Positions 1 to 45,291 of a DNA stretch of 45,291 nucleotides are shown here, piece after piece. Each line of letters begins with the position of its first letter. Position 1 is the stretch's first letter. The notes under the pieces were generated by a model that was given only the letters and a program-made list of their open reading frames with translations, was not told the DNA's origin and ran no database searches. Made by a program: the position numbers and the translations under genes. The stretch is taken from the NCBI GenBank assembly GCA_031289275.1, contig JAITPV010000252.1, forward strand, positions 1 to 45,291, given 5' to 3'. The stretch is from Tannerella sp. (GTDB taxonomy: Bacteria > Bacteroidota > Bacteroidia > Bacteroidales > Tannerellaceae).

Positions 1-1827
1 CCAGTTGTCCCAGACCCAGTCGAAAGTTTGCTGCATATTCTTCTTCTCAAACAGAGGACTTTCCGGCAATATGCCATACACGCCCAAAACATCCATGTGA
101 CTTTGTGTGAGACGACCATCGGAATAGGTTTCCGGCTCGCTTTCGGCAACAAGGTATAACCCGTCTTTTGACGCCAGTGAAGATAAATGACGGATAATGT
201 CGTCCCATTTCTTATCGCGTTCCAAACCGGCTCTTTCTCTCCATTTTTGAGCTGTCGAAAGTCCGTAATGCCAATAGGCCAGTTCAAACGGCGGATTAAG
301 GTTTTTTTCCGGATTACCGAGGGTTTCCGAAGCATTAATCAATCCTTTCAACACATACCGGTTGTTCGCTTCGTCCCAGGTGGCAAAAGAGGCCATGCAC
401 TTGGCTGTTTCAAAAACCAGGTCTTTATATTTTGCGATTACTTCGGGCGATTGTTTTTGACGGTAAAACAATTCCGTCATATAGATCAAATGCGGCTGCT
501 GCCAGATAATAAATTCACCGACGGCCGACGGCGATTCATCTCCGGTCGGATCGGTCATTTTCATCCACCGGATGCCTTCGAATCCTTGCCTTTCGGCCGT
601 TGCTTTGGCTTTGGGCGCCACTTTTGCATACCAGTCAAAACTGCGTTCCAACAAGGGCGTTCGGTTCCAGAGGGCAAAGTGTGCAGCGTGCCACCAGTGC
701 ATCTCCAGATGGAACTTGCCGTACCAGCTGTTGTATGTCAGACCCGTTTCCTGCGGCGGCGTTTTGCCTGTACACTGGATCGCCGTCAGATATTGCGACA
801 GAATGATGCGCCTCTCCAATTCATTCGCCCTGACATCCGTGTTTTCTCCCAGGTCGATAAAGCCGCCGTTTTGCCAGTAGTCTTTCCAGTGCGCTTTGCT
901 TTTTTGGGTGATGAGGTCGTATTTTTCGTTGGGTGCATCACTTTTGGTTTCCGTAAATAATGCGCTAAAGCTAAAATCGGAAGACTGGGGAGATAAAAGA
1001 TAGTAATGTTCCTCCTTTTTTTCCACCGAGGCTTTCCCCTCCCAGGTCACATTTACATAATATCGGGTCGTGTCCAACGTCCGTTCAAACAGGACAAAGT
1101 TTTCTCCCTGATCAACAATCACTGTTTGATGCTTCTCCGGGGAATCCCAGTCGCAGGCAGAGCCATTTCCCGTACCGTAAGCAAATTTAATTTTTATTTT
1201 CAATGACTTGTCGGCAAATAACGGCGACGTTATACCGGCAGCCACCATGTCCCTGTCCGGATGGCAAACCGTTTCTACTTCCACCGGTTTATCCTTTATC
1301 ATGAATCGGCTCGAAATGATTCCCGTCCAGAGGTCTAAGGTCTGGTTCACGGAAGCAATATCTTCCGGCCCGGCCTCCGTCTCAAAACCGATAACCCCCA
1401 GGTGCAGGCGGTGCGAATTGGTTCTCAGGTAAGTGACGGCATCCTGTTTTCGCCCTTTTTCCCAGAAAGTGACAGGATAAGGTTCTTCCTTTCCCCGTCC
1501 GAAATCGTACATTTTATACACATCCTCCAATTTATATCCTTCCGTGTTCGGGAAGCTGTGCCATCCCCACTGCGACTGCGTACCCAACGGCACGCCTTTT
1601 TCGTATTGTTCGGGGAAAGTCTGGAGACCTGTAATATCCACCGTACAGGCAAAATCCCCGTTGCCGACCGAGAGGGACGACAGGGAATCCAATCCGTTTA
1701 CCCGCGGATTATGGCGGAATACTACTTTTTGCCGGTCAATGGCGTTGTCCGACCGGGCGCAGCCGGTTGTCAACATACATCCGGTCAGCAATAATACGCC
1801 AAGAAAGAGATCATAATTAAATTTCAT
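1..1827 (-). CDS. Partial GH65-like / six-hairpin glycosidase lipoprotein (C-terminus beyond left edge)
   Basis: Minus-strand frame open from ATG at 1827 to the window edge; begins MKFNYDLFLGVLLLTGCMLTTGCARSDNAIDRQKVVFRHNPRVNGLDSLSSLSVGNGDFACTVDITGLQTFPEQYEKGVPLGTQSQWGWHSFPN; lipobox-like N-terminus; downstream of susCD. Absent from the ORF track because it has no stop in the window. Confidence 0.65.
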   Translation of the reverse strand, partial: MKFNYDLFLGVLLLTGCMLTTGCARSDNAIDRQKVVFRHNPRVNGLDSLSSLSVGNGDFACTVDITGLQTFPEQYEKGVPLGTQSQWGWHSFPNTEGYKLEDVYKMYDFGRGKEEPYPVTFWEKGRKQDAVTYLRTNSHRLHLGVIGFETEAGPEDIASVNQTLDLWTGIISSRFMIKDKPVEVETVCHPDRDMVAAGITSPLFADKSLKIKIKFAYGTGNGSACDWDSPEKHQTVIVDQGENFVLFERTLDTTRYYVNVTWEGKASVEKKEEHYYLLSPQSSDFSFSALFTETKSDAPNEKYDLITQKSKAHWKDYWQNGGFIDLGENTDVRANELERRIILSQYLTAIQCTGKTPPQETGLTYNSWYGKFHLEMHWWHAAHFALWNRTPLLERSFDWYAKVAPKAKATAERQGFEGIRWMKMTDPTGDESPSAVGEFIIWQQPHLIYMTELFYRQKQSPEVIAKYKDLVFETAKCMASFATWDEANNRYVLKGLINASETLGNPEKNLNPPFELAYWHYGLSTAQKWRERAGLERDKKWDDIIRHLSSLASKDGLYLVAESEPETYSDGRLTQSHMDVLGVYGILPESPLFEKKNMQQTFDWVWDNW

Positions 1828-1940
1828 ATGGTTCGTTTTTTTTATAGTCACAAAAGTACATAATAAATCATTCAAAAAAAAAATAAATTGTCATTGCAGC
1901 AAGTTCCGCAGAAAGCGCTTCTCACCCCGTTTCACACACG

Positions 1941-1995
1941 ACCCCGAATGGGGTGACATCCTTTCGGTCAATGAAATGTCACCCCTCCAGGGTTG
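1941..1995. repeat. Palindromic hairpin element between susD and the glycosidase gene
   Basis: ACCCCGAATGGGGT hairpin, then inverted GGGGTGACAT...ATGTCACCCC. Confidence 0.6.
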
Positions 1996-2020
1996 CGGAT
2001 GGTCGTCCGCAGGTTGCGTT

Positions 2021-3730
2021 CTAATTCGTATAGCCCGGATTTTGTTCCATCTTCACTTCAATATTCCGTTCGATTTCCGAAAATGGGATCGGCCAGAGGT
2101 TATGGTAATCCTGCATGGAGGTACCGGATGATTCATATACCCTTCCACCCATGCCGTAAAATACGGAATTATACTTGCGTGTCCGTTCAACTAATTTACC
2201 CATACGGCAAAGCGTACACATGCGCAACTCTTCATAGCATAATTCCCGTAGCCGTTCATCCAGAAGATAATCAATATCCACTTGTGAGGCGTCTGCCAAC
2301 GGGGCTTTTGCCCGCGTCCTTACGACGTTGATGTCGGCAGCCGCTGCGCTCTGGTTGTTCTTTCCCAGATAGGCTTCAGCCCGCAACAGGTAGGTTTCCG
2401 ATAATCGGAAGACATACACATCGCGATACGCGCTGTTTGCACCATTTACGACCAAATGCTCGCCGAGCGCTGTCAGTAACGGATTTCCGTTTGCATCCCG
2501 CTGATATAAATCTTCCGGTATGTCGCTCGAGGCTTTTTTGAAAAACGGGAACCATTGCCTGACGGGGTTTGCCTGCACGGAATAACCATCCTTTACAAAC
2601 CATTTGCCGAACGCGGGGGAGGCATCATTATCAATGATTACATCCCGGACAATGTTGTATTCCGAGTTCCGTATATCGCCGTCCGCCCATATTTCATTTA
2701 CAACATGCTCGGTAGGTTGGAACCAGGCAACGCTACGGCCACCCTTTTCCGCCGTAACGTCTTTAAAAGCAGTCGTCGTGACGCCATCTACCGTGATGGT
2801 AATATTCTGATACCAGGGATTTACCGTCCAGTGCCACGAATTATTGTTCGGTGACCCCGGATTCCGATAATCATACTGGAAAGCCCAGAGTGTTTCTGTA
2901 TTTCCCGTACCCCGGTTGATATTTCCCGTCTTGAACAAATCGGAATACACATCGCCCGGCTGGTCCAGTTTTGTTCCGAAACGTTCTGTCATCAGTTTCA
3001 GCGCCGGATAGTCAATCACAGCCGAAGCTGCGCTGACGGCATTGTCGAAATCACCCAGCGAAATGTAAATTTCGGACAGCAGGTGTTGCACCAGTTGCTT
3101 GGAAATCTTCCCGTCTTTCACGGCGTCGATATTGTTCAGTAAAGAAACGGCTTCCACCAGATCATTTTTGGCCTGCGTATAGGTTTCCTGGCGGGTTGCC
3201 CGGACAAAATCCCGGCGTGGTTCCGTGATTTCTTCCGTAATCAGAGGTACGCCGCCATACAGGTTGGCCAGAATCCGGTATCCGAATGCACGGAAGAATA
3301 AAGCTTCTCCCCGCAGGACATTCTTGTCGGCTTCCGGCAGGTTGGCGTCTTTGATCCGCGTCAGCACCAGATTGGCCTGGTTGATGATGACAAACGTATT
3401 GTTCCAGTTCGTGCTGACGGCGTCCATCGTTGGAATCATCATCGCGGAATATTTATTCAGATAGCTTTCCGGGTCGGCCGAACAAAATGCCAGGTCTGTC
3501 CCATACCAAAAAGCGTATCTGCAAACCTGCGTTGACTCATAAATCAAATACCGGGCGTCGTAGTGCAAGTCATTGACTGCTGACTGGAAATCGGTAAGGG
3601 TTACCAATGAATTTTCAGCCGTGTAAATAGCCAATGGCTTTTCTTCCAAAAATTTATTTTCATCGCAGGATGCGATAAAAAACAGGCTTGTCAGGAATAA
3701 TATCCCTGTTATCTTATGAATAGTCTTCAT
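2021..3730 (-). CDS. susD: SusD/RagB-family nutrient-binding outer membrane lipoprotein
   Basis: 569 aa; lipoprotein signal (FIASCDENKFLEEKPL), SusD-like RGEALFFRAFGYRILANLYGGVPLITE and C-terminal NLWPIPFSEIERN; directly downstream of susC. Confidence 0.95.
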   Translation of the reverse strand: MKTIHKITGILFLTSLFFIASCDENKFLEEKPLAIYTAENSLVTLTDFQSAVNDLHYDARYLIYESTQVCRYAFWYGTDLAFCSADPESYLNKYSAMMIPTMDAVSTNWNNTFVIINQANLVLTRIKDANLPEADKNVLRGEALFFRAFGYRILANLYGGVPLITEEITEPRRDFVRATRQETYTQAKNDLVEAVSLLNNIDAVKDGKISKQLVQHLLSEIYISLGDFDNAVSAASAVIDYPALKLMTERFGTKLDQPGDVYSDLFKTGNINRGTGNTETLWAFQYDYRNPGSPNNNSWHWTVNPWYQNITITVDGVTTTAFKDVTAEKGGRSVAWFQPTEHVVNEIWADGDIRNSEYNIVRDVIIDNDASPAFGKWFVKDGYSVQANPVRQWFPFFKKASSDIPEDLYQRDANGNPLLTALGEHLVVNGANSAYRDVYVFRLSETYLLRAEAYLGKNNQSAAAADINVVRTRAKAPLADASQVDIDYLLDERLRELCYEELRMCTLCRMGKLVERTRKYNSVFYGMGGRVYESSGTSMQDYHNLWPIPFSEIERNIEVKMEQNPGYTN

Positions 3731-3742
3731 ATCTTCTCTTAT

Positions 3743-6700
3743 TTAAAAATCAAAATTAATACCCATTGAATAGTTTCTCAAAAGCGGATAATCGTTTGTC
3801 AACCCAACTCCTGTTTCCGGATCCCAGCCGTCCCAATCGGTAAGCGTAGCCAGATTATTTCCAGTCATATACACTTTAAAGTTGTTGACACCGATTTTTT
3901 TCAGGAAAACAGATGGCACTTTGTATGAGAGCGTTATATTCTGTAACCGGATAAAACTGCGTTGAACATAAGCCCTGTATGCTGCGTTATTCTGGAACAG
4001 CGCAGGTTCATACGCACCGATTTGCCGGTACCGTGCATTTGGATTTTCCGGCATCCAGTAATCCCAGTAAGGTCTGTTATTTTTGTAAATATTATCGGGA
4101 ATCGTCCCGTCTTCGGGTTGACCGTAATAGTAATCCTTTCCTCCCTGGATTGAATTGACAAATATTTTCAGTTCCCATGCTTTATACCGTACTGCATTCT
4201 GGATACTGAACCGGTAAGACGGGTCGGTATATCCGAGGATCGTCCGGTCGTCAGCAGCTGCGTATTTCCCGTCGCCGTTGATATCGCGCACCTTGTATGA
4301 ACCATATGTGAAACCATCCGGTATGACGCCGGCGTGGTATTCATCCAACTGCCACAAGCCGATCTGTTCAAAATCATAACATACGCCGTAGGGATGGCCG
4401 ATAAATATCTTGCTCGAAATGAGGTCGTCTTCCTTGCCGTCGCCGTCAGTATCAAGCCCCAGAATACTGACCACCTTGTTCCTGTTCAGCGAATAATTGA
4501 ACGTAACGTCCCAACTGAAATCTTTGGTCTGTACGGGGATTCCGGTCACAGTCAATTCATATCCCTTGTTTGCCAGTTTACCGATATTGGCAGGTATCGT
4601 GCTGATATTGTTATTCATATTCGGGATGCTGATGTTGTAGAGCAAATCATACGTGTCGGAGCGGTAATATTCCAGGTCTCCGAAGATTCTACCGTTCAGT
4701 ACGCTGAACTCCAGTCCGATATTGAACGAATTAGTAGTTTCCCATTTCAATGCTTCATTGGCCATGGCGGTGATCCTCAAACCTTTTTCGGCAGGAGCGC
4801 CGTCGCCATACAAATATGCATTCCGCGTACCCATTTGGGCTAATGTTTGGTAACGCGATACGGTGCGGTTACCGTTCGAGCCGTAAGACAAGCGCAGTTT
4901 CAGGTTATCCACCCATTTCAGGTTGTCTTTTATGAAATTTTCTTCACTCATTCGCCATGCAACGGCTGCTGACGGGAACAGGGCAAACTTGTTGGTTTTC
5001 CCAAAACCGGAAAATCCGTCGCGACGCATGGTTCCGGTAAAACTGTAACGGCTGTCATACGTATAGCCGAGGCGCAACATGGTATAAAGGCTGCTCTCCT
5101 GCCATGCATCGGACGAGATCACCTGACGGCTGGCATTGGCCGCACCCAGATAGTTGTAACCCAACACATCGTTCGCAAAATCCGCCCCGCTGGCGTTCGT
5201 CGTTTCCCACTCCCGCTTTTCAGTGCCATAAACCAGTGTGGAATTGATGTCATGTTTGCCGAAAGTCTGCTTATACGTAAGGATATGGTCTGCCGTCCAT
5301 GTGTACTGGCTCTGGTTTTGCTTGTTTCCCGAACCGGTCACGTTATTTCCCCACGGATTGAAGGTGAAATCCTTGTCGAGAATCAGGTTTTGCGAAAAGT
5401 TCAGGCGGTAATTCAGTCCTTTGACAAACGGAATATCCACATCCACATAGAAATTCCCGAAAAAATTGTAGCGTTTGTCCACATTATCCTGTTCGATTTC
5501 ATACAGCGGATTCAGACTGCCGTAATACGGATACAATACCAATTCGCCATTAGCGTCTGTCGGGGTTGTTACAGGCGCGAGAGACCGGGAAGTGCCGCTT
5601 GCCGCAATGCCCGAATAATCGCTCAAGGTAAAGAATGTCTGAGCGCCCACTTTCAACCAGCCGGTGACTTTCGTATCCAGGTTCATACGGATATTGTAGC
5701 GTTGGTAATCATCGTTGATGATCAGATTTTCCTGGTCGGTCAATCCGATGGACATAAAATAATTGCTTAATTCGCTTCTCCCCCTTATACTCAGGTTATG
5801 GCTTTGGATAGAAGGATGATCGTTTGTCACCAGGTCGAACCAGTCGAAGTTCGTACCGTCCAGGTAACCATCGACCGCACGGGTATCCATCATGTGGTCG
5901 GTCACTTTCCACGAAGGATTCGGGGTCATCAGATCGTCCCCTGTCCGGCTTTCGGTCAGGAAAGCGTCGGCAATCAGTTGCAGGAATCCGTCCCTGTCCC
6001 TCGGTCTCATCTTTTTGTTAGAGGCGTCCTGCAACGCAAACGAACCCGAATATTCGATAATCGGTTTGCTCATTGTCTTCACCGATTTGGAAGTAATCAG
6101 CATGACGCCGTTACTTGCCTGCGAACCGTAAATAGCAGCTGCGCTGGCATCTTTCAGTATGTCGATGGATTCAATATCATTCGGATTGATGTCCACCATA
6201 CTGCCCCGATAAATAATACCGTCCAACACGATCAACGGCGAATTGCTGCCGGATATGGACGTCCGTCCGCGAATTTCTATGGACGGGTCAGCTCCTGCCG
6301 TTGTCACTGCGCCCACATTCAGTCCGGGGACAGTACCCTGCAATGCCGAACCGATACTGATGTTCGAAGACTCTTGCAGTTTCGTAAGGTCTGCCCGGAC
6401 AACGGAGCCGGTAAGGTCTTTCTTTTTAGCCGTTCCGTAACCGATCACCACGACTTCCTCCAACGCCTGCGTGTCTTCCAGAAGTCTGACATTCAGAATC
6501 GACCGGTTCCCCACTACCATGTCTTGCGGGATATACCCGATAAAGGAAATACTTAAAACGGCATTATCGGAAACGGTCAGGGAGAATTTCCCATCCACAT
6601 CCGTAATAGTACCGTTCGTCGTTCCTTTTTCCACGACATTCGCCCCGATAACCGGCTCACTGTTCGTGTCCGTCACCGTACCACTCACTTGTTTCTGCGC

Positions 6701-6790
6701 ATGCGCAGCCAGTGAACCACTGAGGATACATAACATACATAATATCTTCCGCCATGTATCCCATTTCATTAAAAATAAATTCTTCTTCAT
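3743..6790 (-). CDS. susC: SusC/RagA-family TonB-dependent outer membrane transporter
   Basis: 1015 aa; signal peptide, carboxypeptidase-like N-domain (VSGTVTDTNSEPVIGANVVEKGTTNGTITDVDGKFSL), plug EVVVIGYGTAKKKDLTGSV, SAAAIYGSQASNGVMLITSK. Confidence 0.96.
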   Translation of the reverse strand: MKKNLFLMKWDTWRKILCMLCILSGSLAAHAQKQVSGTVTDTNSEPVIGANVVEKGTTNGTITDVDGKFSLTVSDNAVLSISFIGYIPQDMVVGNRSILNVRLLEDTQALEEVVVIGYGTAKKKDLTGSVVRADLTKLQESSNISIGSALQGTVPGLNVGAVTTAGADPSIEIRGRTSISGSNSPLIVLDGIIYRGSMVDINPNDIESIDILKDASAAAIYGSQASNGVMLITSKSVKTMSKPIIEYSGSFALQDASNKKMRPRDRDGFLQLIADAFLTESRTGDDLMTPNPSWKVTDHMMDTRAVDGYLDGTNFDWFDLVTNDHPSIQSHNLSIRGRSELSNYFMSIGLTDQENLIINDDYQRYNIRMNLDTKVTGWLKVGAQTFFTLSDYSGIAASGTSRSLAPVTTPTDANGELVLYPYYGSLNPLYEIEQDNVDKRYNFFGNFYVDVDIPFVKGLNYRLNFSQNLILDKDFTFNPWGNNVTGSGNKQNQSQYTWTADHILTYKQTFGKHDINSTLVYGTEKREWETTNASGADFANDVLGYNYLGAANASRQVISSDAWQESSLYTMLRLGYTYDSRYSFTGTMRRDGFSGFGKTNKFALFPSAAVAWRMSEENFIKDNLKWVDNLKLRLSYGSNGNRTVSRYQTLAQMGTRNAYLYGDGAPAEKGLRITAMANEALKWETTNSFNIGLEFSVLNGRIFGDLEYYRSDTYDLLYNISIPNMNNNISTIPANIGKLANKGYELTVTGIPVQTKDFSWDVTFNYSLNRNKVVSILGLDTDGDGKEDDLISSKIFIGHPYGVCYDFEQIGLWQLDEYHAGVIPDGFTYGSYKVRDINGDGKYAAADDRTILGYTDPSYRFSIQNAVRYKAWELKIFVNSIQGGKDYYYGQPEDGTIPDNIYKNNRPYWDYWMPENPNARYRQIGAYEPALFQNNAAYRAYVQRSFIRLQNITLSYKVPSVFLKKIGVNNFKVYMTGNNLATLTDWDGWDPETGVGLTNDYPLLRNYSMGINFDF

Positions 6791-6985
6791 TTAATCATAA
6801 ATTAAAAATTAATAGTAAACACTTTAAAAACACATGATAGCAAGACTGTAATGCCTGCTATTTTTCTTTATTTCCTTATATACTGTTGTATGAACCATGA
6901 TTTTCCGGATGAAAGGATTGTCGGGATTTAATCATCAAGCGAATCTTTTAATCAAGTAAATCAAGGTTCGGATGTTATTCTCCAT

Positions 6986-7633
6986 TCATTTTTTTATGAT
7001 TCCCAGCGCCTCCAGCAACTGCGGCTTGTCATATAACGCTACGCGGGCAATCGCTCGAAAATCGCTAAACCAGTTACATACTTCGTCGATGGCCGCATCG
7101 CGTTCCAGCGTGGACTGTTGGGCGCCGCTTGTTTCCGCAAGGCGTTTGCTGTGAAGTTGCGACACTTCCTCCACCTTTTGATACTCCTTTAGCAGGCGTT
7201 CCGCCGTGTAGCCGTACTTCGACATCACCTCCAACGCTTCGGGCGACTGTAGGTTGGTGTACATCACATGGGCGTCATTCAGCCAACCCGACAGGCTGCG
7301 TTTGCGTCGGCCGGTCGCATTGAAATCAGGCAATTTCCCGGGCTGATTCTTGAATGCCACGCGCACCACTTTCAACGTAATCATATAGTCGGTATAAGCC
7401 GTAGTACGCAATTTCTCCAGTTCGTTCGTTGCCACATACCGGTCGCTGTATTCTTCCGAATGACGCGCCACTTGGCCCCGGGCTTTCTTCAACAGTTCTT
7501 CACCCTCGGTTATACGCGCGGTCGTATAACCGTAACCGTTCATGCGTTCAAGGATTTCGGGATGGTTCCGTGTACCCAAAATACCGTTCTCAATGTTATG
7601 CAGCCGTGCTGCATCCGTCAAATTCTTTTTCAT
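6986..7633 (-). CDS. Hypothetical alpha-helical protein with internal tandem duplication
   Basis: 215 aa; halves align: HPEILERMNGYGYTTARI... / SPEALEVMSKYGYTAERL..., and VVRVAFKNQPGKL / IARVALYDKPQLL. Confidence 0.8.
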   Translation of the reverse strand: MKKNLTDAARLHNIENGILGTRNHPEILERMNGYGYTTARITEGEELLKKARGQVARHSEEYSDRYVATNELEKLRTTAYTDYMITLKVVRVAFKNQPGKLPDFNATGRRKRSLSGWLNDAHVMYTNLQSPEALEVMSKYGYTAERLLKEYQKVEEVSQLHSKRLAETSGAQQSTLERDAAIDEVCNWFSDFRAIARVALYDKPQLLEALGIIKK

Positions 7634-7669
7634 ATCCTGTTCTATTATTATAATGGTTGTTTATATGGT

Positions 7670-7942
7670 CGTGCAATATTAAAATATCCCGGTACATTCC
7701 CGTAGAATCGAGGTGCAATGTTAAAATACTCAGGTACATGCTTAAAATACCCCGGTACGGAGTGAAAGTATCATGGAACATGCTAAAAACAGCGTGGTGC
7801 AATGTTAAAAAATACCGGTACGGAATCAAAATAGCGTGGTACGGAGCCAAAACATCCTGGTACAGAGTGAAAGTATCCCGGTACGGAGTGAAAATATCCC
7901 GGCACATGCTCGCAGCAGCATGGTGCGTCCGGAAATGAAACC
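7670..7942. repeat. 21-bp tandem repeat array, 13 units, no indels
   Basis: Units begin at 7670, 7691, 7712, 7733, 7754, 7775, 7796, 7817, 7838, 7859, 7880, 7901, 7922, e.g. GGTACGGAGTGAAAATATCCC, GGTGCAATGTTAAAATACTCA, GGTACATGCTTAAAATACCCC. Confidence 0.95.
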
Positions 7943-8129
7943 ATCCATGCACCATCTTACTACAGTATTTTGTGGAAGCCCGGCGGCGCTCCCTTCGGGT
8001 TACGCGCACAACAAGCCTTTCCCTGTCTTTCTTTCCGGAAAAACAGGGAATCCCCAAGTAAAATGATTGTGGATTTTCTTGTGTAATTAATTGATTTTTA
8101 TTACCATCGCGCGTGCGTAACGTCAGGTT

Positions 8130-8169
<40 letters not shown>

Positions 8170-8280
8170 AGAAATAATCCGGCATAACCAACGCAAAAGC
8201 GTTAATTAAACCAAACAGGGAGAAAATATGTAACACAATCGCATTCATTTACTTTTTTGTTTTTTGAGACATATGAAGCG

Positions 8281-8313
8281 CAAAGGTAATCTATTATTTC
8301 ATAAATGATGCAA
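8281..8313 (-). promoter_or_regulatory. Candidate Bacteroidetes-type promoter reading towards the 21-bp array and the 215-aa gene
   Basis: Minus-strand TACCTTTG (CAAAGGTA at 8281-8288) with TTG about 22 bp upstream. Confidence 0.45.
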
Positions 8314-8574
8314 CAAAAAACATGTTATACGACATAAAAATCGAAAAGGAAGGATAAATCTTTGAATCTTTGCCTCCCCGAAGATTTCAAAAGCCTCATT
8401 CCCACCTGATTTCTCTAACAGCACAACCTCCGTAGCCGGAAATGAACAATCCCCAACCTCAATCCCTCATTGATTCTTCCTTAAAAATGCGTGTATTTAG
8501 AGCAAACCGGAAATAAGGGAGATCGGAATAAAGTGCCATATCATCAAAAAAACTCATTTTTTTTTGTCGACCGC

Positions 8575-8604
8575 TTGTTTGTATGAAAAAAGTTTGTATC
8601 TTTG
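8575..8604 (+). promoter_or_regulatory. Candidate Bacteroidetes-type promoter of the ribosomal cluster
   Basis: TTG (8575-8577), 19-bp spacer, TATCTTTG (8597-8604), upstream of rpsL. Confidence 0.65.
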
Positions 8605-8667
8605 CAACCCGAAATGGAAAAGTGTAAAGATAAATAGAATTAAGAGTATATAAAAATAGAGTAGAAA

Positions 8668-9093
8668 ATGCCTACAATACAACAATTAGTAAGAAAAGGA
8701 AGAGAAACGTTGGTGGTGAAGGGAAAATCTCCCGCTTTGGATGCGTGTCCCCAGAGACGCGGTGTTTGTGTCCGTGTGTATACGACAACACCGAAGAAGC
8801 CGAATTCTGCCATGCGTAAAGTAGCCCGTGTTCGTTTGACGAATCACAAGGAGGTTAACTCTTACATTCCGGGCGAAGGTCACAATTTGCAGGAACACTC
8901 CATTGTAATGGTACGTGGCGGTCGTGTGAAAGACCTGCCGGGCGTACGTTATCATATTGTACGCGGGACATTGGATACGGCAGGCGTAGCCGGTCGTACG
9001 CAACGTCGCTCAAAATACGGTGCCAAACGTCCGAAGCCGGGAGCCGCTCCGGCAAAAGGGGCTGTAAAAGGGCCTGTAAAAGGGAAAAAATAA
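8668..9093 (+). CDS. rpsL: 30S ribosomal protein S12
   Basis: [13 protein letters not shown]...[40 protein letters not shown]. Confidence 0.99.
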
Positions 9094-9250
9094 AAAAGAG
9101 AGAAACGTAAGAATAAAACAGTTTTAGAAAATAATATAAATTGGTTTAAGTTATTGGGATTAAGATAATCGGTTGAGTAAATGGTTCGGAGGAGCCGTTG
9201 AAGACAAAAAGATCAACAACCAAAAACAAGAACGAAAATTCTGAAAACAA

Positions 9251-9727
9251 ATGAGAAAGTCAAAGCCAAAAAAACGGCAGATCCTACCGGATCCTGTCTA
9301 CGGTGATGTTCGGGTTACAAAGTTTGTAAACCATTTAATGTATGACGGTAAGAAAAATACGTCATATGAAATTTTCTATTCCGCTTTGGAAAATGTAAGA
9401 ACCAAGTTGCCGAATGAAACCAAATCCGCCTTGGAGATTTGGAAAACGGCGCTCGAAAATATAACTCCTCAGGTTGAAGTAAAATCCCGCCGTGTAGGTG
9501 GCGCCACATTTCAAGTACCTACAGACATTCGTCCGGATCGCAAAGAATCCATTTCAATGAAAAATTTGATTTTGTATGCCCGTAAACGGGGCGGCAAAAC
9601 GATGTCGGATAAATTAAGCGCTGAAATTGTGGATGCGTTTAACAATCAGGGTGGCGCCTATAAACGTAAAGAAGACATGCATCGCATGGCGGAAGCAAAT
9701 CGTGCGTTTGCCTACTTCCGTTTTTAA
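9251..9727 (+). CDS. rpsG: 30S ribosomal protein S7
   Basis: [35 protein letters not shown]. Confidence 0.99.
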
Positions 9728-9739
9728 TTGATAGCAAAA

Positions 9740-11866
9740 ATGAGTAAAGCAGACGAATTATTAAAATATACCCGGAATATCGGCATCATGGCGCACATCG
9801 ATGCAGGAAAGACGACGACATCAGAGCGTATTCTTTTCTATACCGGTTTAACGCATAAAATCGGTGAAGTGCACGACGGCGCAGCGACGATGGACTGGAT
9901 GGCGCAGGAGCAGGAACGTGGGATAACGATTACTTCGGCAGCCACCACTACTTTCTGGGATTACGCCCAAGAACGATTTAAAATTAATTTGATAGACACC
10001 CCCGGACACGTGGATTTTACCGTAGAGGTAGAACGCTCGTTGCGTATTCTGGACGGAGCCGTAGCCGCCTTTTGTGCGGTAGGCGGCGTAGAACCGCAGT
10101 CGGAAACGGTGTGGCGTCAGGCAGATAAATATAATGTACCCCGTATCGGTTACGTCAATAAGATGGACCGTTCGGGCGCCAATTTCTATGAAGTGGTTCG
10201 CCAGGTAAAAGACGTATTGGGTGCCAATCCATGTCCGATTCAGATACCTATCGGCGCAGAAGAGAAATTTAAGGGCGTAGTAGATTTGGTGCAGATGAAA
10301 GCCATCTTCTGGAACGATGAAACTATGGGCGCCGAATATGAAGTATGTGAAATCCCGGCCGACCTGAAGGCCGAAGCCGAAGAATGGCGCGAAAAAATGC
10401 TGGAAGTCGTCGCTGAGTGTGACGATGTAGTGATGGAAAAATATTTCGACGATCCGTCGACCATTACCGAAGACGAAATCCGTACGGCCGTCCGCAAAGG
10501 CACATTATCCATGCATATCAATCCGATGATCTGCGGATCGTCGTTTAAGAATAAAGGCGTACAGACGTTGTTGGACGCTGTGTGCGCATACCTGCCCAGC
10601 CCGAGTGATACGCCGAGTATTGCAGGTCACGATCCGGAAGACACCGATAAGGAAATCCTCCGGAAACCGGTTTCCGAAGAACCGCTGACCGCCCTTGCCT
10701 TCAAGATTGCTACCGACCCGTATGTGGGACGTCTTTGTTTCTTCCGTGTCTATGCCGGCACATTGAATGCCGGTTCTTATGTGTTCAATACACGTTCTGG
10801 AAAGAAAGAACGTATTTCCCGTTTGTTCCAGATGCACTCGAACAAACAGAATCCGATGGAACAAATCGGTTGCGGCGACATCGGCGCAGGCGTCGGTTTC
10901 AAAGATATTCGTACAGGCGATACGCTGTGTGACGAAAATCATCCGATTACGCTCGAATCAATGGAATTTCCGGATCCGGTGATCGGTATCGCCATTGAGC
11001 CGAAGACTCAAAAAGACCTGGACCGTCTGGGAGTCGGCTTGTCCAAACTGGCCGAAGAAGACCCGACGTTCCGCGTTGAATCGAACGAGGATACGGGTCA
11101 GACTGTGATTCGCGGGATGGGTGAGTTGCATTTGGAAATCATTGTCGACCGTCTGAAACGGGAATTTAAGGTAGAATGTAACCAGGGACGTCCATTGGTG
11201 TCATATAAGGAAGCCATTACGAAACCGGTCGAATTGCGTGAGGTATACAAGAAACAAACCGGAGGCCGCGGTAAATTTGCTGACATTATTGTCCGTATAG
11301 CGCCGGCCGATGAAGGGTTTGAAGGTCGTCTGCAATTTGTGGACGAAGTAAAAGGCGGTAATGTTCCGAAAGAATACATTCCTTCCGTACAGAAAGGCTT
11401 TGATAAAGCCATGCATAATGGCGTATTGGCCGGTTATCCGTTGAACAGCATTAAAGTGACGTTAATTGACGGCTCTTTCCATCCGGTGGATTCGGATCAG
11501 TTATCGTTTGAAATTTGTGCGATCCAGGCATTTAAAAGTGCGGCGGAAAAAGCCGGTCCGGTATTGATGGAACCCATCATGAAGATCGAAGTCGTGACGC
11601 CGGAAGAAAATATGGGCGATGTGATTGGTGATTTAAACAAACGTCGCGGACAAGTGGAAGGCATGGAAGCCAGTCGTACCGGCGCACGCATCGTAAAGGC
11701 AAAAGTGCCGTTGGCCGAGACATTTGGATATGTGACCGTGTTGCGTACCATTACCTCCGGCCGCGCTACCTCTTCCATGCAGTTTTCTCATTATGCCCAA
11801 GTTTCTTCGTCAATAGCGAAACAGGTGTTGACGGAAGTGCAGGGACGAGTTGATTTAGTCAAATAA
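9740..11866 (+). CDS. fusA: Elongation factor G
   Basis: [30 protein letters not shown] at 9740 preferred over the TTG at 9728. Confidence 0.98.
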
Positions 11867-11882
11867 TTTAGAAACAAACAAT

Positions 11883-12188
11883 ATGAGCCAGAAAATCAGA
11901 ATCAAACTAAAGTCATATGACTATTCACTGGTAGACAAGTCTTCCGAGAAAATAGTCAAGACGGTGAAGGCTACCGGAGCAGTGGTAAGTGGGCCAATTC
12001 CACTGCCGACGCACAAGCGGATTTTTACTGTGAACCGTTCGACGTTTGTAAATAAGAAATCGCGCGAGCAATTTGAACTTTCTTCCTATAAACGCCTGAT
12101 AGACATTTACAGTTCGACGGCTAAAACAGTAGACGCTTTGATGAAGTTGGAATTGCCGAGCGGCGTAGAAGTAGAAATAAAAGTGTGA
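11883..12188 (+). CDS. rpsJ: 30S ribosomal protein S10
   Basis: [50 protein letters not shown]. Confidence 0.99.
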
Positions 12189-12209
12189 GAATTAAAATAA
12201 TAAAGTGAA

Positions 12210-12827
12210 ATGCCAGGATTATTAGGAAAAAAAATCGGAATGACATCCGTTTTCAGTGCCGAGGGTAAAAATTTGCCATGCACTGTCATCGAAGTAGGTC
12301 CTTGTGTGGTTACGCAAATCAAGACAAAAGAAAAAGACGGCTATGAGGCAGTGCAGTTGGGTTTCGAAGAGAAAAAAGAGAAGCATACAACCAAGCCCGA
12401 AGCCGGTCATTTCAAGAAAGCAGGCGTAACGCCCAAGAGACACTTGGCCGAGTTCAAGGGTTTTGAAACCGCGTACAACCCCGGAGATGTAATCACGGTG
12501 GAGTATTTGAGTGAAACAGGTTTCGTGGATGTGGTCGGAACATCCAAAGGAAAAGGATTCCAAGGAGTTGTGAAACGTCACGGTTTTGGCGGTGTGGGAC
12601 AAAGTACACACGGCCAGCATAACCGTCTGCGTGCTCCCGGTAGTGTGGGTGCATGTTCTTATCCCGCCAAAGTATTCAAGGGAACACGCATGGCAGGACA
12701 AATGGGTAATGAACGCGTAACGGTTCAGAACTTGCAGGTGATCAAAATATTGCCGGAAAACAACCTTTTGTTGTTAAAAGGTTCAATACCCGGAGCAAAA
12801 GGTTCAATCGTATTAATTGAGAAGTAA
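12210..12827 (+). CDS. rplC: 50S ribosomal protein L3
   Basis: [15 protein letters not shown]...[15 protein letters not shown]. Confidence 0.99.
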
Positions 12828-13456
12828 TGGAACTGAATGTATTGAATATTAAAGGAGAAAATACCGGTAGAACGGTTACTTTGAATGATGCGGTATTTGG
12901 TGTGGAACCGAATGACCATGCTATCTATTTGGATGTAAAACAACACATGGCCAATAAGCGCCAGGGTACGCATAAATCCAAAGAAAGAAGCGAAGTGTCC
13001 GGAAGCACGCGCAAGTTGATTCGTCAGAAAGGAAGTGGCGGCGCTCGCCGGGGTGATATTAACTCGCCCCTACTGGTAGGAGGTGGCCGTGTGTTTGGCC
13101 CGAGACCGAGAGATTACGGTTTTAAACTGAACAAGAAAGTAAAAGTCTTGGCACGCAAGTCGGCTCTTTCGTATAAAGCAAAAGAAAATGCCATCGTCGT
13201 ATTGGAAGACTTTTCTTTAACCGCCCCCAAAACAAAAGATTTTGTGGCGATAGTGAAAGGATTGAATCTCGAAAACCGGAAATTGCTGCTGGTTTTGCCG
13301 GAGAATAACAAATTCGTATATTTGTCGGCTCGGAATCTGGAAAAAGCCAAAGTGGTGACGGTTTCCGACCTGAATACATATAAAGTGATCGATGCAGCCA
13401 GTTTGGTGCTGACTGAACGTTCGGTAGAACTTATTGAAAATCTTTTAAACGCATAA
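12827..13456 (+). CDS. rplD: 50S ribosomal protein L4
   Basis: L4-like [31 protein letters not shown]; operon position. Confidence 0.98.
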
Positions 13457-13469
13457 GGAGAGCATAGAT

Positions 13470-13763
13470 ATGGGCATTATTATTAAACCGATTGTAACAG
13501 AGAAGCAAACAGCGATCACGGACAAAACGCCGAATCGTTTTGGCTTTCGTGTTTCTCCTGATGCGAACAAGCTTGAGATAAAGAAAGCCGTAGAAACGAT
13601 GTACAACGTAAGCGTAGTAGACGTAAATACGATGAATTATTCCGGAAAACGCAAAAGCCGTTATACAAAATCAGGCGTTATTTCCGGAAAGCAAGTTTCC
13701 TATAAAAAGGCAATTGTAACATTGAAAGAAGGAGAGGTCATAGACTTCTTCAGTAATATCTGA
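13470..13763 (+). CDS. rplW: 50S ribosomal protein L23
   Basis: [14 protein letters not shown]...[17 protein letters not shown]. Confidence 0.98.
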
Positions 13764-13770
13764 TAAAAAA

Positions 13771-14595
13771 ATGGGAATACGTAAATTAAAGCCCACAACA
13801 CCGGGGCAGAGACACAAGATTATTGGTGCATTTGATAAAATCACTGCAAGTACACCAGAGAAATCTCTTGTAGTAGGAAAGAGACGTACGGGCGGCCGTA
13901 ATAATACCGGAAAGATGACAATGCGTTATCTCGGTGGCGGTCACAAGCAAAAGTACAGACTGATAGACTTCAAGAGAAATAAAGATGGCATTCCGGCGAC
14001 TGTAAAGTCGATTGAGTATGATCCGAATCGCACTTCGCGTATTGCTTTATTGTATTATGCAGACGGCGAGAAGAGTTACATCGTTGCTCCGAACGGATTG
14101 GAAGTAGGCCAGACAGTGATGTCGGGAGCAGAAGCGGCTCCTGAAATAGGAAATACTTTGCCGATGCAACTGATTCCGGTAGGAACGATTATTCACAACA
14201 TTGAACTTCGTCCGGGTCAGGGCGCCAAATTGGTGCGTTCGGCCGGAGCATTTGCCCAGTTGACTTCGCGCGAAGGGACTTATGCGATTATTAAGATGCC
14301 TTCGGGCGAAACCCGGAAAATCTTATCGGCATGTAAGGCGACAATAGGAAGTGTAGGTAATTCGGATCATGCGCTTGAAAAATCAGGTAAGGCAGGTCGT
14401 TCGAGATGGTTGGGACGCCGTCCACGCAACCGTGGTGTAGTAATGAACCCCGTAGATCACCCAATGGGTGGTGGCGAGGGACGTGCATCCGGCGGACATC
14501 CCCGTTCACGTACCGGTTTATATGCGAAGGGCTTGAAAACAAGAGCGCCTAAGAAACATTCTTCCAAGTATATTATTGAAAGAAGGAAAAAGTAA
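13771..14595 (+). CDS. rplB: 50S ribosomal protein L2
   Basis: [16 protein letters not shown]...[25 protein letters not shown]. Confidence 0.99.
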
Positions 14596-14616
14596 ATCTG
14601 ATTAATTAAAAAAACT

Positions 14617-14883
14617 ATGAGTCGTTCGTTAAAAAAAGGTCCATATATCAATGTGAAGTTGGAAAAAAAGATTCTGGCAATGAATGAATCCGGGAAAAAA
14701 ACGGTGATTAAGACATGGGCGAGAGCCTCCATGATTTCGCCGGATTTTGTAGGGCATACTATTGCCGTTCACAATGGTAACAAATTTATACCTGTGTTTA
14801 TAACAGAAAATATGGTAGGTCACAAGTTGGGCGAATTTTCTCCGACGCGTATCTTCCGTGGTCACGCAGGAAACAGGAAGTAA
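14617..14883 (+). CDS. rpsS: 30S ribosomal protein S19
   Basis: [19 protein letters not shown]...[21 protein letters not shown]. Confidence 0.99.
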
Positions 14884-14903
14884 GAAATAAAAAGAAAACA
14901 AAT

Positions 14904-15314
14904 ATGGGTGCTAGAAAGAGAGAATCAGCAGAAAAAATGAAAGAGGCCCGAAAGTCCGTCTATTTTGCCAAATTGCGAAACGTTCCTACTTCTCCTCGCA
15001 AGATGCGTTTAGTGGTAAATATGATTCGAGGCATGGAGGTATTCAGGGCATTAGGTGTTTTGAAATTTTCAAACAAGGAAGCTGCGGCTAAAGTAGAAAA
15101 ATTGCTTCGTTCGGCCATTTCCAATTGGCAGCAAAAGAATGAGCGTAAAGCGGAAAGCGGCGAATTATATGTGTCGGCCGTGAGCGTAGATGGTGGAACC
15201 ACCTTGAAACGGATGCGTCCTGCGCCGCAAGGTAGAGGCTACCGCATTCGTAAACGGTCTAACCATGTGACCTTGTTTGTCGATACACTGAGTAACAACG
15301 AAAGTCAAAATTAA
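14904..15314 (+). CDS. rplV: 50S ribosomal protein L22
   Basis: [22 protein letters not shown]...[11 protein letters not shown]. Confidence 0.98.
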
Positions 15315-15319
15315 TACAA

Positions 15320-16105
15320 ATGGGACAGAAAGTAAATCCGATTAGTAATCGTTTGGGAATTATCCGGGGTTGGGATTCCAACTGGTATGGTGGCAATAAT
15401 TATGGAGACACCTTGCTGGAGGACAGTCAAATCCGTAAATATCTGAATGCCCGTTTGGTCAAAGCGAGTGTATCGCGTATTATTATTGAACGTACCTTGA
15501 AGTTAGTCACTATTACCGTATGTACATCCCGTCCGGGTATTATCATCGGTAAGGCCGGTTCGGAAGTCGACAAACTGAAGGAAGAATTGAAGAAAATTAC
15601 AGATAAAGAAGTTCAGATCAATATTTTTGAAATCAAAAAACCGGAACTGGACGCTGTGATTGTTGCCAATAATATCGCCCGTCAACTGGAAGGGAAAATC
15701 GCTTACCGCCGCGCCGTGAAAATGGCCATCGCTTCGACCATGCGAATGGGAGCCGAAGGGATCAAGGTACAGGTATCCGGCCGGTTGAATGGCGCGGAAA
15801 TGGCTCGCTCGGAAATGTATAAAGAAGGCCGTACGCCGCTGCATACCTTCCGCGCCGATATTGATTATGCACTGGCCGAAGCCTTGACCAAGGTCGGGTT
15901 GTTAGGCATTAAAGTGTGGATATGCCGCGGCGAAGTCTATGGCAAAAAAGACCTTGCCCCATCGTTCACCTTCTCGAAAGATTTTGGCTATCGTGGAGGC
16001 AATGACGGAGGTGGCGGTCGTGGAGATCATCGAAACGACCGGAAGAATCGTCGCAGAGACAGAGGCGACCGCGACCGCGACCGCGACAGAGATAGAAAGA
16101 ATTAA
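15320..16105 (+). CDS. rpsC: 30S ribosomal protein S3 with RD-rich C-terminal tail
   Basis: [25 protein letters not shown]; tail [30 protein letters not shown]. Confidence 0.98.
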
Positions 16106-16135
16106 GGGTTTATCCGGAGAATAAATTTTAAATAC

Positions 16136-16158
16136 AAAAATGGCCGTTACCCATTTTT
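16136..16158 (+). other. Hairpin between rpsC and rplP (possible attenuator)
   Basis: AAAAATGG-CCGTTAC-CCATTTTT, 8-bp perfect stem ending in a T run. Confidence 0.45.
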
Positions 16159-16187
16159 ATAATTAAACATTATAAATAAGAAGTGAA

Positions 16188-16622
16188 ATGTTACAACCTA
16201 AAAAAACAAAATTTAGAAGACAACAAAAAGGCCGTCTGAAAGGCTTTGCACAACGTGGTAATCAGTTGGCATTTGGTTCGTTTGGCATAAAATCTTTACA
16301 ATACAAATGGATCACAGGCCGCCAGATTGAAGCAGCGCGTATTGCTGTCACCCGTTATATGCAACGCCAGGGACAGGTGTGGGTACGGATTTTTCCCGAT
16401 AAACCGATCACGAGGAAACCGGCCGATGTACGTATGGGTAAGGGAAAAGGAAATCCGGAAGGATTTGTCGCTCCTGTTTCTCCCGGACGTTTGATATTTG
16501 AGATAGAAGGAGTATCCTTTGATGTCGCAAAAGAAGCCTTGCGCTTAGCTGCGCAAAAACTTCCGGTAACAACGAAATTCGTTGTTCGACGTGACTATGA
16601 TATGCAAAATCAAAATGTGTAA
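16188..16622 (+). CDS. rplP: 50S ribosomal protein L16
   Basis: [37 protein letters not shown]. Confidence 0.99.
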
Positions 16623-16627
16623 GCGCT

Positions 16628-16825
16628 ATGAAAATTAAAGAAATAAAGGAATTAAGTACCAAAGAGATCGAAGAAAGAATCGACGCTGAAAAAATGTCTT
16701 TGGATCAGAAAAAGATTAATCATAGCATTTCACCGCTGGATAATCCTTCGCAAATCAAAGAACAGCGAAAAACGATTGCCCGTCTTTTGACGGAATTGCA
16801 TCAACGAAAACAAAATAACAATTAA
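16628..16825 (+). CDS. rpmC: 50S ribosomal protein L29
   Basis: [22 protein letters not shown]...[11 protein letters not shown]. Confidence 0.97.
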
Positions 16826-16836
16826 TACGGAGCCTG

Positions 16837-17094
16837 ATGGAAACCAGAAGATTAAGAAAAGAAAGAACGGGCGTGGTATTCAGTAACAAGATGGATAAAA
16901 GCATCACGGTAGCCGTGAAATGGAAAGAGAAACATCCTATTTACGGCAAATTTGTCAGCAAGACAAAAAAATATCATGTTCACGATGAAAAAAATGAATG
17001 TAACATCGGCGATAAAGTAAAAATTATGGAAACCCGTCCATTGAGTAAAACGAAAAGATGGCGGTTAGTTCAAATCATAGAAAGGGCTAAGTAA
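16837..17094 (+). CDS. rpsQ: 30S ribosomal protein S17
   Basis: [34 protein letters not shown]. Confidence 0.98.
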
Positions 17095-17095
17095 G

Positions 17096-17461
17096 ATGAT
17101 ACAACAAGAATCAAGATTAATAGTAGCCGATAATAGCGGAGCCAAGGAAGTGTTGTGTATCCGCGTGTTGGGTGGTACGCGCAAGCGTTATGCCACCGTA
17201 GGAGATATTATCGTGGTCGCGGTGAAGAGCGTTATTCCTTCGAGCGACGTAAAAAAAGGAGCCGTATCAAAAGCCATCATCGTACGTACGAAAAAAGAAA
17301 TCCGTCGTCAAGACGGCTCTTATATCCGTTTCGACGATAATGCTTGTGTATTGCTGAACCCGGCGGGAGAACTGAGAGGCAGTCGTATTTTTGGCCCTGT
17401 TGCCAGGGAATTGCGTACGACGAATATGAAAATTGTATCACTTGCACCGGAAGTGCTTTAA
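17096..17461 (+). CDS. rplN: 50S ribosomal protein L14
   Basis: [27 protein letters not shown]. Confidence 0.99.
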
Positions 17462-17474
17462 TCAGTAACATCAT

Positions 17475-17789
17475 ATGAGTAAGTACATAAGAAAAGGCGA
17501 CACCGTATTTGTAAATACCGGCGACGACATAGGAAAAACCGGGCGTGTTCTGCAAGTGCTCGTAAAAGAAAGCCGAGCGATTGTAGAAGGGGTGAATATG
17601 GTATCGAAACATACCAAACCCAGTGCCAAAAGCCCGCAGGGAGGAGTTGTGAAAAAAGAAGCTCCTGTTCATCTTTCCAATCTGAACTTGTTGGACCCTA
17701 AATCAGGGCAACCCACTCGAATCGGGCGGAGAGAAGAAAAAGGAGTATTAGTACGCTACGCTAAAAAATCAGGGGAGGTAATTAAATAA
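17475..17789 (+). CDS. rplX: 50S ribosomal protein L24
   Basis: [25 protein letters not shown]. Confidence 0.98.
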
Positions 17790-18346
17790 TGAGTAATCTG
17801 ACCAGCCTAAAAAAAGAATATCAGGAGCGAATCGTTCCTGCATTAAAGAAGGAATTTAATTATAAATCGGTGATGCAAGTCCCCGTGCTGGAAAAAATTG
17901 TGATCAATCAAGGGCTTGGCATAGCAACGGGAGATAAGAAAATTATCGACGTGGCTATTGTCGAACTGACCAATATTACGGGTCAGAAAGCCGTTGCCAC
18001 ATTTTCCAAGAAAGATATTTCGAACTTCAAGTTGCGAAAGAAAATGCCTATCGGCGTGATGGTTACCTTGCGTCAAGAAAAAATGTATGAGTTTCTGGAA
18101 CGATTGGTACGTGTAGCTTTACCCCGTATCCGTGACTTTCGGGGAATTGAAAGCAAACTCGACGGAAGAGGTAATTATACGTTAGGAATCCAGGAACAAA
18201 TCATTTTTCCGGAAATAAATATTGACAATATCACGAAAATATTGGGAATGAATATTACCTTTGTGACCTCTGCGCAAACAGACGAAGAAGGATATGCACT
18301 CCTGAAAGAATTCGGATTGCCCTTTAAGAATATAAAAAAGAATTAA
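17789..18346 (+). CDS. rplE: 50S ribosomal protein L5
   Basis: [36 protein letters not shown]. Confidence 0.99.
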
Positions 18347-18347
18347 G

Positions 18348-18617
18348 ATGGCGAAAGAATCAATGAAAGCCCGCGAAATAAAACGGGCTAAGCTGGTGAA
18401 AAAATATGCAGCCAAAAGAGCTCAGTTAAAAGCCGAAGGCAACTATGAAGCATTGCAGGCACTGCCTAAAAATGCCTCTCCTGTACGTTTACACAACCGT
18501 TGTAAACTGACGGGACGTCCAAAAGGATACATGCGTCAATTCGGCGTATCCCGTATCCAATTCCGCGAAATGGCATCGCAGGGTTTGATTCCGGGCATAA
18601 AAAAAGCGAGTTGGTGA
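18348..18617 (+). CDS. rpsN: 30S ribosomal protein S14
   Basis: [24 protein letters not shown]...[26 protein letters not shown]. Confidence 0.99.
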
Positions 18618-18635
18618 AAAAAAAGAGTATTAAAT

Positions 18636-18659
18636 ATTGTCCGGAAAATCCGGATCAAT
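18636..18659 (+). other. Hairpin upstream of rpsH
   Basis: ATTG-TCCGG / CCGGA-TCAAT stem with one bulge between rpsN and rpsH. Confidence 0.45.
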
Positions 18660-18675
18660 TTAATTAAAACAAACT

Positions 18676-19071
18676 ATGACAGACCCTATTGCAGATTATT
18701 TAACAAGATTGCGTAATGCAATCAAGGCGCAGCACCGGATAGTCGAAGTGCCCGCCTCCAATTTGAAAAAGGAAATCACGAAAATCCTTTTTGAAAAAGG
18801 CTACATTCTTAACTTCAAGTTTGAAGAAGAAGGGCCTCAAGGCGCCATTAAAATCGCCTTGAAGTACGACCCGGTAAACAAAGTCAATGCGATTAAGACG
18901 CTCCGGCGGGTTTCTACGCCGGGTTTACGTCAGTATGTAGGTTACAAGGATATGCCCAGAGTGTTGAACGGTCTTGGCATCGCAATCCTTTCTACCTCCA
19001 GAGGTGTGATGACAGACAAAGAAGCCCGCAACCTGAAAGTGGGGGGCGAAGTATTATGTTTTATTAGTTAA
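18676..19071 (+). CDS. rpsH: 30S ribosomal protein S8
   Basis: MTDPIADYLTRLRNAIKA...GIAILSTSRGVMTDKEAR. Confidence 0.99.
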   Translation: MTDPIADYLTRLRNAIKAQHRIVEVPASNLKKEITKILFEKGYILNFKFEEEGPQGAIKIALKYDPVNKVNAIKTLRRVSTPGLRQYVGYKDMPRVLNGLGIAILSTSRGVMTDKEARNLKVGGEVLCFIS

Positions 19072-19086
19072 CAGGAGGAAAGAAAG

Positions 19087-19638
19087 ATGTCAAGAATAGG
19101 AAAATTACCCATTCAAATACCCGCTGGAGTGACTGTCACCTTCAAAGATGACGTTGTCACCGTGAAAGGGGCTAAAGGCGAACTGGTTCAGAAAATCAAT
19201 CCGGATATTAAAATCAACATTGACAACGGAGTGTTGAGTTTGGAAAGACCCAGCGACGAACGTGTGCATCGTGCCATGCATGGCTTGTATCGTTCCTTGA
19301 TTAACAACATGGTTATTGGCGTGTCCGAAGGATACAGGAAAGAACTGGAATTGGTCGGCGTAGGTTATCGTGCGACAGGCACGGATCAACTTTTAGATTT
19401 GGCCTTGGGATATACCCATAATATATATATCCAGTTGCCGGCGGAAATCAAGTTGGAAACCAAGTCTGAGCGTAATAAAAATCCGCAGATAATATTAGAG
19501 TCTGCCGACAAACAATTGCTCGGCCAAGTATGTGCGAAAATTCGCTCTTTCCGTATGCCGGAACCCTATAAAGGAAAAGGTATTCGGTTTGTAGGTGAAG
19601 TAATCAGAAGAAAATCAGGTAAATCTGCATCTAAATAA
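19087..19638 (+). CDS. rplF: 50S ribosomal protein L6
   Basis: [17 protein letters not shown]...[23 protein letters not shown]. Confidence 0.99.
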
Positions 19639-19658
19639 GCTGCGAAACGAAAATTAAT

Positions 19659-20003
19659 ATGGCAACGAAAGAAACAAGAAGAACAAGAATTAAGAGAAGT
19701 GTACGTAGTAAAATATCAGGTACTTCGGAACGTCCGCGTTTGACGGTATTCAGAAGTAACAAGCAGATATACGCGCAAGTAATTGATGATACGACCGGTA
19801 AAACATTAGCTGCTGCTTCTTCATTGAAGCTAACAGACGCATCTCCTAAAAAGGAACTTGCCGCAAAAGTAGGCGAAATCATTGCAAAAAATGCACAAGA
19901 AGCCGGTATTCAAGTGGTTGTTTTTGACAGGAACGGATATTTGTATCACGGAAGAATTAAAGAATTAGCCGATGCGGCACGTAATGGCGGCCTTAAATTT
20001 TAA
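19659..20003 (+). CDS. rplR: 50S ribosomal protein L18
   Basis: [27 protein letters not shown]-like L18 start; ends [17 protein letters not shown]. Confidence 0.98.
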
Positions 20004-20008
20004 GAAAG

Positions 20009-20527
20009 ATGGCAGGAATAAATAACAGAGTAAAATCGACAAACGATTTAGAATTAAAAGACAGATTAGTCGCTATCAACCGCGTAACGAAAGTTACCAA
20101 AGGTGGACGCACGTTTAGTTTTGCGGCGATTGTCGTCGTCGGAAATGAAGACGGTATCGTAGGCTGGGGCTTGGGTAAAGCCAGTGAAGTAACAACCGCA
20201 ATAGCGAAAGGCGTGGAAGCGGCAAAGAAGAATTTGCTGAGAATACCGGTGCATAAGGGCACTATCCCGCATGAGCAAGTCGCCAAATTCGGCGGAGCGG
20301 AAGTCTTGATCAAACCGGCTTCGCACGGTACGGGAGTAAAAGCCGGTGGCGCTATGCGCGCCGTGCTGGAAAGTGTAGGTATTACGGACGTATTAGCCAA
20401 ATCAAAAGGTTCTTCGAACTCACACAATTTGGTGAAAGCGACGATTGCCGCATTGAATGAATTGAGAAGTCCGGCAATGGTAGCTCAAAACCGGGGCGTC
20501 TCCGTAGAAAAAGTGTTTAATGGTTAA
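20009..20527 (+). CDS. rpsE: 30S ribosomal protein S5
   Basis: [31 protein letters not shown]. Confidence 0.99.
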
Positions 20528-20545
20528 AAACAGGAGGATTGTAGC

Positions 20546-20722
20546 ATGGCAACAATAAAAATAAAACAAGTAAGGAGCAGAATTAAATGTCCGAAAGACC
20601 AGAAAAGAACACTGGACGCATTAGGCCTGAGAAAATTGAACCGTGTGGTGGAGCATGAAGATACTCCCTCCATTTTAGGTATGATTGAGAAAGTGAAACA
20701 CTTAGTTTCTGTTGAAAAGTAA
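20546..20722 (+). CDS. rpmD: 50S ribosomal protein L30
   Basis: 58 codons read by hand (not in track): MATIKIKQVRSRIKCPKDQKRTLDALGLRKLNRVVEHEDTPSILGMIEKVKHLVSVEK. Confidence 0.97.
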   Translation: MATIKIKQVRSRIKCPKDQKRTLDALGLRKLNRVVEHEDTPSILGMIEKVKHLVSVEK

Positions 20723-20749
20723 TAATTTGATCGTAATAAAATAATTGAT

Positions 20750-21196
20750 ATGAATTTATCTAATTTAAAACCTGCAGAAGGTTCTACAAAAACCAGAAAA
20801 AGAATCGGTCGTGGCCCGGGTTCAGGACTTGGCGGTACCTCTACGAGAGGACATAAAGGCGCGAAATCGCGCTCCGGTTATTCTAAAAAGATCGGTTTTG
20901 AAGGTGGGCAGATGCCTATCCAAAGGCGATTGCCCAAATTTGGTTTTAAAAATTTTAACCGGGTGGAGTATAAAGCGATCAATCTTTCCACATTACAACA
21001 ATTAGCGGACGAAAAGCAGGTGTCGCAAATTGGATTGGATGAGTTGAGAAAAGCCGGATTTATTTCTGCCTCTCAATTAGTAAAAATACTTGCCAAAGGA
21101 AGCATTTCTGTGAAAATAGACGTAGAAGCGCATGCATTCTCGAAAAAAGCAGAAGAAGCCATTTTGGCAGCAGGTGGAACGATCGTTAAACTCTAA
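20750..21196 (+). CDS. rplO: 50S ribosomal protein L15
   Basis: MNLSNLKPAEGSTKTRKRIGRGPGSGLGGTSTRGHKGAKSRSG. Confidence 0.99.
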   Translation: MNLSNLKPAEGSTKTRKRIGRGPGSGLGGTSTRGHKGAKSRSGYSKKIGFEGGQMPIQRRLPKFGFKNFNRVEYKAINLSTLQQLADEKQVSQIGLDELRKAGFISASQLVKILAKGSISVKIDVEAHAFSKKAEEAILAAGGTIVKL

Positions 21197-21202
21197 GAAG
21201 TT

Positions 21203-22546
21203 ATGAGAGCTGTTGAGACAATAAAAAATATTTGGAAGATAGAGGATTTAAGAAAACGAATTCTGATTACGCTTCTGTTGGTTATTATCTATCGTTTGGG
21301 GACATATGTGGTACTTCCGGGTATTGATCCGCAAGCCCTGAGTGCATTACAGGCGCAAACCCGTGGAGGTTTGATGGCTTTGTTGGATATGTTTTCCGGA
21401 GGAGCATTCTCCAACGCATCCATTTTTGCCTTAGGAATTATGCCATACATTTCTGCGTCCATCGTGATGCAATTAATGGCAATCGTTGTGCCTTCTTTCC
21501 AAAAGTTACAACGCGAAGGTGAAAGCGGACGCAAGAAAATTAATCAATGGACTCGCTATCTGACAGTTATCATACTGATATTCCAAGGTTGGGCATACCT
21601 GATCAATTTGAGTGTGCAAATGCGAGGCGCCAATGTGCCTATGCCGACAGATCTTTGGTTTAAAATATCATCCACTATCATTATGGCAGGTGGAAGTATG
21701 TTCGTCCTGTGGTTAGGCGAACGGATCACGGACAAAGGCGTTGGAAATGGTATCTCGTTTATCATTTTGATAGGAATCATAGCCCGTTTGCCGCATGCAC
21801 TTTTTCAGGAATTTATATCCCGTATGGGAGAAAAAACCAGCGGTGGTTTGGTGATGTTCCTTTTTGAAGTGCTGTTCCTGTTGTTTGTGATTGCAGGCGC
21901 TATCGCCTTAGTGCAGGGAGCGCGCAAAGTTTCGGTACAATATGCCAAACGAATTGTCGGTAACAAACAATATGGCGGCGCGCGGCAGTATATCCCCTTG
22001 AAGGTAAATGCTGCCAACGTAATGCCGATTATCTTTGCACAGGCCATTATGTTTATTCCGATTTCGATAGCAGGATTTGCCAGTCAGAGCGAAGTAGGTT
22101 CGTTTTGGTCGGCATTTATGGATAATACCGGATTTTGGTATAACTTTGTATTCGCCTTGTTGATTATCGCATTCACCTATTTTTATACGGCAATTACGAT
22201 TAATCCAACTCAGATGGCGGATGATTTGAAGCGAAATAACGGATTTATTCCGGGTGTAAAACCGGGTAAGGCAACCAAAGATTATCTGGACGAAATAATG
22301 AGTAGAATTACGCTTCCGGGAGCATTTTTCCTGGCCGTGGTGGCCATTCTGCCGGCCTTTGCGCGATTGGCGGGAATGAGCATGGAATTTTCTCAGTTTT
22401 TCGGAGGAACGTCTTTGTTGATTTTGGTAGGTGTTGTGCTGGATACCTTGCAACAGGTAGAAAGCCATTTGTTGATGCGTCATTATGATGGATTATTGAA
22501 ATCCGGAAGAATTAAAGGACGTTCAGGTTCAGCGGCGGCATATTGA
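21203..22546 (+). CDS. secY: Protein translocase subunit SecY
   Basis: Multi-TM; IYRLGTYVVLPGID, GGAFSNASIFALGIMPYISASIVMQL. Confidence 0.99.
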   Translation: MRAVETIKNIWKIEDLRKRILITLLLVIIYRLGTYVVLPGIDPQALSALQAQTRGGLMALLDMFSGGAFSNASIFALGIMPYISASIVMQLMAIVVPSFQKLQREGESGRKKINQWTRYLTVIILIFQGWAYLINLSVQMRGANVPMPTDLWFKISSTIIMAGGSMFVLWLGERITDKGVGNGISFIILIGIIARLPHALFQEFISRMGEKTSGGLVMFLFEVLFLLFVIAGAIALVQGARKVSVQYAKRIVGNKQYGGARQYIPLKVNAANVMPIIFAQAIMFIPISIAGFASQSEVGSFWSAFMDNTGFWYNFVFALLIIAFTYFYTAITINPTQMADDLKRNNGFIPGVKPGKATKDYLDEIMSRITLPGAFFLAVVAILPAFARLAGMSMEFSQFFGGTSLLILVGVVLDTLQQVESHLLMRHYDGLLKSGRIKGRSGSAAAY

Positions 22547-22547
22547 G

Positions 22548-23330
22548 ATGATCTATCTGAAGACAGATGAAGAAATCGCGTTGATGCGCGAGGCAAATCT
22601 ATTGGTAGGGAAGACTTTGGGAGAATTGGCAAAGTGCATCCAACCGGGAATCTCTACCCTTCAACTGGATCGGATAGCCGAGAAGTTTATACGTGATCAT
22701 GGCGCTGTCCCCGCTTTTTTGGGATACGGAGGATTTCCAAATTCGATTTGTGCCTCCGTCAATGAGCAGGTAGTACATGGGGTTCCGTCCCCAAAAACCA
22801 TTCTGAAAGAAGGAGACGTTATCTCCATTGACTGCGGAACGGTGTTGAACGGATTTGTGGGTGATTCGGCCTATACTTTTTGTGTAGGAGAGGTTTCGGA
22901 GGAAACCAGGAAGTTGTTGCGTGCAACCAAAGAATCGTTATATGAAGGGATTCGGTTGGCAGTAGCCGGTCACCGGGTAGGTGACATTAGTAATGCCATT
23001 CAGCGCTATTGCGAGTCAAGAGGTTACTCTGTAGTACGCGAGTTGGTTGGACACGGTTGCGGACGGAAAATGCATGAAGACCCGGAAGTGCCTAATTACG
23101 GACGAAAAGGTTGTGGCGCGTTGTTAAGAAATGGGATGTGTATTTGTATTGAACCGATGATCAATCAAGGCGCAAAACAAGTGACGTTCGAGAAAGATGG
23201 TTGGACGGTACGCACCACAGACCGGAAATATTCGGCGCATTTTGAACATTGCATCGCAATATGTCCGGCAGGGCCGATGATTTTATCATCGTTTGATTAT
23301 GTGGAAGAGATAGTAGGAAAAGAAATATAA
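22548..23330 (+). CDS. map: Type I methionyl aminopeptidase
   Basis: [20 protein letters not shown]...[15 protein letters not shown]...[16 protein letters not shown]. Confidence 0.98.
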
Positions 23331-23332
23331 AT

Positions 23333-23551
23333 ATGGCTAAACAAGCTGCGATACAACAGGATGGAGTGATAGTGGAAGCGCTGTCCAATGCGATGTTTCG
23401 TGTAGAGTTGGAAAACGGGCACGAAATTACCGCCCATATATCGGGGAAGATGCGTATGCATTACATCAAGATTCTTCCCGGAGATAAAGTGCGGGTGGAA
23501 ATGTCGCCGTATGATTTGTCCAAAGGCAGAATAGCGTTTAGGTATAAATAA
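23333..23551 (+). CDS. infA: Translation initiation factor IF-1
   Basis: [53 protein letters not shown]. Confidence 0.99.
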
Positions 23552-23581
23552 GAAGAGTAATAAATTAAAAATGATAGTGCG

Positions 23582-23698
23582 ATGAAAGTAAGAGCATCTT
23601 TAAAGAAACGGACACCCGAATGTAAAATCGTAAGGCGTAAAGGGCGTCTGTACGTAATTAATAAGAAGAACCCTAAGTTTAAAGTACGTCAGGGTTAA
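23582..23698 (+). CDS. rpmJ: 50S ribosomal protein L36
   Basis: 38 aa read by hand (not in track): [38 protein letters not shown]. Confidence 0.97.
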
Positions 23699-23735
23699 TT
23701 TGTAATTGATAGAATAATAATAATTATCAGATACT

Positions 23736-24116
23736 ATGGCGATAAGAATAGTTGGTGTGGACTTACCACAAGAAAAAAGAGGCGAAATAGCATTGACCTA
23801 TATTTTTGGTATTGGTCGTAGCGCGTCGAACTCTATTTTGTTAAAAGCAGGTGTTGACAGGAATATCAAAGTCAAGGATTGGACAGACGACCAGGCCGCC
23901 CGGATTCGTGAAGTGATCGGTAACGAATATAAGGTGGAAGGCGATCTTCGTTCGGAAATTCAGTTGAATATCAAACGATTGATGGATATTGGCTGTTATC
24001 GTGGCGTACGTCATCGCATTGGATTACCATTGCGAGGGCAAAGCACGAAAAACAATGCTCGTACACGTAAGGGAAAGAAAAAGACAGTTGCAAACAAGAA
24101 AAAAGCTACTAAATAA
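23736..24116 (+). CDS. rpsM: 30S ribosomal protein S13
   Basis: [29 protein letters not shown]. Confidence 0.99.
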
Positions 24117-24124
24117 TAACTGAT

Positions 24125-24514
24125 ATGGCAAAAAAAACAGTCGCAGCGAAAAAAAGAAAAGTGAAAGTGGATGCCTATGGTCAAGCCCATATTCATTCCT
24201 CGTTCAATAACATTATTGTGTCGTTAGCCAATAGTGACGGACAAGTCATCAGTTGGTCATCTGCCGGTAAGATGGGCTTTCGTAGTTCAAAGAAAAACAC
24301 CCCCTATGCCGCTCAGATGGCCGCGGAGGATTGTGCAAAAGTGGCTTACGATTTAGGCTTACGCAAAGTGAAAGTGTATATCAAAGGGCCGGGCAATGGT
24401 CGTGAATCAGCTATTCGTACGATTCACAGTAAAGGCATCGAAGTGACGGAAATCATTGACGTGACTCCGTTACCACATAACGGCTGTCGTCCTCCCAAGA
24501 AAAGAAGAGTGTAA
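24125..24514 (+). CDS. rpsK: 30S ribosomal protein S11
   Basis: [33 protein letters not shown]...[11 protein letters not shown]. Confidence 0.99.
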
Positions 24515-24527
24515 ATAAATATTTTAT

Positions 24528-24620
24528 ATGAATCTTGAATTCATGAATAGATTGCATTTCATCCTCTCGCAATCGCGGCTGCATGGTTTGAAGATTTAGT
24601 TGAACGTTAAAAAATAAACA
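24528..24620 (+). promoter_or_regulatory. Structured rpsK-rpsD spacer; candidate S4 r-protein leader
   Basis: ATGAAT/ATTCAT and GATTGC/GCAATC stems in an unusually long spacer just before rpsD. Confidence 0.4.
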
Positions 24621-24623
24621 AAA

Positions 24624-25229
24624 ATGGCAAGATATACAGGTCCAAGAACAAAGATTGCCCGTAAATTTGGTGAAGCGATATTCGGCGCAGACAAAGTTCT
24701 GTCGAAGAAGAATTATCCTCCCGGACAGCACGGGAACAGTCGAAAAAGAAAAACGTCGGAATACGGCATTCAGTTGCGGGAAAAGCAAAAAGCAAAATAC
24801 ACCTATGGCGTGTTGGAAAAACAGTTTAGAAATATGTTCGACAAAGCTTCCCGTTCGAAAGGCATTACCGGTGAAGTGTTACTGCAATTGTTGGAAAGCC
24901 GTTTAGACAACGTGGTTTTCCGGCTCGGATTGGCGCCTACGCGTGCCGCAGCCCGGCAATTGGTATCACACCGGCATGTAGTCGTAGATGGAAAAGTTGT
25001 CAACATCCCTTCTTATTCGGTTAAATCCGGGCAAATAGTCGGTGTAAGAGAAAAGTCAAAATCCCTCGAAATAATAGCAGAAGCATTATCCGGATTCAAT
25101 CACAGTAAATATCCGTGGATTGAATGGGATCAGAACTTATTGAACGGAAAATTGCTCCATTTACCCGAACGGACAGATATTCCGGAAAATATAAAAGAAC
25201 AATTGATTGTAGAATTGTATTCTAAATAA
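24624..25229 (+). CDS. rpsD: 30S ribosomal protein S4
   Basis: [21 protein letters not shown]...[27 protein letters not shown]. Confidence 0.99.
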
Positions 25230-25235
25230 TGACTT

Positions 25236-26231
25236 ATGGCGATATTAGCATTCCAGAAACCAGATAAAGTTTTAATGTTAGAAACGGACAACTTTCATGG
25301 AAAGTTTGAATTTCGTCCGTTAGAGCCGGGTTATGGTATAACCATCGGTAATGCGTTGCGCCGTATCCTTTTATCATCATTGGAAGGATATGCCTTTTCT
25401 TCGCTGAAGATTGAAGGGGTCAATCATGAATTTGCGTCTATTCCGGGAGTACAGGAAGATGTTACCAATATTATCCTGAACCTGAAACAAGTACGCTTCA
25501 AACGGGCATCCGACGACGCAGAAAGTGAGAAAGTCAATATTACCATATCAGGAACCGAAGTTTTCAAGGCCGGTGATATAAGTAAGCAGCTTGTAGGCTT
25601 TGAAATCTTGAACCCCGGTTTGGAGATTTGCCACCTTGACCCGAAAGCCTCTTTCCACATGGAAATGACAGTCACTAAAGGTCGTGGATATGTTCCTGCA
25701 GAGGAAAATGCAGATCCGCTCAATCTGGACGTCAATGTCATTGCCATTGATTCCATCTATACGCCGATACGGAATGTTAAGTATTCGGTAGAGAATTTCC
25801 GTGTAGAGCAGAAAACGGATTATGAAAAATTGATTCTTGAAATCTCAACCGATGGTTCCATCCATCCAAAAGATGCATTAAAAGAAGCTGCCAAGATATT
25901 GATTTATCATTTTATGCTCTTTTCTGATGAGAAAATTTCGGTAGAAACCATTGATGTGGAAGGAAATGAGGAATTTGATGAAGATGTGTTGCACATGCGT
26001 CAGTTATTGAAAAGTAAATTGTCGGAAATGAATCTTTCCGTGCGTGCCCTGAATTGTTTGAAGGCGGCAGATGTTGATACGGTAGGAGATTTGGTGCGAT
26101 TTAATAAGAATGATTTGCTGAAGTTTCGCAACTTTGGAAAGAAATCCCTGACCGAGTTGGATGAATTGCTGGAAACTTTAAGCCTTTCATTTGGAATGGA
26201 TATTACAAAATATAAATTAGATAAAGACTAA
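25236..26231 (+). CDS. rpoA: RNA polymerase subunit alpha
   Basis: [30 protein letters not shown]. Confidence 0.99.
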
Positions 26232-26237
26232 GTAACG

Positions 26238-26861
26238 ATGAGACATAATAAGAAAATCAATCATTTAGGCCGGACGAAAGCTCACCGCGAAGCGATGCTT
26301 GCCAACATGGCATCTTCCTTGATTAAGCATAAACGAATTTTTACGACCACGGCAAAAGCCAAAGCATTACGTAAATACATAGAGCCTCTGATCACAAAGT
26401 CCAAGGACTCTTCCAAACCAAATGAAGCCGTCACGCATTCACGCCGTATTGTTTTTGCTTCGTTGCAAGACAAATATGCTGTTAAAGAACTCTTTGGCGT
26501 TGTCGCAGAAAAAATAGGCGATCGTCCGGGAGGGTATACCCGGATTATCAAAACCGGCGCCCGTCTGGGAGATAATGCCGCCATGTGCTTTATTGAATTA
26601 GTGGATTTCAACGAAAATATGCTGAAAGATGCTTCGAAAAAGGTTGCGGCAAAGACCAGGCGTTCACGTAAAAAATCATCGGCGGTTGCGGAGTCAACGC
26701 CATCAGTTGGAGTGAAGGATGCGGATGTTGTTGTGGAGGTGGAAGAAGTAACGTCCGAAACGTCAACCGTTAAAGACGACGATCCGGCTATTTCCGAGGC
26801 TGTAACAGTCGAAGAAGTTGATGAAACTTCGGAAGCTGACAAAAAAGCGGATAAGGAATAA
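26238..26861 (+). CDS. rplQ: 50S ribosomal protein L17 with acidic C-terminal extension
   Basis: [34 protein letters not shown]; acidic tail. Confidence 0.98.
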
Positions 26862-26890
26862 ATAACGCAAAATCAGGTCAATATAGAAGG

Positions 26891-26928
26891 AAGCAACTGT
26901 CCCGGAAGGGAATTGGTTGCTTTTTCTT
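26891..26928 (+). terminator. Rho-independent-like terminator after rplQ
   Basis: AGCAAC...GTTGCT stem followed by a T run. Confidence 0.7.
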
Positions 26929-27404
26929 TATATACTGCTATTCGATTCATTAATAGGCAAATTCCTCTTGAATCCTTCTTTAAACGAAATCAAAGTCTCC
27001 GTACGAGCTAAACCTAACGGTTGGAGTTGATGATGGATAATATGGAGTAGATGTTGGTTGTTCTTTGCATAAATCTTGATGAAAAGATCATACTGTCCTG
27101 TGGTGTAATGACATTCCACGACTTCCGGGATTTTCATCAAAGCTTCCGTGACTGCCGGGAATTGTCCCGGATTTTGCAAGTATAATCCCATATATGCGCA
27201 TGTTTCATATCCGATACTGTTATTGTCAATAACAAATTCGCACCCCTTAATTACGCCTGCATTCATTAATTTCTGAACTCTTTGATGAATCGCGGCGCCT
27301 GAAACATTACATTCGCGGGCGACTTCCAGAAAGGGCTTGCGTGCGTCATTCATAATCAGCCGGAGGATTTTTTTGTCTAATACGTCTAATTCGTAATGTG
27401 CCAT
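26928..27404 (-). CDS. Lrp/AsnC-family transcriptional regulator
   Basis: MAHYELDVLDKKILRLIMNDARKPFLEVARECNVSGAAIHQRVQKLMNAGVIKG. Confidence 0.95.
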   Translation of the reverse strand: MAHYELDVLDKKILRLIMNDARKPFLEVARECNVSGAAIHQRVQKLMNAGVIKGCEFVIDNNSIGYETCAYMGLYLQNPGQFPAVTEALMKIPEVVECHYTTGQYDLFIKIYAKNNQHLLHIIHHQLQPLGLARTETLISFKEGFKRNLPINESNSSI

Positions 27405-27465
27405 AACTAAATCATTTTATTTTTCTTCGTTGGGAAGGGCTTTAAACCATTCTTGAAATCCAACT

Positions 27466-27502
27466 AAAAAGGGGCTGAATCTATTAAAATTCAACCCCTT
27501 TC
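27466..27502 (-). terminator. Terminator after the exbB/exbD cluster
   Basis: AAAGGGG(C)TGAAT...ATTCA(A)CCCCTTT inverted repeat. Confidence 0.7.
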
Positions 27503-27517
27503 ACTCACATAAACCGG

Positions 27518-27988
27518 TTACTGCTCGACTGCTTTACGGGCTGAATAACTGATTTTTAACGCATAGGCCTCGCGTAATGCTTGTTTGAGGTCGGTCACAA
27601 CCCCCATTTTCGTCTCTTTATCACCTTTAATAGACACGGTCATAAAGGGTTGGTCTTCTTCCTTCATACTGGATTTTTCCTGTCCGATATAGGCTCCGAC
27701 TTCTGAAATTTCAGCAAACTTGTCGTTTAACTGGATACGGGTTTCGGAACCCATTTTAGCAATAAATTCCTGAGTAGGTTTACCCACATAGATGTATGTC
27801 ACCAACGATTTCTTTTCCAGTTTCTGCAATTCGGTTGCTTGAGGCGCCCTGAATTGTACTTTCAGTGTCACTTCACGCATCGTCGTTACCATCATGAAAA
27901 AGAATAAGATCGCAAACACCAAGTCAGGTAATGACGATGTATTTAATTCGGGCATTTCTCGCCCGCCCGATTTATTAAACTTTCCCAT
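27518..27988 (-). CDS. exbD: ExbD/TolR-family biopolymer transport protein
   Basis: GGREMPELNTSSLPDLVFAILFFFMMVTTMRE, single N-terminal TM. Confidence 0.9.
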   Translation of the reverse strand: MGKFNKSGGREMPELNTSSLPDLVFAILFFFMMVTTMREVTLKVQFRAPQATELQKLEKKSLVTYIYVGKPTQEFIAKMGSETRIQLNDKFAEISEVGAYIGQEKSSMKEEDQPFMTVSIKGDKETKMGVVTDLKQALREAYALKISYSARKAVEQ

Positions 27989-28575
27989 TACTTTTTATCT
28001 CCATAATTTTTAGGTTCTGCTTCCGATATCTTTTGAGGATAAATCATCTGCACCGATTTTTGTTGATCCTCATCCAATTCGGCAAAGGTTTTCCCCCATT
28101 TCGTTTTGGCAATTTCATCACGCAGTTCCCGATAAGCCGCAGCCAATTCATTTTGCACATCTATGTATGCCTGATATTGCGTAGTCCGGTCATTTTGCAG
28201 TGAAATCACATGAGGCTTGCAAATTTTCATTCGTCCAAAAAACGGAACATCTTCTTCTGCCTTTTCCGGCAAATGTTCTTCATCATTACGATTGGCAATG
28301 AATTCTTTCGCTCGCTCTTTCAGTTGTTTAATGTCGATATATTCGCCACCGCATAATACTTGATTATTGGAATTAATCAACACAACCAACATATTCCTTT
28401 TTTTAATATCTATGGGCTTCTCTTTCGTCTCTTTATCGGGAGGTTGAGGCAAACGCCTTGCCAACCCCTGGTCAGTAGCCATAGATGTAGTCAAAAGGAA
28501 AAACAAAAGCAACATGAAAGCGATGTCGGCAGAAGAAGAACCATTAATACCCGGAACTTTTCTTTTTTTACCCAT
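27988..28575 (-). CDS. exbD: ExbD/TolR-family biopolymer transport protein (second copy)
   Basis: GKKRKVPGINGSSSADIAFMLLLFFLLTTSM. Confidence 0.9.
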   Translation of the reverse strand: MGKKRKVPGINGSSSADIAFMLLLFFLLTTSMATDQGLARRLPQPPDKETKEKPIDIKKRNMLVVLINSNNQVLCGGEYIDIKQLKERAKEFIANRNDEEHLPEKAEEDVPFFGRMKICKPHVISLQNDRTTQYQAYIDVQNELAAAYRELRDEIAKTKWGKTFAELDEDQQKSVQMIYPQKISEAEPKNYGDKK

Positions 28576-28587
28576 TTTCTTTCTTGT

Positions 28588-29061
28588 TTATTTGTTTAAT
28601 ACTTTCTTGACAGAACCGCCAATGATAGCCAATACACTTAATCCCAAAAGAACATAGGTAGTATAAATCCACATGTCCGATATTTTCAGCCAACTCTCCA
28701 CATTATAACGCGCCGAGTCAACATTAATCTTGGGCAATGGCGTTCCGTCTCCCATGGAATAGGTAATCCCTAAAAGCGCAACAAATGCAATGATAACCAC
28801 TAAAGAGGCTAAGGCCGCTTTCGGCTTGGCTTTCAAGGATGAAATAAATTGTATAATGCCAAACAATAACAATCCTATCACCGCGAGGGCAAAGATAGCA
28901 TAGCACCAATAAAGCAACAGGGAGGTATTGACCGGTTCTTTTTGTTCTACATTGGGATCAATTACTCCTCCAAAATAGAACAGGCATAACGTCGCTACGC
29001 TGATTAACATCAAAGCGATCAGCGTCCAGCTTGAAATTCTTCGTATTTTACGTACAGCCAT
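28588..29061 (-). CDS. Hypothetical multi-TM membrane protein of the exb cluster
   Basis: 157 aa with several hydrophobic spans; between exbB and exbD. Confidence 0.75.
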   Translation of the reverse strand: MAVRKIRRISSWTLIALMLISVATLCLFYFGGVIDPNVEQKEPVNTSLLLYWCYAIFALAVIGLLLFGIIQFISSLKAKPKAALASLVVIIAFVALLGITYSMGDGTPLPKINVDSARYNVESWLKISDMWIYTTYVLLGLSVLAIIGGSVKKVLNK

Positions 29062-29068
29062 GGTCCGA

Positions 29069-29812
29069 TTATTTATTGATTTTCACACTGTATTTAATAA
29101 CGAGATCAAGCAAGGTAATAGAAGCATCTTCCATTTTGTTCAGGATCGCTTCCAATTTGCTCAACAAATAGTTATAAAATATTTGCAGGAGTAGCGCAAC
29201 GATCAAACCGCCCACGGTTGTAATCAAGGCCACTTTCATACCACCGGCAACAACTGTTGGGCTGATGTCTCCTACTTGTTCAATTTTATCGAAGGCCATG
29301 ATCATACCGATCACCGTACCCAAGAACCCTAAAGACGGAGCCATAGCAATAAACAGGGTAATCCACGATAAATTCTTTTCCAGTAAACCACTTTGAACAC
29401 CACCGTAGGATACGATTGATTTTTCAACAATATCAATACCCTGGTCAATCCTTAATAATCCCTGATAGGCTATTGATGCGATCGGACCTCTTGTGTCACG
29501 GGCTACTGTTTTTGCGGCTTCCACATCACCTTTCTCAAGTGCAGCCTCAATATTAGACAATAATTTACTGGGATCGGTGTCGGCCAGATTCAAATAAATA
29601 ATGCGTTCCAATACGAAGGCTAAACCTAAAATTAACGCGATAGCTACCAAACTCATAAAGTCTGCACTACCTTCAATGAATTTAACTTTGAGGGCTTGAT
29701 GTATACTACCGCCTTCAGCAGATGTTGCATTTGCTGCATCTTCCGCAAACGCTACCACAGAGAATCCCAAGGCAAAAAGTGCCAAGAATGTTTTTGTAAA
29801 TAACTTTTTCAT
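29069..29812 (-). CDS. exbB: MotA/TolQ/ExbB proton channel family protein
   Basis: FIAMAPSLGFLGTVIGMIMAFDKIEQVGDISPTVVAGGMKVALITTVGGLIVAL. Confidence 0.93.
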   Translation of the reverse strand: MKKLFTKTFLALFALGFSVVAFAEDAANATSAEGGSIHQALKVKFIEGSADFMSLVAIALILGLAFVLERIIYLNLADTDPSKLLSNIEAALEKGDVEAAKTVARDTRGPIASIAYQGLLRIDQGIDIVEKSIVSYGGVQSGLLEKNLSWITLFIAMAPSLGFLGTVIGMIMAFDKIEQVGDISPTVVAGGMKVALITTVGGLIVALLLQIFYNYLLSKLEAILNKMEDASITLLDLVIKYSVKINK

Positions 29813-29900
29813 AGTTGTTTAATCATTTAAAAATTAATACTTCTTTTGTTTCTATTTTTTGTTGTTAATAATAATATCTATTTCATTTTCATTCTTTTGC

Positions 29901-29987
29901 GGAGAAAGCGGGATTCGAACCCGCGATACGCTTTCGGCGTATACACGCTTTCCAGGCGTGCCTCTTCAACCACTCGAGCATCTCTCC
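29901..29987 (-). tRNA. tRNA-Ser(GGA)
   Basis: GGAGAGATGCTCGAGTGGTTGAAGAGGCACGCCTGGAAAGCGTGTATACGCCGAAAGCGTATCGCGGGTTCGAATCCCGCTTTCTCC; long variable arm; CTGGAAA anticodon loop. Confidence 0.96.
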
Positions 29988-30149
29988 TTATCACATAAAC
30001 TCTCTGAAAACACGTGCAAATCGCGAAAAAAATATAATATACCCGCTTTTTCCGACTACAAATATCTGATTTTTACTTGAGATAATGTGCTTTATCCGAA
30101 AAAAAATTGCGTTTTGCGGTTGTTTTTTTTTTGCCGTCATTGTAATTGA

Positions 30150-30920
30150 TTATATATCAAACATTTCTATTGCGTTGTTTCTGGTGATGCCGGCGGCGTC
30201 TTCTAAAGAAATTTCAAAAACAGAAGCGATTTTGCCGGCCGTTTCCCACAAAAAAGACGGCTCATTTCGTTTGCCGCGATGAGGTGAAGGCGCCAAATAG
30301 GGGGCATCGGTTTCTAAAAGGAGCCGTTCCAAGCCTGCTTGCCGGATAATTTCGGGCAGCGGCGATTTTTTGAATGTGACGATGCCGTTGACGCCGATCA
30401 GGAAGCCCGGTAATCGCCGGACTTCTTCCATATCTTCCAACGTGCCGTTGAAGCAATGGAATACACCTTTCAATGTGCCTGCACCTACCTTGTGTATGCT
30501 GTTAAACACTTCGGCAAAGGCGTCCCGCGTATGGATGGATACCGGCAGATGCATATCCAAACTCCAGCGTAACTGTTCCTCAAAAACAATTCTTTGTTCA
30601 TGCAGATGGCTTTTGTCCCAATACAAGTCGATGCCTATTTCGCCGATGCCGTAATACGAACGTTGTCTAAGGGCGGTTTCGATTTGCTTTAATTGTGTAG
30701 CGTAGGATTGATCCACACTGACAGGATGCAATCCCATCATCGGAAAGGCAAAGTCCGGTTCGGCATCACACAAGGCCATCAGAGGTTTGATTGTCGTTAC
30801 ATCCACATTCGGCAAAAGAACGGCTTCGATACCTGAATCCTTTGCCGCCCGGACAACTTCTTTGCGGTCGGCATCAAATTCTTCCAGATAAATATGTGTA
30901 TGTGTATCAATAATTTTCAC
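30150..30920 (-). CDS. tatD: TatD-family hydrolase/DNase
   Basis: MKIIDTHTHIYLEEFDADR...GEIGIDLYWDKS...LLLETDAPYLAPSPHRGKRNEPSFL. Confidence 0.95.
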   Translation of the reverse strand: MKIIDTHTHIYLEEFDADRKEVVRAAKDSGIEAVLLPNVDVTTIKPLMALCDAEPDFAFPMMGLHPVSVDQSYATQLKQIETALRQRSYYGIGEIGIDLYWDKSHLHEQRIVFEEQLRWSLDMHLPVSIHTRDAFAEVFNSIHKVGAGTLKGVFHCFNGTLEDMEEVRRLPGFLIGVNGIVTFKKSPLPEIIRQAGLERLLLETDAPYLAPSPHRGKRNEPSFLWETAGKIASVFEISLEDAAGITRNNAIEMFDI

Positions 30921-30988
30921 CGGACTGTCGTTGATTGTAAATGATAAATTGAATTTCGTGTATCACCATTCCCGCACTTTTGAATTTC

Positions 30989-31972
30989 TTATGACTCCCG
31001 CACCATCAGGCGGCGACTTGTTTCGCGCAACACGGTCAATCTTTCCGGAGGTAGCTGCAAAAGCGTAAGGTCTTGCATGGCCAAATCATAATATTGCCGT
31101 ATCCTTGCATGTACGATTTCTTTTATCTTCAGTTCATCATAGACAGAAGTGATTGCAGCGATTTTTTCTTCCGGTGTGAATGTGTTTTCTTCCGTTACCT
31201 CCTGATAGCGCTTGATGATTGCATACTGTTTGTCCGAAGCCAGTCGCATGGCATGAATCAGCAGGAACGTTTTTTTGTTACACAGGATGTCGCCGCCGAT
31301 ATTTTTCCCGAAAATCTGCGTGTTTCCGTATACATCTAATAAATCGTCCTGCAACTGGAACGCTAATCCTATATGTATACCAAACCGGTAAAGATGATCG
31401 GCGTCTTCCTCGGACGCTCCTCCGATCAAAGCGCCTGCCTTCAGGCAACAAGCCGGTAAGACGGCTGTTTTCAGGCGAATCATTTCGATATACTCTTCTT
31501 CCGTCACTTCCCGACGCGACTCAAATTCCATGTCATATTGCTGGCCTTCACAGATTTCAAGAGCGGTTTGTGTGAAAAGCGTTAATGTCTTTTTCAAAAA
31601 GGGCGCGGCTGTTTCTCCGATCAGTTGGTAGGCAACGATAAGCATGGCGTCTCCGGAAAGAATGGCGGTATTCGGATTCCACTTTTTGTGTACGGTAAGG
31701 TGGTTACGCCTCTTTCCGGCGCCGTCCATCAAGTCGTCGTGCAACACGGTGAAATTATGGAACACTTCCATGCCCAACGCCGGTCTTAATGCGTCGTCCA
31801 CTCTTTCGTTATACAGATTACAAGCCATCAGCATAAGCGCCGGACGGATTCGCTTTCCTCCTAAAGAAAGGGTATATTCAATCGGATCAAACAGACTTTT
31901 GGGCGGAGCGTCGAAGTGTAATTGGCCGATAGCTGCTTCAACGATTTGCAGGACTTGTTCGAATGATAACAT
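30989..31972 (-). CDS. Polyprenyl synthetase family protein
   Basis: LGGKRIRPALMLMACNL, VLHDDLMDGAGKRR, QLQDDLLDVYG; start at M11 preferred because the upstream part overlaps a terminator-like hairpin. Confidence 0.93.
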   Translation of the reverse strand: MLSFEQVLQIVEAAIGQLHFDAPPKSLFDPIEYTLSLGGKRIRPALMLMACNLYNERVDDALRPALGMEVFHNFTVLHDDLMDGAGKRRNHLTVHKKWNPNTAILSGDAMLIVAYQLIGETAAPFLKKTLTLFTQTALEICEGQQYDMEFESRREVTEEEYIEMIRLKTAVLPACCLKAGALIGGASEEDADHLYRFGIHIGLAFQLQDDLLDVYGNTQIFGKNIGGDILCNKKTFLLIHAMRLASDKQYAIIKRYQEVTEENTFTPEEKIAAITSVYDELKIKEIVHARIRQYYDLAMQDLTLLQLPPERLTVLRETSRRLMVRES

Positions 31973-32000
31973 TTTTATGAGAGATAAAAAATGAATAAAC

Positions 32001-32034
32001 AAAAAAGGCCACTCCGTACAGAACGACCCTTTTT
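32001..32034 (-). terminator. Terminator downstream of the TonB gene
   Basis: AAAAAGG...CCTTTTT inverted repeat. Confidence 0.6.
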
Positions 32035-32091
32035 GAAGAAAATTATTATTTATTGGATAGTAATTTGTTGTCTGTCAATTATTCATTCGGA

Positions 32092-32784
32092 TTAATTTTG
32101 CAATCTGAAATTAATCGGAAGATTATATTTCACACGGACAGGTTTCCCTCTTTGTTTACCGGGTTGCCATTTCGGCATGGCATTAATCACACGGAGCGCT
32201 TCTTTATCCAAAGCGGCGTCAATTCCACGAACAACTTCGGCATCCACAATCGAACCGTCTTTGTTTATGACAAAAGAACATGTTACACGGCCTTGTATTC
32301 CATTTTCCGCTGCAACTACCGGATATTTAATGGATTTATTAATATAAGCCATCATTTCTGCCTGTCCTCCCGGAAATTCCGGCATTGTTTCTACGATCAC
32401 GAAGATTTCATTGGATGCTTCTTCTTCTACCTCTTCTATAACAGTCGGCACGTACGTTTGTGTTTGTGCCTCATTCTGATTGTCTTCGGTAGACAAAAGA
32501 TCCGTTTGTTCTACATTCGCATCATCTTCCACAATGTTCAACACTTCGGCGACAACCGGTGGTGGCGGTGGTGGTGGTGGTGGCGGCGGTTCCTCTTGCC
32601 GGGTAATTTCTATTTCTTCTTCGGCGATGATGTCGGAAATTCCGTCATCCGTCGAGACCTTAAAATCCGTGGCGCCCCATTCAAATCCAACGAACAAGAC
32701 GGCCAGTCCCACAACCATACCCATTAAAAGGCTTAACCCTTTTCCTCTTTCCAAATCTGCTTTGGGCGATTTTTTGATTTCCAT
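32092..32784 (-). CDS. TonB-family energy transducer
   Basis: N-terminal TM, Pro-11 linker EEPPPPPPPPPPPVV, C-terminal TonB domain (VTCSFVINKDGSIVDAEVVRGIDAALDKEALRVINAMPKWQPGKQRGKPVRVKYNLPINFRL). Confidence 0.95.
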   Translation of the reverse strand: MEIKKSPKADLERGKGLSLLMGMVVGLAVLFVGFEWGATDFKVSTDDGISDIIAEEEIEITRQEEPPPPPPPPPPPVVAEVLNIVEDDANVEQTDLLSTEDNQNEAQTQTYVPTVIEEVEEEASNEIFVIVETMPEFPGGQAEMMAYINKSIKYPVVAAENGIQGRVTCSFVINKDGSIVDAEVVRGIDAALDKEALRVINAMPKWQPGKQRGKPVRVKYNLPINFRLQN

Positions 32785-33012
32785 AGTTCTACATCAATTA
32801 AAATTATTCTTCAAATTTCTCCGAAGCAAAGGTAGGGAATAATTTATTACATGGTATCGCTAAAACGGAAAAAAAACTCGTTGTTCACTTTTTTTTCGAT
32901 AGAGGAAAAAATAAAGCGTCATATACCTTTTTCCGTTTTTCTGCGTTAGTATATAATGTAAAGCATCGCGCGCAGTACTTTCGCATGTCCGGAGTATCAG
33001 GCGCTATTTGTT

Positions 33013-34026
33013 ATGATGAAAATGAACTATATACGATTAACAGCTCTTTTGCTGATGTGGCCGTTGCTGCTTTCCGCCCAGGACGGGCGCGAAGTTTTTA
33101 CATTCTTAAACTATCCCGTATCCTCGCATGTAAATGCTTTGGGAGGACACTCCGTCTCATTGATCGAGCGCGACCCGTCTTTGATTTTTCATAATCCGGC
33201 CTTGTTGGGAGGTGAAACGGACAAGATGTTAAATCTGAATTACATGAACTACGTCTCGGATATTCATGTAGGTAGTGCGGTTTATACAAAGGCTTTTCGG
33301 GAACGGAGCGCATGGGGCGTCGGCGTACGGTTTTTCAATTACGGCAGCATGAAAGAAGTCGACGCAGCGCATGTCACTCTGGGCGATTTTTCCGCTCGCG
33401 ATGTAAGTCTGAATGTGTTTTATTCCTATGATCTTTCAGACCGCTGGCGGGGAGGCGTCTCTTTTGGGATGCTTTATTCGGGGCTGGCGGAATATACGGC
33501 TTTCGGGATAGCCGTTGATGCGGGGCTGAGCTATTATGATCCGGAAAAAGGATTGTCCTGTGGCATGGTACTGAAAAATATCGGCGCGCAAGTGAAGGCT
33601 TACGACAAGGCGCGGGAAAAACTGCCGTGGGATATTCAACTGGGGTTGACGAAAAAAATGGATCATGCGCCGTTTCGGTTCTCTGTTACGGCGTTGTATC
33701 TGAACCGTTGGAAATTCGAGTATGTGGACGCAAGTTTGAAGGCAACAGCATTGAATGACAATTTTTTTCAAACGGCAGTCAAACATCTTGTGTTCGGCCT
33801 GGATTTTGTTCCTTCGGATAATTTCTGGTTGGGAGCCGGGTTTAATCCGAAATCGAATGCGGATATGCAGTTGAAGGATGGCGGGAACCGGTTGGGAGGT
33901 TTCTCTTTAGGGGCAGGCTTGAAGGTTTCCAGGTTGAACTTGAATGTCTCTGTGGCGCGTTATCATCCTTCGGCGCTCTCGCTGATGTTTGGCATTTCGA
34001 CCGCGCTGTCGGATTTTGCACTATAA
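33013..34026 (+). CDS. porQ: PorQ-like type IX secretion system protein
   Basis: Signal peptide then FTFLNYPVSSHVNALGGHSVSLIERDPSLIFHNPALLG; porQ-cmk-ispH order. Confidence 0.85.
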   Translation: MMKMNYIRLTALLLMWPLLLSAQDGREVFTFLNYPVSSHVNALGGHSVSLIERDPSLIFHNPALLGGETDKMLNLNYMNYVSDIHVGSAVYTKAFRERSAWGVGVRFFNYGSMKEVDAAHVTLGDFSARDVSLNVFYSYDLSDRWRGGVSFGMLYSGLAEYTAFGIAVDAGLSYYDPEKGLSCGMVLKNIGAQVKAYDKAREKLPWDIQLGLTKKMDHAPFRFSVTALYLNRWKFEYVDASLKATALNDNFFQTAVKHLVFGLDFVPSDNFWLGAGFNPKSNADMQLKDGGNRLGGFSLGAGLKVSRLNLNVSVARYHPSALSLMFGISTALSDFAL

Positions 34027-34083
34027 AAGTGTAACGGTTCAATAGTTTGAATATTCAAAGAAAATCAAGGATTTAAAGATGAT

Positions 34084-34773
34084 ATGAAAAAAATAATTGT
34101 TGCTGTCGATGGTTTCTCCTCTTGCGGAAAAAGCACGATGGCAAAGGATTTGGCCGGAATGACAGGCTATACATATATAGATAGTGGTGCGATGTACCGG
34201 GCTGTGACGCTCTATGCACTCCGGAATCATTTTTTTCGGGACGACAAATTGGACGAAGAAAAACTGAGCGCAGGGATGGATGCCATTGTTATTTCGTTTC
34301 GGGTGAATCCCGTAACCGGATGTACGGAGACTTGTCTGAATGGCGAAAAGATTGAAACCGAAATTCGGGCGATGGAGGTTGCTAATCGGGTAAGTCAGGT
34401 TGCCGCGCAGGGATTTGTTCGCCGGGCATTAGTTGCCATGCAGCAGGTGATGGGGCAGGAGAAAGGGATTGTAATGGACGGGCGCGATATAGGCACCGTT
34501 GTCTTTCCGGAGGCGGAGCTCAAGATTTTTGTAACGGCATCTGCCGGGGTACGCGCCCGGCGCCGGGTAGACGAACTGCGTGCCCTGGGGCAGCCGGTTT
34601 CTTATGAAGAAGTGTTGGCCAATGTCCGGCAACGCGACTATGCGGATACGCATCGCCGGGAAAGCCCGCTACGTAAAGCCGAAGATGCGTTGGAATTGGA
34701 TAATACATATCTGACGGTGGCCGAACAGCAGGCCTGGTTGTTGGCGCAATTTAACCGTGTGACGGCGGAATGA
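34084..34773 (+). CDS. cmk: (d)CMP kinase
   Basis: IIVAVDGFSSCGKSTMAKDLAGMTGYTYIDSGAMYRAVTLYAL...GIVMDGRDIGTVVFPEAELKIFVTA. Confidence 0.97.
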   Translation: MKKIIVAVDGFSSCGKSTMAKDLAGMTGYTYIDSGAMYRAVTLYALRNHFFRDDKLDEEKLSAGMDAIVISFRVNPVTGCTETCLNGEKIETEIRAMEVANRVSQVAAQGFVRRALVAMQQVMGQEKGIVMDGRDIGTVVFPEAELKIFVTASAGVRARRRVDELRALGQPVSYEEVLANVRQRDYADTHRRESPLRKAEDALELDNTYLTVAEQQAWLLAQFNRVTAE

Positions 34774-34779
34774 ACGGCT

Positions 34780-35667
34780 ATGGTAGAGGTAACGATTGAT
34801 CGGGATTCCGGATTTTGTTTCGGGGTGGTGAACGCGATACAAAGCGCCGAGCGGGAATTGAAATGCACGGACGAATTATATTGCTTGGGTGATTTGGTGC
34901 ATAATAACCTTGAAATGGAACGTTTAAAGACATTAGGGCTTCGCACCATCCGGCATGAGGCGCTGACACAGTTGGCAGACCGGACGGTATTGCTCCGGGC
35001 ACATGGCGAGCCGCCGTCTACTTATCAGTTGGCGCAACAAAACCGGATCAAAATCATTGATGCAACCTGTCCGGTGGTACTCCGGTTGCAACGCCGTATT
35101 CATCAATGCTATCAGGAAACGAAAAACAGCCGTACACAATTAGTTATCTACGGAAAAAAAGGACATGCCGAAGTGAACGGCCTCGTCGGACAAACGAATG
35201 GAACCGCCATTGTGATCGAAAAAACAGAAGATTTGGAGATGCTTGATTTTCATCGCGACATAGTTCTTTTTTCGCAAACGACCAAATCGTTGGATGGCTT
35301 TGGCGAAATGGTACGCTTAATTAGCCAACGTCTCTTTCCGGATGTGCTGTTCCGGTTTTTCGACACGATCTGCCGGCAGGTAGCGAACCGGTTACCTAAT
35401 ATACAAGAATTTGCCCGGTGTCATGATTGGGTCTGTTTTGTGGCAGGCAAAAAAAGTTCCAATGGAAAAATGTTGTATGAGGAATGTAAGAAAGCCAATC
35501 CTCACGCTGTTTTTATTACGGAAGTATCTGAAATTAAGGCGCCCTTGCCTTCCGGCGTCCGGAGCGTAGGAGTCTGCGGCGCCACCTCCACTCCCAAATG
35601 GCTGATGGAAGAAGTCGCCGCCCGGATCAGGGAAGTGAACGCTGAAACCGGATCGTTGAATCATTGA
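34780..35667 (+). CDS. ispH: 4-hydroxy-3-methylbut-2-enyl diphosphate reductase
   Basis: VTIDRDSGFCFGVVNAIQSAE..., FSQTTKS, GVCGATSTPKWLMEEV. Confidence 0.96.
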   Translation: MVEVTIDRDSGFCFGVVNAIQSAERELKCTDELYCLGDLVHNNLEMERLKTLGLRTIRHEALTQLADRTVLLRAHGEPPSTYQLAQQNRIKIIDATCPVVLRLQRRIHQCYQETKNSRTQLVIYGKKGHAEVNGLVGQTNGTAIVIEKTEDLEMLDFHRDIVLFSQTTKSLDGFGEMVRLISQRLFPDVLFRFFDTICRQVANRLPNIQEFARCHDWVCFVAGKKSSNGKMLYEECKKANPHAVFITEVSEIKAPLPSGVRSVGVCGATSTPKWLMEEVAARIREVNAETGSLNH

Positions 35668-35671
35668 ATTT

Positions 35672-36652
35672 TTGAATATGAAAACAATACGGTGGGGCAT
35701 TATCGGATGTGGAGACGTTTGCGAAGTCAAGAGCGGGCCGGCTTTTTATACATGCAAAAATTCGGCGTTGCGAGCAGTGATGCGTCGTGATGCCGTAAAA
35801 GCAGCGGATTTTGCACAACGTCATGGCGTACCGCGTTTTTATACGGATGCAGACCTTTTGATTCACGACCCCGAGGTAGATGTGGTGTATGTCGCAACAC
35901 CTCCGGGAAGTCATGCGGATTTGACACTCATGGCCCTACAGGCCGGAAAACCGGTGTATGTAGAGAAACCGATGGGACGGAATTATGCGGAATGTCTCCG
36001 GATGAATCAAGCGGCAAAGGAAAACCGTCAAAAACTATGGGTAGCCTATTACCGGCGTTCACTTCCGTATTTTTTGAAGGTGAAAGAGTTATTGGATGCG
36101 CAGGCCATCGGTAAAATACAGATGGTGCGAACCGTTTTTTTCCGTCCGCCTTTGCCTTGCGATACGGACGAACGCCTTCATACCTGGCGTGTCGACAAGG
36201 CGATTGCCGGAGGAGGATATTTGTATGATATGGCCTCCCATACGATTGATATGTTGATGTTTCTGTTGGGCAATATCGTTAAGGTCAATGGTGTGATGTC
36301 TAATGTCGGCCATCTTTATAAGGTAGAGGATACCGTCGGCGCGTCTTTTCTGTTTGAATCGGGCGTTGTCGGCTCATCGATCTGGTGTTATGTATCGTCG
36401 GTCTCTGTGCAAAAGGATCAAATAGAAATCATTGGAGAAAAAGGCACGATCCGCTTCTCCACCTTCGATATGACAGCGATTGAATGGAGCGCCGGAGAGC
36501 GAACGGAAACAGTTAACTTTCTGCGGCCACCACATATCCAGCAACCGATGATTCAAAGTATCGTCAATGAAATGCTCGGAATCGGATACGCTCCTTCTAC
36601 CGGAGAAACAGGCAGCCGGGTTAATTGGGTAATGGACAAAATGTCGTTCTGA
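35672..36652 (+). CDS. Gfo/Idh/MocA-family oxidoreductase
   Basis: IRWGIIGCGDVCEVKSGPAFY...VDVVYVATPPGSHADLTLMALQAGKPVYVEKPMGR. Confidence 0.95.
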   Translation: MNMKTIRWGIIGCGDVCEVKSGPAFYTCKNSALRAVMRRDAVKAADFAQRHGVPRFYTDADLLIHDPEVDVVYVATPPGSHADLTLMALQAGKPVYVEKPMGRNYAECLRMNQAAKENRQKLWVAYYRRSLPYFLKVKELLDAQAIGKIQMVRTVFFRPPLPCDTDERLHTWRVDKAIAGGGYLYDMASHTIDMLMFLLGNIVKVNGVMSNVGHLYKVEDTVGASFLFESGVVGSSIWCYVSSVSVQKDQIEIIGEKGTIRFSTFDMTAIEWSAGERTETVNFLRPPHIQQPMIQSIVNEMLGIGYAPSTGETGSRVNWVMDKMSF

Positions 36653-36729
36653 ACTAAGGGAGGCGATTGAGGGGCAGGATGATGGCAGGGGTAGGATATG
36701 GGTAGTAAAAGCTGCCCTCTCATCCTCCA

Positions 36730-36844
36730 CGACCCGGAGGGTCGCATGTTTATAGCAACCGCCTGACCGAAGAGGTGCGACTCCGAAGGAGTCGAATGTC
36801 TATCGTGACGGATTGTGCTATAAACATGTGAATCCTTCGGATTC
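36730..36844. repeat. Palindromic repeat element with three short-stem hairpins
   Basis: CGACCCGGAGGGTCG, CGACTCCGAAGGAGTCG, GAATCCTTCGGATTC; inverted GCATGTTTATAGCA...TGCTATAAACATG. Confidence 0.75.
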
Positions 36845-36893
36845 TTTCGGGTTGTGATGTGGATGGGTATTCTTTCTTTCTTTCTTCCTTTTA

Positions 36894-37048
36894 CCCCCAA
36901 TCGCTACGCTTCATTGGGGGATCAGCGATCATCCATACATACTACAACCTGAAAGGTTGAATAATTCTACTCTTTTTTATTCAACCCTTACGGGTTGTAA
37001 GTGAGAGTACTATCTTCGCTGCCCCCAATCGCTGCGCTTCATTGGGGG
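36894..37048 (+). repeat. ~155-bp composite palindromic repeat, copy 1
   Basis: CCCCCAAT..ATTGGGGG at both ends, internal CAACCTGAAAGGTTG and CAACCCTTACGGGTTG hairpins; reverse-complement copy at 40289-40442. Confidence 0.9.
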
Positions 37049-37227
37049 TTATTCATATTGAACACTGCGTGTTCTGCCGACATCATCATTTCCGTCTGTC
37101 TAAACTCAGCGTTCCCGACAGCAAGCGTATGGGGGTTGATCCGAAAGCGGCAAAAAAAGGGAGCGGAAAACTCGTTTCCACCCCCGTTCATGAGTTTAAG
37201 TTATAAATGAAGTACTATTAATAATCA

Positions 37228-39048
37228 TCACAAGATGACTTTACCTGCGAATTTGCCCATTACCACCACATATCTTCCTTTCGGCAGCGGGAATGAATGA
37301 TCTCCTTCGGTTACCGGAATCTGTTCGCGCAGTTGTCCGGAGAAGGTGTAGATAGACACCGTTTCCGCTTTAGGAGTATGGATATACAGGTAGCCGCCAT
37401 AGGCCCAGACTTTGGCGACGTCCTGGGGTGCGAACAGCTCGTTCGCCGTGGATGAGGAATACTCTTCCAACCCTTCCTGTTCTTCCTGTTCTTCCTGCTC
37501 TTCCTGCACGGGAACGACGCCGGATATGGTCAGGCTCAGCGGCTCGTTCAGGCCGTAGATGGTCACTTTGACGACGCCCTCCGCAATAGACTCCAGGTAG
37601 ATGTCTTCGTCATGAGCCGTACCTGTTGAGACGTCCAGGCTGTCTATGTTATACCCCTCTTGGGCGCTGATGATAAACGAGTACGTCGAAGGCACGTAAT
37701 GCCGGCCGGCGGGCGGGTCGGTCACGATACCCGTCACGCGAGGAATCGTCAACTGACGGCGTATATTCGAGGGGGTTGTTATTTCTTGCTTGATTACCGT
37801 GACCTGAACCTTTTTGGAGGTGATGTATATGCCGAATTTATCGTCTAATGCCAGGATTTCGACTTCGTATGTCATCACCTCCTGGCCATAGTTGGCAGGA
37901 AAGAGGAGGGCGAAAGGATCGGGCGCCGAAAAATCAATTTCCTGACCGTTGTAGAATACCCGGTAGTTCTTTCCGACGGAAACAGGTTTTACCGAACTGC
38001 CACCTAATATCGCGTTTAGTTCTGCAATTGTTTCGTCATCAAGCGTAATGGCGTTATCCGGATTGAATGTCACGGAGCCTCCTTGTGGCGGGAGTTCCGT
38101 GTCGTTAATGTTGTTGAGGGGATCATAAATGGCATCCAAAAGCCAGACATAGGCATCCGCGACGCTTGATGTATTATAATGCTCAAGAGGGGACAAGATG
38201 CCTTTGGCTTCTATGGTCGTAAGATCGTGCGTATCATCATACACCACAATGGGATCGTAGGGTTTCTTTGTCTCTGGCTTTATCTTTAAATCTATCGTTC
38301 CGGAAAGGGTAAGCGACGGGTGGTGGCTACCTTCCAGTTTGATTGCAGGGCGGGATGATGCATCAACACCACTCTTTGACACTTTAAGGCCATTTATTGT
38401 AACCGTTGCGTCATCAATGAGCACACCACAAGTAGTTCCTCCGTTGTTCGAGATAAGGTCATTTATTGTAACCGCTGCGCGGTAAATGTGCAAATTGGAA
38501 GTTCCTCCATTTTCCAAGGTAAGGCCATTTATTGTAACCGCAGCGCCGTCAATGAGCAAATTGGAAGTTCCGCTGTTTTGCAAGGTAAGGTTGGTCAGCG
38601 TAATATCACTTTGGTTTCCTGAAATTTTGAGCGCGTAGCCACATGCACCATACCCTGAATACACTGCATTAAAAGTTATGTCCTCAATAGTTACGTGACT
38701 TGCCTGGACATCTAACAGAAAGGCAGGACTACTACCCATATCCACATTTATTGAATTGCCAGACCCTTTAATGGTCACATTTTCTCTGGTAAGGGTGGGC
38801 ACATTATCAACTGTCGCGTCTATCATCACATTAATGGTGACCGGATCGTTGCCTGAGAGACTATTTACAGCATCAATTACAGTTTTTAAATCAGAGAGAT
38901 TGTAGTTGTAGGTAATACCATCATGCTCCACTGATATGTTTGGCTGCGCATGGACTCCCATCCATGCGCATAATAAAGCGCCGATGAGAATCACTGATTT
39001 CATTTTGAATTTTGTATAGTTCATTGTGTCAATTATTTTTTTGTTCAT
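37228..39048 (-). CDS. Secreted beta-helix-like repeat protein with T9SS-sorting-like C-terminus
   Basis: 606 aa; signal peptide; repeated TINGLTLENGGTSNL-type rungs; C-terminal VSIYTFSGQLREQIPVTEGDHSFPLPKGRYVVVMGKFAGKVIL. Confidence 0.75.
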   Translation of the reverse strand: MNKKIIDTMNYTKFKMKSVILIGALLCAWMGVHAQPNISVEHDGITYNYNLSDLKTVIDAVNSLSGNDPVTINVMIDATVDNVPTLTRENVTIKGSGNSINVDMGSSPAFLLDVQASHVTIEDITFNAVYSGYGACGYALKISGNQSDITLTNLTLQNSGTSNLLIDGAAVTINGLTLENGGTSNLHIYRAAVTINDLISNNGGTTCGVLIDDATVTINGLKVSKSGVDASSRPAIKLEGSHHPSLTLSGTIDLKIKPETKKPYDPIVVYDDTHDLTTIEAKGILSPLEHYNTSSVADAYVWLLDAIYDPLNNINDTELPPQGGSVTFNPDNAITLDDETIAELNAILGGSSVKPVSVGKNYRVFYNGQEIDFSAPDPFALLFPANYGQEVMTYEVEILALDDKFGIYITSKKVQVTVIKQEITTPSNIRRQLTIPRVTGIVTDPPAGRHYVPSTYSFIISAQEGYNIDSLDVSTGTAHDEDIYLESIAEGVVKVTIYGLNEPLSLTISGVVPVQEEQEEQEEQEGLEEYSSSTANELFAPQDVAKVWAYGGYLYIHTPKAETVSIYTFSGQLREQIPVTEGDHSFPLPKGRYVVVMGKFAGKVIL

Positions 39049-39782
39049 TATTCATTATTTGATTTATCTTCATTCTTTTCTGTTTCTTTCCCGTGGTGGT
39101 GGCTGAGGGCGTTTTTATAGCGGTCTACAGTCACATTCCAAACCTTGATAAACGGCGCATACGCAGCATCTCCCTCGACCAGCGTCAAGGCTTCGATGCG
39201 TTCGACGATGTCCAGATAGCAACGGTTGGTTTGGCGGCGCACATCCAGCACCTGGAGTTCGGTTTTGCCGGCCGCTTCGTGTGTACGTTCGTATATGGCC
39301 GCTTCAAAATCGTGGTTGGCGCGTTCCAGTTCGTCCACCCATCCGTCGAGGTTCAGCGTTTTGACGGCAGGGGCATACGTTCCGCGAAATTCCTGCAAGA
39401 TATTATAGATGGCGGCTGTTTCTTCGCTGTAGGGTTTAGCGGCCAAATCGCCGTAATGATCCAGCAGGAGGGTGAGTTGGCCGGCTGCTGCACGTTGCAC
39501 GGGGTCAAAATGGTATCCGGCCGATTTCACGGCAGCCGTCAGTCCGCGAAAAATATCGTCGCGGTGTTTGTCTGCTGCGACAAGCGATGTCGTATAGCTG
39601 CTTTTAATGATTTTCTCCAGCGCTTCGTCGGCCTGGGCATAGAGAGCCACAAATACGGCGAACAACTCGACAATGTTCAATGTCTTCGGCGATGTTTCTT
39701 CGACGAACCGTTTAAATTCGGTGAAGAAATTAAACCATTCTTCGTTGCGAAAATCAGTAAGTTTGATTCGTTTAATTTTCAT
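39048..39782 (-). CDS. DUF6261-like hypothetical protein
   Basis: 244 aa; LTDFRNEEWFNFFTEFKRFVE..LYAQADEALEKIIKSSYT..DDIFRGLTAAVKSAGYHFD..KPYSEETAAIYNILQEFRGTYA...GWVDELERANHDFE matches my recollection of this Bacteroidetes family. Confidence 0.75.
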   Translation of the reverse strand: MKIKRIKLTDFRNEEWFNFFTEFKRFVEETSPKTLNIVELFAVFVALYAQADEALEKIIKSSYTTSLVAADKHRDDIFRGLTAAVKSAGYHFDPVQRAAAGQLTLLLDHYGDLAAKPYSEETAAIYNILQEFRGTYAPAVKTLNLDGWVDELERANHDFEAAIYERTHEAAGKTELQVLDVRRQTNRCYLDIVERIEALTLVEGDAAYAPFIKVWNVTVDRYKNALSHHHGKETEKNEDKSNNE

Positions 39783-39834
39783 AGTGTATCATATATATTG
39801 AGTTATTGTTAATTTTCCATATCCGGACAATCGC

Positions 39835-40020
39835 TTGGAGCATCCCACCGTTGGTGTTGATCTTCCCCGAAGTCATTTGGAGCGTCCCACCGTCGGTGTT
39901 GACCTTCCCCGAAGTCATTTGGAGTGTCCCACCGCCGGTGTTGACTTTCTCCGGAATCATTTGGAACGTCCCACCGCCGGTGTTGACTTTCTCCGGAGTT
40001 AATTGAAAGTTCCGACCAAT
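39835..40020. repeat. 42-bp (2x21) tandem repeat array, 4 full units plus a degenerate fifth
   Basis: Units start at 39835, 39877, 39919, 39961 and (degenerate) 40003: TTGGAGCGTCCCACCGTCGGTGTTGACCTTCCCCGAAGTCAT. Confidence 0.95.
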
Positions 40021-40033
40021 GGTCAGAACTTTC
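40005..40033. promoter_or_regulatory. 29-bp near-perfect inverted repeat at the distal end of the 42-bp array
   Basis: GAAAGTTC-C-GACC-AAT-GGTC-A-GAACTTTC. Confidence 0.7.
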
Positions 40034-40125
40034 CACAAGCAAATGAGATATTTTAAAATCATCGTACAAACAGTCCTTTTGGAAAAAAATCCGTTATGCT
40101 CTTTTTTCGTTAAATTAATTGCCGA

Positions 40126-40160
40126 CAAATGTATGGCGTTTTTTAGAATTGAGATACCAA
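40126..40160 (-). promoter_or_regulatory. Candidate promoter reading towards the 42-bp array and DUF6261-like gene
   Basis: Minus-strand TACATTTG (CAAATGTA at 40126-40133) in context TTGCCGACAAAtGTA, also seen at 43051-43063; TTG spacing slightly long (24 bp). Confidence 0.45.
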
Positions 40161-40288
40161 GAAAGGTTAATTCGTGTAGCGTATATCCTCCTATTATGCT
40201 TAAATATCATTAAATCTGCTGTTATTGAGGTGATTTTGGAAATTGAAACCTGAAAATGGAGCATGGAGAATGATGAATTATGAACTGC

Positions 40289-40442
40289 CCCCCAATGAAG
40301 CGCAGCGATTGGGGGCAGTGAAGATAGTACTCTCACTTACACCCGTAAGGGTTGAATAAAAAAGAGCAAAATTATTCAACCTTTCAGGTTGTAGTATGTA
40401 TGGATGATCGCTTATCCCCCAATCGCTGCGCTTCATTGGGGG
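40289..40442 (-). repeat. ~154-bp composite palindromic repeat, copy 2 (inverted relative to 36894-37048)
   Basis: Reverse complement of copy 1 with few differences; terminal hairpin loop is flipped. Confidence 0.9.
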
Positions 40443-40518
40443 TTATTCATATTAAGACCTCCGGTCTTTTCCCGACACACCAACATTCCCTGATTAGCCC
40501 ACCCGTCATTGGTAAGAA
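40438..40518. repeat. Direct repeat, copy A
   Basis: GGGGGTTATTCATATTAAGACCTCCGGTCTTTTCCCGACACACCAACATTCCCTGATTAGCCCACCCGTCATTGGTA. Confidence 0.9.
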
Positions 40519-40721
40519 TGAAGCAGGCGCCGATGCACTATATCTGTCGGTTGTTTGGGCGATTGCTTCACTGCGTTCGCAATGACGGGCGATTGTGCGG
40601 CATTCCCGACCCCCAACCTCCGGCTACGGAGGTGGTTCTGTAAGAGAAATAAGGAAATAAGGGGGGCTTGTGTGACCGCTATGGCTACTAAGGGCGCCCT
40701 CTCATCCTATCCCCCAATCGC

Positions 40722-40802
40722 TTGGGGGGTATTCACATGAAGACCTCCGGTCTTTTCCCGACACACCAACATTCCCTGACCAACCCCACCCGTCATTGGT
40801 AG
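40722..40802. repeat. Direct repeat, copy B
   Basis: GGGGGGTATTCACATGAAGACCTCCGGTCTTTTCCCGACACACCAACATTCCCTGACCAACCCCACCCGTCATTGGTA. Confidence 0.9.
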
Positions 40803-40805
40803 GCT

Positions 40806-41687
40806 CTATTCGGCAACCATTGCTTTCAGTCGCTTGCCGCTTTCGGTAACGAGGATCAGCGCCCGGCCTTTCGGCAAATCGCGCCATTCGATGACGGCGC
40901 CGGCAGGGGCTTTCGCAACGAGCCGGCCGGTGAGGTCGTATACGGCGGTGATCCGAACGGCCGGCGCTTCGATCGCTTCGATACCGGCGGCATTACCTTC
41001 GCGCACGATTATGATCACGTAGCTTTCCCGGTTGCCGTCTTCTGCAGTGACGGTCAGGTTGAACACGTTCTCGCCCACCGTCAGACTGTGCATACCCGCG
41101 CCGGAGACCGACGAACCGGCATGATTCGGCACGGCCGTGAGCGTGACGCTCGCTGTCGCGTATGGAACGGTGGCCTGATACGACGTTACACCTGGGTCGA
41201 AGGCCGGACTGAGCGTTACGCCGCCGGAGAGACTTAGGGCCGACAACGTGCCGTCGCTGCTTGGAACCGGCGGCGGCTGGTTGAAACCGGACTGCGTCAC
41301 CGATACCGTCTGCGTGAGGCTGCCGCCCGAAAAGACAACGGTCGTACTCCGTGCGCCTGTCAACGGATTGGCTACCGCCGTCACGTTCGCGCTACCCGAA
41401 ACAATACCGATTGAAATCCAGTCCGCGTCACAAATTACCGTCCAGCTGACGTTGCCACCGACGGTAATTTGCCTTGTGCCGCCGTCCGCACCGAACGACA
41501 GGCTCGCCGGCGATACCGTCAACTCATCTTCCGCCTCCTTCGGATTCAGTGTTGTTTCCTCGGCCAGCAACCGGGCCACGTCTCTTTCCTTCACTAATCC
41601 CGTGCTTTTCAACACGGGATACCACAATTTGGGGATCGACGGATTCGCCGGGTTCCCACGTTCTACTTTATTATAAAATACAGGCAT
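40806..41687 (-). CDS. Chimeric protein: truncated HU-like (HU-HIG type) N-terminus + BACON domain + cadherin-like domain + T9SS-tail-like C-terminus
   Basis: MPVFYNKVERGNPANPSIPKLWYPVLKSTGLVKERDVARLLAEETTLNPKEAE then LTVSPASLSFGADGGTRQITVGGNVSWTV (BACON), LSALSLSGGVTLSPAFDPGVTSYQATVPYATASVTLTA (cadherin-like), AVYDLTGRLVAKAPAG (tail). Confidence 0.75.
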   Translation of the reverse strand: MPVFYNKVERGNPANPSIPKLWYPVLKSTGLVKERDVARLLAEETTLNPKEAEDELTVSPASLSFGADGGTRQITVGGNVSWTVICDADWISIGIVSGSANVTAVANPLTGARSTTVVFSGGSLTQTVSVTQSGFNQPPPVPSSDGTLSALSLSGGVTLSPAFDPGVTSYQATVPYATASVTLTAVPNHAGSSVSGAGMHSLTVGENVFNLTVTAEDGNRESYVIIIVREGNAAGIEAIEAPAVRITAVYDLTGRLVAKAPAGAVIEWRDLPKGRALILVTESGKRLKAMVAE

Positions 41688-42094
41688 AATGGAATAAGTT
41701 AATTAATTGGAAAATATAAATCAGGGCACACAGCCGGCTAAGATGGCCTCTCCGCACCCTTGACCAACCCAAAATAAGTTGGACTTGTTTTTTTATTTGA
41801 AGAAAAATATTTGATTTCGCGTGCGCGTCCGAGCGTTTAATAGTAGGCTAACAGTGGTGTGTGTTTAAAAAAGAATGACATACGGCCAAATCACAACCGT
41901 TAAAGATGCGTAAGGCGCTGATATGTATTCCTTGTAAGTGCATTTATTTTTTTATTGATTCATTAAAAACTTATGCTCGCAAAAATACATGACTTTTCGA
42001 TAACAGATACGATCTTGCAAACATATTACAGTTAAAGGCGATTCAATCTTCAGGGATTCAATGGATTTAAAGGCAGAGTCTACAAAGGCTGCCA

Positions 42095-42110
42095 CAGGGG
42101 TACGCCCCTG
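42095..42110. repeat. Short hairpin abutting the end of the kinase gene
   Basis: CAGGGG-TACG-CCCCTG. Confidence 0.5.
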
Positions 42111-42977
42111 CTATATATCAAAAAACACAGGCGCCGGCGTATGGTCGGATGAATGATAAAGAATCAGCCCGTCTATGGGGCTTTTGATAATGGAACCAAG
42201 TCGTACCCCCATATCGGTGGCAGCTTCTTCCAGGATCGCTTTGAAATGGTGGGCTACCGAACCCACAAAATGGGCCGGATAGCTCCGGTAATTATATTTC
42301 ATCACATTCCGTTTCAAAAACGACTGGAATCGTTCCAAAACCAATTTGTGTATGCTTGGCTCCTGGATATAGTCGTATAAAAAAGGAGAAAAACTGGCCA
42401 GAAAACGGTTTGGAAACGGCTGTCGATAGACGCGATCCATAATTTCAGAGAGTGTCAGGTTGGTACGTTTAAAAAATGCAGCCTTCAATTCAGGCGTAAT
42501 CATATCCTTCAACAGGTCTTTAACTAATTGCTTTCCCAGATCTGCTCCCCCGCCTTCATCTCCAAGTATGTAACCTAACGGCGAAACTGTTTTTGCGATC
42601 TGTTCGCCATCATAAAAACACGAGTTGGAACCTGTTCCCATGATGCAGGCAATGCCGGCTTCCATTCCGCACAGACTGCGGGCGGCGCCCAATAAATCGG
42701 TGTGTGCTTCGACCGTCTCTGCCGGGATATGCCGCATAATCACTCTGCGCATCACCTCCACTTTGTCAAAGATACAACCGGCGCCATAAAAATAGACGGA
42801 ATCAATCTGTTGTTGATGGATGGAGGGCAATAGTGTCTGCACAATCTCCTTTTCCATTTCTTCTTCCGATTGAAAAAATGGATTAAAGCCTTTCGTATGT
42901 ATAGACCGAACGATTTCTTCCTGGTCTACTACACACCAATCTGTTTTTGTTGAGCCACTATCTGCTATCAGTATCAT
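42111..42977 (-). CDS. BadF/BadG/GlcNAc-kinase-like ATPase
   Basis: MILIADSGSTKTDWCVVDQEE...GIACIMGTGSNSCFYDGEQI...GYILGDEGGGADLGKQ; M28 of the track ORF chosen because a promoter-like CAAAGGTA lies at the upstream start. Confidence 0.88.
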   Translation of the reverse strand: MILIADSGSTKTDWCVVDQEEIVRSIHTKGFNPFFQSEEEMEKEIVQTLLPSIHQQQIDSVYFYGAGCIFDKVEVMRRVIMRHIPAETVEAHTDLLGAARSLCGMEAGIACIMGTGSNSCFYDGEQIAKTVSPLGYILGDEGGGADLGKQLVKDLLKDMITPELKAAFFKRTNLTLSEIMDRVYRQPFPNRFLASFSPFLYDYIQEPSIHKLVLERFQSFLKRNVMKYNYRSYPAHFVGSVAHHFKAILEEAATDMGVRLGSIIKSPIDGLILYHSSDHTPAPVFFDI

Positions 42978-43055
42978 TCTCTTTTTCCGTCTTTTATACT
43001 CTATCGCCCACCCCTTTTGCGGCCAGAAGATAGATATTCGCTTCTTATTTGCCGA

Positions 43056-43063
43056 CAAAGGTA
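43056..43063 (-). promoter_or_regulatory. Candidate -7 element (TACCTTTG) of the kinase gene
   Basis: CAAAGGTA on plus strand in TTGCCGACAAAGGTA context. Confidence 0.5.
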
Positions 43064-43216
43064 GTGTTTTTTATTATAAAAAACCACAAATAACCATGAA
43101 AAAAACGGATTAAATGTTTATATTCCCTTTTTGTGCTCATTTCGCCGTAAATAGTGACGGCAGATATAAATTTTTCAGCTAACTTTATGGCCTCAAATTT
43201 AACGAACAAGTATAAT

Positions 43217-43789
43217 ATGACAACACGGAAAAAACGGATTTCAAGTATTCTGATTGTATTAGCGATTCTCATGATGTGCGGGACGCATACAGATCGTTTG
43301 GCAATGGGGTCAAACAGAGCAACCGGCGCCTATTGTCTCCCGGAAGGAGTTTTGATTTCGATTCCCGGCAGCGAAAAACCGGTCGAACAACTGGCGGTAG
43401 GCGATTTGATTTTATCATACAATCCCCAAACGAAACAAGTGGAAGAAGCGGCCATCTTAACGTTAGCCGTCCAACATCATCATGTCCTTTATGAACTTGA
43501 TTTTGGCAGCACAAAAATCAAGGTGGCAGAAGATCAGCCCTTTTATTCGACCGGGAAATATTACTCGGTCGTGAAAAACGACACACACGGAGTACAAACA
43601 AAGGCTTTTGCTGTCGGGCAAAAAATAGATTTTCTGGTTGACGGGAAGTTGAAGAAAGTGAAACTGAAGGAAATAAAAAAAATCGAGACGTGCGAAAACA
43701 CGCATACCATTACAGGCTTGGATAAAAACAGATTATATTTTGCCAACGGGGCTTGTATTTCCACGGAAACAGTTACTCAAGATCATTAA
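43217..43789 (+). CDS. Solitary secreted Hint-like (hedgehog/intein-type) domain protein
   Basis: Signal-like N-terminus then GAYCLPEGVLISIPGSEKPVEQLAVGDLILSYNPQTKQVEEAAILTL...; ATG 43217 preferred over 43154. Confidence 0.65.
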   Translation: MTTRKKRISSILIVLAILMMCGTHTDRLAMGSNRATGAYCLPEGVLISIPGSEKPVEQLAVGDLILSYNPQTKQVEEAAILTLAVQHHHVLYELDFGSTKIKVAEDQPFYSTGKYYSVVKNDTHGVQTKAFAVGQKIDFLVDGKLKKVKLKEIKKIETCENTHTITGLDKNRLYFANGACISTETVTQDH

Positions 43790-43794
43790 CGTAA

Positions 43795-45012
43795 ATGATA
43801 TTTCCGGGGGAAATTCATATAGCTGATTATCTTTATCCGCTTCCGGACGAACGGATTGCCAAATATCCGCTTTGCCGGCGCGATACGTCCAAACTGCTGG
43901 TCTACAAACAGGGCGAAATTCACGAAACGCAGTTCTGCCGTTTGCCGGAATGGTTGCCCGAAAAATCGTTGCTGGTTTTCAACAATACACGGGTGATTCA
44001 AGCCCGCTTGTTGTTCCGGAAAGCAACGGGGGCGGCCATCGAAATTTTCTGTCTGGAACCGGTCGAACCTCCTGATTACGCACAGGTTTTCCAACAGACC
44101 GGACAGTGCGTTTGGAAATGCCTGATCGGAAACTTGAAAAAATGGAAAACCGGACGGTTACGGCAAACCTTCCGGCTCGGAGGCGAATCCATTGCATTAA
44201 CGGCAGAACGCAAAGCGACTTGTGGAGACAGCCATTTGATTACGTTCACCTGGGATCACCCGTCCTGCACTTTTGCCGAAATACTGGATGTGGCCGGGAT
44301 ATTGCCCATTCCGCCCTACCTGCACCGTGAAACGGAACAAACCGATTTGTCTACCTATCAAACCGTCTATTCCAAAATCAAAGGCTCGGTGGCTGCTCCT
44401 ACGGCAGGATTGCATTTTACGCCCGAAATCCTGGCGGCATTGGACGCAAAAGGCTTCGGACGCGAAGAAATCACCTTGCACGTGGGCGCCGGAACATTCA
44501 AACCGGTCAAGACGTCAACCATCGGCCGGCACCCCATGCACACGGAATGTTTTACCGTCCGGCGGCAAACGATCGCACGCTTGCTTGACGCGCTGGGTCA
44601 TGTGATTGCCGTAGGTACGACATCCGTACGCACACTGGAAAGCCTTTATTATATCGGCGCAACGCTGGCGCAGCATCCGGATGCTTCCGGCGCGGAATTA
44701 ATCGTCCGGCAATGGGAGCCTTATGAAACGGCGTTCCCTGAAATCACGCCGGCCGAAGCGTTACGGCAAATCCTCGACTGGTTAGACCGGCGGCAATCCG
44801 GCGAACTGGTTTCGGCGACCCAAATACTGATTGCTCCCGGCTATACGTTCCGAATCGTCCGCGGCATGTTAACAAACTTCCATCAACCGCAGAGCACGTT
44901 GTTGTTGCTTGTTTCCGCTTTTGTAAAGGGCGACTGGAAACGCATGTATGACTACGCGCTGACCCACGATTTCCGTTTCTTAAGCTATGGAGACAGTTCT
45001 TTGCTGCTGTGA
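43795..45012 (+). CDS. queA: S-adenosylmethionine:tRNA ribosyltransferase-isomerase
   Basis: LPDERIAKYPLCRRDTSKLLVY...LLVFNNTRVIQARL...TAGLHFTPEIL...HVGAGTFKPV...TNFHQPQSTLLLLVSAF. Confidence 0.97.
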   Translation: MIFPGEIHIADYLYPLPDERIAKYPLCRRDTSKLLVYKQGEIHETQFCRLPEWLPEKSLLVFNNTRVIQARLLFRKATGAAIEIFCLEPVEPPDYAQVFQQTGQCVWKCLIGNLKKWKTGRLRQTFRLGGESIALTAERKATCGDSHLITFTWDHPSCTFAEILDVAGILPIPPYLHRETEQTDLSTYQTVYSKIKGSVAAPTAGLHFTPEILAALDAKGFGREEITLHVGAGTFKPVKTSTIGRHPMHTECFTVRRQTIARLLDALGHVIAVGTTSVRTLESLYYIGATLAQHPDASGAELIVRQWEPYETAFPEITPAEALRQILDWLDRRQSGELVSATQILIAPGYTFRIVRGMLTNFHQPQSTLLLLVSAFVKGDWKRMYDYALTHDFRFLSYGDSSLLL

Positions 45013-45137
45013 ACATGTATTCCCTCCCGACAGCATGGTCAAGGTAAAAGCGTACTCCTGTCCTTTCTCAAAATATGATTGGGAAGAAAGCCATACCCGG
45101 GTCTTCTATTTTTTAGCAAGAAACAAACTCTTTTTAA

Positions 45138-45170
45138 TTGATGAGTGAGAAAATAAAAGTATTACCTTTG
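45138..45170 (+). promoter_or_regulatory. Candidate promoter of the DarT-like gene
   Basis: TTG (45138-45140), 22-bp spacer, TACCTTTG (45163-45170). Confidence 0.5.
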
Positions 45171-45190
45171 CAAATCACTTAAACAAAAAA

Positions 45191-45291
45191 ATGGTCGACT
45201 TAAACAAAACATATCTATACAGGATAACCCATATTGTGAATGTGCCGCACATTCTTGAGTATGGAGTTACCCATGTGTTGTCGGCTCATGT
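45191..45291 (+). CDS. darT: Start of DarT-like (DUF4433) ssDNA ADP-ribosyltransferase toxin, truncated by window edge
   Basis: MVDLNKTYLYRITHIVNVPHILEYGVTHVLSAHV; YRITHIxNxPxILxxG signature. Confidence 0.65.
   Translation, partial: MVDLNKTYLYRITHIVNVPHILEYGVTHVLSAH

Follow-up and report, generated by a model that had tools for sequence, protein, structure and literature searches.

In a 45,291-nt stretch of a Tannerella sp. contig (hereafter, the window), a PQLLE-family gene is adjoined by an array of thirteen 21-bp units, and a lag-21 array likewise adjoined the gene in 95 of the 114 PQLLE loci collected from relatives. This association suggests that the gene and an array spaced by two helical turns work together as an undescribed module; a search of open-access papers found no description of the linkage.

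The array and the PQLLE gene in the window

The array occupies positions 7670–7942 and is assigned to the minus strand, that of the adjacent PQLLE gene, since the unit core is oriented to the gene across loci. Thirteen abutting units fill this interval exactly (13 × 21 = 273 bp) with no indel, and degeneracy is greatest in the first and last units. The lag-21 match score was 64.2, compared with a mean of 9.0 and a maximum of 17.8 for the best score at any lag of 10–45 in 300 dinucleotide-preserving shuffles, and TRF called period 21/63 at the same site. The preliminary description of 13 units that differ in sequence while keeping the 21-bp register exactly was therefore right, and the recurrence of unit variants in mixed order, also claimed there, is real (GGTGCAATGTTAAAA, GGTACATGCTTAAAA and GGTACGGAGTGAAAA). 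The array is intergenic, lying between the minus-strand gene at 6986–7633 and the rpsL-rpsG-fusA genes, and faces rpsL. The gap between the array and the start codon (7634–7669, minus strand) is 36 bp, short as in relatives. A TC dinucleotide microsatellite lies at 8128–8168, between the array and rpsL. A CRISPR array was rejected for the window, as the units abut and vary along the length and no cas-like gene was seen among the listed neighbours, which were inspected by eye.

The gene at 6986–7633 (minus strand) encodes a protein of 215 aa with two tandem helical modules, as judged from the ORF, the NF052641 profile and AlphaFold. It is a clear member of the PQLLE family, matching NF052641 with 199.6 bits (E = 4.6e-59) over residues 4–212 and thereby passing the curated cut-off of 80 bits over its whole length. 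The family record gives a name, with function unknown, and no mention of PQLLE was found in the open-access papers searched. The AlphaFold model (mean pLDDT 95.1, pTM 0.77) is all-helical, with each tandem module built on a 56-residue helix (38–93 and 144–199). The closest named relatives come from Tannerella MAGs, at 70–71% identity. The window protein has no Pfam domain above cut-off, and hence no DNA-binding domain recognisable by Pfam, and its model had no Foldseek neighbour at E ≤ 0.001 in the PDB and viral libraries. No Y1/HuH or transposase domain was detected in the 76 PQLLE members searched, PHROGs, PADLOC and PDB sequence searches yielded no usable relative, and searches with a family member gave no match in plasmids (72,556 records) or phages. 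PQLLE proteins are mostly acidic, with a median pI of 5.6; that of the window protein is 9.0. The profile match between PQLLE and distant relatives with Fn3-like tails was significant (E = 1.5e-13). Such relatives occur at L046, L050, L051, L061 and L067, their C-terminal tails being recognised by eye and giving no Pfam hit.

Linkage, orientation and register across PQLLE loci

The loci of relatives were taken from whole genomes and named contigs (n = 114, a few representing the same genome twice), and an array was called near a gene when its lag-21 score was at least 25. Heptamer tandem repeats (e.g. GCTAAAG) must be filtered from such counts, because they mimic lags of 14, 21 and 28. Against the 95 loci positive at lag 21, control lags of 20 and 22 were positive in 4–5 of 114, and lags that are not multiples of 21 gave 0–7. 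Flanks more than 1.2 kb from the gene contained 2 arrays in 358 kb, compared with 94 in the 222 kb closer to it. At a looser cut-off, the array was upstream in 97 of 102 loci and downstream in 5, the T. forsythia group being among the 3′ cases. About a sixth of the loci are without an array, and several of these end at a contig edge. The loci include MAGs labelled Neomarinimicrobiota, Chloroflexaceae, Spirochaetaceae and KSB1 (binning as labelled). The window gene and the relatives 70% identical to it lie in different surroundings, but each is accompanied by its array; gene and array thus act as a single unit. The distance from array end to start codon had a median of 45 bp and was below 35 bp in 26 of 63 loci, a gap so short that the array is likely to lie in the leader or to extend over the promoter. 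No promoter-motif enrichment was found next to the arrays, and motif placement was uninformative.

The units vary by locus, yet they align to a weak common core (such as GTAGCAA, GTAGGAA or GAAGCAA) in one orientation to the gene. Among pairs of unit consensuses with a correlation above 0.6, 149 were on the same strand and 3 on opposite strands, and the joint unit alignment scored 1936 versus 1162–1257 with columns permuted, both comparisons being somewhat inflated by kinship among loci. Loci with more similar proteins had more similar units, the unit similarity going from 0.28 up to 0.86 as protein identity increased (Mantel, 0 of 300), a correlation that could reflect shared descent alone. 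PQLLE paralogs of the same genome mostly differed in their units (mean 0.37 vs 0.29, p = 0.07), which argues against one host regulator. The Paenimyroides unit was found only within the gene's own array, and in Aequorivita there is one additional solo array, beside secA. PQLLE units are without a dyad (mean z 0.09).

A cyclic-profile scan of 72 arrays (~839 units) identified about 2 internal single-base slips, and the remaining apparent slips sit in degraded array ends (positions read by eye). The arrays of two sister species of Prolixibacter show substitutions and a length difference of exactly one 21-bp unit; in a T. forsythia pair, array length shifts by ~125 bp and one slip of a single base is accommodated. 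The register is kept strongly, not absolutely. Selection on a two-turn register, as proposed at the outset, is supported by the recurrence of period 21 in unrelated sequences at the 95 loci, by periods of 41–43 bp in related families and by the whole-unit difference between the sister species. The absence of slips is not by itself proof of selection, because recombinational copying of whole units also preserves length; more weight rests on the period being shared by unrelated sequences.

DUF6261, a third family and solo arrays

A gene of the same general kind lies at 39048–39782 (minus strand) and encodes a DUF6261 (PF19775) protein of 244 aa; just upstream, at 39829–40033 (minus strand), is an array of 42-bp period composed of two ~21-bp modules. 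Just downstream of this gene, a 66-bp tandem repeat at 38385–38603 lies inside the gene for a secreted-looking protein of 606 aa. The window's genome has 12 DUF6261 matches. Upstream arrays of period 41–43 were present at about 25 of 31 DUF6261 loci, and dyads were found in 17 of 26 units, with centres spaced 20.5–21 bp, which indicates a module of about 21 bp here too; at 41 and 43 bp, the period departs slightly from an exact multiple of the helical turn. DUF6261 resembles PQLLE in its upstream arrays of ~21-bp modules and its predicted two-long-helix layout, but differs in having a period of 41–43 bp with dyads, and comparison of the two profiles detected no significant similarity. A third family in the window's genome has a single helical module followed by an Fn3-like C-terminal tail (read from the consensus), and reaches about 30 genes per genome. 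Its helical part matched the second PQLLE repeat with a probability of 80% (E = 1.4e-5), more weakly than the Fn3-tailed relatives matched PQLLE. An array of 21, 22, 42 or 44 bp was the strongest repeat in 46 of 59 third-family loci, some of which are duplicates.

Arrays are not restricted to sites beside these genes. A complete relative (G030, sampled as L312–L331) has 55 DUF6261 genes and 51 arrays of 41–45 bp in 400 kb, a density of about 130–132 per Mb; most are solo and form small families sharing a unit, and dyads were present in 36 of the 40 arrays tested. These arrays lie between genes and favour neither convergent nor divergent pairs. In the window's genome, 24 arrays were found in a 357-kb sample (67 per Mb), a density biased upward because the sample was partly drawn from contigs known to hold family genes. 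Of two relatives lacking all three families, one had 0 arrays in a 187-kb sample and the other 1 in an 84-kb sample, both samples being small. For the unit beside one DUF6261 gene, 52 sites in ~9 arrays were counted, ~8 of the arrays being solo, against 0 for the control, and most of these sites are far from any DUF6261 gene. A second DUF6261-linked unit has further copies next to a different DUF6261 gene and in a solo array, and a double change among them (AAACGCGGCGCGTTT to AAACCCGGCGGGTTT) preserves the dyad. A near-perfect solo 21-bp array of GAATATCCACGATTCTCCATG was observed at L233 2520–2810 (G000:C120) with no array-family gene adjacent; its flanks are mannose-6-phosphate isomerase-like and indolepyruvate oxidoreductase-like genes (named by eye). 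Arrays of 22 bp were also seen beside HU-type DNA-binding genes, at L240 11086–11903 (HU-HIG, PF18291) and L237 2995–3649 (gene named by eye).

Candidate explanations for the arrays

Two of the explanations initially offered for the 21-bp register did not hold generally. Phased A-tracts are unsupported as a general cause by tract counts: A4/T4 tracts numbered at least 0.7 per unit in 35 of 95 arrays (0.75 in the window) and fewer than 0.2 in 21 of 95, and array GC is as high as 79%. Coding of heptapeptide repeats was suggested by 21 bp being seven codons and by open frames in the window, where a minus-strand frame reading YRDIFTP... runs through the array. However, at least one of the six frames was open in 64 of 95 arrays, matching the 65.7 expected from column shuffles, and none was open in the other 31; the gene frame continues across the array without a stop in 3 of 89 loci, and the related arrays of period 41 and 43 would shift the frame. 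The frame in the window is incidental, and coding is refuted as a general explanation, with a chance close to nil. We infer that same-face protein binding, the other initial suggestion, is the best remaining option.

We give roughly even weight to the proposal that the array is a set of phased DNA sites, at two-turn spacing, for the neighbouring long-helix protein, together forming a locus-specific nucleoprotein array. Its DNA sites would be clustered, with one for every two B-DNA turns (21 bp), and would be reserved for the protein of the adjacent gene. The PQLLE protein, whose two long-helix modules lie in tandem, would occupy adjacent units along a single face of the DNA, and the nucleoprotein array thus formed at its own locus might regulate the gene itself, organise local DNA, or both. 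The identity of the binder as the neighbouring protein, its action on DNA and the effect of binding are all inferred. The proposal is supported by the phylum-wide linkage, the fixed period and orientation, the private units and the gain or loss of whole units, as well as by the 21/42-bp modules of related families, by cognate solo arrays at other genomic sites and by an array density that follows the gene families. Against it stand the lack of a recognised DNA-binding domain, the mostly acidic PQLLE proteins, the 3′ arrays, the arrayless loci and the off-multiple DUF6261 periods. A broader reading, which we put forward tentatively and at somewhat below even chances, is that Bacteroidota have an undescribed class of gene-array modules in which the long-helix proteins PQLLE, DUF6261 and the third family each own private two-turn arrays, as sequence-addressed nucleoprotein scaffolds that could reach hundreds in a genome. 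With the same reservation, each module would comprise one gene-adjacent array, joined in some cases by several solo copies elsewhere on the chromosome.

The same observations bear on three further explanations. The module might be selfish or mobile, its protein helping array and gene to spread or expand, with solo arrays as copies and regulation unnecessary. The occurrence of gene and array in unrelated contexts, the many unit-sharing solo arrays in the complete relative and the one in Aequorivita, copy numbers reaching 55 for DUF6261 and about 30 for the third family, and the intergenic placement without preference for convergent or divergent pairs are all compatible with this; because no transposase or Y1/HuH domain was detected in PQLLE, no plasmid or phage match was obtained and the Paenimyroides unit is confined to the gene's own array, we consider it unlikely. 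Rather unlikely, too, is a cis-regulatory promoter or leader array read by another host factor, with the protein merely the regulated gene: the short distance to the start codon fits such a role, but the paralog units within one genome mostly differ, some arrays are 3′ of the gene, no promoter motif is enriched beside the arrays, and the solo arrays show no bias to divergent promoters. An array transcribed with the gene, whose repeated RNA the protein would bind, is improbable. In its favour, the array has a fixed orientation to the gene and lies in the likely leader, and DUF6261 units often form hairpins. An RNA hairpin predicts that G-U should exceed A-C dyad mismatches on the gene strand, and the ratios were 51:34 for DUF6261 and 49:45 for the third family, in which 15 G-U cells come from one microsatellite-like array. 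With that array set aside, the two families combined show no excess of G-U over A-C, although the DUF6261 count alone leans to G-U; the lack of a consistent asymmetry favours DNA, and RNA is disfavoured. PQLLE units moreover lack the dyad, nothing about RNA would account for a period of two DNA turns, and an Rfam search for an RNA family returned nothing.

If the DNA-site proposal is true, a large unstudied class of Bacteroidota proteins gains a readable partner, with the adjacent array naming the likely target and making function directly testable. It would also explain dense intergenic repeats such as those of the complete relative, and would provide many natural protein-DNA pairs with differing specificities on one scaffold.

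Several known systems share parts of this arrangement. Plasmid iterons are direct repeats in tandem, each spanning about two helical turns, beside a Rep gene, and the window array is likewise made of ~two-turn direct repeats beside the gene of its presumed binder. Unlike iterons, arrays of the window type are chromosomal and their unit sequence is private to each locus. An iteron-Rep replicon was rejected, as no Rep domain was found by Pfam and no match in the plasmid records, and the contig is chromosomal, carrying rpsL, rpsG and fusA. RAYT is a Y1/HuH transposase that is linked to REP palindromes and helps REP spread. REP/RAYT was also rejected, given the non-palindromic PQLLE units, the 76 members free of Y1/HuH and the all-helical model; the array families further differ in forming long tandem arrays with a strict period of 21 or 41–43 bp. 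REP and BIME are intergenic dispersed palindromic repeats (PMC3733652), and the DUF6261 arrays resemble them in being dispersed, intergenic, palindromic and linked to a protein gene. TAACTGA heptamer repeats of some Bacteroidetes are also tandem and close upstream of start codons (PMC4679880), as are window-type arrays; TAACTGA, however, is one fixed 7-mer before many unrelated genes, whereas PQLLE arrays consist of variable 21-bp units beside one family. Heptamer tandem repeats were common between genes in Aequorivita (L193–L231) and in L150.
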